A stretch of 64,000 nt of DNA from Pontibacillus chungwhensis (GTDB taxonomy: Bacteria > Bacillota > Bacilli > Bacillales > BH030062). Within the stretch, counting starts at the first letter, position 1. Every line of letters starts with the position of its first letter. Under the pieces are notes generated by a model. The model did no database searches, was not told the origin of the DNA, and saw only the letters and a program-made list of their open reading frames with translations. The position numbers and the translations under genes were made by a program. The stretch spans positions 2,852,001 to 2,916,000 of the forward strand of contig NZ_CP126446.1 in assembly GCF_030166655.1 (NCBI RefSeq). Direction: 5' to 3'. Below, piece after piece: positions 1 through 64,000 of the stretch.

Positions 1-100
1 ACCTCTTCTTTTGCTATTTACCGTACATTTGGACCACCTATCCATGATATAAAATTTATCATTCCCTTTCAAAAGAAAGTTTACTTTTATTAAAAGAAAA

Positions 101-120
101 GCATATTTTATGCCTTTTTT
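101..120 (+). terminator. weak hairpin with T-run near the window edge
   Basis: A five-pair stem (GCATA/TATGC, 101-113) is followed by a run of T. It could end a transcript entering from the left edge, but the stem is short and AT-rich. Apart from this and the DnaA boxes below, nothing is recognisable in 1-413. Confidence 0.25.
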
Positions 121-168
121 GCTTAAGAAGAAGAAAAACCGTTCGACAAATTCCTACAACATTTCGAT

Positions 169-267
169 TGTGGATAACTCTATACACAAAACACACAACG
201 TTCCCATCCTATTTGTGTACAAATTTACCAGTTTACCCACAACTTATATACAGGTGGGTGTGGATAT
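169..267. promoter_or_regulatory. cluster of DnaA boxes upstream of sda
   Basis: TGTGGATAA at 169-177 is the exact complement of the DnaA box TTATCCACA. TTACCCACA (233-241) and TGTGGATAT (259-267) each differ from the consensus at one position. The cluster ends about 145 bases before sda. In B. subtilis DnaA acts directly at sda, so the placement fits transcriptional control rather than a replication origin; no dnaA or dnaN is nearby. The boxes are seen; the regulatory role is inferred from the family. Confidence 0.7.
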
Positions 268-413
268 GCATGGTGTTGTGGGGCAATATGATTCATGATA
301 CATTTAGTTCACACTAAAACAAAACATAATCTTATCACATATAAGTACGAATCTACATAGGCAAGTAAAATTATTCGCGGGAGGTGTCAGCCAACACTTT
401 GTTGGTGATCGCT

Positions 414-554
414 ATGGAACATTTATCAGATGAATTACTCATAGAGTCATACTATAAAGCCACAGAACTTAACCTCAGCGCAGAATTTATTAAGCTCATT
501 GAAGAGGAATTACAACGTCGATCAATCATTCAGAATATTAAGCGAACAAGCTAA
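414..554 (+). CDS. sda: sporulation checkpoint inhibitor Sda
   Basis: This 46-residue protein is the size of B. subtilis Sda and keeps its core: [10 protein letters not shown] near the start, the KATELNL stretch, and a second helix with [13 protein letters not shown]. Sda is a helical hairpin that binds the histidine kinases feeding the Spo0A phosphorelay (KinA type) and blocks their autophosphorylation, so that cells with disturbed replication do not start sporulation. The start is ATG 414, about 23 bases after a GGGAGGTG-like element at 379-386, so the ribosome site is not ideally spaced. DnaA boxes lie upstream and a terminator directly downstream, so the gene is probably monocistronic. 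It was found by reading the gap, since it is very short. Confidence 0.88.
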
Positions 555-561
555 ACAAGCC

Positions 562-591
562 GCCTATTGCTACGTGCAATGGGCTTTTTTT
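562..591 (+). terminator. rho-independent terminator of sda
   Basis: A nine-pair stem, GCCTATTGC (562-570) with GCAATGGGC (576-584), one G-T pair, loop TACGT, is followed by seven T. It sits just past the sda stop. Confidence 0.85.
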
Positions 592-742
592 ATATTCACA
601 AAATCGTCACAGTCTTTTTAAATAGTATAAAGTTGCTTCTTACCTCTTTTTTTTATTACAATGGAGTGGATATTAGCATCTTGAAAACCGTATGTTAAAA
701 GGGTACATTCTTTTATTCATATCGAGGGAGGACTTAGACTGA

Positions 743-3076
743 ATGTTAACCGCTATTTTTTTACCACTGATTTTAGCACTGTTTATCCCATTCCTGAGTA
801 AATGGAAAAACTCCATTCATACAGGGTGGTTTGTGCTACCTATTCCCTTTAGTATATTTGTTTACCTTATCACTCAGGTAGGTACACAATTTTCCCCTTT
901 TGAGCGATCGTACGCTTGGATCCCGTCACTACAAATCAATTTTGACTTGTATTTAGACGGCCTTAGTTTACTATTTGGTTTGCTCATTAGTGGTATTGGT
1001 TCACTTGTTGTACTGTACTCTATCTACTATTTACATAAAAGTGAGCAACTAGGTCATTTTTACGTGTACTTACTCATGTTTATGGCAGCCATGTTCGGTG
1101 TCGTATTCTCTGATAACGTATTTGCACTTTATACGTTTTGGGAACTTACTTCCCTTTCTTCCTTTCTTCTAATCGGATACTGGAATCACAGGAAGGGCTC
1201 AAGGTACGGGGCGTTAAAATCAATGTTGATTACCGTATTTGGAGGCCTTAGTTTACTGGGTGGACTATTACTGTTAACCATTGTCACGGATACCACGAGT
1301 ATTCAAGCTATGATGGATCAGAAAGAAACAATTGTGAATAGCCCTCAATTCGGGTGGATCTTAGGATTCGTTTTCTTGGGTGCTTTTACAAAATCCGCAC
1401 AGTTCCCATTCCATATCTGGCTACCTGACGCAATGGAAGCTCCTACTCCTGTTAGTGCATACCTTCACTCAGCCACGATGGTTAAAGCCGGTATCTTTTT
1501 AATTGCTCGCTTTTTACCTATCTTCTCGATGAATGAATGGTTCTTTATTATCGTTAGCACAGTAGGAATTGTGACATTATGCTGGGGCTCCTATATGGCA
1601 GTTCGTCAAACAGACCTGAAAGGGATCTTGGCGTTCTCTACAATTAGTCAACTTGGTATGATTATGGCCATGCTTGGATTTGGAACAAAAGTAGCCGTCT
1701 TTGCTGCTGTCTTCCACATTTTAAACCACGCTACATTTAAAGGTAGCTTGTTCATGGTCGCCGGAATTATTGACCACGAAACAGGGACGCGTGATATCCG
1801 CAAATTGGGCGGACTCATGACCCTTATGCCAATCACAGCTACACTGGCTGTTTTTGGAACCTTTTCTATGGCAGGGGTACCTTTACCGTTCTTAAACGGA
1901 TTTTATAGTAAAGAACTCTTCTTTGATGCCGCACTTCATTTAGAAGCAGAAGGGCTTGCGCATACATTGGCTACGCTCATTCCATACCTGGCTGTTTTTG
2001 GTAGCATCTTTACCTTTGTCTATTCCATGTACCTTTTCTTCGGCACTTTCCGGGGAGAATACAAAGAAAAAGACTTGCCTCAGAAGCCACACGAGGCACC
2101 AATCGGGATGCTCATCTCCCCTATTATCCTAGTGCTCTTGGTCATTACAATTGGATTAATTCCTGAGTTATTCAACAGCGCATTAATCGACCACGTAGCC
2201 GAGGCAGTAAAGGGAGAGCCGATGGAGAAACAGATCAAGTTCTGGCATGGCTTTGACTCACCTGCACTCCATATGTCCTTGATCGTAGTCGCATTAGGGG
2301 CGCTCTTGGTTAGCTTCCGACCTTATTGGGCTGGCGTCTATAAAGCAGTCCCAGGGATCTTAAGTCTGAATAAAGCTTACGATTGGTTGGTTGATCGAAC
2401 GGAGAAATATTCAAGCACGATTACAAATGGATATATGAATGGGTCTTTAAGACGTTATGTACGTCTCTTACTAGCAGCCATCCTTCTTGGAACGGTTGGT
2501 ACAATGCTTATGACTAATGGACTAGCATTAGAGGCAACCAATCTGGCAGATGTGACTTTCCCTGAAATGCTTGTCGTCATTATGATGGTGCTAGCAGCAT
2601 TAGCCACCATATTTACCAATAATCGTATTGCAGCTATTCTGATTCTTGGGGTTGTCGGATATGGATTATCCATTCTATTTGTCCTATATCGAGCACCTGA
2701 CTTAGCATTAACCCAGCTCATTATTGAAACGGTTACGGTCGCTTTATTCTTATTAGTCTTTATGCATTTGCCAGAACTAAGAAAACGTCATGAATCCGCC
2801 GGCTCTATCATTATTAATGCGGTCATTGCCATTTCCTTTGGTGCTATGATGACTATAGTGGGGATCTCCTCCTATAACAGCAAATGGTTCGAGCCAATTT
2901 CAGATTATTTCCTTGAAACGTCTGTAAAACTCGGAGGCGGTCATAACGTTGTTAACGTAATCCTTGTCGACATGCGTGGACTTGATACATTATTTGAAAT
3001 TACCGTATTAGGCATTGCAGCACTTGCAATCTTCAATATGATTAAGCTTCGCCGTAAGAAAGGGGCGAAAGAATAA
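743..3076 (+). CDS. mrpA: Na+/H+ antiporter subunit MrpA (MnhA/ShaA)
   Basis: This is the largest subunit of the multisubunit Mrp Na+/H+ antiporter, an inner-membrane complex that uses the proton motive force to expel Na+. The 777 residues hold many membrane segments. A complex-I-like proton channel core occupies roughly 1-500 (WELTSLSSFLLIGYW near 133, PDAMEAPTPVSAYLHSA near 228). The C-terminal MbhD/MbhE-like part ends with GGGHNVVNVILVD and FEITVLGIAAL. Length is close to the usual ~800. GGGAGGA (726-732) precedes ATG 743. It opens the operon mrpA-C-D-E-F-G. The C-terminus is that of a stand-alone MrpA; no MrpB domain is fused to it, although mrpB is missing downstream. Confidence 0.95.
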   Translation: MLTAIFLPLILALFIPFLSKWKNSIHTGWFVLPIPFSIFVYLITQVGTQFSPFERSYAWIPSLQINFDLYLDGLSLLFGLLISGIGSLVVLYSIYYLHKSEQLGHFYVYLLMFMAAMFGVVFSDNVFALYTFWELTSLSSFLLIGYWNHRKGSRYGALKSMLITVFGGLSLLGGLLLLTIVTDTTSIQAMMDQKETIVNSPQFGWILGFVFLGAFTKSAQFPFHIWLPDAMEAPTPVSAYLHSATMVKAGIFLIARFLPIFSMNEWFFIIVSTVGIVTLCWGSYMAVRQTDLKGILAFSTISQLGMIMAMLGFGTKVAVFAAVFHILNHATFKGSLFMVAGIIDHETGTRDIRKLGGLMTLMPITATLAVFGTFSMAGVPLPFLNGFYSKELFFDAALHLEAEGLAHTLATLIPYLAVFGSIFTFVYSMYLFFGTFRGEYKEKDLPQKPHEAPIGMLISPIILVLLVITIGLIPELFNSALIDHVAEAVKGEPMEKQIKFWHGFDSPALHMSLIVVALGALLVSFRPYWAGVYKAVPGILSLNKAYDWLVDRTEKYSSTITNGYMNGSLRRYVRLLLAAILLGTVGTMLMTNGLALEATNLADVTFPEMLVVIMMVLAALATIFTNNRIAAILILGVVGYGLSILFVLYRAPDLALTQLIIETVTVALFLLVFMHLPELRKRHESAGSIIINAVIAISFGAMMTIVGISSYNSKWFEPISDYFLETSVKLGGGHNVVNVILVDMRGLDTLFEITVLGIAALAIFNMIKLRRKKGAKE

Positions 3077-3077
3077 G

Positions 3078-3416
3078 ATGGAAATTATTACGTCCCTGTT
3101 AGCGGGTATTCTGTTCGCAACAGGAATTTACAACTTACTGCAAAAGCAGTTGCTTCGCATTGTTATTGGTACAGCTCTTATCTCTCACGGAGCTCACCTT
3201 TTCATTCTAACAATGGGGAAGTTAAAGCGAGGAAAACCTCCTATTATTGTGGAAGGGGTCGAGAACTATGTCGATCCTTTACCACAGGCATTAATCTTAA
3301 CGTCTATTGTTATTAGTTTTGGTGTGACAAGCTTTTTGCTCGTTCTGGCCTATCGAGCAGCCCAAACGAATGAAACTGATAATATGGACGAGTTAAGGGG
3401 TAACGAAAATGAGTAA
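3078..3416 (+). CDS. mrpC: Na+/H+ antiporter subunit MrpC (MnhC)
   Basis: This 112-residue protein has three predicted membrane helices and is related to NuoK of respiratory complex I. Visible family signatures are GTALISHGAHLFIL (about 32-45) and DPLPQALILTSIVI (about 67-80), which contains the conserved PQALILTSIVI run. It begins one base after the mrpA stop, and its 3' end overlaps mrpD by 8 bases, so the genes are likely translationally coupled. In other seven-gene mrp operons mrpB sits between A and C; here there is no room for it. Confidence 0.95.
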   Translation: MEIITSLLAGILFATGIYNLLQKQLLRIVIGTALISHGAHLFILTMGKLKRGKPPIIVEGVENYVDPLPQALILTSIVISFGVTSFLLVLAYRAAQTNETDNMDELRGNENE

Positions 3417-4890
3417 TTTAGCTGTTTTACCAATCCTACTACCACTATTAGCCGGTATTATCGTCGCCTTTTTCAATACGAAATTAACTACTGTTCGGTT
3501 ATTCTCAAGAATCGTGGCACTCATAAACCTTGTAGTCGTTCTTTATATCGGATGGGATGTCTACCAGAATGGGTCCATCGTACTTGAATTGGGTGGATGG
3601 AAAGCACCTTATGGCATTGTATTTGTTGCAGACATGCTAGCAATCCTGCTTGTCATTACCACCAATATCATTGCAGTTGCGTGCGTATTCTTTGCATCGA
3701 AATCTCTGAGTGACAAGAAAGAATCGTTTTATTTTTACACGTTCTTCTTCTTACTCATAACCGGGGTCTCTGGAGCCTTTCTAACAGGTGACCTATTCAA
3801 CCTATTTGTTTTCTTTGAAGTTCTTCTGATGGCTTCTTACGGTCTGATTGTTCTAGGCGGGGAGAAAGTTCAATTAAGAGAATCATTGAAATATGTACTA
3901 TTAAACCTATTCTCTTCTATGCTTTTCGTAACCGTCATATCATTCTTATATTCTGTAGTGGGTACCGTGAATATGGCCCAAGTCGCAGAACGCGTTCAAG
4001 AAGCAGAACAAAAAGGGATTTTAACAACAATCGGAATTCTACTGTTCTTTGTATTTGCAACCAAGGCAGCTGTCTTCCCTCTTTATTACTGGCTGCCTAA
4101 ATCATATATCGTGCCAAACCCTGTTGTATCAGCCCTATTTGGGGCGTTATTAACCAAGGTGGGAATTTATTCGATCCTTCGTACATTTACGATCATCTTC
4201 CATCACGAGGTTGATATTACTCACCAATTCTTTTTATGGTTAGCGGCATTGACGATGCTCTTTGGCGTAATTGGGGCACTGTCCACTCATAACATTAAGC
4301 TTATCGTAGCTTACAACATCATTCCTGCTGTCGGGTTTATGTTAATGGGTATTGCGTTATTTACTGAAACATCTATAGCCGGAACCGTTTACTATTTAAT
4401 TCACGACATGATTGTAAAGGGAGCTCTGTTCCTTCTTGTCGGGGCAATTGCTACCCTGGCTGGAACAAGTGATTTAAGAAAGATGAATGGACTCATTCAC
4501 CAGTACCCTGTTATTGGCTGGCTCTTCTTTATCGCCAGTATTACGCTGGCAGGAATTCCACCGTTTAGCGGATTTATTGGAAAGATTCTTTTAATGCAAG
4601 GCGGTTTAGAAAAGGATCAATATGTAGTCGTCATTATTGGACTGTTAACCAGTCTACTTATCCTTTTCTCTATGATTCGCATCTTCATTCAAGGCTTCTG
4701 GGGAGAGAAAGACGAAACATTTACACCTGATAAAAAAGTTGCTCGAGGCTTTACATGGCCTATTGCTTTTCTTGTCTTCTTCTCGATTTATTTAGGAGTC
4801 GGAGCTGAAACCGTTTATCCAATTATTGAGGAGATCGCACAATCCTTACTGGATCCTTCTCAGTACATTGAGTCCGTGTTAAAGGAGTAA
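3409..4890 (+). CDS. mrpD: Na+/H+ antiporter subunit MrpD (MnhD)
   Basis: A 493-residue polytopic membrane protein, the same length as B. subtilis MrpD. It is homologous to the NuoM/NuoN antiporter-like channel subunits and to the N-terminal part of MrpA. Conserved stretches include GDLFNLFVFFEVLLMASYGL (about 126-145), with the buried Glu expected for proton transfer, and KAAVFPLYYWLPKSYIVPNPVVSALF near 219, with the conserved Lys. It overlaps mrpC by 8 bases and is followed by mrpE after 6 bases. It probably forms one of the ion-translocating channels with MrpA. Confidence 0.95.
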   Translation: MSNLAVLPILLPLLAGIIVAFFNTKLTTVRLFSRIVALINLVVVLYIGWDVYQNGSIVLELGGWKAPYGIVFVADMLAILLVITTNIIAVACVFFASKSLSDKKESFYFYTFFFLLITGVSGAFLTGDLFNLFVFFEVLLMASYGLIVLGGEKVQLRESLKYVLLNLFSSMLFVTVISFLYSVVGTVNMAQVAERVQEAEQKGILTTIGILLFFVFATKAAVFPLYYWLPKSYIVPNPVVSALFGALLTKVGIYSILRTFTIIFHHEVDITHQFFLWLAALTMLFGVIGALSTHNIKLIVAYNIIPAVGFMLMGIALFTETSIAGTVYYLIHDMIVKGALFLLVGAIATLAGTSDLRKMNGLIHQYPVIGWLFFIASITLAGIPPFSGFIGKILLMQGGLEKDQYVVVIIGLLTSLLILFSMIRIFIQGFWGEKDETFTPDKKVARGFTWPIAFLVFFSIYLGVGAETVYPIIEEIAQSLLDPSQYIESVLKE

Positions 4891-4896
4891 ACCCAC

Positions 4897-5373
4897 ATGC
4901 CTTTTCAAATTGTTTTAAATATTATTATTGCAATTATGTGGACGTTTCTTCAGGAATCGTACACATTTAGCAGCTTCTTCACTGGATACTTATTTGGGAT
5001 TGTGTTGTTGTTTATGCTTCAGCGCTTTATTCCAGATGAATTCTACATGAAGCGATTTTTCAAAATTATATCGCTGATTTTGTTGTTTATTAAAGAACTC
5101 ATCTTGTCAAATGTGACCATTTTGAAATGGGTATATAAACCAAATTTAAATATGGAACCTGGTATCTTTGCCGTACCCGTTGATCTTAAGAGCAACTGGG
5201 AAATTACGTTGTTAGCAAATCTCATCACATTAACGCCGGGTACACTCTCTATTGCTATTTCCAATGATCATTCTTATATTTACGTTCATGCTATGAACAT
5301 TGAAGACGTAGAATCAGAGATTAATTCCATTAAAGAATCATTTGAGCGAGCGATTAAGGAGGTGACAAGATAA
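4897..5373 (+). CDS. mrpE: Na+/H+ antiporter subunit MrpE (MnhE)
   Basis: This 158-residue protein matches the family length. It has N-terminal membrane helices and a cytosolic C-terminal part. The conserved block LLANLITLTPGTLSIAI (about 107-123) identifies MrpE, and the C-terminal IYVHAMNIED stretch is also typical. MrpE supports assembly and full activity of the Mrp complex. It begins 6 bases after mrpD and ends one base before mrpF. Confidence 0.93.
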   Translation: MPFQIVLNIIIAIMWTFLQESYTFSSFFTGYLFGIVLLFMLQRFIPDEFYMKRFFKIISLILLFIKELILSNVTILKWVYKPNLNMEPGIFAVPVDLKSNWEITLLANLITLTPGTLSIAISNDHSYIYVHAMNIEDVESEINSIKESFERAIKEVTR

Positions 5374-5374
5374 G

Positions 5375-5683
5375 ATGCTAACTGTTGAAATGACAAAAGA
5401 GATGCTTGAGATTGTAACCGAATTCTGTATTGTGGTTACATCCATATCCATTATCCTTTTGTTATACAGAGCTGTTGTAGGCCCAACAAACCCAGACCGT
5501 GCAGTAGCACTAGATACAATCGGTATTAACCTTATGGCCCTGGCCGGATTAATTGCCATCTATCTTGTTACAACACAATTAAACGATGTTATTTTACTAA
5601 TAGGAATTTTGTTGTTTATCGGTACTGTAGCCATCGCAAAATTCCTGGAAAAGGGTGTTATCATTGAGCGGGACATGGATTGA
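5375..5683 (+). CDS. mrpF: Na+/H+ antiporter subunit MrpF (MnhF)
   Basis: A 102-residue protein with three membrane helices. The signature GPTNPDRAVALDTIGIN (about 36-52) is the MrpF hallmark, followed by GILLFIGTVAIAKFLEKG. AAGGAGGTGA at 5356-5364 with about 10 bases of spacing selects ATG 5375 over the in-frame ATG at 5390. It overlaps the next gene, mrpG, by about 20-29 bases. Confidence 0.93.
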   Translation: MLTVEMTKEMLEIVTEFCIVVTSISIILLLYRAVVGPTNPDRAVALDTIGINLMALAGLIAIYLVTTQLNDVILLIGILLFIGTVAIAKFLEKGVIIERDMD

Positions 5684-6032
5684 AATCGTTTGGGACCTCG
5701 TTATTATGGTATTTTTGCTAGCAGGTACCTTCTTCATCATTTCCTGCTCTATCGGAATCATTAGGTTCCCTGACGTATACACAAGGCTTCACGCTGCCAC
5801 AAAAGGAGCTACTCTTGGAGTAGCCGGCATTATGATCGGAGCTTTCTTATTCCTTTACATTGAACATGGAATGATTAGCGGGAAATTGATATTAGGTATT
5901 ATATTCGTCCTGTTAACAGCTCCTGTGTCTGGTCACATGATCTCAAGAGCTGCTTACCGTAGCGGCGTTCAGTTATGGGATCACAGCATTAAAGATGACT
6001 ACAAAAAAGTCGTAGATTCAGACGACCAATAA
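5655..6032 (+). CDS. mrpG: Na+/H+ antiporter subunit MrpG (MnhG)
   Basis: About 122-125 residues, close to the B. subtilis length (124), with three membrane helices. The signature GIIRFPDVYTRLHAATKGATLG (about 35-56) identifies MrpG. The first codon is GTG at 5655 or TTG at 5664; both lie inside the 3' end of mrpF, so translation is probably coupled. It is the last gene of the operon: a strong terminator follows within 10 bases of the stop. The exact start is uncertain. Confidence 0.9.
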   Translation: MLSLSGTWIEIVWDLVIMVFLLAGTFFIISCSIGIIRFPDVYTRLHAATKGATLGVAGIMIGAFLFLYIEHGMISGKLILGIIFVLLTAPVSGHMISRAAYRSGVQLWDHSIKDDYKKVVDSDDQ

Positions 6033-6040
6033 CGAAAAAA

Positions 6041-6071
6041 CCGTTCAGCTAAGTTAGCTGAACGGTTTTTT
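6041..6071 (+). terminator. terminator of the mrp operon
   Basis: An 11-pair perfect stem CCGTTCAGCTA/TAGCTGAACGG (6041-6051 and 6055-6065), a 3-base loop and six T. Strong rho-independent terminator. Confidence 0.95.
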
Positions 6072-6135
6072 ATTGAATATGAACCTGAACTAGTTATTAT
6101 AGTGGAAGAGCGTATGCAATTGTTAAGGGACAGAC

Positions 6136-6163
6136 ACTATTCTCCACGTGACTGCATAAGGTG
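6136..6163 (+). promoter_or_regulatory. SigK-type promoter upstream of sigK
   Basis: AC at 6136-6137, 17 bases, then CATAAGGTG at 6155-6163. This fits the mother-cell SigK pattern (AC, 17, CATAnnnTA) except for the last base. The same -10 core occurs before the gene at 6997. The 5' flank ACTATT could also serve SigE loosely. In B. subtilis sigK is read first by SigE and then by SigK itself. Confidence 0.5.
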
Positions 6164-6208
6164 ACTATATAGGCCAATGCCTAAATGTTAACGTGGAGGT
6201 GTATGCGC

Positions 6209-6928
6209 TTGTCTAGTTTACTGTCTGCCCTTGCCCTCTTTATCAAAGACACCCTTTTCTTTGTATCCTATGTCAAAAATCATGCCTTCCCGCAACCCCT
6301 TCCACCAGACGAAGAAGCCAAATGTCTACAAAAAATGCATGAAGGAGATGAAGAGGCAAGAAACCGATTGATTGAGCATAACTTAAGACTCGTTGCTCAC
6401 ATTGTGAAGAAGTTTGAGAACACCGGAGAGGATAATGAAGACCTGATCTCTATTGGAACCATAGGATTAATTAAAGGAATTGAGAGTTTCTCTCCAGGAA
6501 AAGGGACGAAACTTGCCACCTATGCTGCTCGCTGTATTGAAAACGAAATATTAATGCATTTAAGAGCGTTAAAGAAAACCAAGAAGGATGTTTCGTTGCA
6601 AGATCCGATTGGGCAGGATAAAGAGGGAAATGAGATTAGCCTGATCGATATCTTAAAAGCAGAAAATGCAGATGTGGTAGAATTGATCCAATTAAATATG
6701 GAAGTGGAGAAAATCAGGGAATACTTACAGATCTTAGATAAGCGAGAAAAAGAAGTAATCATTGGACGGTATGGGTTAGGACTGAAAGAGGAAATGACCC
6801 AAAGAGAGATTGCGAAAACACTCGGGATTTCAAGAAGCTATGTATCGCGAATTGAAAAAAGAGCGCTCATGAAAATCTTTCACGAGTTTTACAGAAAAGA
6901 ACATCAGAACCCTTCTCAAAATCATTAA
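6209..6928 (+). CDS. sigK: RNA polymerase sigma-K factor precursor, uninterrupted
   Basis: The late mother-cell sigma factor, which transcribes coat and maturation genes. Region 2 ([45 protein letters not shown]) and region 4 ([20 protein letters not shown]) are nearly identical to B. subtilis SigK. I choose TTG 6209: GGAGGT at 6195-6200 is 8 bases before it, whereas ATG 6203 is only 2 bases away. TTG also gives a 20-residue leader ending just before [11 protein letters not shown], exactly the pro-sequence length removed by SpoIVFB in B. subtilis. The gene is contiguous, with no skin-type element inserted. Length is 239 residues. Confidence 0.95.
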
Positions 6929-6937
6929 GATCATAAC

Positions 6938-6965
6938 ACAAAAAAACCACTCTCTTCATAAGGTA
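6938..6965 (+). promoter_or_regulatory. SigK-type promoter before the tiny membrane protein gene
   Basis: AC at 6938-6939, exactly 17 bases, then CATAAGGTA at 6957-6965: a full match to the SigK consensus pattern AC-17-CATAnnnTA. It lies just after the sigK stop, so the small gene can be switched on by the product of its neighbour. Confidence 0.6.
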
Positions 6966-6996
6966 TAGCAAATACCTATAAGAGAGGTGAATAGCG

Positions 6997-7155
6997 ATGG
7001 GGTATTGCGGATATGCAGGATACCCATACACCCCCTATCCAGTACCATACCCATATTATCGTCCTTTTGGAGGATACGGGCTTGGTTTAGTAGTCGTATT
7101 GCTCATCTTATTACTGGTGCTAGGTGGAGGATACTATTATAATCGATTTGCCTAG
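6997..7155 (+). CDS. tiny transmembrane spore protein (YjcZ-like)
   Basis: A 52-residue protein. The first 28 residues are rich in Tyr, Gly and Pro (YPYTPYPVPYPYY); one membrane helix follows (about 29-43, GLGLVVVLLILLLVLGGG) and then a YYYNRF tail. This resembles the YjcZ/tiny-TM family of Bacillus sporulation proteins, of unknown biochemical role. AGAGAGGTGA ends about 5 bases before ATG 6997. A SigK-type promoter precedes it and a terminator follows. Family assignment rests on composition and layout, so it is moderate; the reality of the gene is well supported. Confidence 0.75.
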   Translation: MGYCGYAGYPYTPYPVPYPYYRPFGGYGLGLVVVLLILLLVLGGGYYYNRFA

Positions 7156-7180
7156 ACATGAAGCTAGCCCATACAAAAAA

Positions 7181-7210
7181 ACAGATTCAATGATCATTGA
7201 ATCTGTTTTT
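7181..7210. terminator. bidirectional terminator between the tiny spore gene and yrhC
   Basis: A 13-pair perfect palindrome, ACAGATTCAATGA/TCATTGAATCTGT (7181-7206), with T on the + side and AAAAAA (T on the - strand) on the other. It serves both converging transcripts. Confidence 0.9.
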
Positions 7211-7442
7211 ATTGGGTTTCTTGATCTTGTAATTTCTGACTGCATTTCTTCCATCGCATTGTATACACAAAGGCAGCACTGATACTTATCGTGGTAAGTC
7301 CCATCATGAGTAATTCATAGTTCGATTCAGTTAAATACGTTGTAATAATTGTACCGAGATAAAAATAAACACTTAAAATTAAAAGCGTTACAATAAAACG
7401 GGAATAGTCTTCCATTCTTGCTTTCAAATCATCTTTATTCAT
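7209..7442 (-). CDS. yrhC: YrhC family membrane protein
   Basis: A 77-residue protein with two membrane helices (LLILSVYFYLGTII and LMMGLTTISISAAFVYTMRW) and a charged N-terminus (MNKDDLKARMEDYSRF). Its position after mtnN matches B. subtilis yrhC. The start is ATG 7442: its complement of CCTCCCC at 7450-7456 is a strong ribosome site, and an upstream in-frame ATG pair at 7472 has none. No function is established. In B. subtilis it closes the yrrT-mtnN-yrhA-yrhB-yrhC methionine-to-cysteine operon; here only mtnN and yrhC of that set remain. Confidence 0.75.
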   Translation of the reverse strand: MNKDDLKARMEDYSRFIVTLLILSVYFYLGTIITTYLTESNYELLMMGLTTISISAAFVYTMRWKKCSQKLQDQETQ

Positions 7443-7512
7443 GTAAAAACCTCCCCCTGTGTTGTTCATCATAACATGGATAAAGAGGGAGGTGATTAGT
7501 AAATTATTGGGA

Positions 7513-8205
7513 TTACAGCTGACGAAGCATCCCTTGAATCAGAGTAGCAGCGTTTTTACCTGCTGTCTCTAAATATTGATCGAAAGAAACATTCGATTCT
7601 TTACCCGCGATGTCAGACAGAGATCGAATAATAACAAACGGAGTTCCGTAATGATGGCTCACCTGCGCTATGGCTGCTGCTTCCATCTCCGCAGCTTGTA
7701 ATAGCGGGAACTTACCTCGCACAAACTCAACACGGCTGGCATCCTGCATAAACGAATCACCTGTTGCTATTAACCCTCTTACTGTATGGAGCTCTTCTAA
7801 CTCTTCTGCAGCCTTTTCTGCAACCTGAACGAGTTCTTCGCTAGGAAGGTAGGCAGCTGGCATGTCAGGCACTTGTCCATATTCATAGTTAAAGGCTGTC
7901 ACATCGACGTCATGATGACGTACCTCAGAAGAGATAACAAGATCTCCTACTTTTAGTTCTTTGGCGAAACCTCCAGCTGAACCTGTATTAATGATATGTG
8001 TTGGCTGATAACGCTCATGCAAGATCGTTGTAGCCATCCCTGCATTTACTTTACCGATATTGGATTTTGTAAGGACAACTTCTTTCCCTTCTAGTTCCCC
8101 ACTATAAAACGTGCAACTCGCAACGGTCTCTTCCTGATGGATGGTCATGTTACTCTTTAATAATTCTACTTCTTCGTCCATAGCTCCAATAATACCAATT
8201 GTCAT
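7513..8205 (-). CDS. mtnN: 5'-methylthioadenosine/S-adenosylhomocysteine nucleosidase
   Basis: MtnN cleaves MTA and SAH to adenine plus the thioribose or ribosylhomocysteine, recycling the by-products of SAM-dependent reactions. The 230 residues match the family. [13 protein letters not shown] opens the protein (the Glu near 12 is catalytic in the family); TGSAGGF lies near 74, the MEMEAAAIA-type nucleoside site ([14 protein letters not shown]) near 172, and the catalytic Asp in RSLSDIAG near 197. It lies 20 bases after yrrS and before yrhC. The methyltransferase gene yrrT, which separates yrrS from mtnN in B. subtilis, is absent. Confidence 0.96.
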
Positions 8206-8225
8206 GCTGATTTCTCTCCTTTAAT

Positions 8226-9038
8226 CTAAGACTCTTCTTCGCCTGAGTCATCTTGCTCGTTATACTGAGCTTTATATTCATTATCTTTTAAAACTTCCAC
8301 CCTCATAGGCTTCCATCCTTTTCCTTCTACCCATGCGGTGTATACCCGGTACGTTTTCTTGCCTGTTTGATCTGAAATGGTTGCAACGGCCGTTTGGTTA
8401 TTACCACCGTTGTTTACCCTCCATAATGTGGAGTCCTCAGAAACGCCAGCTCCAAGATAAATGGAGTCCATCATTTCTTCCCAGTCCTTAGTTGTATCAT
8501 CAAACGTAGCCACATGCTTTCCTTCTTGTTCGGTACGAATCGCGCCCCATTTACCTTCGTACACTTCCAAGACGTTATCTTCCTTTGATACAGACGGTAT
8601 ATCTATGTACTCATCACTTGCTACAGTTTCCTCTTCAGATTCCATTTCCTCTTTCTCTTCTTCATCTTTTGCTTCATCTTCATCTTGAGTTTCTGTTTCT
8701 GTACCCTCATCATTAGACTCGCTTACATCTTTTTGCTTGTCCTCATCAGCTATTGATTCATCTGATTCAGAAGATGCAGACTCCTCTTCTGTATTCTCAT
8801 CTTCTACATTTTCATTCGTGTCTTCTTCACTTTCAGAAGCCTCAGAATCTGTTTCTTCCATTTGACCTGAAGCCTGTTCTGCAGTGTCTGGATCTCCATC
8901 TTCTTTCGCTTCATTGCCTCCAAATGGCCATACAATAACACCGATTAAAACAACCACAAATACAACAGCTAACACGCTAAAGCCAGTCATCAGCTTCGTG
9001 TTTTTTCGCTTCTTTTCATAACGATTTGTTCGACTCAT
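8226..9038 (-). CDS. yrrS: YrrS family (DUF1510) membrane-anchored protein
   Basis: A 270-residue protein: a basic cytosolic start (RTNRYEKKRKN), one membrane helix (about 17-38), a very acidic low-complexity stalk of Glu, Asp and Ser (about 43-145), then a folded extracellular domain (about 150-260) with DWEEMMDSIYLGAG and YRVYTAWVEGKGWKP. This is the YrrS/DUF1510 layout. The stalk is unusually long and acidic, as expected for a protein exposed to a salty outside. In B. subtilis yrrS accompanies pbpI; here a small + strand gene separates them. Biochemical role unknown. Confidence 0.85.
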   Translation of the reverse strand: MSRTNRYEKKRKNTKLMTGFSVLAVVFVVVLIGVIVWPFGGNEAKEDGDPDTAEQASGQMEETDSEASESEEDTNENVEDENTEEESASSESDESIADEDKQKDVSESNDEGTETETQDEDEAKDEEEKEEMESEEETVASDEYIDIPSVSKEDNVLEVYEGKWGAIRTEQEGKHVATFDDTTKDWEEMMDSIYLGAGVSEDSTLWRVNNGGNNQTAVATISDQTGKKTYRVYTAWVEGKGWKPMRVEVLKDNEYKAQYNEQDDSGEEES

Positions 9039-9215
9039 TCCTAGTTCCCCCTTTGATTCATTATACTATGACACGAAGGTAGAACCAATATATCCAACAA
9101 AAGGTTTTGTGTTTTTTTGTCGATTGTCTACTACTTTTGCTGAAATGGAGGAATAACTCACTTTATGTATAATATAGTGTATACAAGAAGAGAGAAAATA
9201 AAGGTGGTGGAGCAA

Positions 9216-9458
9216 TTGAACGTGACAAGCTTTAACAAGAAGGCGTGGAATTTATCTAGGTTCAGCAAGGTCGGTTACTGCAAAGAAGAAAAGCGTTTGT
9301 GCATCTACTTCCTTAATGGGATTACGATGGAAGTAAACAACGTAGAAGAACAGGTGGTTTTTGAGTTTATTATAAGTTTGGAAAAAGAGACTTTTATCCG
9401 TGATTTACTAAAATCGGGTTATCGCACCTCTTTCCACCAAACTCCGTTACATGCATGA
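9216..9458 (+). CDS. small hypothetical protein between yrrS and pbpI
   Basis: An 80-residue protein of unknown function, alone on the + strand among - strand genes. AAGGTGGTG at 9201-9209 lies 6 bases before TTG 9216, so I start there rather than at ATG 9165, which has no ribosome site and overlaps a TATAAT (9168-9173) that is probably its promoter -10. The core KVGYCKEEKRLCIYFLNGITMEVNNV looks like a small beta-sheet domain, reminiscent of KTSC-type domains, followed by a helix (FEFIISLEKETFIRDLL). That likeness is weak. A hairpin shared with pbpI follows. Confidence 0.65.
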   Translation: MNVTSFNKKAWNLSRFSKVGYCKEEKRLCIYFLNGITMEVNNVEEQVVFEFIISLEKETFIRDLLKSGYRTSFHQTPLHA

Positions 9459-9487
9459 AGGGAACCTACTAAAAAGCAGGGTCCCTT
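9458..9487. terminator. bidirectional hairpin between the small gene and pbpI
   Basis: AAGGGA...TCCCTT with inner CCT/AGG (9458-9487), T-rich on the + side. It follows the small + gene, and the pbpI stop lies within its loop region. Confidence 0.6.
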
Positions 9488-11178
9488 CTTTTCAATTCTT
9501 TTATGTCTTCTTGTTGGTACAGATAAGAAACCATGTCCTTATAAACAGAGTATGTTGGCCCAGACTGTGCACTATTTAGTGTGACGACGACCATCGCATA
9601 CTTGGGTGTATCATAAGGAAAATAGCCAGCGAACCAGTGGTGAGACTGATTTTCTTTCACTCCATCAGCATTTTCCACTTCCGCTGTACCCGATTTTCCG
9701 GCAATTTTTAACCCTTGTAATGTACTAGCAGTCCCTTCTGAAGTGGGAACCTTTTGTAGCAACTCTTGTAATTTCAACGAACTATAAGAAGAAAGACGGT
9801 TATCTGTATCAATATGCTCTGGGAATCTTATAAATTCAGAACCATTTCGATATAGAATCTCTGTTGCCCCGCGAACTTCTTTTTTTACGCCTTTAGCTGC
9901 AATCGTTGCCATCATGTTCGCCATGGAAAGAGGAGTAATCTGAACATCAAGCTGACCGATTGCCGTTTGTGAAACCGCGAGAGGAACTGTTTTTTGCGGA
10001 TCAGGCCCCCAAATTTGATTCCGGTCCTCGCGCCCAAACTGTTTAAAACCTTTCAGGCGAAATACATCCCCTCTCCATCCAACTTGCTCTGTAAGCCCTA
10101 GCTTAGCCGCATAGTTTTCTAACACGTCCTCATCATGAGCCATCATTTCATTTGCTATTTTAGCAAATGTATAATTACAACTCTGAGCAAAACTTTCCTC
10201 AAACGTTAACACTCCTAAAGAACGCGTCGGTTCTTCTCCTTCATTTATACCCAAATCACAATTAAAAGTTTCTCGAGTATTAACATTCGGATTCTCTATA
10301 GCGGCTGCTGCGACCACGGTTTTGAAAACAGATCCCGGGGAGTAGCTTGTAAGCATTTTATTTTCATATTTATTTGGATCTTTTGGGTTCATATCTGGTC
10401 GACTTACTAAAGCCAACACATCTCGTGATTCCACATCTAACAAGACAAGACCGCCTTCCTTCATACCGGAAGCGTCAATCAACTCTTCAGCTTTCTTCTG
10501 GAGATCTAAATCAAGCGTCGTTTTTACACTAACAGGGTAATAGGGGTCCTGCAGCCCTAAATAATTCACCTTTAGGCCAAATAAAGGGTCTCCCTTCCCA
10601 TCAACATGATAGAGGAGTTTCTCCTCATCTTTAGCAGCTAAAAATTCTTCAAACGTTTCTTCGAGGCCTGAAGCCCCTTTCCCTCTAACGACCCCTAAGA
10701 AATGAGAGGCGATATCTGGGTCACCTGGTGTGGCCCGACCTACAGAAACCATTCCAGGATAATTCCATTCTTGAAACGTCTTAAACTCTTCATCTGTTAA
10801 CGAACGTTCCAAACGATCCGACAAATAAAAAGGTTCTTCACTCACACGAATCCATTGCTCGATCTTCCAAGAAGGCTCATCAATGATGGTCGCGACTTCT
10901 TCTAAAGGAACATCCATATCCTTTAAGAATGGGAAAAAGACAACATCGGAAGTAGCTGGATTTGTAACGGGTACACCATGTCGATCAAGCAAACTTCCCC
11001 GTCCATTATGTAATAATACAGACTGAGTGCGCTGTTCCACACTCGCCTCTAGTAAGTTAACGTTCTCCTTACCAAAACGCTCAGTTGAAATTAATTGAAT
11101 TGTGGCTAATCTATATAACAGAAGACCAAACAAAAAAATTAAACAAACCGCAATGACCTTAGTTCGCTTTGCTTCCAC
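9469..11178 (-). CDS. pbpI: class B penicillin-binding protein PbpI (YrrR)
   Basis: A membrane-anchored transpeptidase that cross-links peptidoglycan. About 569 residues: one N-terminal membrane helix (AVCLIFLFGLLLYRLATIQL), a dimerisation/pedestal domain, and a penicillin-binding domain. Active-site motifs are SVFK near 285, SCN near 335 and KSGTAE near 495. GAGGTG lies 6 bases before GTG 11178, which I prefer to the upstream ATG at 11208. Size and position between greA and yrrS match B. subtilis PbpI (YrrR), a class B PBP reported to be expressed during sporulation. No SpoVD-like PASTA domain is seen. Confidence 0.9.
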   Translation of the reverse strand: MEAKRTKVIAVCLIFLFGLLLYRLATIQLISTERFGKENVNLLEASVEQRTQSVLLHNGRGSLLDRHGVPVTNPATSDVVFFPFLKDMDVPLEEVATIIDEPSWKIEQWIRVSEEPFYLSDRLERSLTDEEFKTFQEWNYPGMVSVGRATPGDPDIASHFLGVVRGKGASGLEETFEEFLAAKDEEKLLYHVDGKGDPLFGLKVNYLGLQDPYYPVSVKTTLDLDLQKKAEELIDASGMKEGGLVLLDVESRDVLALVSRPDMNPKDPNKYENKMLTSYSPGSVFKTVVAAAAIENPNVNTRETFNCDLGINEGEEPTRSLGVLTFEESFAQSCNYTFAKIANEMMAHDEDVLENYAAKLGLTEQVGWRGDVFRLKGFKQFGREDRNQIWGPDPQKTVPLAVSQTAIGQLDVQITPLSMANMMATIAAKGVKKEVRGATEILYRNGSEFIRFPEHIDTDNRLSSYSSLKLQELLQKVPTSEGTASTLQGLKIAGKSGTAEVENADGVKENQSHHWFAGYFPYDTPKYAMVVVTLNSAQSGPTYSVYKDMVSYLYQQEDIKELKRRDPAF

Positions 11179-11273
11179 ACCACTCACCTCTGGCATCATT
11201 ATCTCCATTGAGAAACAACACTAAACCTGAATGAGGAACGATACTCTTCTGTGTGAATGCCTTCGGTTACCCA

Positions 11274-11310
11274 TAAAAAAAGCTCAAAGGAGGTTGTCCT
11301 CCCATGAGCT
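11274..11310 (-). terminator. terminator of greA
   Basis: On the - strand AGCTCA...GGAGG/CCTCC...TGAGCT (11281-11310), followed by a run of T (A on the + strand, 11274-11280). Confidence 0.85.
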
Positions 11311-11321
11311 TGTCTTGATTC

Positions 11322-11798
11322 CTATTCAACGCTAACGATTTTAACGTTTATTTCGCCACCAGGTGTAGCAACAGTTACCTTTTCTCCAACTACATGTCCT
11401 AAAAGACTTTTGGCCATTGGAGAATCGTTTGAGATTTTTCCTTCGAACGGATCCGCTTCGGCACTTCCTACAATGGTATACGTTTCCTCGTCTCCATCAG
11501 GGAGTTCTTGGAAAGTAACGGACTTACCAAGTGCAACCTCATCACTGTCTGATGAATCGCTTTCGATGATTTCTGCATTACGGATCATATTTTCTACTTG
11601 AGAAATACGAGATTCAACGAATGCTTGTTCATCTTTCGCTGCGTCATACTCAGAGTTCTCAGAAAGGTCTCCGAACCCTCTGGCAATCTTAATACGTTCT
11701 ACTACTTCCTGACGCTTTTCCGTTTTCAAATACTTTAGTTCGTCTTCTAACTTTTGTAAACCTTCTTCGGTCATATAATAACTTTTTTCTTCAGACAT
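11322..11798 (-). CDS. greA: transcription elongation factor GreA
   Basis: GreA enters the RNA polymerase secondary channel and stimulates cleavage of backtracked transcripts. 158 residues, the usual length: an N-terminal antiparallel coiled coil (about 1-76) whose tip carries the acidic pair in [16 protein letters not shown] (Asp, Glu near 43-46), and a C-terminal FKBP-like domain with [18 protein letters not shown]. It follows udk in the same direction and has its own terminator. Confidence 0.96.
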
Positions 11799-11849
11799 AC
11801 CTCAATCACTCCTTCATACAATACGAAAAGAAATACCCCAATCCTTATA

Positions 11850-11882
11850 TAAAAATGAGCGGCACAAGAACTGTGCGCTCAA
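11850..11882 (-). terminator. probable terminator of udk
   Basis: GAGCGgCACA...TGTGCGCTC on the + strand (about 11857-11881), with A-rich sequence at 11850-11855 that reads as T after the hairpin on the - strand. One bulged base makes it weaker. Confidence 0.5.
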
Positions 11883-11985
11883 ACGAATCGTTACTATTTT
11901 ATAGAAGAAATGGGTGTTCTAGAACTACTACCACATATCATGGCAGATTTTTAATACGTTTTCAACAATTTTATCTATTTATGCT

Positions 11986-12618
11986 CTAATTTCCCTTTTC
12001 TTGGATAATGGTCTTGATTTTAGAAGCCATTAAATCAATTGCAACATGGTTTTGGCCACCTTCTGGAATGATGATGTCCGCATATCGTTTCGTAGGTTCA
12101 ACGAATTGAAGGTGCATCGGTCGCACAACATTGATGTACTGTTCTATAACCGAATCAATTGTTCTTCCTCTTTCTTTAATATCACGCAAAAGACGACGAA
12201 CAATACGTACATCCGCATCTGTATCCACAAATACTTTAATATCCATCAGGTCACGAAGGCGAGGATCTTCAAGAACCATAATTCCTTCAAGAATAATGAC
12301 GTCTTTTGAATCCACTGGGATCACTTCATCTGAACGGGTATGCATTTTGTAATCATAAACTGGCTTCTCAATGGATTCTTTCTCTATGAGCTTTTGAACA
12401 TGCTCAATGAGTAAATCGTTATCGAAAGCGAGTGGATGATCGTAATTGGTCTTCAGACGTTCCTCGTAAGGTAAATGGCTTTGATCTTTATAATAATAAT
12501 CTTGTTCCATCATCAAGATTGTTTTGTCAGTGAACTGCTGGATAATTGAACGGGTAACAGTCGTTTTCCCTGATCCAGTTCCTCCAGCAACACCTATGAC
12601 TACGGGCTTATCACTCAT
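11986..12618 (-). CDS. udk: uridine kinase
   Basis: Udk phosphorylates uridine and cytidine to UMP and CMP (pyrimidine salvage). 210 residues; the P-loop [12 protein letters not shown] (about 8-19), then EQDYYYKDQ and NYDHPLAFD, which form the nucleoside site, and [18 protein letters not shown] (about 136-153), the lid. The length matches B. subtilis Udk. It lies between trmR and greA. In B. subtilis the U32-peptidase pair yrrN-yrrO sits between trmR and udk, but here the gap is only about 110 bases. Confidence 0.96.
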
Positions 12619-12728
12619 GCTGCTTCTCCTTTCGATTGTTCGTACGCATTATGGTATGAGGCAATAGAACTGCCATTTATATCAACTAGTAAAGCAAAGC
12701 TTCTAGTTCGTTCTGGCGCTGGCTTGTT

Positions 12729-13367
12729 TTATCTTTTTACACTTATCGCTACTCCGTCCCCTACAGGCACAATAGTTGTTTGGTAGTCAGGGTGTTGAAT
12801 GAGCCACTCATTATAAGTGCGTATTTTACGAGCAATTTTGGCAATATTTGAACCATCAGCCGGATCATCAGCGACGAACCCTTTAAACAAAACATTATCG
12901 GAAATCACCATGCCATTTGATTCAAGCTCTGGTGTAAATAATTCAAAAAACCTTTGGTACTGCCCCTTAGCTGCATCAATAAATAATACATCATAAGGCC
13001 CTTTTGCTTTCAATTCCTCTGCTAAATCAAAGGCATCTCCAAACAAAATACGCACTCGATTTTCTAGTCCGAGTTTGTTTATGTTGCGAATTGCTTCATT
13101 GTATCGTTCTTCATCACGTTCAATGGAAACAACTTCACATTCCGGATCGCTTTTTGCCATTTGAATAGCTGAATACCCAATGGCTGCACCAATTTCTAAT
13201 ATCCGCTTCGGTTGTTTAATTCGAATCATTTGCTGTAGAAATTCTATCCCTAAGGGTTCCATAATCGGTACATGATGCTCAGCTGCGTAAGACTCTATTG
13301 CCACAATGTCTTCCTCTTTCTGGTCAATAGTTTGCATCAAATAGTGCTCTAATTTCGGATCGATCAT
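12729..13367 (-). CDS. trmR: tRNA 5-hydroxyuridine methyltransferase TrmR (YrrM)
   Basis: A SAM-dependent O-methyltransferase of 212 residues. The fold is that of the catechol/caffeoyl-CoA type: ILEIGAAIGYSAIQMA (about 56-71, SAM motif I), VVSIERDEER, DVLFIDAAKGQYQRFFE (about 131-147) and SDNVLFKG. In B. subtilis YrrM was shown to convert wobble ho5U34 to mo5U34 in tRNA. Its position before udk supports that orthology. The partner genes yrrN/yrrO, which help form ho5U, are not next to it here. Confidence 0.85.
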   Translation of the reverse strand: MIDPKLEHYLMQTIDQKEEDIVAIESYAAEHHVPIMEPLGIEFLQQMIRIKQPKRILEIGAAIGYSAIQMAKSDPECEVVSIERDEERYNEAIRNINKLGLENRVRILFGDAFDLAEELKAKGPYDVLFIDAAKGQYQRFFELFTPELESNGMVISDNVLFKGFVADDPADGSNIAKIARKIRTYNEWLIQHPDYQTTIVPVGDGVAISVKR

Positions 13368-13434
13368 ATCTTAATCCCCCACATAGAATTAATCATTCTT
13401 TACTGCTTTCATTACAACCCTCTTATTTTAGCAT

Positions 13435-13477
13435 AAAAAAAGCAGGAAATGCGAGGGGTTTTCCCCTCACATCCCTA
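13435..13477 (-). terminator. terminator of mltG
   Basis: GGAAATGCGAGGGG/CCCCTCACATCC (13444-13477) with loop TTTT; the - strand T-run is at 13435-13441. Confidence 0.85.
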
Positions 13478-13483
13478 CAAATC

Positions 13484-14602
13484 TTAATTAATATATTTAT
13501 TTTTCTTGCGGTTGTGCTCATCTAGCGTCTCAGAATAGTAAATTGTACCATCTGATGCGGCTAAAAAGTATAGATTATTGGATTCTTTTGGATTCACAGT
13601 CGCTTCAACTGCATTCTCAGCGAAGTTAGAAATAGGTCCAATCGGTAAATCATTCACATGATACGTGTTGTATGGAGATTCTACTTCTAAATCTTCATAT
13701 AACACACGGTCCTTATGTTCTCCTAAGGCATACAACACAGTTGGGTCTGTTTGAAGAGGCATCCCTTCTTCTAAACGGTTGTAAAACACTTCTGCTATCT
13801 TTTGTCGGTCTTCTTTAGTCTTTGCTTCATTTTCTACAAGAGAAGCCATTGTAACAGCTTCATGTACTGTAAGACCCTGTTCTTTCATAGCAGGAATATA
13901 AGGTGCAATCACTTCTTCGGTCTTTGATAACATCTTTTCAACGATTTGTTCAATCGTTGGTTCTTCCACATAAAAATCATACGTGGCAGCAAACAGATAC
14001 CCCTCAAGAGGTGTTCTAATCTCAGGGTCTAAAATAACCTCTGATAATAAATTGGGATGGGTGTCAATCAACGATTCTACGTACGCATCCTCGTTTACTT
14101 TATCCATGAAGTCTTCTTTCTCAATGCTGGTCTTTCTAGAATAAATATCTGCAATTTGTGCTACCGTTTTTCCTTCAGGAATGGTCACCGTTAACAATGG
14201 ATCTTTTACCACTTTACCTGTTTTTAAAGCTTTCACGAGTTCATCAAGGGACATGGCTTGAGTAAACGAGTACTCCCCAGCCTGGAAACCTGATTCATTC
14301 TTAAACTTTACATAAAAACGGAACACACGGCTATCCTTAATGACATTCTCTTCTTCAAGAATGGAGGCAATCTGAGACACGGACGAACCGATCGGAATAT
14401 CAACTTTTTCTTTTGTCGTGTCATCCGGGTCTACCGGTTCAAGAGCAGAGCTGATGTATATGTATCCAGTTATACCCACAACAGCTATTACCGTTATAAC
14501 AATAGCGAGTACAATGGCAACGATTTTACGAACAGTTTTCGCTTCCGCACTGCGCTTTTTTTGGTTATCTTTCATTGGATCATCATGATTCGACGAAGAC
14601 AT
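13484..14602 (-). CDS. mltG: endolytic murein transglycosylase MltG
   Basis: MltG (YceG family) cuts nascent glycan strands and sets their length at the membrane. 372 residues from ATG 14602, which follows GGAGGAA by about 5-7 bases; an in-frame ATG 18 bases upstream falls before that site. There is a short charged cytosolic part, one membrane helix (IVAIVLAIVITVIAVVGITGYIYI), a LysM-like region, then the catalytic domain with VTMASLVENEAKTKEDR (the catalytic Glu lies in this block) and DLPIGPISNFA. It corresponds to B. subtilis yrrL. It has its own terminator. Confidence 0.93.
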   Translation of the reverse strand: MSSSNHDDPMKDNQKKRSAEAKTVRKIVAIVLAIVITVIAVVGITGYIYISSALEPVDPDDTTKEKVDIPIGSSVSQIASILEEENVIKDSRVFRFYVKFKNESGFQAGEYSFTQAMSLDELVKALKTGKVVKDPLLTVTIPEGKTVAQIADIYSRKTSIEKEDFMDKVNEDAYVESLIDTHPNLLSEVILDPEIRTPLEGYLFAATYDFYVEEPTIEQIVEKMLSKTEEVIAPYIPAMKEQGLTVHEAVTMASLVENEAKTKEDRQKIAEVFYNRLEEGMPLQTDPTVLYALGEHKDRVLYEDLEVESPYNTYHVNDLPIGPISNFAENAVEATVNPKESNNLYFLAASDGTIYYSETLDEHNRKKNKYIN

Positions 14603-14768
14603 GACATTTCCTCCTTCCATCCGCTATATTATACTATAATTCCCCTTTGTCTTTCTATCATTTGCTGAAAATTTACATCTTTCGATTTTGGTTCAGCTGT
14701 AGGATGTTTATGAAAAATGCGTTTATTTAACCTGAAATGAGATGGGTAATCATTTAAGATACAAAAAA

Positions 14769-14790
14769 AGAGACCCTTAAAGGGTCTCTT
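14769..14790. terminator. terminator of the yrzL-ruvX-DUF1292 unit
   Basis: AAGAGACCCTT/AAGGGTCTCTT (14769-14790) flanked by A7 and T7, so it works in both directions; on the - strand it ends the DUF1292 gene. Confidence 0.9.
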
Positions 14791-14793
14791 TTT

Positions 14794-15078
14794 TTATTCT
14801 TGTTCGTCTACTAATGTGTTTAGGACTTCTTCGACCATTTCCCATTCTTCATCAGATTCGATCTGATAAAGAGCAAGGTCGTCGTCATCACTTTCTTTTT
14901 CTTCATAACGGAAAGCAAATACTTCAACTTCTTCGTCTGATTCCTGCTGCTCTGCTGGAACTACAGCAATGTAAGAGTGACCTGTTTGGTCTACATCAAA
15001 GCTGAATAAGACTTCAAATAAATGTTCTTCTCCGTTTTCATCCGGAATAATAATTCGTTCTTTTTCTTCTAAACCCAT
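14794..15078 (-). CDS. yrzB: DUF1292 family protein (YrzB-like)
   Basis: A 94-residue acidic cytosolic protein. ERIIIPDENGEEHLFEVLFSFD and SYIAVVPAE are the typical beta strands of DUF1292, and the C-terminus (ALYQIESDEEWEMVEEVLN) is the conserved end of the family. It follows ruvX after 9 bases, the same order as B. subtilis yrzL-yrrK-yrzB. No function is established for the family. Confidence 0.85.
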   Translation of the reverse strand: MGLEEKERIIIPDENGEEHLFEVLFSFDVDQTGHSYIAVVPAEQQESDEEVEVFAFRYEEKESDDDDLALYQIESDEEWEMVEEVLNTLVDEQE

Positions 15079-15087
15079 ATTAACACC

Positions 15088-15507
15088 TCAATTTGAATTA
15101 GCATCTAAATAACTTTGTAAAATCATAACAGCAGCCATTTTATCAATAACTTTCTTCCGTTTACTACGACTAACATCCGCATCGATCAAAACGCGTTCAG
15201 CTGCCATTGTTGTTAGTCGCTCGTCCCATAACACGCTGGGCACGTTGAAGTATGCCTCTGATTTCTCGGCAAATACTTGAGAGGCTTCTCCTCTTGGACC
15301 AATCGTACCATTCATGTTTTTTGGAAGTCCAATAACTAGTTTACTCACTTCATGCTCTTTCATGTATGGTTCTAGTTGTTTGAACGCATCCTCATACTCA
15401 CCCTCTGTCCAGCGCAGGGTGGTTAAACCTTGCGCTGTCCAGCCTAGTGCGTCACTTACGGCGAGTCCTATTGTTTTTTCACCTACATCTAATGCTATTG
15501 TTTTCAT
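15088..15507 (-). CDS. ruvX: RuvX/YqgF family putative Holliday junction resolvase or pre-16S rRNA nuclease
   Basis: 139 residues with an RNase H-like fold. The first acidic residue is in [15 protein letters not shown] (Asp near 7); the others are in VLWDERLTT (Asp and Glu near 100) and the region around [15 protein letters not shown]. Homologues process the 5' end of 16S rRNA in E. coli and have resolvase-like activity elsewhere; which applies here is not visible. The start is one base after the upstream gene's stop, so the two are probably coupled. Confidence 0.9.
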
Positions 15508-15508
15508 G

Positions 15509-15775
15509 TTAACCCTCTTGTTGTTGTTCTAGATAGAATTTCACTAGTTCTTCGATCAGTTCATCGCGTTCCATTTTGCGAATGAGGTTACGTGCATCCT
15601 TGTGACGAGGAATGTACGCCGGGTCCCCGGACAATAAATATCCCACGATCTGATTGATCGGGTTATACCCTTTTTCCTTAAGAGCCTCGTGAACCGAAAG
15701 CAAGACTTCTTTTACATTTTCATCAAACGGTTCTTCTGGAAAATTGAATTTCATTGTTTTATCCATGGAACTCAT
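15509..15775 (-). CDS. IreB family regulatory phosphoprotein (UPF0297, YrzL)
   Basis: An 88-residue protein. [70 protein letters not shown] is almost the textbook UPF0297 sequence; only parts are needed here: [15 protein letters not shown] (about 38-52) and [12 protein letters not shown]. In Enterococcus, IreB is a substrate of the Ser/Thr kinase IreK and affects cephalosporin resistance. AGAGGTGAT precedes ATG 15775. It lies between alaS and ruvX as in B. subtilis. Confidence 0.92.
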
Positions 15776-15864
15776 ACAATCACCTCTCTATAGATGTACC
15801 CACATACCGCTTACTTGTAAGCTTCATTTTGAGAATACAACCCATATTTTCGATCTATTCCCTA

Positions 15865-18510
15865 TTATCCTTGATTCGCAACGTTTTGAACATAGGTTTT
15901 TGCATAGTTAACGGCTTCTTCTACCTGATCAGGATTTTTACCACCGGCTTGTGCCATATCAGGACGACCTCCGCCGCCTCCGCCGCAGCGTGTAGCCACT
16001 TCTTTAATTAAATGACCAGCGTGGTAACCCTGATCCATTAAATCTTTCGTGACACCAGAAACTAACTGTACTTTACCATTGTTAACAGATGCAAGAAGAA
16101 TAATGCCTGAAGATACCTTTTGTTTTAAATCATCCAACATATTACGAAGCGCGTTCATATCAGATACATCAACTTGCTTAGCTAGAAGAGAAACCCCTTC
16201 TACCTCTTCAAATTGATCTAAAATAGAAGATGCTTCAAGGTTAGATAATTTCGCTGATAGAGACTCTTTCTCTCTTTGAACTTCTTTCATTTCTTGATAA
16301 AGTCCTTCGATGCGCTCAGGAACCGTATGTGGTTTTGTCTTTAACAAGTCTGCAGCCTGGTTTAACAGTACTTCTTTCCCGTTCATATACTCATAAGCAC
16401 CTTTACCTGTTACCGCTTCGATACGACGAGTTCCTGCACCGATGCCTGACTCAGCAATAATCTTGAAGAGACCAATTTCAGCTGTGTTGTAAACATGACA
16501 ACCGCCGCAAAGCTCGATGGAGTAATCGCCAACCTTTACAACCCGAACTTCGTCCCCGTATTTTTCACCAAAGAGCGCCATAGCCCCCATGTCTTTTGCT
16601 TCTTGCAAGCTATGAGTGCCGATGGATACCGGAATAGAAGCCCATACTTTTTCGTTAACTGCTGTTTCAATTTGTTCTATTTCCTCTGTTGATACAGACC
16701 CAAAGTGTGAGAAGTCAAAGCGTAGACGGTCTCCTCTTACAAGGGAACCAGCCTGGTTCACATGCTCTCCTAACACATCTTTTAAAGCTTGGTGTAATAA
16801 GTGTGTAGCCGTATGGTTTTTCACCACGTGAGAACGAGTGCCGCGCTCAACCGTCGCTTTTACTTGTTCACCTTTTTGAATCGTACCTTCTTGTACAATA
16901 GCACGGTGAAGATTTTGTCCGTTTGGTGCTTTTTGAACATCTTGCACTTCAAGGGTAGCCGATTCCGTTTGAATATACCCTTTATCAGCAACCTGTCCTC
17001 CACTCTCAGCGTAGAAAGGAGTTTTCTCAAGAAATACATATACTTCTTCGCCAGCTTGTGCCTCAGAAGCAAAATCTTTATTCTTCACAAGCTCTGTAAT
17101 CGTTGTATAGGTTTCAAGCTGGTCATAGCCAATAAATTCACTTGCTACCGTTACTTCTCCAAGAACACCTTCTTGTACAGACATGGAATCCACTTTTTGA
17201 CGAGCATTACGTGCACGTTCTCTTTGACGTTCCATTTCTTGTCGGAAGCCTTCCTCGTCAAGGGTAAAACCTGCTTCATGCACATACTCTTCTGTCAGCT
17301 CTTTCGGGAAGCCATAAGTGTCATAAAGGCGGAAAACTTCTGTACCTGGGAAGACGTTTTTCCCTTTAGCTGTTTCTTCTTTGATGATTGTTGTAAGGAT
17401 CGCTAAACCATCGTTTAAAGTTTCATGGAAACGCTCCTCCTCGTTCTTCATTACCGTCTCAATGAAGTCCTGCTTTTTCTTCACTTCTGGATAGAAATCT
17501 TGCATAACGTCTGCCACATGCCCTACGAGTTTATACATAAATGGCTCATGAATGCCTATTTGTTTCGCGTAACGGACAGCGCGACGAAGCAAACGACGTA
17601 GAACATACCCGCGGCCTTCATTAGAAGGAAGAGCACCGTCTCCAACTGCAAATGTTACTGTGCGGACGTGGTCTGCAATTACTTTAAAGGAAACATCTTT
17701 CTCTTCATCTTTGCCGTACGTCGTGTCTGCAAGCTTTTCGGTATGTTCGATGACCGACTTAAATAAATCCGTTTCAAAGTTTGTCGGTGTATCTTGAATA
17801 ACAGATACAATTCGTTCTAGTCCCATACCTGTATCAATGTTTTTCTTCGGTAATGGAGTATACGTGTCATCTGGATTATGGTTAAACTGAGAGAACACCA
17901 AGTTCCAGATCTCAAGGTAACGTTCATTTTCGCCACCTGGATACAGTTCAGGATCCTTTGGATCGTTTCCGTATTTTTCACCACGATCATAGAAGATCTC
18001 TGTGTTAGGACCACTTGGACCTTCACCAATGTCCCAGAAGTTCTCTTCAAGACGAATGATGCGTTCTTCAGGTACCCCAACATCATCTTTCCACATGTTG
18101 AATGCTTCATCGTCTTCTGGGTGTACGGTTACAGATAATTTCTCAGGATCAAATCCGATCCAGTCTGGGCTCGTTAAGAATTCCCAAGCGTATTCAATCG
18201 CTTCTTTCTTAAAATAATCTCCAATGGAGAAGTTTCCTAACATTTCAAAGAACGTATGGTGACGGGCCGTTTTCCCTACGTTTTCAATATCATTCGTACG
18301 AATTGATTTCTGGGCGTTTACAATACGCGGGTTATCTGGAATCACTCGACCGTCAAAATATTTCTTTAAAGTTGCTACCCCACTATTGATCCAAAGTAGT
18401 GTTGGGTCTTCGTGTGGAACGAGAGATGCACTAGGCTCTACGCTATGTCCTTTTTCTTTAAAGAAATCAAGGAACATCTGACGTACCTGTGCTGACGTTA
18501 ATGTTTTCAT
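15865..18510 (-). CDS. alaS: alanyl-tRNA synthetase
   Basis: Charges tRNA-Ala. 881 residues from ATG 18510, which has AAGGAGGC 9 bases upstream; the open frame extends 39 codons further into the T-box leader, but that part is not coding. Class II core: [21 protein letters not shown] (about 70-90) and [10 protein letters not shown]; editing domain with [12 protein letters not shown] (about 565) and [15 protein letters not shown] (zinc/editing site near 664); C-terminal C-Ala/DHHA1 part with [17 protein letters not shown] near 848. Expression should be controlled by the Ala T-box upstream. Confidence 0.97.
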
Positions 18511-18572
18511 GGAAGGGGCCTCCTTGGTATTACGAATACAACGACGTATAGATCGAGTCATACAATTGGACA

Positions 18573-18858
18573 TAAAAAAACTCCCGTCCTGCATCACCTG
18601 CAGGGACGAGAGTTGTCGCGGTACCACCCTGATTACGGATTCCTTAAGAATCCATCACTTTACGAAGAGATCATAACGATCTCCACTTTCACTGTAACGG
18701 AGCGAAACCCGGCAGTTTTTACCTGCACTCAGAATTAGCGTTCCATAGCCCTTCATCTAAAACTCCTCTCAGCCAAATGGGAGCTTCTCTCTAGCAGATG
18801 GACTGCTATGTACTCGATCCTTCAACGTATTGTGTATCCGTTTCTTAGTCTTGTTTAT
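18573..18858 (-). promoter_or_regulatory. T-box leader of alaS (alanine)
   Basis: On the - strand the T-box AGGGTGGTACCGCG reads at 18630-18617, followed by a terminator stem ACTCTCGTCCCTGCAGG/CCTGCAGGACGGGAGT (18613-18580) and seven T (18579-18573). Upstream, Stem I contains CCATTTGGCTGAGAG. The probable specifier codon is GCT (Ala; + strand AGC at 18737-18739) in the context GGAAC-GCT-A. Uncharged tRNA-Ala should pair with the specifier and T-box and favour read-through into alaS. The T-box is certain; the specifier position is inferred from loop layout. Confidence 0.93.
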
Positions 18859-18864
18859 GCCAAA

Positions 18865-18893
18865 ATTATAGAAAACAAATAGCGAAATGTCAA
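18865..18893 (-). promoter_or_regulatory. SigA promoter for the alaS leader
   Basis: Complement of TTGACA at 18893-18888, 17 bases, TATAAT at 18870-18865: a perfect SigA promoter. The -35 box overlaps the stop codon of the upstream AI-2E family gene. Confidence 0.9.
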
Positions 18894-19957
18894 CGTTCTT
18901 GCCGAAACAACTTCGTATGATGAATCAGGACACGAATAATGGTAAGAACAGGAACGGCTATAATCATCCCGATAATCCCGCCGATCTCCCCTCCAATAAG
19001 AAGTGCAAAAATGATTAAGACCGGATGGATGTGTAGACTCTTTCCGACGATAAAGGGCGAAAGCAAGTTACTTTCTATAAGTTGCACGACAAATACAGCC
19101 ACCACCACAAACAAAACCATCTTCGTTGATACCGTAAAAGCTATAACAACCGCTGGCACTGCTCCTATGATCGGTCCAAAATACGGGATAATATTGGTCA
19201 CTCCCATTATTCCACCAAGGACAAGGGGGAACCTCATTCCAATGAACCACAGAGCCAGCATAGAAATTAGGCCTACGAACAAACACACTAGCAGTTGGCC
19301 CCGGATATAACTCCCTAAGCTTTTATCAATCTCATGTAAAACTTCCTGCCCCTCCTTACGGTAACGCCTGGGCGTCAGCTTGTATAAAGTTGTCGACATA
19401 ATCGGATAGTCTTTCAGCATATAAAAAACCAAAACAGGAATGACCGCCAGAATGATAAACACATCAAACAACCCTGTTAAACGGTTCCCTATAGATAGTA
19501 TAAAATCCTCACCAAGCTGCTCCACATTCGTTAACATGACATCCATACGATCATGAACACTTTCTGGCAAAAAGGAAGTACGTTCATAGATCTCATAGAT
19601 CCACTGTCTATATGTTTCAACAAATCCAGGCAAACTTTCACTTAAGCCCTTCATTTGCTTCAGAAATAGCGGATACGCTTTATATACCACATACCCTATG
19701 CCGCCAAAAAACAAAATATAGATCAACGTAATGGCAAGCCACCGTGGTACATTACGGTGATATAACCCTTCCACTACAGGATGGAGCAAATAAGCAATGA
19801 ATAAGGACACAATAAACGGAATAAACAAACGAAACAGGACTTGAAGAAACGTTTCATAAAAGGGGAAGAGCTTAACAATCAAATAAACAATTAATAATAC
19901 CAGTAAAACCAATACAGAGCGGTAAATCCATTGAAGTGTCGAGGACTTATTTTCCAC
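18890..19957 (-). CDS. AI-2E family transporter (YrrI-like)
   Basis: 355 residues with about seven or eight membrane helices: an N-terminal pair, a soluble middle (about 105-150), and a C-terminal group with GVTNIIPYFGPIIGAVPAV (about 255-273) and the typical FALLIGGEIGGIIGMIIAVP. This is the AI-2E/PerM family; members export small molecules or ions (Na+/H+ exchange has been reported for some halophile members), but the substrate cannot be read from sequence. In B. subtilis the related yrrI also lies beside alaS. The last codons overlap the alaS promoter. A terminator-like hairpin is not seen. Confidence 0.88.
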   Translation of the reverse strand: MENKSSTLQWIYRSVLVLLVLLIVYLIVKLFPFYETFLQVLFRLFIPFIVSLFIAYLLHPVVEGLYHRNVPRWLAITLIYILFFGGIGYVVYKAYPLFLKQMKGLSESLPGFVETYRQWIYEIYERTSFLPESVHDRMDVMLTNVEQLGEDFILSIGNRLTGLFDVFIILAVIPVLVFYMLKDYPIMSTTLYKLTPRRYRKEGQEVLHEIDKSLGSYIRGQLLVCLFVGLISMLALWFIGMRFPLVLGGIMGVTNIIPYFGPIIGAVPAVVIAFTVSTKMVLFVVVAVFVVQLIESNLLSPFIVGKSLHIHPVLIIFALLIGGEIGGIIGMIIAVPVLTIIRVLIHHTKLFRQER

Positions 19958-20155
19958 AGTCGCACCTCCCTTTTCTTGTTTATATTAGGGTGATTGGTTT
20001 GAGAACGTTTTATACCTCCTCACACATATTTAATAAACTGGTTTTCTGATCGGTGTAAAGTCGGAAAGGTCCGTTGCTAAAAAGTGCTTGGGCTAGCTCA
20101 GACCACCTTACGCTAAAGCAAAGAGAAACAGCTCCCTTCCACATCAGACAAAAAA

Positions 20156-20192
20156 AGCAGGCCCCGCGGTTGCGGGACCTGCTTTTTTTTAT
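20156..20192. terminator. strong bidirectional terminator
   Basis: AGCAGGCCCCGC/GCGGGACCTGCT (20156-20183), loop GGTT, with A7 on the left and T8 on the right. It ends the yrzQ/yrzR-like unit on the - strand. The rest of the gap 19958-20192 shows nothing recognisable. Confidence 0.9.
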
Positions 20193-20345
20193 TTAACGGA
20201 AAGCTTTGCTTACTCTCTTACGCATACGCTTCATTGACCGTTTTGAGAACATATCGGAGAAGTCTTTCTTGCGACCTCTTTTCGATCTGGAGTAAAATGC
20301 GGCAGCGCCTACTCCAAGTGCTACTAGAGAAGAGAACCTGTTCAT
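20193..20345 (-). CDS. small basic protein (DUF3918, YrzQ-like)
   Basis: A 50-residue protein. It starts MNRFSSLVALGVGAAAFY, a short hydrophobic segment, and continues with a very basic tail (SKRGRKKDF, MKRMRKRVSKAF). This matches DUF3918, small proteins of Bacillaceae with the same N-terminus and a KRMRKR-type end. The position next to the zinc-ribbon gene and recD2 matches B. subtilis yrzQ-yrzR-yrrC. Function unknown. It lies too close to the terminator for anything else to fit. Confidence 0.75.
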   Translation of the reverse strand: MNRFSSLVALGVGAAAFYSRSKRGRKKDFSDMFSKRSMKRMRKRVSKAFR

Positions 20346-20369
20346 TCGCTTCACCACCCGTAAATGGAT

Positions 20370-20558
20370 TTACCATTGGGCTGTTTGCTCTTCGTCTCCA
20401 AACAAGTCATCCAGAGAGCTTAGGGAGCCATCTTCTTCAACTTGGTGTACGTGAACCTTGCCTTTAGTCGTCGATAGCTCGATGAAGCAGGTCCAGCAGT
20501 AATATTGGTTATTACCAATTTTCCCGATATCTTTTCGTTTACAATTTGGACAATGCAT
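20370..20558 (-). CDS. small zinc-ribbon protein (YrzR-like)
   Basis: A 62-residue protein. Two CxxC knuckles, CPNC (3-6) and CWTC (21-24), in MHCPNCKRKDIGKIGNNQYY form a zinc ribbon; the rest is acidic with a DDLFGDEEQ tail. Function is unknown. It lies between recD2 and the DUF3918 gene, the same order as B. subtilis. It may bind nucleic acid or protein through the ribbon, but this is not shown. Confidence 0.8.
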   Translation of the reverse strand: MHCPNCKRKDIGKIGNNQYYCWTCFIELSTTKGKVHVHQVEEDGSLSSLDDLFGDEEQTAQW

Positions 20559-20703
20559 GACGGCAACTCCTTACTTGTGTAAGTATCTAGTTGCCATTAT
20601 TGCCCGTAAAAAGATCAGTCATACACGTAGAGATGAATTTACTGGCACCCAATGGTATGTCCCACAACGTTTATTAACGTGGAACAGTTATAGTATGTGC
20701 CAA

Positions 20704-23040
20704 TCACATGAAGTCATAAGGGGAAAGTTCTTCCTCATCGAGATCCTCTTCATCCTTCACTTCAGCTTCCATGTAAATCTTGATCTTATCAGGCAAATCC
20801 GTAAAGCGGCGATTGGTATCTACTGTGTCTACACCTCGCTTAAAGGCTTCTTGGTCTCCACAGATAATAAGGGATTGCTTACTACGTGTAACCGCCGTGT
20901 ATAACAGGTTTCTTCGAAGCATTCGACTGTATCCTCTTACAACAGGTAAAATAACAATCGGAAATTCGCTTCCTTGAGACTTGTGAATGGATGTACAATA
21001 GGCATGCATCAGTTGGTTCAAATCTTTACGTAAGTACTCCACTTCCTTGCCTTCAAAGGACACAACAAGCTTCTCTTTTTGTTCCTTCGTCTCATCAGCT
21101 CTGTAAATCGCGACAATTTCACCTATGTCTCCATTGTAGACCCCTGACTCAGGCTGGTTGACAAGCTGAATAACTTTATCCCCAGAGCGATAAGTGAGGT
21201 CATCTTTCATCTTTATTTCCCTACGCTGTCTAGAAGGAGGGTTGGCGAGTGCTTGAATCTCCTGATTAAGCTGATGAATACCATTCTTAGCCCGATACAT
21301 TGGGGCCAGTATTTGGATATCTTTTAAAGTATGGCCTCTTGCCATCGCCTTTTGATAAACTTGCTGAATAACAGGCAACACCTGGGGTTCAGGGCATGTA
21401 ATGAATGAAAAGTCATGAGATTTGGCTAATGATTCTTCGTCACATTTGCCCTTTTTCATGTCGTGTGCCAATCGAATAATTTGCGAGCCTTCCTTTTGCC
21501 GATATACCTCTTTGAGCTGTGTAGCTGGTATGTAATCAGTCGTTAACAAGTCAGATAAAACTTGCCCTGGTCCGACAGATGGCAGCTGATCTTCATCCCC
21601 TACTAACAGCACTTGCATATCATCAGGTATGGCCCGAAACAGTTGATTCGCAAGCCAGATATCAACCATAGAGAATTCATCAATTATTAATATCTTTCCA
21701 CTTAGTTGATTGTTTTGGTCTTTATCAAATGACTCACCACCTGTCCATCCAAGCAAGCGGTGAATGGTGACTGCTGGCAATCCTGTTGATTCATTCATGC
21801 GTTTGGCTGCTCTTCCCGTTGGAGCTGTCAGAAGGAATGGGAACGGTTCATCTTTTCCATAATCAGCAGGCTTGAGAGACTTTCGCTTCAATTTGGCGTA
21901 AGCGTTGACAATCCCTTTAATAACTGTCGTTTTTCCAGTACCAGGTCCACCTGTTAGAATCATCGTTTTGGAATGAAGGGCTTTCTCAATCGCATCAAAC
22001 TGTTCCTTCCCATAACTTATGCTTTCTTCGTCTTCAATTTCCCCAACGACTTTCATTAATTCAGCCTGAGTAAACTCTTCCTCGAGCTCTGAAAGCATAA
22101 CTCTGTGCATTTGTTTGGCGAAACCGGCTTCTGCAAAGAAAAGCGATGGCAAATAAACTTTTTCCTGCTCCACTAGTACTTTCTCATCTTCGACAAGTTG
22201 CGCTATTTCTCGGGAAATAATCTCTTTGGTAATAAGGCCAGATGAACCTTGTAATATGCTTAACACTTCTTCCTCTAAAGCTTCAAAAGTCATATAGACA
22301 TGCCCATGACTACTCCCTTGATTTAAAGCGTACATACAGGCTGCTTGAATTCTTGTCGGGTGATCAAAAGCAATATTATTCTGTGAAGCCACTTCATCGG
22401 CGCGTTTAAAACCAAAACCCTGAATATCAAATACAAATTGATAAGGATCTTCCTGCAGAATTTCAAGCGCTTGGTCTTGGTACGTTTCATAAATTTTTTG
22501 AGCCATTTGCAATCCAAAGCCGTATTGAGACAAACCAATTACAATATGCTCAAATCCCTGATGTTGCTTTAAATCTGCCACTAACCTGTCCGCTTTATCT
22601 TGCTTCAGACCTGGGACTTGTTTTAGTACGGAAGGGTCTTGCAGGATACGGCTGATGGTTTGTTCCCCAAGTATGCCAACAATATTTTCAGCAGTACGTT
22701 TCCCGATTCCATAAAATAGGTCACTAGAAAGGTATCCAACGATCCCTTCTTTACTCGTTGGCACTTCTTTTTGGTAATGCTCAACGTGGTACTGTTCACC
22801 AAATTTCGGGTGATTGGTCACCTTTCCATAAAACGTATAGTGCTCTCCCTGGTCTAATGGTGAAAAATGGCCTTTTAACACAATTTCTTTTTCCTCAAAA
22901 GGCTCATTGGTCTCGATGACTTTAACCAGTGCAATGGAAAAGTGTTCTTCATCATTATGGTAAATCATTCTTAGTGGTTCCCCTTTGATGAAGCCTTTTT
23001 CGGGTTCGAAATTTTCTTCTAATTGCTTCTCCATTGCCAT
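20704..23040 (-). CDS. recD2: RecD2-type ATP-dependent DNA helicase
   Basis: A superfamily 1B 5'-3' DNA helicase acting in repair and replication-fork maintenance without RecBC. 778 residues: an N-terminal OB/HhH part (about 1-340) typical of RecD2, Walker A GGPGTGKTT (near 366), Walker B IIDEFSM (near 455), GDEDQLPSVGPG (motif III), and TSIHKSQGSEFPIVILP plus NLLYTAVTRSK near the end (motifs V and VI). It corresponds to B. subtilis yrrC. It follows the TPR gene after 15 bases. Confidence 0.95.
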   Translation of the reverse strand: MAMEKQLEENFEPEKGFIKGEPLRMIYHNDEEHFSIALVKVIETNEPFEEKEIVLKGHFSPLDQGEHYTFYGKVTNHPKFGEQYHVEHYQKEVPTSKEGIVGYLSSDLFYGIGKRTAENIVGILGEQTISRILQDPSVLKQVPGLKQDKADRLVADLKQHQGFEHIVIGLSQYGFGLQMAQKIYETYQDQALEILQEDPYQFVFDIQGFGFKRADEVASQNNIAFDHPTRIQAACMYALNQGSSHGHVYMTFEALEEEVLSILQGSSGLITKEIISREIAQLVEDEKVLVEQEKVYLPSLFFAEAGFAKQMHRVMLSELEEEFTQAELMKVVGEIEDEESISYGKEQFDAIEKALHSKTMILTGGPGTGKTTVIKGIVNAYAKLKRKSLKPADYGKDEPFPFLLTAPTGRAAKRMNESTGLPAVTIHRLLGWTGGESFDKDQNNQLSGKILIIDEFSMVDIWLANQLFRAIPDDMQVLLVGDEDQLPSVGPGQVLSDLLTTDYIPATQLKEVYRQKEGSQIIRLAHDMKKGKCDEESLAKSHDFSFITCPEPQVLPVIQQVYQKAMARGHTLKDIQILAPMYRAKNGIHQLNQEIQALANPPSRQRREIKMKDDLTYRSGDKVIQLVNQPESGVYNGDIGEIVAIYRADETKEQKEKLVVSFEGKEVEYLRKDLNQLMHAYCTSIHKSQGSEFPIVILPVVRGYSRMLRRNLLYTAVTRSKQSLIICGDQEAFKRGVDTVDTNRRFTDLPDKIKIYMEAEVKDEEDLDEEELSPYDFM

Positions 23041-23055
23041 AAGGGTTCTACTCCT

Positions 23056-23730
23056 TTAATCTCCCTGATTTTGCTCTAGTAACTCTTCTACTTTGGCTTT
23101 CGCATTAGCCGCAAGCATGTGATCTGGCTGTATATCAATAGCCAATCCGAAATGTTTTAACGCTTGTTCCGGGTCTTCTTTATAAAGAAAGGATACACCT
23201 AAATTATAGTGCGCGTCACTGTGCTCGTGGTTTAACGTAAGCACCTTTGTAAACGTTTGAATCGCTTCATCAATCATTCCGACCTGAGCAAGGCAAAGGC
23301 CGTATTGAAAATGGACTTCAGCGTCTTCAGGGGAGAGCTCTGTGGCGCGTTGTAAATAGGCCAAAGCAAACTTAAATTGTTCCTGATACAATAAACTCAG
23401 TCCAAGCATATAATAGGCGTCGCTCTCTTCCAGACCTTTTTGAATGGCTTTTTGGAACGGCTCAACCGCTTCATCAAACCGCTCTTGTTCGTAATAGACA
23501 TTTCCTAACCCATAATGAGCCGTTGCTACCTCATCGTTTAGTTCAATGGCTTTCTTAAAGAAACGTTCAGCACGATCACGATCGTTCATATGGAGTAATA
23601 AGTTTCCGAAGTTCACATATCCTAGCGGTTCTGTAGGATTCTCTTCAATTGCTTGTGTGAAAGATTGAGCTGCTTCCTCATATTTCTGATTTTGCATATA
23701 TTCTATACCTTGAGTTAAATGATCCATCAT
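23056..23730 (-). CDS. yrrB: tetratricopeptide repeat protein (YrrB-like)
   Basis: 224 residues built almost wholly of about six 34-residue TPR units, with the repeat pattern seen in GYVNFGNLLLHMNDRDRAE, AHYGLGNVYYEQERFDEA, AYYMLGLSLLYQEQFKFA and AHYNLGVSFLYKEDPEQA. No signal peptide or membrane segment, so a cytosolic scaffold. B. subtilis YrrB at the same place has a solved TPR structure, but its partner is not known. It lies between mnmA and recD2. Confidence 0.9.
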   Translation of the reverse strand: MMDHLTQGIEYMQNQKYEEAAQSFTQAIEENPTEPLGYVNFGNLLLHMNDRDRAERFFKKAIELNDEVATAHYGLGNVYYEQERFDEAVEPFQKAIQKGLEESDAYYMLGLSLLYQEQFKFALAYLQRATELSPEDAEVHFQYGLCLAQVGMIDEAIQTFTKVLTLNHEHSDAHYNLGVSFLYKEDPEQALKHFGLAIDIQPDHMLAANAKAKVEELLEQNQGD

Positions 23731-23830
23731 TAATTCCTCCTACTGCTTAAAACAATTCAAACATTTAATAAATGCTTTTCTTAAAGGATATCCATTCAAA
23801 TCCCTTTCCCTACACATTGTAACAGAGTCA

Positions 23831-23882
23831 CTAAAAAAAAGAATGCCCCATAAAAGGGGAACGTTTCCCTTTGGGACATCCT
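23831..23882 (-). terminator. terminator of mnmA
   Basis: On the - strand ATGTCCCAAAGGG...CCCTTTTATGGGGCAT forms a long imperfect stem (23841-23880), followed by eight T (23832-23840). Confidence 0.85.
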
Positions 23883-23888
23883 TTAGCA

Positions 23889-26160
<2,272 letters not shown>

Positions 26161-26180
26161 TAGAGATCTCCTCTCCATCT

Positions 26181-26600
26181 TTAAATATAAAACATATACG
26201 CTTCTTGCTCGTCGGAATCATCATGCTGGGCAAGATCGTGTAAAGTTGTTGTATCTAAAACATCTTTCACAGCATCACGAATCCGCATCCAAAGCGCTTG
26301 TTTTGCCGGCTCTTCATCTTCAATACCTTCTACCGGACTAATCGGTCCTTCTAAGACTCGTATCACGTCACCTGAAGTAATTTGATCCGGATTTCTAGTT
26401 AACATGTAACCGCCATAAGCACCACGGACACTTCTAACTAATCCCGCATTTCGTAGCGGAGCAATAAGTTGTTCTAAATAGTGTTCAGATAAGTTGTTTT
26501 CTCGAGCGATTGATTTCAACGAGATCGGACCATCACCGTATTTCTTGGCTAGTGCGATCATGATGGTCAGACCGTAACGTCCCTTTGTAGAGATCTTCAT
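26181..26600 (-). CDS. cymR: cysteine metabolism repressor CymR (Rrf2 family)
   Basis: 139 residues: MKISTKGRYGLTIMIALA opens the Rrf2 winged helix, followed by SLKSIARENNLSEHYLEQLIAPLRNAGLV (recognition region) and RGAYGGYML. There is no cluster of cysteines, so no iron-sulfur site, as in CymR. In B. subtilis CymR with CysK represses sulfur uptake and cysteine genes. The start is ATG 26600, with GAGGTG six bases before it. It lies inside the 3' end of the yczE-like gene, overlapping by 68 bases. Confidence 0.92.
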   Translation of the reverse strand: MKISTKGRYGLTIMIALAKKYGDGPISLKSIARENNLSEHYLEQLIAPLRNAGLVRSVRGAYGGYMLTRNPDQITSGDVIRVLEGPISPVEGIEDEEPAKQALWMRIRDAVKDVLDTTTLHDLAQHDDSDEQEAYMFYI

Positions 26601-27276
26601 GAGCTTCACCTCTTCGTATCATATAGTCTAATAATTTCTTAGTTTGGGGTAAAGAATACCCAACGATTGTACCAAGGCCTAACGCAATGACTACTGTGCC
26701 GACACCAACAGGCCCACCTAACATCCAACCTAATAGGAATACGGTCACTTCTATGCCATTTCGAACCCACTGAACTTTCCATCCTGTTAGATCTCGAATG
26801 ACTAGCATCAAACCATCTCTAGGGCCTGCGCCAAGTCCAGGAGCTACATAAATTCCAATTCCATAAGCTAAAACCGCAATTCCTAATAAAAAGACCACGA
26901 TGTTACTTAAAAGCGTTTCAGGGGTAGGAAGAACGAAAATAAAAATATCAATAAAGACACCAATAAGAAGCATATTTAATATTGTACCAATTTGAGGCCA
27001 TGATTTTGTGACAATTGACGTAAAACCGACAACCACTAATCCTGCAATGATTGACCATGACCCAACCGTTAAACCAAATTGTTCATTAAGACCAACATGG
27101 AAGACGTCCCAAGGACCAATTCCAAAACGATCAGCTTTAATTGTCAAAGAAATTCCTAACGCCAGAATAATAAGCCCTACAACAAAAAAAGACCAACGTA
27201 TAAGGGTTGCACGTTGAGTAAATGTTTGCTTGTTCACCGAGCTTGATGAATGAGCGCGTTTGTTCTTTGTTGTCAT
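26533..27276 (-). CDS. YczE/YitT family membrane protein
   Basis: 247 residues with about five or six membrane helices; GIGPWDVFHVGL (near 52-63) and APGLGAGPRDGLMLVIRDLTGWKVQWVRN (near 146-174) are the YczE signature. In B. subtilis YczE affects production of secondary metabolites and sits near sfp, but no biochemical activity is known. The C-terminal 20-odd residues are charged (EAHEDLYKGTLRSDHHDRTSQEIR) and are encoded by DNA that also encodes the start of cymR, so the extension may be a chance read-through of an earlier stop. In B. subtilis this gene is not in this neighbourhood. Confidence 0.85.
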   Translation of the reverse strand: MTTKNKRAHSSSSVNKQTFTQRATLIRWSFFVVGLIILALGISLTIKADRFGIGPWDVFHVGLNEQFGLTVGSWSIIAGLVVVGFTSIVTKSWPQIGTILNMLLIGVFIDIFIFVLPTPETLLSNIVVFLLGIAVLAYGIGIYVAPGLGAGPRDGLMLVIRDLTGWKVQWVRNGIEVTVFLLGWMLGGPVGVGTVVIALGLGTIVGYSLPQTKKLLDYMIRRGEAHEDLYKGTLRSDHHDRTSQEIR

Positions 27277-27461
27277 AATTCATGATCCTTTCTATATAGA
27301 GAGCCTATCACTCCTATTTTTACACCATTAGATATTATAGCACGAATGGCAACCTTCTTGCATTTTATCGCCTATATCTTTACCCTTTAAGAATAATACA
27401 GTAACAATATCGAACAATTGATAGATGAGTAAATTCAGATTGTAAAGGAGTGTGTCACCCT

Positions 27462-28739
27462 TTGAGCCAACAACCGTTAGCATTTCGTATGCGACCGAAA
27501 CATATTGACGATATTATTGGACAGAAACACCTGGTCGGAGAAGGGAAAATGATTCGTAGAATGGTAGATGCCAATCGCTTGGCCTCTATGATTCTTTTTG
27601 GCCCCCCTGGCACAGGGAAGACATCTATGGCTATGGCCCTTGCCAAAAGTTTAAATTTACGTTTTAAGACATTAAATGCTGTTGTGGATAAGAAGAAAGA
27701 TATGGAGATAGCTGTAGAAGAAGCGAAAATGTCTGGGCAACTGGTACTCATTTTAGATGAAGTACACCGTCTCGATAAAGGGAAACAAGATTTCCTGCTT
27801 CCTCATGTAGAATCTAACCTGATTACTCTTATTGGTTGCACCACGAGTAATCCTTATCATTCGATTAATCCGGCTATCCGCAGTCGTTGCCACTTGTTTG
27901 AAGTTGAGCGATTGGATATTGAAGATGTAAAGGACGCTATTCACCGATCCATTGCAAACGAAACAGAGGGACTGGGACATTTAAATATTAAAGTCTCAGA
28001 GGATGCCATGGAGCACTTTGCTCATTCCGCAAATGGAGATCTTCGCGCGGCGTTAAATGGTTTGGAATTAGCAGCTTTTTCAACCCCGGAAGATGAGAAA
28101 GGTCAGATTACAATTGACCTTGATACGGCTGAGCAGTGCATGCAAAAGAAAAGTTTCTCTCATGATAAAGACGGAGATGCTCATTATGATGTTCTCTCAG
28201 CTTTTCAGAAATCGATACGTGGTAGTGATGTAAATGCGGCCTTGCACTATTTAGGCAGACTGATTGAAGCAGGAGACCTTGATAGCATTGGAAGAAGAAT
28301 GGTTGTGACCGCGTATGAGGATATTGGACTGGCCAATCCACAAGCCGGACCAAGAGCTATGGCTGCAGTTGAAGCAGCCGAGCGACTCGGTTTCCCTGAA
28401 GCACGAATTCCGTTAGCCAACGCAATCGTTGAACTATGCCTTTCTCCTAAGTCGAACTCCGCCTATAAGGCACTAGATGCGGCCTTAGGAGATATTCGTA
28501 AAGGGAAAAGCGGTGAAGTTCCTGCCCATCTTAAGGACGCTCATTATAAAGGAGCCGAAAAGTTAGGTCGGGGTATAGAGTATCAATATCCCCATAACTA
28601 TGAGAATAGCTGGGTAGATCAGCAATACCTACCAGATTCTATTAAAAATGCCCTCTACTATTCACCGAAAAAGACCGGTAAATTTGAAAAAGGACTCGCG
28701 CAAGTATACGAAACGATTCAAAAACAAAAGAAAAAGTAA
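27462..28739 (+). CDS. rarA: replication-associated recombination protein A (RarA/MgsA)
   Basis: A clamp-loader-like AAA+ ATPase acting at stalled forks. 425 residues from TTG 27462, with AAAGGAG at 27444-27450; the open frame starts at GTG 27450, too close to that site. PLAFRMRPKHIDDIIGQKHLVG at the N-terminus, Walker A GPPGTGKTS (near 50), Walker B LILDEVHRLDK (near 96), sensor TTSNPYHSINPAIRSRCHLFE, and the C-terminal tetramer domain with MVVTAYEDIGLANPQA. In B. subtilis (yrvN) it also lies next to cymR. Confidence 0.95.
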   Translation: MSQQPLAFRMRPKHIDDIIGQKHLVGEGKMIRRMVDANRLASMILFGPPGTGKTSMAMALAKSLNLRFKTLNAVVDKKKDMEIAVEEAKMSGQLVLILDEVHRLDKGKQDFLLPHVESNLITLIGCTTSNPYHSINPAIRSRCHLFEVERLDIEDVKDAIHRSIANETEGLGHLNIKVSEDAMEHFAHSANGDLRAALNGLELAAFSTPEDEKGQITIDLDTAEQCMQKKSFSHDKDGDAHYDVLSAFQKSIRGSDVNAALHYLGRLIEAGDLDSIGRRMVVTAYEDIGLANPQAGPRAMAAVEAAERLGFPEARIPLANAIVELCLSPKSNSAYKALDAALGDIRKGKSGEVPAHLKDAHYKGAEKLGRGIEYQYPHNYENSWVDQQYLPDSIKNALYYSPKKTGKFEKGLAQVYETIQKQKKK

Positions 28740-28756
28740 ATATTTGTATTGACTCA

Positions 28757-28787
28757 GGTATATTTTCAATCTCTCCTCCCCATAATA
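28757..28787 (+). promoter_or_regulatory. possible forespore-type promoter before the rsfA-like gene
   Basis: GGTATA (28757-28762), 18 bases, CATAATA (28781-28787) resembles the SigG pattern TGAATA-18-CATACTA, and GTATA also fits a SigF -35. The match is partial. Confidence 0.35.
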
Positions 28788-28851
28788 GAAACAACATTAA
28801 CAAACTAGTTCTAGTAATTTCATTGGTTTATTAGAAAAGGAGAGATTGAAT

Positions 28852-29568
28852 ATGGTTAAAGTTCGACAAGATGCCTGGTCTCATGAAGATGATTTATTAT
28901 TAGCTGAAACGGTTCTTCGTCATATCCGTGAAGGAAGTACTCAGTTAAGAGCTTTTGATGAAGTGGGCGACCATTTAAACCGTACCTCTGCAGCCTGTGG
29001 TTTTCGCTGGAATGCAGAGATTCGTAAGAAATATGATCAAGCTATTGACTTAGCTAAGCGTCAACGCAAAGAAAAGAAACGCGCCCTTGCTAAGCAACAA
29101 AAGGTGGCAACGACCGCTTCCCCTGTAGTTGCACGGGAAGACCATCAATTACCTGCCCCTGCTTCTACACTCGTTGTTGAAGAAGAAGAGTTCGAAACCG
29201 TGGCTATGGAGACACAAGATTATACAGCAGCTGTCTACCAGGAAGAAGCCCCTGTAGTATCCTTTGATCACATTATTCGTTCATTAAGAGAATTAAAGCG
29301 CCAGACTCAAAACACAAGTCATTCTAAGTCTCACATCAAGCAACTTGAAGAAGAGAACCAACAACTACAAGATGAAAACAACCAACTACAAAATAAGTTG
29401 CGTAAAATGGAAAAACAATACCTTATGATTCAAGAAGACTATCAAGTTCTAATGCAAGTCATGGACCGAGCTCGTAAGATGATTGCATTTGATGAAGACG
29501 AACAATTTTCTTCTAAGCCTGCTTTTCGAATGGAAAAGAACGGGAACTTAGAACAAGTTGCTCGATAA
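28852..29568 (+). CDS. RsfA-family prespore transcription regulator
   Basis: 238 residues. An N-terminal Myb/SANT-like DNA-binding domain (VRQDAWSHEDDLLLAETVLRHIREG, then NRTSAACGFRWNAEIRKKY, about 3-65), a basic linker (KRQRKEKKRALAKQQK), a variable acidic middle, and a C-terminal coiled coil (about 160-205, QLEEENQQLQDENNQLQ). This is the layout of RsfA/YlbO; RsfA modulates SigF-dependent genes in the forespore. AAGGAGAG is 7 bases before ATG 28852. In B. subtilis rsfA is elsewhere, so which paralogue this is cannot be told. Confidence 0.8.
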   Translation: MVKVRQDAWSHEDDLLLAETVLRHIREGSTQLRAFDEVGDHLNRTSAACGFRWNAEIRKKYDQAIDLAKRQRKEKKRALAKQQKVATTASPVVAREDHQLPAPASTLVVEEEEFETVAMETQDYTAAVYQEEAPVVSFDHIIRSLRELKRQTQNTSHSKSHIKQLEEENQQLQDENNQLQNKLRKMEKQYLMIQEDYQVLMQVMDRARKMIAFDEDEQFSSKPAFRMEKNGNLEQVAR

Positions 29569-29574
29569 AACGAA

Positions 29575-29599
29575 AACCCGGCCTAAGCCGGGTTTTTTA
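29575..29599. terminator. bidirectional terminator between rsfA-like gene and tcdA
   Basis: AACCCGGC/GCCGGGTT (29575-29594), loop CTAA, with T6 on the + side and A-rich sequence on the other. Confidence 0.85.
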
Positions 29600-30361
29600 A
29601 TAGCGTTCGATCGTTATAGGTTTTAAGATCTCTTGTACAACATGACTGGCCATGATTAATCCAGCAACAGAAGGCACAAATGCATTGGAAGACGGAGGCT
29701 GCTCTGCTTTTCTGGTGTTTGGATTATCTGGTGTAATTTCTTGACGAACATCTTCACGTATTTTTATAGGCTGTTCCTTAGAAAATACAACCGGAATGCC
29801 TTTTTTGTAACCTTCTTTTCGCAACTTGGTGCGAATGACACGTGCAATCGGATCGTAACTCGTGTCAAAGATATTGGCGATTTCAAATTTCGTAGGATCC
29901 ATTTTATTCGCTGCACCCATGGATGAGATAATATTAATATCGCGGTCGATACACTGTTTGATAAGATGAATCTTAAATGAAATGGTATCACTTGCATCGA
30001 CAACAAAATCTAAGTCGTGTTCGAATAAACGCTCATACGTTTCGTCGGTATAAAACATATGTAAACGAACAACTTCACAGTCAGGATTAATATCCTTTAC
30101 ACGATCAGCCATTAAGTCAACCTTAGATTGACCTATGGTAGACATTAGTGAGTGAATTTGACGATTAATATTCGTGATATCCACATCATCTTTATCAATA
30201 AGAATTAATTTACCTACTCCGCTTCTCGCTAAGGCCTCTACACTAAAAGAGCCAACACCACCAATACCAAGGACAGCGACAGTCGCTCCTTTCATTAGGT
30301 CGAGCCCATCTTGTCCGATGGCGAGTTGATTTCTTGAAAATTGATGAAGCACAATGCTCAC
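29597..30361 (-). CDS. tcdA: tRNA threonylcarbamoyladenosine dehydratase TcdA
   Basis: TcdA (CsdL family) uses ATP to cyclise t6A37 in tRNA to ct6A. 254 residues with an E1/MoeB-like ThiF fold: the nucleotide motif AVLGIGGVGSFSVEALARSGVG (about 29-50), Asp in LIDKDDVDITNINRQIHS, and DASDTISFKI near 117. The C-terminus GSVPSVAGLIMASHV-like stretch (FVPSVAGLIMASHVVQEIL) is typical. It corresponds to B. subtilis yrvM and lies, as there, downstream of the 6S RNA gene. Confidence 0.94.
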   Translation of the reverse strand: MSIVLHQFSRNQLAIGQDGLDLMKGATVAVLGIGGVGSFSVEALARSGVGKLILIDKDDVDITNINRQIHSLMSTIGQSKVDLMADRVKDINPDCEVVRLHMFYTDETYERLFEHDLDFVVDASDTISFKIHLIKQCIDRDINIISSMGAANKMDPTKFEIANIFDTSYDPIARVIRTKLRKEGYKKGIPVVFSKEQPIKIREDVRQEITPDNPNTRKAEQPPSSNAFVPSVAGLIMASHVVQEILKPITIERY

Positions 30362-30439
30362 TCCTCTTTCACGATCATATAAGATCAGTATTCCTTTTCT
30401 AGCAGTTCCATAAACACATCAAAGGCTTACGAAAACATA

Positions 30440-30467
30440 AAAATAACCTTAAGGCTTTCCCTTAAGG
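30440..30467 (-). terminator. hairpin after the 6S RNA gene
   Basis: CCTTAAG/CTTAAGG (30447-30453 and 30461-30467), followed on the - strand by TTATTTTT. It lies just past the 3' end of the 6S gene and is its likely terminator. Confidence 0.6.
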
Positions 30468-30494
30468 ATGGTTTATAAAGCTTATGTAAAAAGA

Positions 30495-30691
30495 AAACCA
30501 ATCCCAATCGTGCCGTCACAGTCCAATGTTTTGAACCCCGCTCTTGGCAAGTGGGTGCTTTGTTCTGTAATTTATGCGTCCTCTAAGTAAGTGAAACAAG
30601 GCTTGCATGCCTTACAGAAACTTCAAGCTCCCGTAGTTCAAAATGTTCGGTCAAAACGATTGTTGGATGACGTACACATCAGGATCGGTTT
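30495..30691 (-). ncRNA. bsrA: 6S RNA (6S-1/BsrA type)
   Basis: 6S RNA mimics an open promoter and sequesters SigA RNA polymerase. Three observations support it. The ends pair: AAACCGATCC and GGATTGGTTT on the - strand (30691-30682 and 30504-30495). Read on the + strand, 30645-30657 is GTTCGGTCAAAAC, the start of the known B. subtilis 6S-1 product RNA, so the template bubble is conserved. The gene lies between aspS and tcdA as bsrA does. The 5' part (CCTGATGTGT) also matches B. subtilis. About 197 nt; exact ends could be some bases longer. Confidence 0.9.
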
Positions 30692-30708
30692 GTTAAGTTT
30701 GTAATCAA

Positions 30709-30737
30709 ATCATAGCATACCTAATGTATCTTAGCAA
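30709..30737 (-). promoter_or_regulatory. promoter of the 6S RNA gene
   Basis: On the - strand TTGCTA (30737-30732), 17 bases, TATGAT (30714-30709). Transcription would begin near 30702, slightly before the paired 5' end of the RNA. Confidence 0.6.
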
Positions 30738-30772
30738 CAAAAAGGAACGTTACAGTATGATTACATTTCTTC

Positions 30773-32563
30773 CTATTTGTCCTCTTGTTCTTGCTTTGCT
30801 TTCTCATTAAGCTCAAGATGCAGTTCTGTTAGCTGTTCCTGACTTACAGGCCCCGGAGCTGCTGTCATTAGATCGGATGCAGAAGCTGTTTTCGGGAAAA
30901 GGATCGTATCTCTTAAGTTCGAACGATCCGCTAAGATCATGACAAGACGATCCAGGCCAAGTGCAATACCACCGTGTGGAGGGGCACCAAATTCTAAAGC
31001 TTCTAATAAGAAACCAAACTGGCTCTGTGCTTCTTCTTCGGAGAAACCTAACACTTTAAGCATTTGGTCCTGAACTTCTTTTTCATAAATACGGAGACTT
31101 CCTCCACCTAGTTCATAACCATTTAGAACTAGGTCATAAGCTTGCGCTCGAACTTCTTGTGGGTTGCTTTCTAGCTTATCGATATCTTCACGCTCAGGCA
31201 TTGTAAATGGATGGTGTGCTGCGAAGTATCGTCCAAGCTCCTCATCATATTCGAATAAAGGCCAGTCTGTTACCCATAGGAAATTAAATTGGCTTTGATC
31301 AATGAGGTCAAGTTCTTTACCTAGCTTTTGACGAAGTGCTCCAAGGCTATCGTGCACAACGGATGTTTTATCAGCTACAAATAGAAGCAGGTCGCCATCT
31401 TCAGCAGCAAGAGCTGTTCGAAGGTTCGATCCTTCTTCATCACTAAAGAACTTAGCAATTGGACCTTTTAACTCACCTTCTTCTACTTTCAGCCACGCTA
31501 AACCTTTCGCATCATAGATCTTCACAAATTCTGTTAGCTTATCAATGTCTTTACGAGAGAAGTCACTTGCTTTCCCTTTCACATTTATACCACTAACAGT
31601 GCCACCAGATTCAACAGCTGATTTGAATACTTTAAAACCAGAGTCTTTCACAACTTCTGATAGGTTTACTAACTCAAGACCAAATCGGGTATCTGGCTTA
31701 TCTGAACCATAACGGTCCATCGCTTCATCGTAGCTCATATGTTTAAACGGTGTTTCAATTTCTACACCTTTTGTTTCTTTAAGCACTTTCTTCATCATAC
31801 GCTCTGTCATGCTTTGAATTTCTTCTTGAGACATGAAAGAAGTCTCAATATCGACTTGGGTAAATTCTGGTTGACGATCTGCACGTAGGTCTTCATCACG
31901 GAAGCAACGTGCAATCTGGTAATACTTCTCAAAGCCTGACACCATAATAAGCTGTTTAAATAGCTGCGGAGACTGCGGCAATGCATAGAATTCTCCCTTA
32001 TGAACACGGCTTGGAACTAAATAGTCACGCGCTCCTTCAGGGGTACTCTTCGTTAACATTGGTGTTTCCATCTCCAAGAATTCTTCGCTGTTTAAGAAAT
32101 TACGGATAGCTTGTGTCGTTTTATGACGAAGCTTGAATGTCTCTTGAAGAGGATTACGACGTAAGTCCATATAACGGTACTTAAGACGAAGATCCTCTGC
32201 TACATCTGTTTCATCCTGTAACTGAAATGGAGGCGTCTTAGATTTATTCAAAATGGTAATATCAGATGCTAATACTTCAACCTTACCAGTTGCTAACTGA
32301 GAGTTAATCGTTGCTTCATCCCGAGCTACAACTTGGCCTGATATCTCAACCACATACTCAGTACGTACTTTATCAGCTGTTTCAATTGCCTCTGTAGAAT
32401 CTTCCGGATTAAATACAACTTGAACTAATCCAGAGCGGTCACGTAGGTCGATAAAGATTAGGCCACCTAGATCACGTCGTTTCTGAACCCACCCTTTTAG
32501 AAGGACGGTTTCCCCAATATGACTTTCTCGTATTTCACCACTTAACTGACGATGTTCACTCAT
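30773..32563 (-). CDS. aspS: aspartyl-tRNA synthetase
   Basis: 596 residues, class II. An N-terminal OB-fold anticodon domain (about 15-105), then motif 2 in [25 protein letters not shown] (about 213-237), the bacterial GAD insertion (about 290-420) and motif 3 in [15 protein letters not shown] near 525. The bacterial length shows it is the full AspRS. The ATG overlaps the hisS stop by 4 bases (ATGA-type junction), so it is cotranscribed and controlled by the T-box before hisS. Confidence 0.96.
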
Positions 32564-33843
32564 GATTGCTCCCCCTTAAACTCATTCTTCATATGTTCAA
32601 CCACATCAGCGAGCGAGATGGTTTCCTGATCCCCTGTTGTCATACGCTTCACATTAATTTGCCCATTCGCTAATTCATTCTCACCAAGAACTAATACGTA
32701 TTTAGCTTGAAGTCGATCAGCTGATTTAAACTGGGCTTTAATCTTCTTGCCGGCATAGTCTTTGTCTACTTGGATACCTGCTTTACGAAGCTGATATACA
32801 ATTCCTGCTGCTTCTTTCTCTGCTTCTTCGCCAAGGGCCACGATATAGCAATCCAAACTCTCTTCGATAGGAAGTGATACCCCTTCCGCTTCTAAAGCCA
32901 TTAGCAAACGCTCAATACTCATAGCAAAGCCTATACCAGACGTTTCAGGTCCGCCCACTTCTTCTACTAGTCCATTGTAGCGTCCACCACCGCTTAGTGT
33001 GGTAATTGCACCAAACCCTTTTGATTCACTCATAATCTCAAAAGCAGTATGGTTATAGTAATCCAGGCCACGTACTAAGTTTGAGTCAATCGTATAAGCA
33101 ATTCCCATTTTATCAAGGTAGCTCTTCACATTTTCAAAGTAAGTACGAGAATACTCATTTAAATATTCAAGAATAGATGGTGCTGTAGCCATCGCGGGAT
33201 GATCCCTGTCTTTCTTACAATCAAGAACGCGCATTGGATTTTGATCCAATCGCAGCTGACAATCTTCACACAGTTCTTCACGGTGAGGATCAAAGTGTGA
33301 GATTAAGGCTTTTCGGTGCTCCTCACGACTTTCTTTGTCGCCAAGACTGTTTAGCACCAACTTAAGGGATTGTAACCCTAATTCCTGATAACTATTCATC
33401 GCAAGAGCAATGACCTCAGCGTCAATGGCAGGATCATCACTACCTAATGCTTCAATTCCAAATTGAACGAACTGACGCATACGGCCTTGTTGAGGGCGCT
33501 CATATCGGAACATCGGTCCGAAATAATAGTATTTGGTAGGCTGATTCGGTAAGCCATAGACCTTATTCTGTACAAAGGAACGTACAACAGAAGCTGTTCC
33601 TTCAGGGCGAAGCGTCAAGCTTCGCCCACCACGGTCCTCAAACGTGTACATTTCCTTTTGAACAATATCAGTTGAATCCCCAACGCCGCGCTGGAAAAGC
33701 TCAGTATGTTCAAAAATCGGGGTACGCACTTCTTTATAGTTGTAACGACGACATACGTCAGATAATACAGATTCAACAAACTGCCATTTTTCTACTTCTC
33801 CAGGTAAAATATCCTGGGTACCACGAGGTCCTTTTAGACTCAT
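32560..33843 (-). CDS. hisS: histidyl-tRNA synthetase
   Basis: 427 residues from ATG 33843 with GGAGGAG 5 bases before. Class II His[14 protein letters not shown] at the start, [12 protein letters not shown] (about 80), motif 2 in [23 protein letters not shown] (about 108-130), the histidine-binding [12 protein letters not shown] (about 264) and [15 protein letters not shown], and an anticodon-binding C-terminal domain. First gene of hisS-aspS, preceded by a His T-box leader. Confidence 0.97.
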
Positions 33844-33904
33844 GTGCACTCCTCCTATAGAATGTTGTCATTATTTTTTTCAGCGGCACACATCTTTAGG
33901 CAAA

Positions 33905-34209
33905 TAAAAACTCCCGCCCCATATTCGATACAAATAGGTATCGAATAGGGACGGGAGATCTTACCCGCGTTGCCACCCTAGTTGAAGCATTAAAATGCTT
34001 CCGCTTAAACAGTTAACGCCTGCCACGTCCATCACCTACTCACAATCGCTTTCGATGCGGAACCTAAGGAATGTCTTTCGCTAAGGTCATTTACAGAGAT
34101 ACTTTCAGCCAAATGGTATCTCCTCTCTTCTCTAAACGTTTCCCTAGCTACTCTTTCCATCAACGGTAATCAATATAAATGTATGTGAAAAAGTACTTTT
34201 ACTAGCCTG
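33905..34209 (-). promoter_or_regulatory. T-box leader of hisS-aspS (histidine)
   Basis: On the - strand the T-box AGGGTGGCAACGCGGG reads at 33979-33964, followed by a long terminator stem CTCCCG...CGGGAG (33911-33957) and T-run (33910-33906). Stem I has the CCATTTGGCTGAAAG distal motif. The likely specifier is CAT (His; + strand ATG at 34071-34073) in the context AAAGA-CAT-T. One His-responsive leader thus appears to control both hisS and aspS. Confidence 0.9.
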
Positions 34210-34215
34210 ATAAGA

Positions 34216-34244
34216 ATTTTAATACGGGTTCCTTATAATTTCAA
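34216..34244 (-). promoter_or_regulatory. probable promoter of the hisS leader
   Basis: On the - strand TTGAAA (34244-34239), 17 bases, TAAAAT (34221-34216). Spacing and boxes fit SigA, and the position fits the start of the T-box leader. Confidence 0.5.
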
Positions 34245-34310
34245 CACTTTTTTCCTATATGTGTGTATGAAAGGAATTGTTTATTATCATAATGTTGACG
34301 ATAACGAATG

Positions 34311-34487
34311 TCAAGCACGGTCGATACTTTCTTTTAGTTTTTTTACATCCTTCAAAGAAACCCCGAATTCCTCAGCCATTTCCATTCGAGTCAGATGGGG
34401 TTCTTTCTCTAAGAAGTCATGAAATTGAACCCCAAATATGTCCTTGCTTGCCTGTGATGAATGTAAATGCTTACGTCCTTGCCTCAT
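34311..34487 (-). CDS. small helix-turn-helix protein
   Basis: A 58-residue protein starting at ATG 34487 (GAGGTG 6 bases upstream). A basic N-terminus (MRQGRKHLHSSQASK) is followed by FHDFLEKEPHLTRMEMAEEFGVSLKDVKKLKESI, which reads as a helix-turn-helix: MAEEFGVSLKDVKKLK. Similar short proteins in Bacillaceae are of unknown role. It lies upstream of the hisS promoter, in the same direction, and faces away from the amidase gene. I do not recognise a named orthologue. Confidence 0.65.
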   Translation of the reverse strand: MRQGRKHLHSSQASKDIFGVQFHDFLEKEPHLTRMEMAEEFGVSLKDVKKLKESIDRA

Positions 34488-34631
34488 AATGAACACCTCT
34501 TTGTGGCTTTTTATCTATTTTCCCCAAAGCGGCATAAAAATTTCATGATAGGAAAGGTTTTTTTATAAGGATGTCGAAAGAAACATAAATACTCGTGTAA
34601 TCGATTATAAAAAAAAGGAGGCATTATTACT

Positions 34632-36146
34632 TTGTTTATACGACGCAGTACCGCCATGCTCTTTGTAATCATGATTGGTTCATTTTTATGGTTGAGCACG
34701 GATATCAACGCAGCACAGAAAGCCGTTATTAATGTAGAGCCTCTAAATGTGAGAAGTGGCCCTGGCTTAAGCCATGAGAAAGTTGGAGAAGTACATAAAG
34801 AGGACACCTTCCCTATTCTTCAAGAGAAAGATAACTGGGTACAAATCCAGCTTGAAGAGAGTAAGGGGTGGGTCGCCAAGTGGCTCATTAAATTAGAGCA
34901 AGATGATCTTTCATCTTCATCTAACGTCACCTCTTCTGTGAATGACCTACGAATAAGAAGTGGAGCAGGTACATCTTACCGTGTCATTGGAAGTATGGAC
35001 CAAGGCGATTCTTATCCCTTAAAAGGTTCATCAGGGGAATGGGTTCAACTCTCCTACAAGAATCAGAACGGGTGGGTTTCTAAACAATTTGTTACAACAG
35101 ATCAATCTGTAGCCACAACAAGTCAGCCTGAAGAATCAGTAAAAGAGTCTCCCCCTTCAACTGATCGGAATGACAAAGGAGAAATTGTCATTAAGACACC
35201 GATTTTAAACGTGAGAAGTGAAGGCAATCTAGGTAGCAAAATTGTAAGCCAAGTAAAAGAAGGCGAACAGTATACGTACATACAAGAAAAAGGTTCTTGG
35301 TACGAGATCAAATACAGCTCAGGAAAAACAGGGTGGGTAGCCAATTGGCTTGTCAAAAAAGTGGCATCCAAACCTGAGGAAACCCACTCGGTGACGTTGC
35401 TGTATAACGGAACAAATATTCGAAAAGGACCTTCCACAGCTAACCCGATTGTAGGAAGAGGATCAAAAGGCCAGCAGTTTAATGTTATTGGCCATGAAAA
35501 CAAATGGTATGAAATCTCCTACAATGGTGGTTCAGCATATGTTGCTGACTGGATTGTGGCAAGTCGTGAATCGACTATTGAGCAATTGTCTGATGAAGAA
35601 CAAAGCATCGCAGGCAAGACCGTTGTTATAGACGCTGGTCACGGAGGACGAGACGTTGGAACAATTGGTCACGACGGAAACTATGAGAAAAAACTTACCC
35701 TAATGACAGCTCAACGTTTGAAAGAACGATTAGAGCTCGCTGGAGCGAACGTCATTCTGACACGTTCAGATGACTCTTACATTGCTCTTAATTCCAGAGC
35801 AACGAAATCGAACGTTCTTGGAGCAGATGCTTTCTTATCTCTTCATTACAACAGTTTCCCTCAATCCCCAACCGTGTCAGGGATCGGTACTTACTACTAT
35901 CACAATCAGCACAAAGCCTTTGCAGAAGCGGTACAAAATGCAATGGTTAAAGCGACAGGCTTACATGATAGACAAGCTCGCTTCGGTGACTTCCATGTGA
36001 TCCGCGAGAACCGTCAGCCAGCCCTTTTACTAGAGCTTGGTTTTCTATCCAATCAACAGGAAGAGAAATATGTACACTCAAAAGAATTTCAAAATAAAGT
36101 AACAAACGGCATTGTCCAAGGAATCATCGATTACTTAGGAGAATAA
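34632..36146 (+). CDS. N-acetylmuramoyl-L-alanine amidase with SH3 repeats (YrvJ-like)
   Basis: 504 residues, exported. A signal peptide (about 1-24, FIRRSTAMLFVIMIGSFLWL) precedes four bacterial SH3 repeats (near 30-80, 98-145, 183-230 and 252-300), each with the NVRSGPG/ IRKGPS-type motif, then an Amidase_3 domain (about 330-500). Zinc and catalytic residues are seen: His in VVIDAGHGGRD, Glu in GNYEKKL, His in LSLHYNS and Glu in LLLELGFLSNQ. It cleaves the amide bond between MurNAc and the stem peptide. TTG 34632 has GGAGG 10 bases upstream. In B. subtilis yrvJ lies at the same place, between dtd and hisS. Confidence 0.92.
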   Translation: MFIRRSTAMLFVIMIGSFLWLSTDINAAQKAVINVEPLNVRSGPGLSHEKVGEVHKEDTFPILQEKDNWVQIQLEESKGWVAKWLIKLEQDDLSSSSNVTSSVNDLRIRSGAGTSYRVIGSMDQGDSYPLKGSSGEWVQLSYKNQNGWVSKQFVTTDQSVATTSQPEESVKESPPSTDRNDKGEIVIKTPILNVRSEGNLGSKIVSQVKEGEQYTYIQEKGSWYEIKYSSGKTGWVANWLVKKVASKPEETHSVTLLYNGTNIRKGPSTANPIVGRGSKGQQFNVIGHENKWYEISYNGGSAYVADWIVASRESTIEQLSDEEQSIAGKTVVIDAGHGGRDVGTIGHDGNYEKKLTLMTAQRLKERLELAGANVILTRSDDSYIALNSRATKSNVLGADAFLSLHYNSFPQSPTVSGIGTYYYHNQHKAFAEAVQNAMVKATGLHDRQARFGDFHVIRENRQPALLLELGFLSNQQEEKYVHSKEFQNKVTNGIVQGIIDYLGE

Positions 36147-36149
36147 AAA

Positions 36150-36184
36150 AGTGCTCGAGAGCCTACCTCTCGAGCACTTTTTTC
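36150..36184. terminator. bidirectional terminator between amidase gene and dtd
   Basis: AGTGCTCGAGA/TCTCGAGCACT (36150-36178), loop GCCTACC, A6 on the left and T6 on the right. Confidence 0.9.
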
Positions 36185-36215
36185 TATTAAAACATTCACC
36201 TTCAAACGGTAACAC

Positions 36216-36662
36216 CTAACGATCTTTGCTTTCTAAAATCAATGTAACAGGCCCTACGTTTGTGAGCTGAACGTCCATCATTTCACCAAATGCTCCTGTC
36301 TCAACAGGCACACCTAAGTCTCTGACTAAACCATTAAATGTCTCATATAACTTATTAGCAGGCTCTGGTTTTGCAGCATTCATGAAGTTTGGGCGCCTAC
36401 CCTTTCTGGTATCCCCATATAGAGTAAATTGAGAAATGGATAGCATTTGCCCTTCGATATCTTTCAAAGATAAGTTCATCTTCCCCTGGTCATCTTCAAA
36501 GATACGAAGGTTTACAATTTTATCTGCCAAATATTTCGCATCTTCTTCTGTATCTTCATGCGTCACGCCAAGCAGTATGACAAGGCCATTGTCTATTTCA
36601 CCTGTAACTTCATTTTCTACTGTAACTTTTGCGTTTCGACCACGTTGGACTACTGCCTTCAT
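36216..36662 (-). CDS. dtd: D-aminoacyl-tRNA deacylase
   Basis: Dtd hydrolyses D-amino acids (and Gly mischarged on tRNA-Ala) from tRNA. 148 residues. [16 protein letters not shown] opens it; the active-site region [21 protein letters not shown] (about 77-97) and the [10 protein letters not shown]-terminus (the Gly-cisPro-type element is represented near 136) are typical. It follows relA after about 11 bases, as in B. subtilis. Confidence 0.95.
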
Positions 36663-36673
36663 TTTGACTCTCC

Positions 36674-38881
36674 TTACTGCAATACACGGCGAACCGTGTA
36701 AACATCTGGAATCTGTTTAATTCGATCAACGACTTTTCTTAAATGACTAATATTTTGAATCATAATAGTCATATGAATGGTAGCCATTTTATTTCGATCT
36801 GATCTACCTGTTACAGCCGTAATATTCGTTTTTGTTTCATTAACGGCTTGTAAGACTTCATTTAAGAGCCCACGGCGATCATATCCTGAGATCTCTAAGT
36901 CTAAGCTGTATTGCTTACTATCTTCACCGGTGTTTTCCCATTCAACAGGGAGAAGTCTGTTTCTGACATCATCTGTTTTAACATTTGGACAGTCAGAACG
37001 GTGAACGGATACCCCGCGCCCTTTTGTAATATAACCAACAATATCGTCTCCAGGGACAGGATTACAGCAGCGGGAAAGCCGTACAAGAAGGTTATCTACG
37101 CCTTTAACACGAACACCAGAGTCTTTCTTTTTCTTCGAATGTGTAGGTCGTTTGATATCATTCTGTACACCCTCAAGTGTTTCTTCGAGATCCTTCTCCT
37201 TAATTTGCTTACGGCGGATCTTCTCTGTTAGACGTGTAGCAATTTGAGCTGCAGTGATCCCCTGATATCCAACCGCCGCATACATGTCATCATCATTTGT
37301 AAAGTTAAACTTCTCCGCAACGCGATTAAGGTTGTCTGCATTCAAGACTTCTTTAGGCTCAAGTTCCATAGAACGGATCTCTTTTTCGACCAGTTCTTTC
37401 CCTTTTACAATGTTCTCATCTCGACGTTGCTTTTTGAAGAATTGCTTAATCTTGTTCTTAGCCTGAGACGTCTGGCTAATCTTAATCCAGTCTTTCGATG
37501 GACCATAAGAATGTTTCGAGGTCATGACTTCCACAATGTCCCCTGTTTTCAACTTATAATCCAGAGGCTCCATCTTTCCGTTTACTTTAGCTCCAATCGT
37601 CTGGTTCCCGACTTCTGTATGAATCTTATAAGAGAAATCAATTGGAACAGAGCCAGAAGGAAGTTCAATTACGTCCCCTTTTGGAGTAAAGACGTACACC
37701 ATGTCTGAGAATAAGTCTACTTTAAGAGACTCCATGAACTCTTCAGCATCATGGGTTTCATTCTGCCATTCTAATATTTCTCTAAACCACGTTAACCGTT
37801 CATCAAAGGATTGCGTATTTGACTCTACATTTAATCCTTCTTTATAAGCCCAGTGAGCAGCGATTCCGTATTCAGCGATATCATGCATTTCATGCGTACG
37901 AATCTGAACTTCTAAAGGATCTCCTTTAGGGCCTATAACCGTTGTGTGCAAGGATTGATACAGATTAGGCTTCGGCATAGCAATATAATCCTTGAAGCGA
38001 CCTGGCATTGGTTTCCAACATGTGTGGATAATCCCCAATACTGCGTAACAATCTTTGATACTGTTAACCTGTACACGTACAGCTAATAAATCATAAATCT
38101 CATTAAACTGCTTGTTTTGCAGGACCATCTTCCGGTAAATGCTGTATAAGTGCTTCGGGCGGCCGGATATTTCGGCTGTAATATCTACCTCATCAAGTTG
38201 GTTATGAATTTCATCCATTACTTCACCAATATAGTACTCCCGCTCATTACGCTTCTGCTTCATAAGATGCACAATACGATAGTACTGTTGAGGATTTAAA
38301 TAACGAAGAGCTGTATCTTCAAGCTCCCATTTAATCGTAGATATCCCCAATCGATGAGCAAGCGGTGCGAAGATCTCAAGTGTTTCATTAGAGATGCGAC
38401 GCTGCTTTTCAGGAGGTAAATGCTTGAGTGTTCTCATATTATGCAATCGGTCTGCTAATTTGATGAGAATGACGCGAATATCCTTGGCCATCGCTACAAA
38501 CATTTTGCGATGGTTCTCAGCTTGCTGTGCTTCTTTTGATTTATATTTAATTTTCCCTAACTTTGACACACCATCAACGAGCATCGCTACTTCTTCATTA
38601 AACCGATCCTTCAATTCTTCAACGGTTACATTCGTATCTTCTACAACATCATGTAGGAAACCGCCGGCAATGGTTACAGGATCCATTTGCAGTTCAACAA
38701 GGATACTCGCTACTTGGACAGGATGAATAATATACGGCTCACCAGATTTACGGTATTGATCTTTATGCGCTTCCTGAGCAAACTCATAGGCACGCCGAAC
38801 AAATTCAGTATCTTCGTTAGACAGATACTGGCTCGCCTGTTCTACTACTTCATCAGCTGTCAAAATTTTATCTTTAGACAT
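36674..38881 (-). CDS. relA: bifunctional (p)ppGpp synthetase/hydrolase RelA (Rel)
   Basis: Makes and degrades the stringent-response alarmone. 735 residues: HD hydrolase domain (about 25-195) with HPVQVA and FLHDVVEDT; synthetase domain (about 240-350) with [10 protein letters not shown] and [27 protein letters not shown] domain (about 395-455); zinc-finger-type [16 protein letters not shown] (about 565); C-terminal ACT domain (about 660-735). Both catalytic centres look intact, as in long Rel enzymes of Firmicutes. It lies between apt and dtd. Confidence 0.96.
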
Positions 38882-39044
38882 CCTATCACCTGATTATTAG
38901 AAATTCGTCATAGGTATAGACGTAGCGTATATATGTGTTTCATTATCGAGAATTCTGAAGACATTGTAAAGAGGAAAGACTCATTTTATGTCGAAATCCT
39001 CTAAATTTTACCTATTATTTCGCTAGATTTGTACTCGTATGATA

Positions 39045-39077
39045 AAAGAGTACCCTCAAATCTTGAGAGCACTCTTT
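39045..39077 (-). terminator. terminator of apt
   Basis: AAAGAGTACCCTCAA/TTGAGAGCACTCTTT (39045-39059 and 39063-39077), with T-rich sequence on the - strand side. The rest of the gap to relA (38882-39044) shows nothing else. Confidence 0.7.
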
Positions 39078-39084
39078 CTTCCGT

Positions 39085-39597
39085 TTAGTATTGCATTAGT
39101 GTTAAAACATCGTAACCGTCTAACTTCTCACGGCCATCAAGATACGTTAATTCAACTAAGAATGCACAACCTACTACAATTCCACCTAACTGTTCTACAA
39201 GGTTGATTGTAGCTTCAATTGTACCACCTGTTGCTAGTAGGTCATCCGTGATTAGAACGCGTTGACCAGGTTTAATCGCATCTTTATGAATGGTCAGAAC
39301 ATCTTTCCCGTATTCTAAACCATAGTCGACCTTAATCGTTTCACGAGGAAGTTTCCCTTCCTTACGTACAGGAGCAAATCCAACTTCCATTGCATATGAA
39401 ACCGGGCAGCCAATAATAAAACCACGTGCTTCAGGTCCAACGATAATGTCGATTTCTCTTGTGTTTGCATATGCTACAATTTCATCAATGGCTGACTTAA
39501 ATGCAGGGCCGTTATCCATTAGGGTTGTGATATCTTTAAATTTAATGCCTTCTGTAGGCCAATCTTCCACAACCGTAATATACTGTTTATAATCCAT
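39085..39597 (-). CDS. apt: adenine phosphoribosyltransferase
   Basis: Apt joins adenine and PRPP to AMP. 170 residues; [17 protein letters not shown] (about 15-31), [20 protein letters not shown], and the PRPP-binding [16 protein letters not shown] (about 118-133). Together with relA it links purine salvage and the stringent response. Its ATG shares one base with the recJ stop (TAATG), so it is coupled to recJ. Confidence 0.96.
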
Positions 39598-41948
39598 TAA
39601 CTAATTTCCTCCTTAACGTCCGAAACTCGATCCATTTGCTCGGTAAACCAAGCCTTTAATTGAGGATAGGATGAGAAATATAACGTTTGTTCCACTTTTA
39701 ATTGTTCGTGTTTTTGTTGATATAAAGCTGATTCAGCCAAATCTTTCTTAGAAGGATTCGGATTCAGCGTTAAAAGTCCATTATCTATTCTAACAAATTC
39801 TAGCTCAAAAAACACGTGCGATATAAATTCCACCGAATCTTTTGACCACCCTTTGTAATCGGCCAGCTTCGGTCCTTCTGTTTCAAGATGGAATTTCTTT
39901 CTCTTCATCAGCATTCCATAAAACCATTTAAAATGATCACGCGTTGGTAAGGTCTTTAAGAAAGCAGCATCATCGGTCCGATAACAGGCATAAATATTAT
40001 TTGGTGACATCGTTTGAATCACGGACTTGATCTGCTCCATAGAATTCGGTAAGTCCATAAGAACCATATGTTCAATTTCATCTAATGGCAGTTCACCAAT
40101 TAGTTCTGGGTCGTGATTCAATTCAATGACCGGATAATAATCAAATACCCACGCCTGATCTTCTGTCGCTTCGCCGAAGAAGATAGCAACAGTATGATCA
40201 AATGGTAATCTCGGCATTGCCTTCTCGAGATGACGATTGCCACGCAGGTCAAAGAGTTGCCAGTCGTTCACACTTAAATCTTTCATCATAATTTGAGGTT
40301 TTCTCTTCCCATTCCATTCATTAATAGAGAGCTCTCCTACAATCGTGACAGCTGATTGAGGGGCAATACGAGGATAAAGATCCCCCATCCCAAATCCAAT
40401 CGTGTCGAGATCATTTCCATTTGCTTTAAAGCGCATTTTTAAATGGTTAAGCTTACTACCAATCTGACGGACCTCAGCAGGGGTCGTTTCTTCTAATTGG
40501 AAGAGTGGCTTCGGATTCCCCATTCCAAACGGAGATAGCTTTGCAATCTCTTCAATAGTTGAGATTGTAATATCTTCTAGGCTCACACATCGATCGATGG
40601 TTAAAAGTTGTTTGAAATCTTCAGGAGCAAGCTTTTGATCAGCTAGGTCGTTCAACGCTTCTCTTAGCGTTTCCACATTTTCTAATGGCAACGTCATACC
40701 GGCTGCTTGAGCGTGTCCGCCAAAATGGGTGAATTGACTTCGTACTTCCATACAATTGGTAAACATATCAAAAGCATCAATGCTTCTGGCAGAACCTTTG
40801 GCTGTCTGAGTCTCAGGATCAACAGTCAATACAATCGTTGGTCGGTCGTACTTATTAACAAGACGAGAAGCTACAATCCCAAGGACCCCCTGATTCCATC
40901 CTTCTTTCGCAACGACAATGACAGAAGGTAGATCATCAGCCTGAGAATCAAGCATTCGCTCGGCTTCTTCTGCAATCTCAGCGACAATCTTTTGGCGCTC
41001 CTGATTAAGGGCATGGATTTGATTGGCTAACGCATCTGCTTCAGCGTCACTCTCTGTCAACAATAAATCCACAGCAGGAAAAGCGTCCTGTAATCGCCCT
41101 ACAGCATTGATACGAGGCCCAATCGCAAAGCCAATATCTTCTTCCGTGATATCCCCTTCAATACTACACACTTTCTTTAGAGCTTGGACACCTGGACGGA
41201 TGGACCTAGAAATAGCTTTCAATCCATGTGCAGCTAATACTCGGTTCTCGTCATGGAGAGGGACAAGGTCCGCGATCGTACCAATGACGACTAAATCTAG
41301 CAAGTGCTTTGGAAAATCACCGAGTAAAGCATGAGCAAATTTAAATGCTACGCCAACTCCTGCTAGTTCCTTAAACGGATACGTTCCACCTAACTTCGGG
41401 TGGACGATTGCATAAGCATCCGGCAATTCATTTTGAGCCTCATGGTGGTCTGTAATAATCAAATCGATTCCTAGCTCTTTCGCTACATCCGCTTCATGAT
41501 TGGCCGCTATACCTGTATCGACAGTGATAATGAGTGATATTCCTTCAGCATGTGCATTGCGGAAAGCCTCTTCATTCGGGCCATACCCTTCTGTAAATCG
41601 ATTCGGAATGTAAAATTCTACATAGGCTCCCATTTCACGAAGGACTTCAACCATAAGCGCAGTTGAACTGACACCATCCGCGTCATAGTCGCCGAACACC
41701 CATATATATTCTTCCTGTTCAATCGCCTGTTTTACGCGATCAACGGCTTTGTTCATATCATTCATTAACATTGGATCATGTAATTGTTCCAGTTGAGGAG
41801 ATAAAAATAGCTTTGCCGCTTCCTTCGTTTCAATCCCTCTTTTTCTTAATAACTCTTGAGTTAAATCAGATAAAGATAAAGATGGATCAATCGGGAGAGC
41901 TGGCTCCTCTTCTTGGGTTAAATTCCATTTTGCTTTACTCCGTAACAT
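39597..41948 (-). CDS. recJ: single-stranded-DNA exonuclease RecJ
   Basis: A 5'-3' exonuclease in recombination and repair. 783 residues from ATG 41948 (GGGGTGA upstream; the frame opens 10 codons earlier). DHH domain: [16 protein letters not shown] (near 70), [36 protein letters not shown] (near 152); then [17 protein letters not shown] and the DHHA1 part with [13 protein letters not shown] (near 400). The C-terminal ~200 residues are the extension typical of Bacillus RecJ (B. subtilis 786 residues). Next gene is apt. Confidence 0.95.
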
Positions 41949-42056
41949 AGATTCACCCCTAACAGACCCATTATACAAGAGCCAAGTAAGGGTAGCAAAT
42001 GAATTTCAGGTGGAAAAGGTAGGAGGAACTCTCCTTTTAAACAAAATGATTTCCAC

Positions 42057-42092
42057 AAAAAAGTAGGATGAAATGATTTCATTTCATCCTAC
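42057..42092 (-). terminator. terminator of the lapA-like gene
   Basis: GTAGGATGAAATG/CATTTCATCCTAC (42063-42092), loop ATTT, with T6 on the - strand (42057-42062). Confidence 0.9.
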
Positions 42093-42100
42093 CCTGGTTT

Positions 42101-42424
42101 TTATTTAGCACGTTCTTCTTCAATCGCCTGATTCTTATCCTCTTCCGCCTTACGGGCCGTCACCCGTTCAGGATCTTCCCCTAATTGTCTCAGCTTTTCT
42201 TTTAAAGCCCGATTATCTCGTTGAAGCTGATAATTGCGAACCGTCCCAAAAATTCCTGCGATCAAGCCACCCATTAAAACGGACCCTAAAATAATGAGGA
42301 TCAATGGAGCTTGCCCCGTACCAAATAAGTAATTCACTTCTACCGCATCGACATTAAACACAGCGAATATTGCAACAATAAGAGCAAATACTAATGCCAA
42401 AATAAAATTCTTCTGTCCCTTCAA
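42101..42424 (-). CDS. LapA domain membrane protein (YrvD-like)
   Basis: Two membrane helices (FILALVFALIVAIFAVFNVDAVEVNYLFGTGQAPLILIILGSVLMGGLIAGIF, about 5-55) and a cytosolic coiled coil (about 62-105) with a charged tail. This is the LapA/DUF1049 layout. I start at TTG 42424, 9 bases after AAAGGAG; ATG 42433 touches that site directly. This gives 107 residues, the same as B. subtilis YrvD. In proteobacteria LapA works in lipopolysaccharide assembly, which a Gram-positive lacks, so the role here is unknown. It lies between recJ and secDF as in B. subtilis. Confidence 0.85.
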   Translation of the reverse strand: MKGQKNFILALVFALIVAIFAVFNVDAVEVNYLFGTGQAPLILIILGSVLMGGLIAGIFGTVRNYQLQRDNRALKEKLRQLGEDPERVTARKAEEDKNQAIEEERAK

Positions 42425-42574
42425 AGAACCCATCTCCTTTCTCAAAACCTTTCAATTATTTTACACTTCCTTTCTTCTTCTATTCCCAAGTGAGGCTTTC
42501 TTGAAAACTCCCCCTCCATATCAGTAGGCTTTAAGCTGAGGTTGTGTTTCCGTTTGCTTTAATTAACGAACGTC

Positions 42575-42617
42575 GAACGACCCCACCTCGTGTAGAGCCA
42601 TGGAAAGCGAGTCGTTC
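42575..42617. repeat. imperfect inverted repeat in the lapA-secDF gap
   Basis: GAACGAC (42575-42581) and GTCGTTC (42611-42617) flank CCTCG and GCGAG, which can also pair. The gap 42425-42668 has no gene I can support; this is its only structure besides the terminator that follows. It may be a worn copy of an intergenic repeat, but no second copy is seen in the window. Confidence 0.35.
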
Positions 42618-42668
42618 CCCAGACACCCCCAAGCACTTAACAAACACAACGGCCTTACACCGTCAAGT

Positions 42669-42700
42669 AAAAAAGAGCTCTCCCTGTAGGGAGAGCTCTT
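42669..42700. terminator. terminator of secDF
   Basis: AAGAGCTCTCCC/GGGAGAGCTCTT (42673-42700), loop TGTA; read on the - strand it is followed by T. Confidence 0.85.
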
Positions 42701-42704
42701 ACTT

Positions 42705-45059
42705 TTATACTTGTGGGCCGCCAGTTTGTTTCTTCTCTTTGTACTCGATCGGTTTACGCTTAAGCATACTACCTCTCCATACTAACCACAGCTGAGCTGC
42801 GATGAATAGGGAGGAATACGTACCAGCTATTAAACCAACAACAAGACCAAATGAGAAGTTTGTAATGGCTGTTGCTCCGAATAGTAGAAGCATTAAGGCA
42901 GCGAATACAACCGTCAGGACGGTGTTAATACTACGAGCTAATGTTTCCATTAAACTCTTATTCACGACTTCTGCTAGTTCAGAGAATGTTTTCACTTTCT
43001 TCTTCAGCTTCAGATTCTCACGAATACGGTCAAACGTAACAATTGTATCATTTACGGAATAACCGACGATGGTAAGAATCGCAGCAATAATTGTTATATC
43101 AAACTCGAGTTGGGTGATGCTAAACAGCGCTATAATAAAGAACGCATCGTGTAGTAAAGCAACAATCGCCGTTAAGGCAAAATAAATTTCGAATCGAATG
43201 GTTACGTAGATGATAATACCAATCGACGCAATCGCTACTGCGTATACCGCATTTTTCACAAGTTCTTTACCTACAATGTCTGATACCGTGCTGACACTTG
43301 GACTGCTTCCATATAGGTCATTGAAGTGACTCTTAATGTCTGCAATTTCAGACTCTGTTAAGACGCTCGCAAATCTTGCCACGCCTATTTCATCATCTTC
43401 ACCGGATATAACCACTTTCTTCGGTGTGTAACCCAGTCCTTCAAATTCCTCTTTCACTTCTTCTTCACTAATAGGTTCATCAGCTAAGACTTGTACGCGA
43501 GAACCACTAGTAAAGTCGATACCTAAGTTCAGTCCCATCACCCCTAGAGCAATGGCACCGGCAAGGATGAGGGCAATAGAGATTCCGAAGAATTTCTTAC
43601 GGTGTTTAACAAAGTCAAAGGAACGACCGAAGACTTTTGCTTCGACTTCTTCTCCTTTTTCAATGTCTTTCACCTGACTTGGCTTAATACCAAAGAGTCC
43701 TGGCTTTTTGTTTAATGCACGGCTCTTCACTAAGAGACCAAGCATTAAGCGAGATCCATAAACCGCCGTTAAGAAACTAACCAGAATACTGATAATCAAC
43801 ATGGTCGCAAACCCTTTTACAGAGCTCGTACCAAAGATAAACAGAACGATGGCAGCCAAGATTGTTGTGATATTCGCATCAAGAATGGTGGCTAAAGAAC
43901 GACTATTACCCGCTTTAAAGGCAGATAAAGTTGACTTCCCTGCTTTCATTTCTTCTTTAATGCGTTCGTACGTAATAATATTGGCGTCAACAGCCATACC
44001 AACACCGAGCACAAGCGCGGCGATTCCAGGTAGTGTTAGGACCCCGTTCATTAATTCAAAGACAAGTAGAATTAAGAAAATGTACGTGGACAGCGTAATA
44101 ACGGCTACTACACCAGGAAGACGGTAGTAGAACATCATATATACAAAGATCAGTGCAATGCCTATGGCACCTGCTAAGATCGTTTTGTTTAATGCTTGTT
44201 CACCGAACTGCGCACCAACTGACGTAGAGTAAAGCTCTTTCATATCAACAGGCAGTGAACCAGCATTTAAAATGTTAGCAAGTTCTTGAGCACCGTCGAC
44301 CGTAAAGTCCCCTGTTATCATAACTTCTTTCGTAAGTAATGGTTCGCTTACGCGTGGGGCTGAAATGTACCCTTGTTTTTCTGGATTGTTAAAGTCAGCT
44401 ATAAAGGAATCTTCTTCATCAAAGTCCATCCAGATGACCATAGAATTCTCATTGTAAGGGGTCGATGGATCATTCCCTAACTGAGAAACTTTTTTGGTTA
44501 CACTTTGGAACTCTTTCGCATCTTTTACTTTTAACGTAACAATCGGAGCCTTCGTATCAGGATGAAATTCTTGTTGAGCACTGCCTTCTACAAGATTTGA
44601 TCCATTAAAGATTTCTCCTTTTTCTGTGTCTGGTTCATTATTATCCTCTTCATCCATTTCAAGTGAAAGAGGTTCGTCGTTAATGCGGATTTCATCGTCA
44701 TCAACTGTTCTGAACGACAGACGAGCAGAGGTACCAATGAGCTCCCGGGCTTTGTTCTGGTCTTCAATACCAGCAAGCTGAACTCGAATTCGGTCCTCCC
44801 CTTCAATATTGACGCTTGTCTCACTAATTCCTAGTGAATCGACACGTCGATAAATCGTTTCTACGGTTGCTTCTAAAGCATCCCTGTCAATCTCTTGGTC
44901 TTCATCAATAGGTGTAACCTGATACAAAATTTCAAATCCACCTTGTAAATCAAGCCCAAGGCGAATATCCTTTGTTATTCCTTGTACCGTTGTTCCGATT
45001 GTACCTGCAAAGATAAGCAGGAGCAGAAAAAACGCAACGATACGACCGCGTTTTACCAT
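42705..45059 (-). CDS. secDF: protein translocase subunit SecDF (fused)
   Basis: A fused SecD-SecF of 784 residues (12 membrane helices expected) that helps late steps of Sec export using the proton or sodium gradient. SecD part: RLGLDLQGGFEILYQV (about 38-53), then PGIAALVLGVGMAVDANIITYERIKEE (near 348). SecF part begins near 470; NLGIDFTSGSRVQV and ILTIVGYSVNDTIVTFDRIRE (near 655). I start at ATG 45059, which follows AAGGAGGC; the open frame extends 31 codons upstream without a site. Fused SecDF is usual in Bacillus. Confidence 0.95.
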   Translation of the reverse strand: MVKRGRIVAFFLLLLIFAGTIGTTVQGITKDIRLGLDLQGGFEILYQVTPIDEDQEIDRDALEATVETIYRRVDSLGISETSVNIEGEDRIRVQLAGIEDQNKARELIGTSARLSFRTVDDDEIRINDEPLSLEMDEEDNNEPDTEKGEIFNGSNLVEGSAQQEFHPDTKAPIVTLKVKDAKEFQSVTKKVSQLGNDPSTPYNENSMVIWMDFDEEDSFIADFNNPEKQGYISAPRVSEPLLTKEVMITGDFTVDGAQELANILNAGSLPVDMKELYSTSVGAQFGEQALNKTILAGAIGIALIFVYMMFYYRLPGVVAVITLSTYIFLILLVFELMNGVLTLPGIAALVLGVGMAVDANIITYERIKEEMKAGKSTLSAFKAGNSRSLATILDANITTILAAIVLFIFGTSSVKGFATMLIISILVSFLTAVYGSRLMLGLLVKSRALNKKPGLFGIKPSQVKDIEKGEEVEAKVFGRSFDFVKHRKKFFGISIALILAGAIALGVMGLNLGIDFTSGSRVQVLADEPISEEEVKEEFEGLGYTPKKVVISGEDDEIGVARFASVLTESEIADIKSHFNDLYGSSPSVSTVSDIVGKELVKNAVYAVAIASIGIIIYVTIRFEIYFALTAIVALLHDAFFIIALFSITQLEFDITIIAAILTIVGYSVNDTIVTFDRIRENLKLKKKVKTFSELAEVVNKSLMETLARSINTVLTVVFAALMLLLFGATAITNFSFGLVVGLIAGTYSSLFIAAQLWLVWRGSMLKRKPIEYKEKKQTGGPQV

Positions 45060-45261
45060 AAGTATAAGTGCCTCCTTCTGACTTCTCCAACGACGATTTA
45101 TGATATCGTGTAGTGCTCCCACGCGTAAAAGAGTGGTCTTCTTACCTACCACTCTACAACTACATGAGCTTTTCTTTATGTACGAAGCATAAAGAAGATA
45201 TTATGGCGACCCTATCGCCTAACTCCAATATTGTAATTATAGAAATCTTTGGGAACGACTG

Positions 45262-45579
45262 TCAATACAACGTTTCATTTTCTTCTTCATTCGGGTTATG
45301 ATTTCGTAACGCTTCGATCTGAGCAAGCAGGTCATCACTTTGATAGGCTTGAACCGTTAGATAACTCATATAGGTGCCAACACTTAAATGGAAAACATCC
45401 TGAACTGCTCTATGTAAGCGCAAAACCGGGTTCCCTTTCCACACTTTCTTCTCAAGGCATTTCCAAATATCTTCTTCATGTGCCTTACTATAGCCTAACA
45501 GATGAAATTCTTCTTTCTTGCTCTGTAAAACAGGGTAAATCATCGGCTTCCACTGCTTTACCGGTTTGCCTTCTTCCAT
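45262..45579 (-). CDS. comN: post-transcriptional regulator ComN (YrzD)
   Basis: 105 residues, soluble. In B. subtilis ComN (YrzD) is needed for post-transcriptional control of comE, and it sits between secDF and spoVB as here. The core LGYSKAHEEDIWKCLEKKVWKG and LHRAVQDVFHLSVGTYMSYLTVQAYQSDDL is the family block. It has no recognisable catalytic motif. It ends about 200 bases before secDF. Competence in this organism is an open question; the gene alone does not show it. Confidence 0.85.
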   Translation of the reverse strand: MEEGKPVKQWKPMIYPVLQSKKEEFHLLGYSKAHEEDIWKCLEKKVWKGNPVLRLHRAVQDVFHLSVGTYMSYLTVQAYQSDDLLAQIEALRNHNPNEEENETLY

Positions 45580-45650
45580 TTGTAGTGCCCCTCTCGTTAA
45601 AGCTCCAGTTTTCCAGAAAGCGAAATGGTTTCAATCATTTAAGAATGCTT

Positions 45651-45681
45651 GTCATGCTTGCCCACCTTTTCTGCATATATT
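45651..45681 (+). promoter_or_regulatory. SigE-like promoter before spoVB
   Basis: GTCATGCT (45651-45658), 15 bases, CATATATT (45674-45681). It resembles the SigE pattern GTCATATT-14/15-CATACAnT at both boxes. In B. subtilis spoVB belongs to the SigE regulon. Confidence 0.45.
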
Positions 45682-45726
45682 CATTGTATACGAATTTCAA
45701 TTCTTTGAGAAGGTAGGTCGTAATGA

Positions 45727-47277
45727 ATGACCAAGCAAACCTTTTTACAAGGTACACTTATTTTAATCGCAGCAGGCATGATTACTCGCTTTCTGGGGTT
45801 TGTCAATCGAATCGTCGTAGCACGTATTATGGGGGAAGAAGGTGTTGGCCTTTATATGATGGCCATACCTACTCTTATTCTGGTCATCACCCTAACTCAG
45901 TTCGGGTTACCTGTAGCCATCTCGAAACGAGTAGCTGAAGCAGAGGCCATTGGAGATTTACGGAAAGTAAAGAAAATACTTGTTATCTCACTTGGCGTAA
46001 CAGGCGTTCTGAGCATCATCTTCACGACAGGGATGGTCTTATTAGCACCTTTATTATCTCAGACTTTGTTGACGGACGAGCGCACACTCTATCCACTCCT
46101 TGCCATCAGCCCTATTGTTCCAATAGTAGCGATTTCCTCTGTGCTACGCGGATACTTCCAGGGGCGACAAAACATGAAGCCACAAGCATACTCGCAAGTT
46201 ATTGAACAAATCGTTCGAATTAGCTTTGTGGCGTTGTTTACGAAAGCGCTAGCCCCATATGGTGTGGAATATGCAGCAGCCGGCGCGATGATTTCTGTGG
46301 TTTTGGGAGAATTTTGTTCACTTCTTTATATGCTCCATATGTTTAAAGTGAAAAAACGAGTGAAAGTAAGAAGGAAATTTATGACGTATATTAAGAACGG
46401 GAAGGAAACCTTTAATGAACTCATGTCCATCGCTCTACCAACGACCGGAAGTCGCATGGTAGGATCGATTTCCTTTTTCTTAGAGCCTATCCTTGTCGCT
46501 CAAAGCTTAGCTATGGCAGGTGTTCAAACGGCCATGGCTACAAGACAGTACGGAGAATTAACCGGGTATGCACTCCCCCTTCTAATGCTACCGACATTTA
46601 TTACCCAGTCTCTATCTGTCGCTCTTGTGCCAAATATCAGTGAAGCCGGAGCTAAAGGGGATCAAACCCTTATACACTATAGAATCCATCAAGCCATTCG
46701 CTTGTCTTTTGCTTCTGGTGCCATCGCTACTGTCATATTAACCATCTTTGCAACACCGATCTTAACGTTTATGTACGGACACGGAAATGCTTCTCGGTTC
46801 TTACTGATTATGGCGCCGTTTTTCTTAATGCTTTACTTCCAGGCTCCTTTACAAGCTGCTTTGCAAGCCCTTGACTTAGCCAAAGCTGCCATGTGGAACA
46901 GCCTGATCGGTGCAGTCGTAAAGTTTGCCGTTTTACTTTCTTTAGCCACTCAACCTGAGTTTGGCATTATGGGCGTAGCTCTTGCTATTGTCGTGGGCGT
47001 TATTCTCGTTACATTCTTACATCTTGCAACATTAATGAAAGCGATCCAGTTCCGTATACCACTAGTTGATATCGGGAAAATGATCATGCTAATGGGGATC
47101 ACATGGTTTGTAGGTTACAAAATGAACGAACTCTTCAAGGAAGCTACGATGGCCCCTGTCCCATTCTTGCTATTGATTACAGCCTTCACCGTAGTCTATA
47201 TTATCTTCCTCTTCGTCTTCCGCTTCATCACGAAAGAAGAATTGCAACAACTTCCGTTTTTCCAGAAGAAGCGGTAA
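45727..47277 (+). CDS. spoVB: stage V sporulation protein B (SpoVB)
   Basis: A 516-residue membrane protein of the MOP/MATE-like superfamily with about 14 helices (ILIAAGMITRFLGFVNRIVVARIMGEEGVGLYMMAIP at the start is the family signature). SpoVB is needed for spore cortex synthesis and is thought to flip lipid II, as MurJ does. Start is ATG 45727 with AAGGTAGG before it; an overlapping ATG 4 bases earlier is in another frame. It is flanked by comN on the opposite strand and followed by a strong terminator. Confidence 0.95.
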   Translation: MTKQTFLQGTLILIAAGMITRFLGFVNRIVVARIMGEEGVGLYMMAIPTLILVITLTQFGLPVAISKRVAEAEAIGDLRKVKKILVISLGVTGVLSIIFTTGMVLLAPLLSQTLLTDERTLYPLLAISPIVPIVAISSVLRGYFQGRQNMKPQAYSQVIEQIVRISFVALFTKALAPYGVEYAAAGAMISVVLGEFCSLLYMLHMFKVKKRVKVRRKFMTYIKNGKETFNELMSIALPTTGSRMVGSISFFLEPILVAQSLAMAGVQTAMATRQYGELTGYALPLLMLPTFITQSLSVALVPNISEAGAKGDQTLIHYRIHQAIRLSFASGAIATVILTIFATPILTFMYGHGNASRFLLIMAPFFLMLYFQAPLQAALQALDLAKAAMWNSLIGAVVKFAVLLSLATQPEFGIMGVALAIVVGVILVTFLHLATLMKAIQFRIPLVDIGKMIMLMGITWFVGYKMNELFKEATMAPVPFLLLITAFTVVYIIFLFVFRFITKEELQQLPFFQKKR

Positions 47278-47295
47278 GACTTAGGTAAAAATAAA

Positions 47296-47338
47296 AACCA
47301 AGCCAAAAATCACCTTTGTGATTCTTGGCTTGGTTTTT
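47296..47338. terminator. bidirectional terminator after spoVB
   Basis: AACCAAGCCAA/TTGGCTTGGTT with an inner AATCAC/GTGATT stem (47297-47335), T6 on the right and A-rich on the left. Confidence 0.9.
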
Positions 47339-47367
47339 TGTATGGGCGTTAGCGCACTAAGGCTTGC

Positions 47368-48045
47368 CTATTGTTTTTCTAACATAAACACCCACAAGAA
47401 GGTCAGTGCTTGCTGAAGAGGTTTCGGCATATGGCTGACATCTTCTTTTACGCCTTCTTTAAATACTCCGTACCCATCTAATGTCCGCCATCCGGTTTCA
47501 CTAGCTAGCTGTTCAAATTCCCATGGCATCATCGTATTGCAGATCACATCTTCTCCGTATAACCTTCTGTAGCTATTTTGACGGGGTCCTGCCGTCGGTC
47601 CAAGTACGGCTATACAAAGTCGCCCCCCTGGCTTTAACACACGGTAGAGCTCGTCTAAAGCATGTTTAGGGTCTTCAGTCCACTCTAGAGAATTAATGGC
47701 CATTAGACCGTCGTATGTATGCTGTTCAAACGGAAGTTCAGCTAGGTCGCCTTGTTTAAAGATTAATCGATCACCGCTTATCTGATTTGCGTGTTCAATC
47801 ATCTTCGGAGAAATATCTACTCCTGTCACATCATAACCTGCTTCACTTAGTAAGAAGGCTCCGTATCCGTCTCCACAGCCGATATCTGCCATTTGGCTCC
47901 CAACTGGCACGTACCTTTTCACAAAGGGGATAATTCCAGACCTGGACCCTTCATTCCACATCGAACGACTCTTCTCGCTCCAAAAGGCCACATTTTGATC
48001 CCATTTCTTTGTAACGGCTTTATGCCAATTAAACGATTCGCTCAT
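47368..48045 (-). CDS. SAM-dependent class I methyltransferase
   Basis: 225 residues from ATG 48045 (AAGGAGGGAGAAG upstream; the longer open frame crosses the neighbouring terminator). A Rossmann methyltransferase: motif I VGSQMADIGCGDGYGAFLL (about 48-66), acidic loop VTGVDISPKM, motif IV-like YDGLMAINSLEWTEDP, and RVLKPGGRLCIAVLGP. The substrate is unknown; the MPWEFEQLASETGWR region resembles small-molecule methylases of the UbiE/Methyltransf_11 type. Its neighbour is the DUF421 gene, which shares no clear theme with it. Confidence 0.85.
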   Translation of the reverse strand: MSESFNWHKAVTKKWDQNVAFWSEKSRSMWNEGSRSGIIPFVKRYVPVGSQMADIGCGDGYGAFLLSEAGYDVTGVDISPKMIEHANQISGDRLIFKQGDLAELPFEQHTYDGLMAINSLEWTEDPKHALDELYRVLKPGGRLCIAVLGPTAGPRQNSYRRLYGEDVICNTMMPWEFEQLASETGWRTLDGYGVFKEGVKEDVSHMPKPLQQALTFLWVFMLEKQ

Positions 48046-48065
48046 TTCTTCTCCCTCCTTATCAT

Positions 48066-48099
48066 GAAAAAAGAAGGTTGCTCCTTCGAGCCACCTTCT
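48066..48099 (-). terminator. terminator of the DUF421 gene
   Basis: AGAAGGTtGCTC/GAGCcACCTTCT (48072-48099), with T6 on the - strand (48067-48072). Confidence 0.85.
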
Positions 48100-48106
48100 C
48101 TTTATG

Positions 48107-48832
48107 TTACTTCTTTTCATCGTATTCGTCGATGTACCATTTATTTTTATGGTCAACACTAAGCAATGAAATTTGGTCAGGATGTTGATACCCTCTCTTA
48201 CGGATCTCCTCTAACAACCATTTCTCATCTTTTCCATTCCGCTTTAAGTTTTCCTCTTGAATTTTTCCGTCCGTAATAAATGGCATGAGGAATCCGTTCA
48301 TATCGGGAGATGGATTGTCTTGTTTCTCTAAGATCGAAAGCTTTCCAGATGGTTCTAATATGGCAAAAGCAACTTCCTCAACAGAGGAGGTCCCATTTTC
48401 TCTTAACTGCTGAAGCAAATCATTGAAATTATATCGTTGCTTCCTCATTTCATTCTCATCAATTTTGCCATTCTGTATAATGACCGATGCTTTGCCATCA
48501 ACGGTTTCTCTGAACCATTGACTCTTTAGGGAGAACCATGCACTTAATCTTTGTATAAGTAAAAGGACGAGCATGGGAATGACAGCATGGATGAATTCAT
48601 CCTTCGGCTCTTCAATGGAGAAGACACCGATTTCAGCAAGCATGATGAACACCACTAAATCGAGTATGGAAAGTTCTCCAATTTCTCTTTTTCCCATGAC
48701 GCGAAAGATCACTAAAATAGCGAAATAAGTTGCAAAAGTTCTCCAAATAATAATCCAAACTTCCTCTAAGTTCACACCAGGTTCACTTCTTTCTGTTGTC
48801 CCTAATGGTCTTAGTGTAAACCGATCAGACAT
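48107..48832 (-). CDS. DUF421 family membrane protein (YrbG/YetF type)
   Basis: 241 residues with three N-terminal membrane helices (TFATYFAILVIFRVMGKREIGELSILDLVVFIMLAEIGVFS is the DUF421 hallmark, about 33-73) and a cytosolic C-terminal domain. The family is linked to spore germination and stress in Bacillus species (e.g. YetF), but the molecular role is unknown. B. subtilis yrbG occupies the same neighbourhood near spoVB and yrzE. Confidence 0.85.
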   Translation of the reverse strand: MSDRFTLRPLGTTERSEPGVNLEEVWIIIWRTFATYFAILVIFRVMGKREIGELSILDLVVFIMLAEIGVFSIEEPKDEFIHAVIPMLVLLLIQRLSAWFSLKSQWFRETVDGKASVIIQNGKIDENEMRKQRYNFNDLLQQLRENGTSSVEEVAFAILEPSGKLSILEKQDNPSPDMNGFLMPFITDGKIQEENLKRNGKDEKWLLEEIRKRGYQHPDQISLLSVDHKNKWYIDEYDEKK

Positions 48833-48844
48833 TTCCTATGCTTG

Positions 48845-50149
48845 TTACATACTCGCCTGCATAAATGGCACAAGATAACGAAACCAGATGTAAACCGTAC
48901 AGACCACCAGAGAGAAAAGTACAACCGGCATTCCGTATGCTATAAATTTCAAAAAGCCAATTGGATGTCTAGCACTTGAGGCCAAGCCCGCCACGACAAC
49001 ATTGGCTGATGCGCCAATTAAGGTTCCATTGCCACCTAAACAAGCTCCAAGGGCGAGGGACCACCATAAAGGATCCAAATTCGTCATCCCATACGACTGA
49101 AATTCTTTTATGACCGGGATCATTGCAGCTACAAAAGGGATGTTGTCTACAATGCCTGAGAACAAACCTGAGATCCACAGAATCATAAGAGCCGTAGAAG
49201 GCAAGTCCCCTTCTGTTACCCAGATCATCCCCCTGGCTAACTCATCAATGACTCCAACCTGCTCAAGACCACCTACAAGCATGAATAAACCCATAAAGAA
49301 AAATAATGTAATCCACTCTACCTCTTCAAATACTTTCTCTGTATCTGCTTCTCGTTCTGTTAATAAAAGGAGTAAGATCGCCCCGCACACAGCCACCGTT
49401 GTCAGCTCAACATGGACAAACGCGTGGAGAAGGAAACCGAGAATAGTTAGAGATAACACGGAAACGGATTGGTAAAGCATGGGGGTTTTCTTCAAATAAG
49501 ATGAAGGATCGATCTCCATCATGGACCTCACCTGATCCCCTTCCCCCATAACAAGGGATTTGCGAAACAAGAAGACAAGCCCACCGAGCGTCGTCACAAA
49601 TATTAAGAAGACAACAGGGCCAAGATGCACAAGAAAGGACATAAACGTAAAGTGTTCAACAGCTTGCCCGATCATAATATTTGGGGGATCTCCAATTAAC
49701 GTAGCTGTCCCGCCAATGTTGGCACAAAGAATAACGGTCAGTAGATAAGGGAAAACGGGAAGATTTAATTTTGAAGTGAGCGTGAGCAAGATTGGTACAA
49801 ATAGAAGAACGGTGGTTACATTATCAAGTAGCGCAGAACCTATGGCCGTCAGCACCCCCGTCACAATTAATAGTGGAATAGGAGCCCCTTTCACCTTCTG
49901 GGCTAACAAGATGGCTATGTATTCGAATAAGCCTGTCTTCTTTGTAATCGAAACAAGCACCATCATTGAAAACAAAAGGGTAATGGTAGACCAATCAATA
50001 AAGCTTGTGAACGCTTCTTCCCAGCTATAGATACCACTAAGCAGCATAAAGACTCCGCCCGCTAAAGCTACGAGCGCACGATTTATCTTCTCTGACATAA
50101 TAAACACATAACTGATAATAAACACCGCAACCGCCAGGGTCGTTTCCAT
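48845..50149 (-). CDS. ArsB/NhaD family ion permease
   Basis: 434 residues with about 12 membrane helices. GSALLDNVTTVLLFVPIL (about 104-121) and GLFSGIVDNIPFVAAMIPVI (about 328-347) are the repeated DNxT/DN-P signatures of the ArsB/NhaD group, and LGGNGTLIGASANVV completes the second half (about 375-389). NhaD proteins are Na+/H+ antiporters; others export arsenite or take up dicarboxylates. There is no arsenic gene nearby. With the Mrp operon this fits a salt-adapted cell, but the ion is inferred. Confidence 0.85.
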   Translation of the reverse strand: METTLAVAVFIISYVFIMSEKINRALVALAGGVFMLLSGIYSWEEAFTSFIDWSTITLLFSMMVLVSITKKTGLFEYIAILLAQKVKGAPIPLLIVTGVLTAIGSALLDNVTTVLLFVPILLTLTSKLNLPVFPYLLTVILCANIGGTATLIGDPPNIMIGQAVEHFTFMSFLVHLGPVVFLIFVTTLGGLVFLFRKSLVMGEGDQVRSMMEIDPSSYLKKTPMLYQSVSVLSLTILGFLLHAFVHVELTTVAVCGAILLLLLTEREADTEKVFEEVEWITLFFFMGLFMLVGGLEQVGVIDELARGMIWVTEGDLPSTALMILWISGLFSGIVDNIPFVAAMIPVIKEFQSYGMTNLDPLWWSLALGACLGGNGTLIGASANVVVAGLASSARHPIGFLKFIAYGMPVVLFSLVVCTVYIWFRYLVPFMQASM

Positions 50150-50276
50150 TCGAACCCCCCTTTTCCTTGTCCATTTTTACTACTATATTCAAGAGCCTCC
50201 AGAAAATATTTTATTCTATTTATTTTTTTTGTGAATAAAGTGGTAGAAAGATGGACGAACAGGGAGGAGAAATACT

Positions 50277-50654
50277 ATGGCGAAAGATCGAATGATGGCA
50301 TTGGCCTATGGATGGGGAACCATTCTTGTTCTGATGGTGGTAAGCAGCTTCGCGTTGGCCTTATTCCTTAAATTCTCAAATATGACTGAATCCACTCTGC
50401 AATGGGCCACCCTCATCATTGGACTCATTACACTCTTTATCGGAGGCTTCATTTCCGGAGCAAAAGGGAAAGAGCAGGGCTGGTTGCTCGGACTATTGAC
50501 CGGGATTGGTTTTCTTGTTTTTGTTCTCTTATTTCAATTCTTAGGTTATCAAAAAGGCGTTTCCACATCTCAACTCCTTTATCAGGGAGGCTATGTAGTG
50601 ATGGCCTTATTCGGCGGGATGATGGGAGTTAATGTTGGAGGGAAATCCAAATAA
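50277..50654 (+). CDS. TIGR04086 family membrane protein (YrzE-like)
   Basis: 125 residues with four membrane helices and the typical YGWGTILVLMVVSS start and GGFISGAKGKEQGWLLGLLTGIGF (about 57-80). Function unknown. It is transcribed opposite to yajC, with which it shares a terminator, the same position as B. subtilis yrzE. GGGAGGAG ends 7 bases before ATG 50277. Confidence 0.85.
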   Translation: MAKDRMMALAYGWGTILVLMVVSSFALALFLKFSNMTESTLQWATLIIGLITLFIGGFISGAKGKEQGWLLGLLTGIGFLVFVLLFQFLGYQKGVSTSQLLYQGGYVVMALFGGMMGVNVGGKSK

Positions 50655-50692
50655 AAAACGCGCTTATCTCAACAGAGGTAAGCGCGTTTTTC
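50655..50692. terminator. bidirectional terminator between yrzE and yajC
   Basis: AAAACGCGCTTAtCTC/GAGgTAAGCGCGTTTT (50655-50690), loop AACA; functional for both converging genes. Confidence 0.9.
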
Positions 50693-50693
50693 T

Positions 50694-50963
50694 TTATGCT
50701 TTCTGAGTCACGACTTCACGGATAGCTGAACGATCGTATGTAAGTTTCGTTCCATCTTCTACCTGTAGAATAAGCGTGTTTTCATCTAGCGCATGAATCG
50801 TTGCGTGCATGCCACCAATGGTAATGATGTGATCTCCCTTTTGAAGATCAGACTGCATTTGCTTTACTTGCTTTTGACGCTTCTGTTGCGGGCGAATAAG
50901 CAAGAAGTAAAACAGGACAAACATTAGGGCTAGCATAATTAATGAACCTGCAGAACCTGCCAT
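50694..50963 (-). CDS. yajC: preprotein translocase subunit YajC
   Basis: 89 residues: one N-terminal membrane helix (LIMLALMFVLFYFLLIRPQQKRQKQVKQM is the family mark) and a small cytosolic domain with GDHIITIGGMHATI. YajC associates with SecDF and SecYEG. It closes the ruvA-ruvB-queA-tgt-yajC run, in the same order as B. subtilis and many other bacteria. Confidence 0.94.
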   Translation of the reverse strand: MAGSAGSLIMLALMFVLFYFLLIRPQQKRQKQVKQMQSDLQKGDHIITIGGMHATIHALDENTLILQVEDGTKLTYDRSAIREVVTQKA

Positions 50964-50999
50964 GTGTTTTCCCTCCTTTCAAGAATAAGCTTCTATCAT

Positions 51000-52139
<1,140 letters not shown>

Positions 52140-52158
52140 TCATACCCTTTCTGTCTCT

Positions 52159-53184
52159 TTATAAAATTAGCATGGCGTCGCCAAAGCTGAAGAAGCGGTA
52201 TTGTTCGTTGACAGCTTCTTCATAGGCTCGCATCACAAAATCCTTACCCGCAAGTGCACTTACAAGCATAATTAACGTAGACTTTGGTAAGTGGAAGTTC
52301 GTAATCAGACCATCAATGGCTTTAACGTTATAAGGTGGATAGATGAAAATATCTGTCCAACCAGATGCTTCTTTGAAAGAACCATGATCTCTTGCAATCG
52401 TTTCAAGAGTTCTAGTAGACGTCGTTCCAACTGAGATGATACGACCTCCATTCTCTCGGATCCGATTCAGTTGATCAGCGGTTTCTTGTGACATCTGATA
52501 AAATTCAGCGTGCATATCATGGTCCTCAACAGAATCTACACTTACAGGACGGAAGGTGCCAAGACCTACGTGAAGCGTAATATATGCGATTTCTACACCT
52601 TTATCTTCTATCTCCTGCAGCAGTTCTTTAGTAAAGTGAAGCCCTGCTGTAGGCGCCGCTGCTGACCCCTCTTCTTTTGAGTAAACAGTCTGATAACGCT
52701 CACGGTCAGAAACTTGCTCTTTAATATACGGAGGAAGCGGCATCTCACCTAAAGATTCCAGTACCTCAAGAAAGATTCCCTCATAGGAGAATGTAAGAAT
52801 ACGCCCTCCATGCTCTTGCAACTCTGTACATTCAGCAACAAGCTTCCCATCTCCAAATGAAATCTTCGTGCCTACCTTGATCTTCTTAGCAGGCTTCACA
52901 AGCACTTCCCACTCGTCACCTTCTCGCTGATGAAGAAGTAATACTTCAACTTTGGCACCTGTGTCTTCTTTCACTCCATATAAGCGAGCAGGTAGTACCC
53001 TGGTATTGTTCAATACTAAACAATCACCTGGATTTAAGTATGATGTAATGTTATAAAAATGCTGATGATCTATGGTTTCTTTCTCGCGATCCATAACAAG
53101 TAAGCGAGAAGACGTTCGATCTTCCAGTGGAGTTTGAGCGATCAACTCTTCTGGTAAGTGAAAGTCAAAATCATTTATGTTCAT
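52159..53184 (-). CDS. queA: S-adenosylmethionine:tRNA ribosyltransferase-isomerase QueA
   Basis: QueA adds an epoxycyclopentane from SAM to preQ1-tRNA. 341 residues, the standard length: [25 protein letters not shown] opens it; GEMPLPPYI (near 151), [13 protein letters not shown] (near 177) and [11 protein letters not shown] (near 205) are family blocks. It works directly before Tgt and lies beside it; the final epoxide-reduction enzyme is not in the window. Confidence 0.96.
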
Positions 53185-53205
53185 ATGTCTCTCCCTATCT
53201 AGTTC

Positions 53206-53406
53206 TTAACGAATTTTCCCAATAATATATAGCAATACACTAAGGACAACACTCACTATAATAGACGTCATGATCGGAAAATAAAAGGTTGTATTTCCTT
53301 TTTTAAAAAGAATGTCGCCAGGGAGCTTCCCGAAAACACTCCAAACGATGCCGATAACAATGAAGACCACCCCTAAAATAATAAACATCTTAGGAAACTC
53401 ATTCAC
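53206..53406 (-). CDS. DUF2905 family small membrane protein (YrzS-like)
   Basis: 66 residues with two membrane helices; [42 protein letters not shown] is the DUF2905 signature. I start at GTG 53406: GGGAGGTG (53421-53414) lies 7 bases before. It overlaps the ruvB stop by 8 bases, which suggests translational coupling. Unknown function. Confidence 0.8.
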
Positions 53407-54403
53407 GTCCAGGCACCTCCCGGTTAAAGTGCTCATAAGCAAGATGTGTTACCAGTCTGCCCCTTGGGGTACGTTGGATAAACCCTTTTTGTAACAGAAA
53501 TGGTTCGTACACATCTTCAATCGTCTGTGACTCTTCCCCGATCGTAGCAGAAATCGTATCAAGCCCTACTGGTCCTCCTCTGAAGTGGTCCATAATTCCA
53601 AGTAATAACTTGTGGTCAACATGATCAAGACCAGCTTGATCGACCTGAAGCATATTCAGAGCCTGGTCCGTTGTCTCTCTTGAAATAACGTCCTCGCCCT
53701 TTACCTGGGCGATGTCGCGTACACGTTTTAAAAGACGGTTAGCAATCCGTGGCGTCCCTCTAGAACGACGAGCCACTTCAACAGCTGCTTGTTCATCTAT
53801 TTCCACATCAAATATCTCAGAAGTCCTCTTTACAATTTCGCAAAGATCCTCTGTGGTGTAGTAATCTAATCGACTTAAAACACCAAACCTGTCTCTGAGG
53901 GGCGCAGAAAGCAACCCAGCCCTCGTTGTAGCTCCAACAAGGGTAAACGGAGGCAGATCAAGTCGAATGGATCTTGCCTCTGAACCAGATCCAATCACAA
54001 TATCTAAACAGAAATCTTCCATTGCAGGATAGAGAACTTCTTCAACGGAGCGGGGCAATCGATGAATCTCATCAATGAAGAGAACGTCTCCTGCTTCAAG
54101 AGAGGACAATATCGCCGCCAGATCACCTGCTCTTTCAATCGCCGGACCAGCGGTTGTTCTAAATTGACCACCCATCTCACTTGCAATAATAGAAGCGAGC
54201 GTCGTCTTCCCAAGTCCTGGCGGTCCGTAAAGGAGCACGTGATCTAAGGGTTCGTTTCGCATTCTGGCAGCCTCTATAAAAATCCGTAAGTTTTCTTTTG
54301 TTTTGCTTTGCCCGATATATTGAGCAAGCGTTTGTGGCCGGAGGCTCAACTCAACAGAAGCATCATCCGTCATTGCCTCTCCACTCACCATTCGATCATC
54401 CAT
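53399..54403 (-). CDS. ruvB: Holliday junction DNA helicase RuvB
   Basis: AAA+ motor driving branch migration with RuvA. 334 residues: [12 protein letters not shown], Walker [14 protein letters not shown] (about 59-71), Walker [17 protein letters not shown] (near 105), [15 protein letters not shown], and the RuvB winged-helix end ([19 protein letters not shown]). It starts 15 bases after ruvA. Confidence 0.97.
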
Positions 54404-54418
54404 GGTAACCCTCCTTCC

Positions 54419-55039
54419 TTACGCTTTCTGCATCATAAGGGCTAACCCTTTACGTACATATTCATCCACACTTGAGCACTGTTCTTTTTCAAGTTTTGGC
54501 CTGATCGATTTAATCTCTCGATCCGAATACCCTAACGCCCTCATGGCTTCTAGTGCTTCGTCTACAAAGTTCGTCTGTTCTTTATGGGTATGCTCCCCTT
54601 CGAAGAAGATCGTCGTTTCATCTTGTTCCACAGGTAACCACTCGGTCAGTTTCCCTTTTAAGTCCAAGATCATCTGGCGAGCCGTCTTCTTCCCAACTCC
54701 AGGGAAACGGGTTAAGAATTTGTCGTCCTCACGTTCAATGGCCGATACAACTTCTCCGACAGATGTTGATCCAACAATCGCAAGAGCTCCCTTAGGCCCG
54801 ATCCCTGAGACATTTAGTAATTTCGAGAAGATCATTTTCTCCTCAGGCGTTTTAAAACCATACAACGTCTGCAGGTCCTCTCGCACATAATGGTACGTAT
54901 AAATAAGCGTCTCCTTCCCTTTCATCGTCTGAAAGGCAAACGGATTCGCACATAAAATTTCATATCCAATGCCACTTGCTTCTACAATGACATTCTCAGC
55001 CGACACAGCAGCCACATTCCCTCTAACATAAGCTATCAT
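54419..55039 (-). CDS. ruvA: Holliday junction DNA helicase RuvA
   Basis: Binds the four-way junction and recruits RuvB. 206 residues: OB-fold domain (MIAYVRGNVAAVSAENVIVEASGIGYEI), two helix-hairpin-helix motifs (LLNVSGIGPKGALAIVG near 73 and FLTRFPGVGKKTARQMI near 108), and the flexible C-terminal domain III (EALRALGYS-type EAMRALGYSDREI). First gene of its run. Confidence 0.96.
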   Translation of the reverse strand: MIAYVRGNVAAVSAENVIVEASGIGYEILCANPFAFQTMKGKETLIYTYHYVREDLQTLYGFKTPEEKMIFSKLLNVSGIGPKGALAIVGSTSVGEVVSAIEREDDKFLTRFPGVGKKTARQMILDLKGKLTEWLPVEQDETTIFFEGEHTHKEQTNFVDEALEAMRALGYSDREIKSIRPKLEKEQCSSVDEYVRKGLALMMQKA

Positions 55040-55096
55040 TACATTCGTTCTCCCTTTTATCCGTAGTGACCTCTGTTTATTTTAACACATGTCCCC

Positions 55097-55376
55097 CCAA
55101 AAGCGCAGGCCCCTGTTTGGCTCCGTCAGGCATAAGAAAAATAACGGAGGGTAGCGACCTTTCTACCCGCAGTTATTTTCCTTATGACCCCGAGGAGCCA
55201 GGGGCCGGAGCTAGATGATGAACCAAAAGCGCAGGCCCCTTGTTTAGTTCCGGAGGCATAAGACGAGCAACGGAGGGAAGGGACCTTTCTTCCCGCAGTT
55301 GATTGACTTATGTCCAGAGGAACTAGGGGCCGGAGCTAGATGATGAACCAAAAGCGCAGGCCCCTGGCTCCGATAT
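55097..55376. repeat. two and a fraction tandem copies of a structured ~125-bp intergenic repeat
   Basis: The unit begins CCAAAAGCGCAGGCCCCT at 55097, 55223 and 55348 (period 126 and 125) and ends with GGGGCCGGAGCTAGATGATGAA. Each full unit folds into one long hairpin: GGCCCCT...AGGGGCC on the outside, then GGCTCC/GGAGCC, CATAAG/CTTATG, an AAC/GTT arm, and GGGTAG/CTACCC at the tip. Between copies 1 and 2 paired positions change together (GGCTCC/GGAGCC becomes AGTTCC/GGAACT; GTAG/CTAC becomes GAAG/CTTC). The third copy (55348-55376) is truncated to the outer arm. No ORF fits. Kind unknown: it may be a REP/BIME-like mobile intergenic element of Bacillaceae. Confidence 0.85.
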
Positions 55377-55433
55377 AAGCCATATGAGTTCACCCACTCA
55401 AGCCGGAAGATTCAGAATTGCACATATTTTATG

Positions 55434-55462
55434 TTGACTGACTGGTCATGAAGATGTATGAT
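55434..55462 (+). promoter_or_regulatory. SigA-type promoter before the 31-codon gene
   Basis: TTGACT (55434-55439), 17 bases, TATGAT (55457-55462). Together with the ribosome site and terminator it defines a compact transcription unit. Confidence 0.7.
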
Positions 55463-55494
55463 CTACGTATATTATCAGGGAACGGGGTGTAACT

Positions 55495-55590
55495 ATGAGT
55501 ACGATTGATCGTATTGTGGAATATCTCAAAAACCTCGGAGTGAATGCTGAAAAAGTATACCGGCCACCTAAGAGTAAAACACAGTCGTAA
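55495..55590 (+). CDS. 31-codon hypothetical protein with own promoter and terminator
   Basis: Encodes MSTIDRIVEYLKNLG (amphipathic helix) followed by a basic Pro-rich tail (VYRPPKSKTQS). GGGGTG ends 6 bases before ATG 55495. The SigA-type promoter ends 33 bases upstream, and a strong terminator begins 13 bases after the stop, so the whole unit is about 180 bases. I do not recognise the family; it is not a known Phr, Spo0E or SASP type by eye. Short and single-copy, so its reality rests on the signals around it. Confidence 0.6.
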   Translation: MSTIDRIVEYLKNLGVNAEKVYRPPKSKTQS

Positions 55591-55602
55591 TACATATAAA
55601 CC

Positions 55603-55636
55603 AAAACCCCTTCCTTATTGTAAGGAAGGGGTTTTG
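55603..55636. terminator. bidirectional terminator before bofC
   Basis: AAAACCCCTTCCTTA/TAAGGAAGGGGTTTT (55603-55635), loop TTG. It ends the 31-codon gene and, on the other strand, bofC. Confidence 0.9.
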
Positions 55637-56188
55637 TTATGGGGTTGGGGTAATCGAGAAGTATTCGTATTTCTTTAAAAGACTCAAATACTGATCTTTT
55701 GATTTTATTTTAATTCCTTCTTGTAATTCCTGACTTTGAAAACTCTCAAGCTTTCCTACATCAATTTGAAAGAAAGAGTGAATGACCTGTGTTTCATCAC
55801 TCGTGCCATCAAACAAAATGAGCTCATTGCCCTCATTAAGACCAAAATAACCTGCTTCTTTAACAAATGGAGAAAGATCATCTACTTCTTTACGAAATGT
55901 AATGTGCCCGACTTGTTGATCCACAAGCTCCCATCCTTCATAACGTGCCCAGAAATCTTCCATAGCCCATATGGTTTCTTTCTTACGTTCTTCCCCGACG
56001 TGCCCATCAATATATACACGCTGCAATACAACTTCCATTTCTAACGGCTCTTGAACAGCTACCTTAGAACCCGCTGTTTGTACTTGAGAAGACTCTGAAG
56101 CTTTAATTGGCATAGAATCCATCGAGCGTATACCGCCCACAAATAAACCTACAGCCACTAAAATCAAAGCGAGTCGAACCCTCCGCAT
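55637..56188 (-). CDS. bofC: intercompartmental signalling factor BofC
   Basis: 183 residues: a signal/anchor helix (about 3-24), then the BofC domain with EVVLQRVYIDGHVGEERKKETIWAMEDFWARYEGWEL (about 52-88) and a C-terminal fold. In B. subtilis forespore-made BofC restrains SpoIVB and so the SigK checkpoint, matching the presence of sigK in the window. I start at ATG 56188, with GGAGGTG 6 bases before, rather than at the upstream ATG. It lies beyond ruvA, as in B. subtilis. Confidence 0.9.
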   Translation of the reverse strand: MRRVRLALILVAVGLFVGGIRSMDSMPIKASESSQVQTAGSKVAVQEPLEMEVVLQRVYIDGHVGEERKKETIWAMEDFWARYEGWELVDQQVGHITFRKEVDDLSPFVKEAGYFGLNEGNELILFDGTSDETQVIHSFFQIDVGKLESFQSQELQEGIKIKSKDQYLSLLKKYEYFSITPTP

Positions 56189-56287
56189 ACCATCCACCTC
56201 CATTACTCTTTATCCCTTTAAAGCGCAACACGGTGTCTGACACGCTTTCACTTGCTAAAGGATGTCAGAGCGTGTGTAAGGAATAAA

Positions 56288-56326
56288 AAAACTTCTAATT
56301 TTAGGTTTCCCAAAATTAGAAGTTTT
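56288..56326. terminator. terminator of yebC
   Basis: AACTTCTAATTTT/AAAATTAGAAGTT (56289-56325) with A-rich flank at 56285-56290 that reads as T on the - strand. Confidence 0.85.
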
Positions 56327-56341
56327 ATCCTAGCGGTATGG

Positions 56342-57070
56342 TTATGCTTGTTGGAAATTGTGGTAGACTTCTTGCACGTCTTCTAAGTCTTCAAGCATAT
56401 CAATTAGTTTTTCCATTTGCTCAGCTAACTCCCCATCTAGTTGAGAGTAGGTCTGCGGGAAGAAGGTTACTTCTTCTGAATCAAGGGAAATATTTTGCTC
56501 TTTGAGAGCTGCTCGAACATCTTGGAATGTTTCTGGATCTGTATAGATTTCAAACGCTTCTTCAGTCGTTTCCATCTCTTCTGCTCCTGCTTCAATCGCT
56601 TCAAGCATTAGTTCCTCTTCATCCATATCAACCACAGATCGGTCAATTACGATGTAACCCTTACGATCAAACATAAAGGAAACACACCCATTTTCCCCAA
56701 GGTTTCCACCATTTTTATTAAAGGCGTGTCGAACTTCAGAGGCTGTACGGTTACGGTTATCTGTCAGTACCTCTACCATAACAGCAGCACCTCCAGGGCC
56801 ATACCCTTCATACGTAAACTCTTCATAATTAGCCCCGTCTAGTCCACCAGTCGCTTTATTAATCGCTCGATCAATGTTTTCATTTGGAACGTTGTTGGCT
56901 TTTGCTTTATCAATCATTAAACGAAGCTGCGGATTCGTTTCAGGGTCTCCTCCGCCTTCTTTCGCTGCTACGTATATATCTTTTGCCATTTTCATAAATA
57001 GCTTTCCACGTTTTTTGTCTTGAGCACCTTTTCGATGCTTAATATTGGCCCACTTCGAATGACCTGCCAT
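56342..57070 (-). CDS. yrbC: YebC/PmpR family transcriptional or translational regulator
   Basis: 242 residues from ATG 57070 (AGAGGAGA 8 bases before; the ORF opens 7 codons upstream). [25 protein letters not shown] is the invariant start; [27 protein letters not shown] (about 91-117) and [19 protein letters not shown] complete the signature. YebC-type proteins bind DNA in some bacteria, and related proteins help ribosomes with polyproline stretches; YrbC in B. subtilis is in the same place. Which role applies is not visible. Confidence 0.93.
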
Positions 57071-57216
57071 GGGACATTCTCCTCTCTTCATCTTTCCATA
57101 AGAAATTGAAATCCATAACCACTATAACACAAAGGAAAAGTTTGAAAAAGACTGCCAATTCGGGATAAATTCGTTGATGTCCCTATGTATACAATGCTTT
57201 CATTAGAAAGAACCAC

Positions 57217-57244
57217 AAAAAAAAGAGCGCTACATAAGCACTCT
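57217..57244 (-). terminator. terminator of the spore lipoprotein gene
   Basis: AGAGCGC/GCACTCT (57224-57230 and 57238-57244) with eight T on the - strand (57217-57224). Confidence 0.8.
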
Positions 57245-57247
57245 CAA

Positions 57248-57892
57248 TTATCTGTAATTCTTATCTCTAAATTGATCCACTCCATCAGGCATTTCTTCAT
57301 CCTGATTGATACGGCTCTTAAGATCTTTCATACGATCCCAGTATCGCTCATCTGTATACACGACAATTTCTTTTCCTTTTGTTTCAGGCATTTCTTTTAA
57401 GGCTGCACGCACCTTTTCGGCAACATCCACTCTTGTATACGTCGCACGATCGGGCTCTTCTACTGCCACGATGACAGCGTCATTCGTTACAACAACCTGA
57501 GCTGTTTTAACAAATCGTGACTCACTTAACCGTTTCCCGATTTCGCGAGACTGTTTGTCATACTCTTTATTGTTGTAAGAGTTCGCATCCTTATCAGAAA
57601 TAGGTGTCGTTAGAGAATCCGGATAATCTTTTTGAGCTTCTCCATTTTTAGGACGAGATCGCTCTAACTCATACTGATAATATTCAGTGTCGATATTGGT
57701 TTGGAACTTAGGTTGATCTTTGCCAATATCCTTATTGCTTTCTTCTTTGGCATTTCTTTCTGCTTGATTCTCGAGTTCAGCGTTTAGAGACTCCGGTTCA
57801 AGTTCTGTCTGAATAGACTCTTCATTAGCGCCTCCACACCCTGCAAGTAACCCTAGAGAAAGAACTGCTCCCATCATGAATTCTTTTTTCAT
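57248..57892 (-). CDS. coxA: YhcN/YlaJ family sporulation lipoprotein (CoxA-like)
   Basis: 214 residues. A lipoprotein signal peptide with lipobox LAGC (Cys near 19), a disordered acidic part (about 23-115), then the YhcN/YlaJ domain with FVKTAQVVVTNDAVIVAVE (about 127-145) and VAEKVRAALKEM (about 158-170), and KEIVVYTDERYWDRMKDL. B. subtilis CoxA (YrbB), a spore cortex protein, lies between yrbC and safA, as here once nadE and the kinase are allowed for. Cortex location is inferred. Confidence 0.85.
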   Translation of the reverse strand: MKKEFMMGAVLSLGLLAGCGGANEESIQTELEPESLNAELENQAERNAKEESNKDIGKDQPKFQTNIDTEYYQYELERSRPKNGEAQKDYPDSLTTPISDKDANSYNNKEYDKQSREIGKRLSESRFVKTAQVVVTNDAVIVAVEEPDRATYTRVDVAEKVRAALKEMPETKGKEIVVYTDERYWDRMKDLKSRINQDEEMPDGVDQFRDKNYR

Positions 57893-57969
57893 GAGAAAAA
57901 CCTCCCTTACATCCTTAGGATGGCTCAGAGAGGTTTTCCTTACACGAGTTACATTTAGGTAATTGTCCG

Positions 57970-58710
57970 TTAGAATTTAGGAGGGGCAGCGGCTAACTCA
58001 CGCTTATGTTCGCTCTTTTTATGCATATCTTCAATGATTTTACGATCCTTTTCAGGGATGTCTTCTCCCTTAATATGCTTATCAATCATTTCATAGGAAG
58101 TACCCATTTCATTCTCATCCGTTTGACCTTCCCATAATCCTGCACTTGGTTTCTTCTCGATAATTTCATTTGGAACTCCAAGTTCACGGGCTAGGTCACG
58201 AACTTCACCTTTTGTGAAATGAACAAGTGGCACTAAGTCGACACCGCCATCTCCGTACTTGGTGAAATATCCTGTGTACCATTCAGCAGCATTATCTGTA
58301 CCGACAACAAGATATTTATAGTTCGTACCTACTGAATATAGTGTACTCATTCGTAAACGAGCACGAAGGTTGGCATCAGCCAATTTTTCCTGCGCCTCGT
58401 TGTAATCACCTGAAGTTTTTAATTGATCCTGAATAGTTGAGAACATGACTTCATGCGTTTTCGTAAGGTCTACTGTTAAGGAATTAATGCCACAACTATC
58501 AATAACTTTTTGAGCCGCTTCCTGGTCATCGGGATTACTTTTACACGGTAAAATGACTCCTAATGAATTCTCAGGAAAAGCACGCTTAATTAAGTGAGCG
58601 ACAACTGCTGAGTCAATACCGCCACTAACTCCAACTAATAGTCCTTCTAATCCTGCATTATTGGCTTGGTCTTGTAACCATTTCACAAGCTTATCGATTT
58701 TATCTTGCAT
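57970..58710 (-). CDS. nadE: ammonia-dependent NAD+ synthetase
   Basis: Last step of NAD synthesis (deamido-NAD to NAD). 246 residues: the PP-loop GLLVGVSGGIDSAVVA (about 24-39), RMSTLYSVGTNYKYLVVGTDNAAEWYTGYFTKYGDGGVD (about 118-156) and KPSAGLWEGQTDENEMG. There is no glutaminase domain, so ammonia is the donor. It lies in the safA-coxA gap, unlike B. subtilis where nadE is elsewhere. Confidence 0.95.
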   Translation of the reverse strand: MQDKIDKLVKWLQDQANNAGLEGLLVGVSGGIDSAVVAHLIKRAFPENSLGVILPCKSNPDDQEAAQKVIDSCGINSLTVDLTKTHEVMFSTIQDQLKTSGDYNEAQEKLADANLRARLRMSTLYSVGTNYKYLVVGTDNAAEWYTGYFTKYGDGGVDLVPLVHFTKGEVRDLARELGVPNEIIEKKPSAGLWEGQTDENEMGTSYEMIDKHIKGEDIPEKDRKIIEDMHKKSEHKRELAAAPPKF

Positions 58711-58763
58711 AAGTACGCTCTTCCTTTCAGTTTATCATGGGTTATGTTAGGTTATTTCTCATA

Positions 58764-59726
58764 TCATGTTAGCATAAGTTTGTTTTGTTCGACAAATGAT
58801 AGTTGCTTCTGCCATCTTTCGCTCAGCACCTGAAGATAGAATTGGATCTCTTCTACAGACCGTTCCTCCTTCATAAATGTATTCCATTCTCGTACTAAAG
58901 CAGCTGGTATCGCTAACCCTAACCTAAAGAAAGGAATCTCCTCTTCGTTCAATCGATTCTCAATAGAAACGATCTCTTCCGCACCCTCAAGAAAAGGCAA
59001 GAATCGTTGCCCAATTTGAATCCAATCATACACCCGCGGAGACTGAGAAGCTAAGTCAAAATCAATGAGATATACATTATTATGTTCCGCCCTGATAAAA
59101 TTATGAGCCGCTACATCTCCATGAACCCATGAACGATTGTCTAACGCCCGTTTTTCAAGCGCATACCAATCCAATTGAATAAATCGATCGTACAAGGAAG
59201 AAGAGGTGTGGATAAGAGAATTATATAGGTCTCCATAACCATATTGCTTAAAGACTTTATAGTGATTTCCAAAATGTCGAAATCGCTTTTTCCAGTGCAT
59301 ATATAAGGGTTGTTTCACAATCAAGGAGTCCACTTCAATCCCTTTTGCTTGTTGATGAAAAGCTCCAAGAACATTACAAGCTACCTCCCGATCCGCTTTC
59401 CGCTTATAATTTAAAGAATCCCCTCTAATATACGGAGCTAATGTCCACGTCGCCCCGTAACCATCACGGATCCACAAATCACCAGATGGAAAAGGGATAA
59501 AGGGAACGAGAGCGCTGTTTGCAGAAATAGCTTTAAACAACTCCCACTGGTGCTCTACAGAGTGAACGGAAGTATACCGTTTTACGATCAGCCACCGTGA
59601 GCCGGTGTACACCTTCACTACATGCGGCTTTATTCTCTCGATCCGCTGAATAGATAACCCCGCCTTCGTTTCTAAAAAAGAGAAGGGAAAGTCGCTTTGG
59701 ACTTCCCCTTTTACGTGCTTACCCAT
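58764..59726 (-). CDS. kinase-fold protein of the CotS/aminoglycoside phosphotransferase family
   Basis: 320 residues with the APH/CotS-like kinase fold. The catalytic loop is SWVHGDVAAHNFIRAEHNNVYLIDFDLAS (about 205-233), with the HGDxxxxN and DFD motifs intact; an N-terminal Lys in RWLIVKRYTS is the likely ATP lysine. In Bacillus the CotS/YutH/YtaA family is found in the spore coat. It begins 2 bases after the safA stop and so is cotranscribed with that spore morphogenesis gene, which supports a coat role. Substrate unknown. Confidence 0.8.
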   Translation of the reverse strand: MGKHVKGEVQSDFPFSFLETKAGLSIQRIERIKPHVVKVYTGSRWLIVKRYTSVHSVEHQWELFKAISANSALVPFIPFPSGDLWIRDGYGATWTLAPYIRGDSLNYKRKADREVACNVLGAFHQQAKGIEVDSLIVKQPLYMHWKKRFRHFGNHYKVFKQYGYGDLYNSLIHTSSSLYDRFIQLDWYALEKRALDNRSWVHGDVAAHNFIRAEHNNVYLIDFDLASQSPRVYDWIQIGQRFLPFLEGAEEIVSIENRLNEEEIPFFRLGLAIPAALVREWNTFMKEERSVEEIQFYLQVLSERWQKQLSFVEQNKLMLT

Positions 59727-59728
59727 AT

Positions 59729-60973
59729 TTAATAATCCTCGTCGTCGTCATCAAAGCGCGGCATCTCAAATCCACTGAATCCGGAAGAATCCCCCATCTG
59801 CATCTGCGGAAAACCATACCCTTGTTGTCCTCCGCCTTGCTGTGGCATTCCATAACCTTGTTGTGGCATTCCGTATCCCTGTTGTGGCATTCCGTATCCT
59901 TGCTGTGGCATTTCGTATCCTTGTTGCGGCATTCCATACCCCTGCTGTGGCATTCCATATCCTTGTTGCGGCATTCCATATCCCTGCTGTGGCATTCCAT
60001 ATCCCTGCTGCGGCATTCCATATCCTTGAGGGTACCCATCATCACATCCACAATCATCCATCATGCCAGCCACTTGCCCCGGCATTTGTGGCATATCCAT
60101 ACTTGAGGATTCAGATGATTCATCAAACGCCCCTTGAACCATACCTTGTTGCATCGGCATCATTTGCTGGTCATCATAACAATTCGCATCCATACTGCCT
60201 AAATATTGTGGATGCGGATAACACGGCATACAAGGATGAGGCGGACAAGGCATGCATGGATGCTGCATCATTGGATAGTAATACATTGGTTGTTGCATTT
60301 GTGGCATCTGTGCCATCGGTTGCTCCATTTGTGGCATTTGCTGCATCGGCTGTTGCATTTGTGGCATGACTTGTGGCTTCGGCTCGTCTTTTTGCATCCC
60401 TTTTACTTGTTGTGGTTTTGCTTCTGGTTTCGCTTCCGGTTTTGCTTGCGGTTTCGCTTCTGGCTTAGCTTCAGGTTTCGCCTTAGGCTTTACCTCAGGC
60501 TCTTTATACTGAGGCATTTGCGGAATATTTACCGTTGTATAGTAATTTTGCATTTGTTGTTCCATAGTCGGAAATTGCATTTGGATCGGTGCCATTTGCA
60601 TTGGCATTTGTGGCTGTGGTTGAACAGGCATGATTGGTTTCTCTTTTTTAGCCGGCTTCACAGCTTCTTTCTTTGGCATTTCTTTTTTCGGCATCTCTTT
60701 CTTAGGCATTTCCTTTGGCTGTTCTTTTTTCTCTTCTTTTATCATTGGTAACGGTTTTGGTGAGGTATCCTTATAAGGATGTTCGGCCGGATATTTTTTC
60801 GTCTCTTTCTTAACCGGCTTCGAATCAGTTGGAACTTTAATCTTCATACCAGGCATAATCATATCTGGATTACTAAGCTGTGTATTCATGGCTTTTAACT
60901 CTTCAAAGTTCACCCCATATTTCTGGGCAATCTTCCACAATGTGTCCCCTTTTTGAACAACATGTATTTTCAC
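59729..60973 (-). CDS. safA: spore coat assembly protein SafA
   Basis: 414 residues from GTG 60973 (GGGAG 8 bases before; the ORF opens 50 codons earlier in non-coding sequence). An N-terminal LysM domain (about 1-48: [29 protein letters not shown]) that binds peptidoglycan, then low-complexity segments: KEMPKK repeats, KPEAKP repeats, a Met/Gln/Pro/Cys stretch ([12 protein letters not shown]) and nine heptads YGMPQQG. This is the SafA layout: LysM targets the spore cortex surface and the tail recruits inner coat proteins. B. subtilis SafA is 387 residues, so this one is slightly longer. Confidence 0.9.
59837..60025 (-). repeat. nine 21-bp tandem repeats within safA
   Basis: Exactly 189 bases made of nine 21-bp units, each encoding the heptad YGMPQQG (unit 6 reads YEMPQQG). 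Third-position differences between units (TGT/TGC, TTG/CTG, CAT/CGT) show they are not recent perfect copies but will still recombine. The count is likely variable between strains. Confidence 0.95.
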
Positions 60974-61216
60974 CGCAGTTACTCCCTTCTTTCTGTTATA
61001 GGCATTTCCATAAGAAAATAAATAACAGATGAACTCCATACAACATATGCATGAACACCTAAAAGATTGATGGATTTGCCTAACTTTTTTACGAAAGCCT
61101 GCTGTGTTTCGTGATTTTTGCACCTATAAAGGGTTACGTTTTTTAAGGAATAAACATTAGAGACTCAAAGATCTTCGCCGATTTAAACATAGAAAGAAGA
61201 ACGGATTACATAACAA

Positions 61217-61246
61217 AAACCTCTTCCCAATGAAGGAAAGAGGTTT
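61217..61246 (-). terminator. probable terminator of pheA
   Basis: AAAACCTCTTtCC/GGaAGAGGTTTT (61217-61246), with five T on the - strand. The gap 60974-61216 between safA and pheA holds nothing else I can support. Confidence 0.6.
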
Positions 61247-61250
61247 TACA

Positions 61251-62123
61251 TTACATTTTATGAACAGCTTGGGATTCCACTTCAAAGCAAGGGTAAGTGC
61301 CTAAGATTTTCGTTTGGCACCCAATCGCTTGAAGCTCTTGTTGTAGTGCAGGAAATAGAACGGAATCATAAGATTGATTCACATCAATTATAAAGAAATA
61401 GTTCCCTAAACCTGTTTTCATTGGACGGGATTCAATCTTTGAAAGGTTCATTTTACGCCAAGCAAATGCTGAAAGAACCTGGTGAAGCGCTCCGGCGCGG
61501 TCACTCGGTAATGTAACCATAAGCGTCGTCTTCTGTTGCTTCACTTCATGATCCTTCATCTCAACAGGCGCTTGTTCCTTCTGCACCACGACAAAACGTG
61601 TATGGTTGTTATCATAATCATGGACATTCTGCCTTAAGATTCTTAAACCATACTCTTCTGCCGCAAGGGCATTGCCTATAGCAGCGTGTTGGCCTTTCAT
61701 CTCTTTCACATTCGCAGCCGCTTCTCCTGTGGAAGCACTATAGTGCACCTCTACACCAGGCATTTCTTTATGAATAAACTGGTGGCATTGAGCGATCGCA
61801 TGACTATGTGAATACACATGTTCAATCTCACCTACATCACCCTTGAAGTCTGGATGAACAAGAACATGTTGTGTAATTGGCACAACCACTTCAGCAATAA
61901 TCGGTAAGTCGACCTGATGGATTAAATAATCAATCGTCATCGAAACTGTACCTTCGATCGCGTTCTCAACAGGAACGACGGCCAGCCCCACATCTCCTCG
62001 ATTCACCGCATCCAAACACTCAGGGATTGTTCGGAAGCTAACCGTTTGATCTGATTGAAATAATGCATCCACTGCTATATTTGTAAATGTTCCTTTTGGT
62101 CCTAAATATCCTACTTTTACCAC
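61251..62123 (-). CDS. pheA: prephenate dehydratase
   Basis: Converts prephenate to phenylpyruvate for Phe synthesis. 290 residues: VGYLGPKGTFTNIAVDALF opens it; VENAIEGTVSMTIDYL (about 56-71) and NHTRFVVVQ (about 170), which holds the catalytic Thr-Arg-Phe, are dehydratase blocks; the C-terminal ACT domain (about 200-280; RAGALHQVLSAFAWRKMNLSKIESRP) is the Phe-binding allosteric site. It lies 17 bases after pheB, as in B. subtilis. Confidence 0.96.
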   Translation of the reverse strand: MVKVGYLGPKGTFTNIAVDALFQSDQTVSFRTIPECLDAVNRGDVGLAVVPVENAIEGTVSMTIDYLIHQVDLPIIAEVVVPITQHVLVHPDFKGDVGEIEHVYSHSHAIAQCHQFIHKEMPGVEVHYSASTGEAAANVKEMKGQHAAIGNALAAEEYGLRILRQNVHDYDNNHTRFVVVQKEQAPVEMKDHEVKQQKTTLMVTLPSDRAGALHQVLSAFAWRKMNLSKIESRPMKTGLGNYFFIIDVNQSYDSVLFPALQQELQAIGCQTKILGTYPCFEVESQAVHKM

Positions 62124-62139
62124 AACGTTTCCCCCTCAG

Positions 62140-62589
62140 CTATGCTCCGCTACTTACAACCTCAACTCGGTCTATAAAGTCTAAGCGTTTAAAATCTTGT
62201 AATAATTGTTCAATGGATTGACTCATGCCAGATGTATTTAACGAAAGGGTTACGTTAGCCTTCCCTTGCAACGGGATCGTTTGGTGAATCGTTAAGATAT
62301 TACAGCCTGATTGAGCGACAGCTGCAAGTAACTGAGAAAGCGTACCTGAACGATCTTCCAAGTGGAAGAATAGGGTGATCATCTTCTCCTTCACCATGGC
62401 CTGGAACGGGAAAACTGCATCTCTGTATTTATAAAAGGCACTTCGACTCAAGTCGACTTTCTGCACGGCATCATGCACCGATTCCACTTTACCTCGTTCA
62501 AGTAAGGCTTTCGCTTCTAGCGTCTTCTGCATGGATTCTGGCAATACATCACTTCGGACTAAAAAAAATTGTTCATTGTTAATACTCAT
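62140..62589 (-). CDS. pheB: ACT domain protein PheB
   Basis: 149 residues: a helical N-terminal part ([45 protein letters not shown], which looks like a helix-turn-helix) and a C-terminal ACT domain (about 70-145; [34 protein letters not shown]). The pheB-pheA pair after obg is the B. subtilis order. ACT domains bind amino acids; a regulatory role is likely but unproven. Confidence 0.9.
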
Positions 62590-62613
62590 GATCTCGTTCC
62601 CCTTTTGAATAGT

Positions 62614-63906
<1,293 letters not shown>

Positions 63907-64000
63907 TTATTTTAATAACAGAGAGATTAACAATTGTCTGTCTGTTATCTCAATGTCTTGTACATATTCTATATTTTCGACCTCTGCACTTAAGGAGCGA
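63907..64000 (-). CDS. spo0B: C-terminal end of a protein, probably Spo0B (partial)
   Basis: The last ~30 codons of a gene that continues past the window edge, ending EVENIEYVQDIEITDRQLLISLLLK before TAA at 63907. The end of this kind and the place directly before obg match the phosphorelay phosphotransferase Spo0B of Bacillus; the alternating hydrophobic strand agrees with its ATPase-like C-terminal domain. The fragment is too short for certainty. Confidence 0.65.
   Translation of the reverse strand, partial: RSLSAEVENIEYVQDIEITDRQLLISLLLK

Follow-up and report, generated by a model that had tools for sequence, protein, structure and literature searches.

The window analysed here is a stretch of 64,000 nt from Pontibacillus chungwhensis, and it carries a tandem array of hairpin repeats between ruvA, on the minus strand, and a 31-codon open reading frame (ORF) on the plus strand (Table 1). 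The ORF coordinates agree with this location, which had been given in an earlier sequence-only reading. The array runs antisense to ruvA and lies about 60 nt from its start codon. By inspection, recognisable counterparts of the short ORF beyond the array occupy the corresponding position in relatives within the genus. Elsewhere in the window, Rfam matches at gathering score mark a 6S RNA (30497-30688) and a T-box leader (33944-34172). The array itself is composed of two full copies followed by a truncated third, head to tail as first described, with unit starts 126 nt apart and 77% identity between copies 1 and 2 over their first 93 nt. The repeat unit proposed at that time stands, but its start has to be moved: the family model begins the units at AAAAGC (55099, 55225 and 55350), and the 'CC' ahead of AAAAGC in copies 2 and 3 is part of a 7-nt linker, ATGAACC.

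Table 1. Features of the hairpin array and its neighbours, in window coordinates
Feature	Position	Strand	Evidence
ruvA	54419..55039	-	ORF; match in 8/8 genus genomes; name from the sequence-only reading
Hairpin unit 1 (full)	55099..55217	+	R1 covariance model 106.0 bits, E 3.7e-31 in window; training-set member
Linker ATGAACC	55218..55224	+	Sequence; like flank of orthologous array in two relatives (ATGAACCCC, ATGAACACC)
Hairpin unit 2 (full)	55225..55342	+	R1 99.4 bits, E 4.4e-29; training-set member
Second linker ATGAACC	55343..55349	+	Sequence
5' fragment of third unit, terminal, few nt missing inside	55350..~55372	+	Sequence; end approximate, by inspection
31-codon ORF, far side of array	55495..55590	+	ORF

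As had been claimed, each full copy forms a single long hairpin; it does so on either strand, with z between -5.2 and -8.8 and none of 200 shuffles folding as well. The segment 55097-55222 (unit 1) reaches -58.4 kcal/mol (z -6.1), and 55223-55347 (unit 2) reaches -55.2 kcal/mol (z -5.2). Stem positions change in step between the two copies, and the covarying segments are found where they had been placed: GGCTCC (55119) and GGAGCC (55194) in the first copy correspond to AGTTCC (55246) and GGAACT (55319) in the second, and GGGTAG/CTACCC to GGGAAG/CTTCCC. At E ≤ 0.1, the R1 covariance model of the family finds exactly two units in the window, both of which are among its 63 training units.

The covariation seen between two copies stays strong when many are compared. 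Alignment A1 holds 63 distinct units, picked by their conserved ends (one mismatch allowed in each) and aligned without structure; 64 units were collected and L107:5377 was omitted, while L017, L106, L119, L130, L137 and the non-Bacillales loci had been left out before collection. Because the units and the pattern were chosen by conserved ends, part of the conservation seen at the ends, which take in much of the outer loop, follows from the selection itself. The consensus structure comprises 33 pairs, 29 of which show double-sided changes across the 63 units. Paired cells amount to 91.3%, against 65.0% in shuffled and 31-46% in slid controls, and the covariation score is 0.627, against 0.170 and 0.07-0.16, respectively. 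The claim that the paired structure, rather than the sequence, is kept is thereby upheld. The outer internal loop sets GCA opposite GGA in 55 of the 63 aligned units, both triplets lying inside the selecting pattern, and in 179 of the 271 model matches that are 105 nt or longer. Among the 87 matches outside the pattern, GCA/GGA occurs 26 times, GGA/GGA 13, GTA/GGA 8, ACA/GGA 7 and GGA/GCA 6, which indicates that a purine-rich mismatch is usual in this loop and the exact letters less so.

Closely related copies show how the pairs change, although the compared pairs are not mutually independent. At up to 3% divergence there are no double changes against 20 single ones, nine of which break a pair; the corresponding counts are 8 and 57 at 3-7%, 30 and 56 at 7-11%, and 41 and 41 at 11-16%, where the 30 and 41 doubles are those that remain paired and four more non-pairing doubles occur in each of these two classes. 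In the lowest class (up to 3%), the rate of change is 0.78% for paired and 2.9% for unpaired sites. These stepwise pair changes, together with the slower change at paired sites in near-identical copies, argue that the fold is under selection. Covariation could also arise if one arm were copied onto the other by fold-back (quasi-palindrome correction), and one comparison has this appearance: unit 1 at the ruvA site differs between the window and its orthologue in the relative G006 at 16 of 118 positions, 12 of which lie in stems and amount to six double-sided changes without a single-sided one. However, doubles are lacking among the closest pairs and rise with divergence, and the outer loop, which such copying should make complementary, stays mismatched both in the model matches and outside the pattern. 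Arm copying in place of selection is therefore considered very unlikely.

The mismatches also bear on which strand folds. The alignment made without structure has more G-U/U-G than A-C/C-A cells (86 vs 38) and more G-A/A-G than C-U/U-C cells (79 vs 8). G-G exceeds C-C (19 vs 12), and A-A against U-U (7 vs 16) goes opposite to this reading of the folded strand. Across 195 units in model-fitted alignments, which lean to standard pairs, G-U vs A-C stands at 235 vs 60 and G-A vs C-U at 180 vs 26. Since these mismatch classes are mirrored between the two strands, the excess of G-U and G-A suggests that the strand as written (AAAAGCGC...) is probably the folded one.

The window array is a member of a dispersed family of head-to-tail hairpins. 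The family comprises at least 88 R1 matches in the genome of P. chungwhensis, lying in 53 clusters (150 of 627 candidates scored), and is matched in 43 of the 299 Bacilli genomes sampled, which bears out the suggestion of a Bacillaceae intergenic repeat family; far from being scarce, copies are many in related genomes. The 88 matches include six copies in rRNA spacers, 13 inside a larger repeat, 19 of a sister class of about 148 nt and some fragments, and a BLAST search with the unit returns 16 matches in the same genome. Of the 43 positive genomes, 21 (of 27 listed) belong to the window's own order, 20 to family f13 and one each to f20 and f42; with 12 candidates scored per genome for the unit and 16 for the Bacillaceae-1 RNA discussed below, absences among the 299 genomes are not firm. 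In a pattern scan of named genomes, the matches listed include Shouchella, Cytobacillus, Rossellomorea, Aquibacillus, Pontibacillus, Sporosarcina, Planococcus, Domibacillus and others. Copy number ranges from dozens to more than 100 per chromosome in many Bacillus relatives.

The family has apparently not yet been named in the literature. Over the window and 34 loci scanned, Rfam 15 gives no family for the plain unit at gathering score, only the Bacillaceae-1 module being matched. A description of the unit was not found by title or abstract among the literature matches listed, and those listed for short conserved strings looked unrelated. A query from Rossellomorea has no match in phage records and matches one of 72,556 plasmid records; the window query matches none of the plasmids. 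Eleven viral contigs that match the pattern were rejected at model scores of at most 20.4 bits. A further 29 pattern-match loci were set aside as chance, with scores of at most 25.2 bits besides L130 in Oceanobacillus (44.8 bits) and L106 in Ornithinibacillus (32.2 bits), which may be decayed units.

The ruvA site carries the array in P. chungwhensis and in two relatives (G003 and G006) and is empty in the other five of the eight genus genomes. Such filled and empty sites between species of a genus, together with copy number and scatter, support mobility. Once in place, arrays seem to lengthen and shrink by local tandem events, as indicated by linkers, flanks and fragments. The first linker of an array resembles the flank of its own locus: the likeness in P. 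chungwhensis is 2.47 vs 0.78 for shuffled pairs (0/2000), and within the two classes of this genome 2.0 vs 1.34 (1/2000) and 3.36 vs 1.81 (0); it is 2.45 vs 1.66 in Shouchella (6/2000) and 2.1 vs 0.78 in a mixed group (0). The ATGAACC linker at ruvA agrees with the flank found in G003 and G006, the window's own flank being altered. At locus L199, G006 has only a 5' fragment, and P. chungwhensis and G003 have full units. The linker-flank likeness fits local tandem duplication as well as target-site duplication. By strict match, a terminal partial copy is present in 71 of 149 arrays.

Two further kinds of copies occur. The sister class of about 148 nt (19 units, 18 distinct) shares the ends of the unit and has a longer, highly conserved interior (L192, L210 and others). 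With the structure taken from the same rows, 98.6% of its cells are paired and 11 of 43 pairs show more than one Watson-Crick type. In P. chungwhensis, terminal copies of this class often end near GGAAACAC. Thirteen units are found inside the larger dispersed repeat, with flanks GAGCCTCCTC ... GGGGTCTC (L182, L183, L186-L190, L195, L200, L204, L206, L209 and L211), and apparently represent a composite or hitchhiking copy.

In four of the five genomes tested, the orientation of the arrays mostly follows chromosome replication. GC skew served to locate origin and terminus; a search for a dif pattern of the B. subtilis type gave no match. In P. chungwhensis, 32 of 35 free arrays oppose the fork; this test sets aside six rRNA-spacer clusters (0/6 opposed) and 13 composite clusters (9/13 opposed), and the cluster at 1902477, with units on both strands, is counted twice. 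Opposed clusters number 33 of 43 in Rossellomorea sp. AcN35-11, 34 of 39 in Bacillus sp. PAMC26568 and 84 of 94 in G264, where 13 of 107 clusters in an unresolved origin zone are left out, so that 183 of 211 clusters oppose the replication fork over the four genomes. G268 shows no bias (8/20), and its origin is less sure owing to mixed skew. The strand counts draw on 91 of 101 units in G001, 59 of 106 in G002, 125 of 136 in G264 and 25 of 26 in G268. In P. chungwhensis, arrays are antisense to leading-strand gene neighbours in 35 of 37 cases and sense to lagging-strand gene neighbours in 23 of 25. Because the rule holds beside genes on both strands, direction is predicted by replication and not by transcription. 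The six rRNA-operon copies run with transcription and with the fork.

The position of the arrays relative to genes is equally marked. Where the upstream gene has the same direction, 36 of 57 arrays start within 12 nt of its stop codon. A 5' gene is called for 133 arrays; 76 of them run antisense to that gene, and none of these 76 lies within 12 nt of it; on the 3' side the figure is 3 of 131. These distances refer to ORF calls of at least 80 aa and omit 10 of 149 arrays that lie inside called ORFs. A stop codon supplied by the element itself was considered and rejected: at two loci examined, relatives lacking the array have the stop at the same place. Units also occupy the spacer of rRNA operons, where they begin 1 nt behind 23S and ahead of 5S at three of the six rRNA copies of P. 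chungwhensis (those checked with Rfam), and after a 4-nt gap behind 23S, again ahead of 5S, at three places in Rossellomorea vietnamensis. In both 3' UTRs and rRNA spacers, the apparent folded strand is the transcribed strand.

Some arrays contain a known RNA motif. In a scan of 23 array loci of P. chungwhensis (including two from the ~148-nt class) and one rRNA locus, Bacillaceae-1 RNA (RF01690), defined in PMC2864571, is found inside or directly behind the units, on the same strand, in nine arrays (L013, L009, L011, L012, L019, L020, L197, L203 and L208). By inspection, these arrays share a 5' leader with the RNA, which is nonetheless a 67-nt motif of its own and occurs without a unit match. 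Rfam does not find it in the window. Other matches in the same genome (982878, 539243, 3393840 and 447340) lie outside all listed R1 clusters. Among the 299 genomes, Bacillaceae-1 RNA is present in 21 of 43 unit-positive and 46 of 256 unit-negative genomes; the unit and the RNA are thus associated but separable.

The apparent single folded strand, the units in 3' UTRs and rRNA spacers and the RNA motif in some arrays make it possible that the array acts as a structured RNA. Carried to its full extent, this would make the family primarily a functional hairpin of 3' UTRs and spacers that marks or protects RNA 3' ends, spread by recombination and kept for that role. The closeness of array starts to sense stops, the units directly behind 23S, the selection on pairs and the nine arrays with Bacillaceae-1 RNA all fit such a role. 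However, where a 5' gene is called, more than half of the arrays run antisense to it, and orientation tracks replication and not gene direction. A primarily RNA-based function appears rather unlikely.

It appears fairly probable, instead, that the window array represents one local copy of a mobile, non-autonomous hairpin element whose spread is coupled to replication, with REP/MITE-like behaviour in a family of its own, and which is kept as a structured element in untranslated regions. The mobile element would depend on a recombinase acting in trans that recognises the folded strand, and insertion would take place at replication forks, the folded strand entering the nascent lagging strand. Arrays would then lengthen or shrink by local tandem duplication of the unit and a short leader. 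Copies would survive where genes are left unbroken, i.e., after the stop codons of lagging-strand genes, antisense upstream of leading-strand genes and behind 23S rRNA, and the retained hairpin would stay under constraint, probably as an RNA structure of untranslated regions. The selection that persists after insertion points to a function at the site, of which this would be the simplest. Several observations count against the mobile-element reading. The lasting constraint on pairs exceeds what a purely selfish element would require. No transposase or recombinase was found linked to the units; the strand rule fails in G268, the rRNA-spacer copies run with the fork and composites are opposed in only 9 of 13 cases; A-A and U-U mismatches go the opposite way, and a terminal partial copy is present in under half of the arrays. 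As a more tentative and rather doubtful extension, the element may spread at forks by the joining of one folded strand into the nascent lagging strand, with machinery distinct from Y1 HUH enzymes, and may have captured, or been captured by, the Bacillaceae-1 motif, which would make this orphan RNA partly a module of a mobile repeat.

The fork-opposed strand rule, the proximity to stop codons, the units adjacent to 23S and the Bacillaceae-1 RNA within arrays are new beyond the sequence-only reading. The family is a repeat with more than 100 copies in some genomes, a fold under selection and a layout set by replication direction, and it offers a ready model of how a hairpin may spread along with replication when no transposase is obvious. 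Its units also occur between 23S and 5S in rRNA operons, and it gives a new angle on the unexplained Bacillaceae-1 RNA.

Among known systems, the REP/BIME elements suggested at the outset serve as an analogy, but the units are not members. REP/BIME elements are short, dispersed, high-copy hairpins, mostly intergenic and often 3' of genes, as outlined in PMC3733652 and PMC6006769. The units resemble them, including REPINs so far as these accounts describe them, in being short, high-copy, mostly intergenic and often 3' of genes, with a presumed non-autonomous mobility. REPs are, in the outline given by PMC3733652, palindromes of 20-40 nt with a GTAG or CGTC foot, arranged in inverted pairs. The units, in contrast, measure about 114-121 nt (or about 148 nt), have several internal loops and lie head to tail; a GTAG/CGTC foot was not seen on them by inspection, their ends being AAAAGCG and CCGGAGCTRGA. 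Mobilisation of such a REP/BIME element by a RAYT (Y1 HUH) transposase would agree with intergenic hairpins in high copy and with Y1_Tnp genes in P. chungwhensis (four loci) and in 32 of the 43 unit-positive genomes. Yet none of the 88 R1 matches lies within 1.5 kb of these four loci, two of which sit, by inspection, amid other palindromes, and 11 of the 43 positive genomes have no Y1_Tnp match, seven of them with at least 12 unit matches. Together with the head-to-tail arrangement and the ~120-nt length, these findings make RAYT mobilisation extremely unlikely. RAYT-like Y1_Tnp genes occur in P. chungwhensis at 3.57, 3.73 and 3.64 Mb (L022, L023 and L024); by inspection, L023 and L024 show GGGAC...GTCCC-type palindromes and L022 a different one, which are possibly REP systems of their own.

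Two other kinds of structure were set aside. An intrinsic terminator would have a T run directly behind a G+C stem, but by inspection the ends of the 63 aligned units are CCGGAGCTRGAYN-like and lack such a run. The lack of a T run also bears on the transcription barrier suggested in the sequence-only reading. Integron attC sites have the core sites RYYYAAC and GTTRRRY and an integrase nearby; the conserved ends of the unit are instead AAAAGCGCAGG and CCGGAGCTRGA, and attC was rejected on these core sites.

Other repeats of Bacillaceae also invite comparison. The bcr1 repeat is reportedly specific to the Bacillus cereus group, unlike the present unit, which occurs across genera; the two are set apart by description and not by sequence. 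Like the unit, the bcr1-bcr18 repeats of that group are intergenic repeats of Bacillaceae, some with conserved structure or MITE-like and about half of them transcribed in the strains studied, according to the portion of PMC3446304 that treats them. Against the terminal inverted repeats of MITEs, the whole unit is an imperfect inverted repeat. Bhal-1 of B. halodurans, a family of intergenic stem-loops of 74 nt in the outline of PMC2267715, is similar in kind and in a related species; going by that description, it could be related to the unit.

The orientation rule recalls IS200/IS605 and Tn7, whose orientation likewise tracks replication direction in the account summarised in PMC5371812. In IS200/IS605, by the same summary (PMC5371812), the transposed strand lies in the lagging-strand template, whereas the apparently folded strand of the unit is the nascent lagging strand, and the 11 positive genomes without a Y1 match again set the two apart. 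If the G-U-rich strand is the active one, the strand rule of the unit is opposite to the IS200/IS605 expectation.
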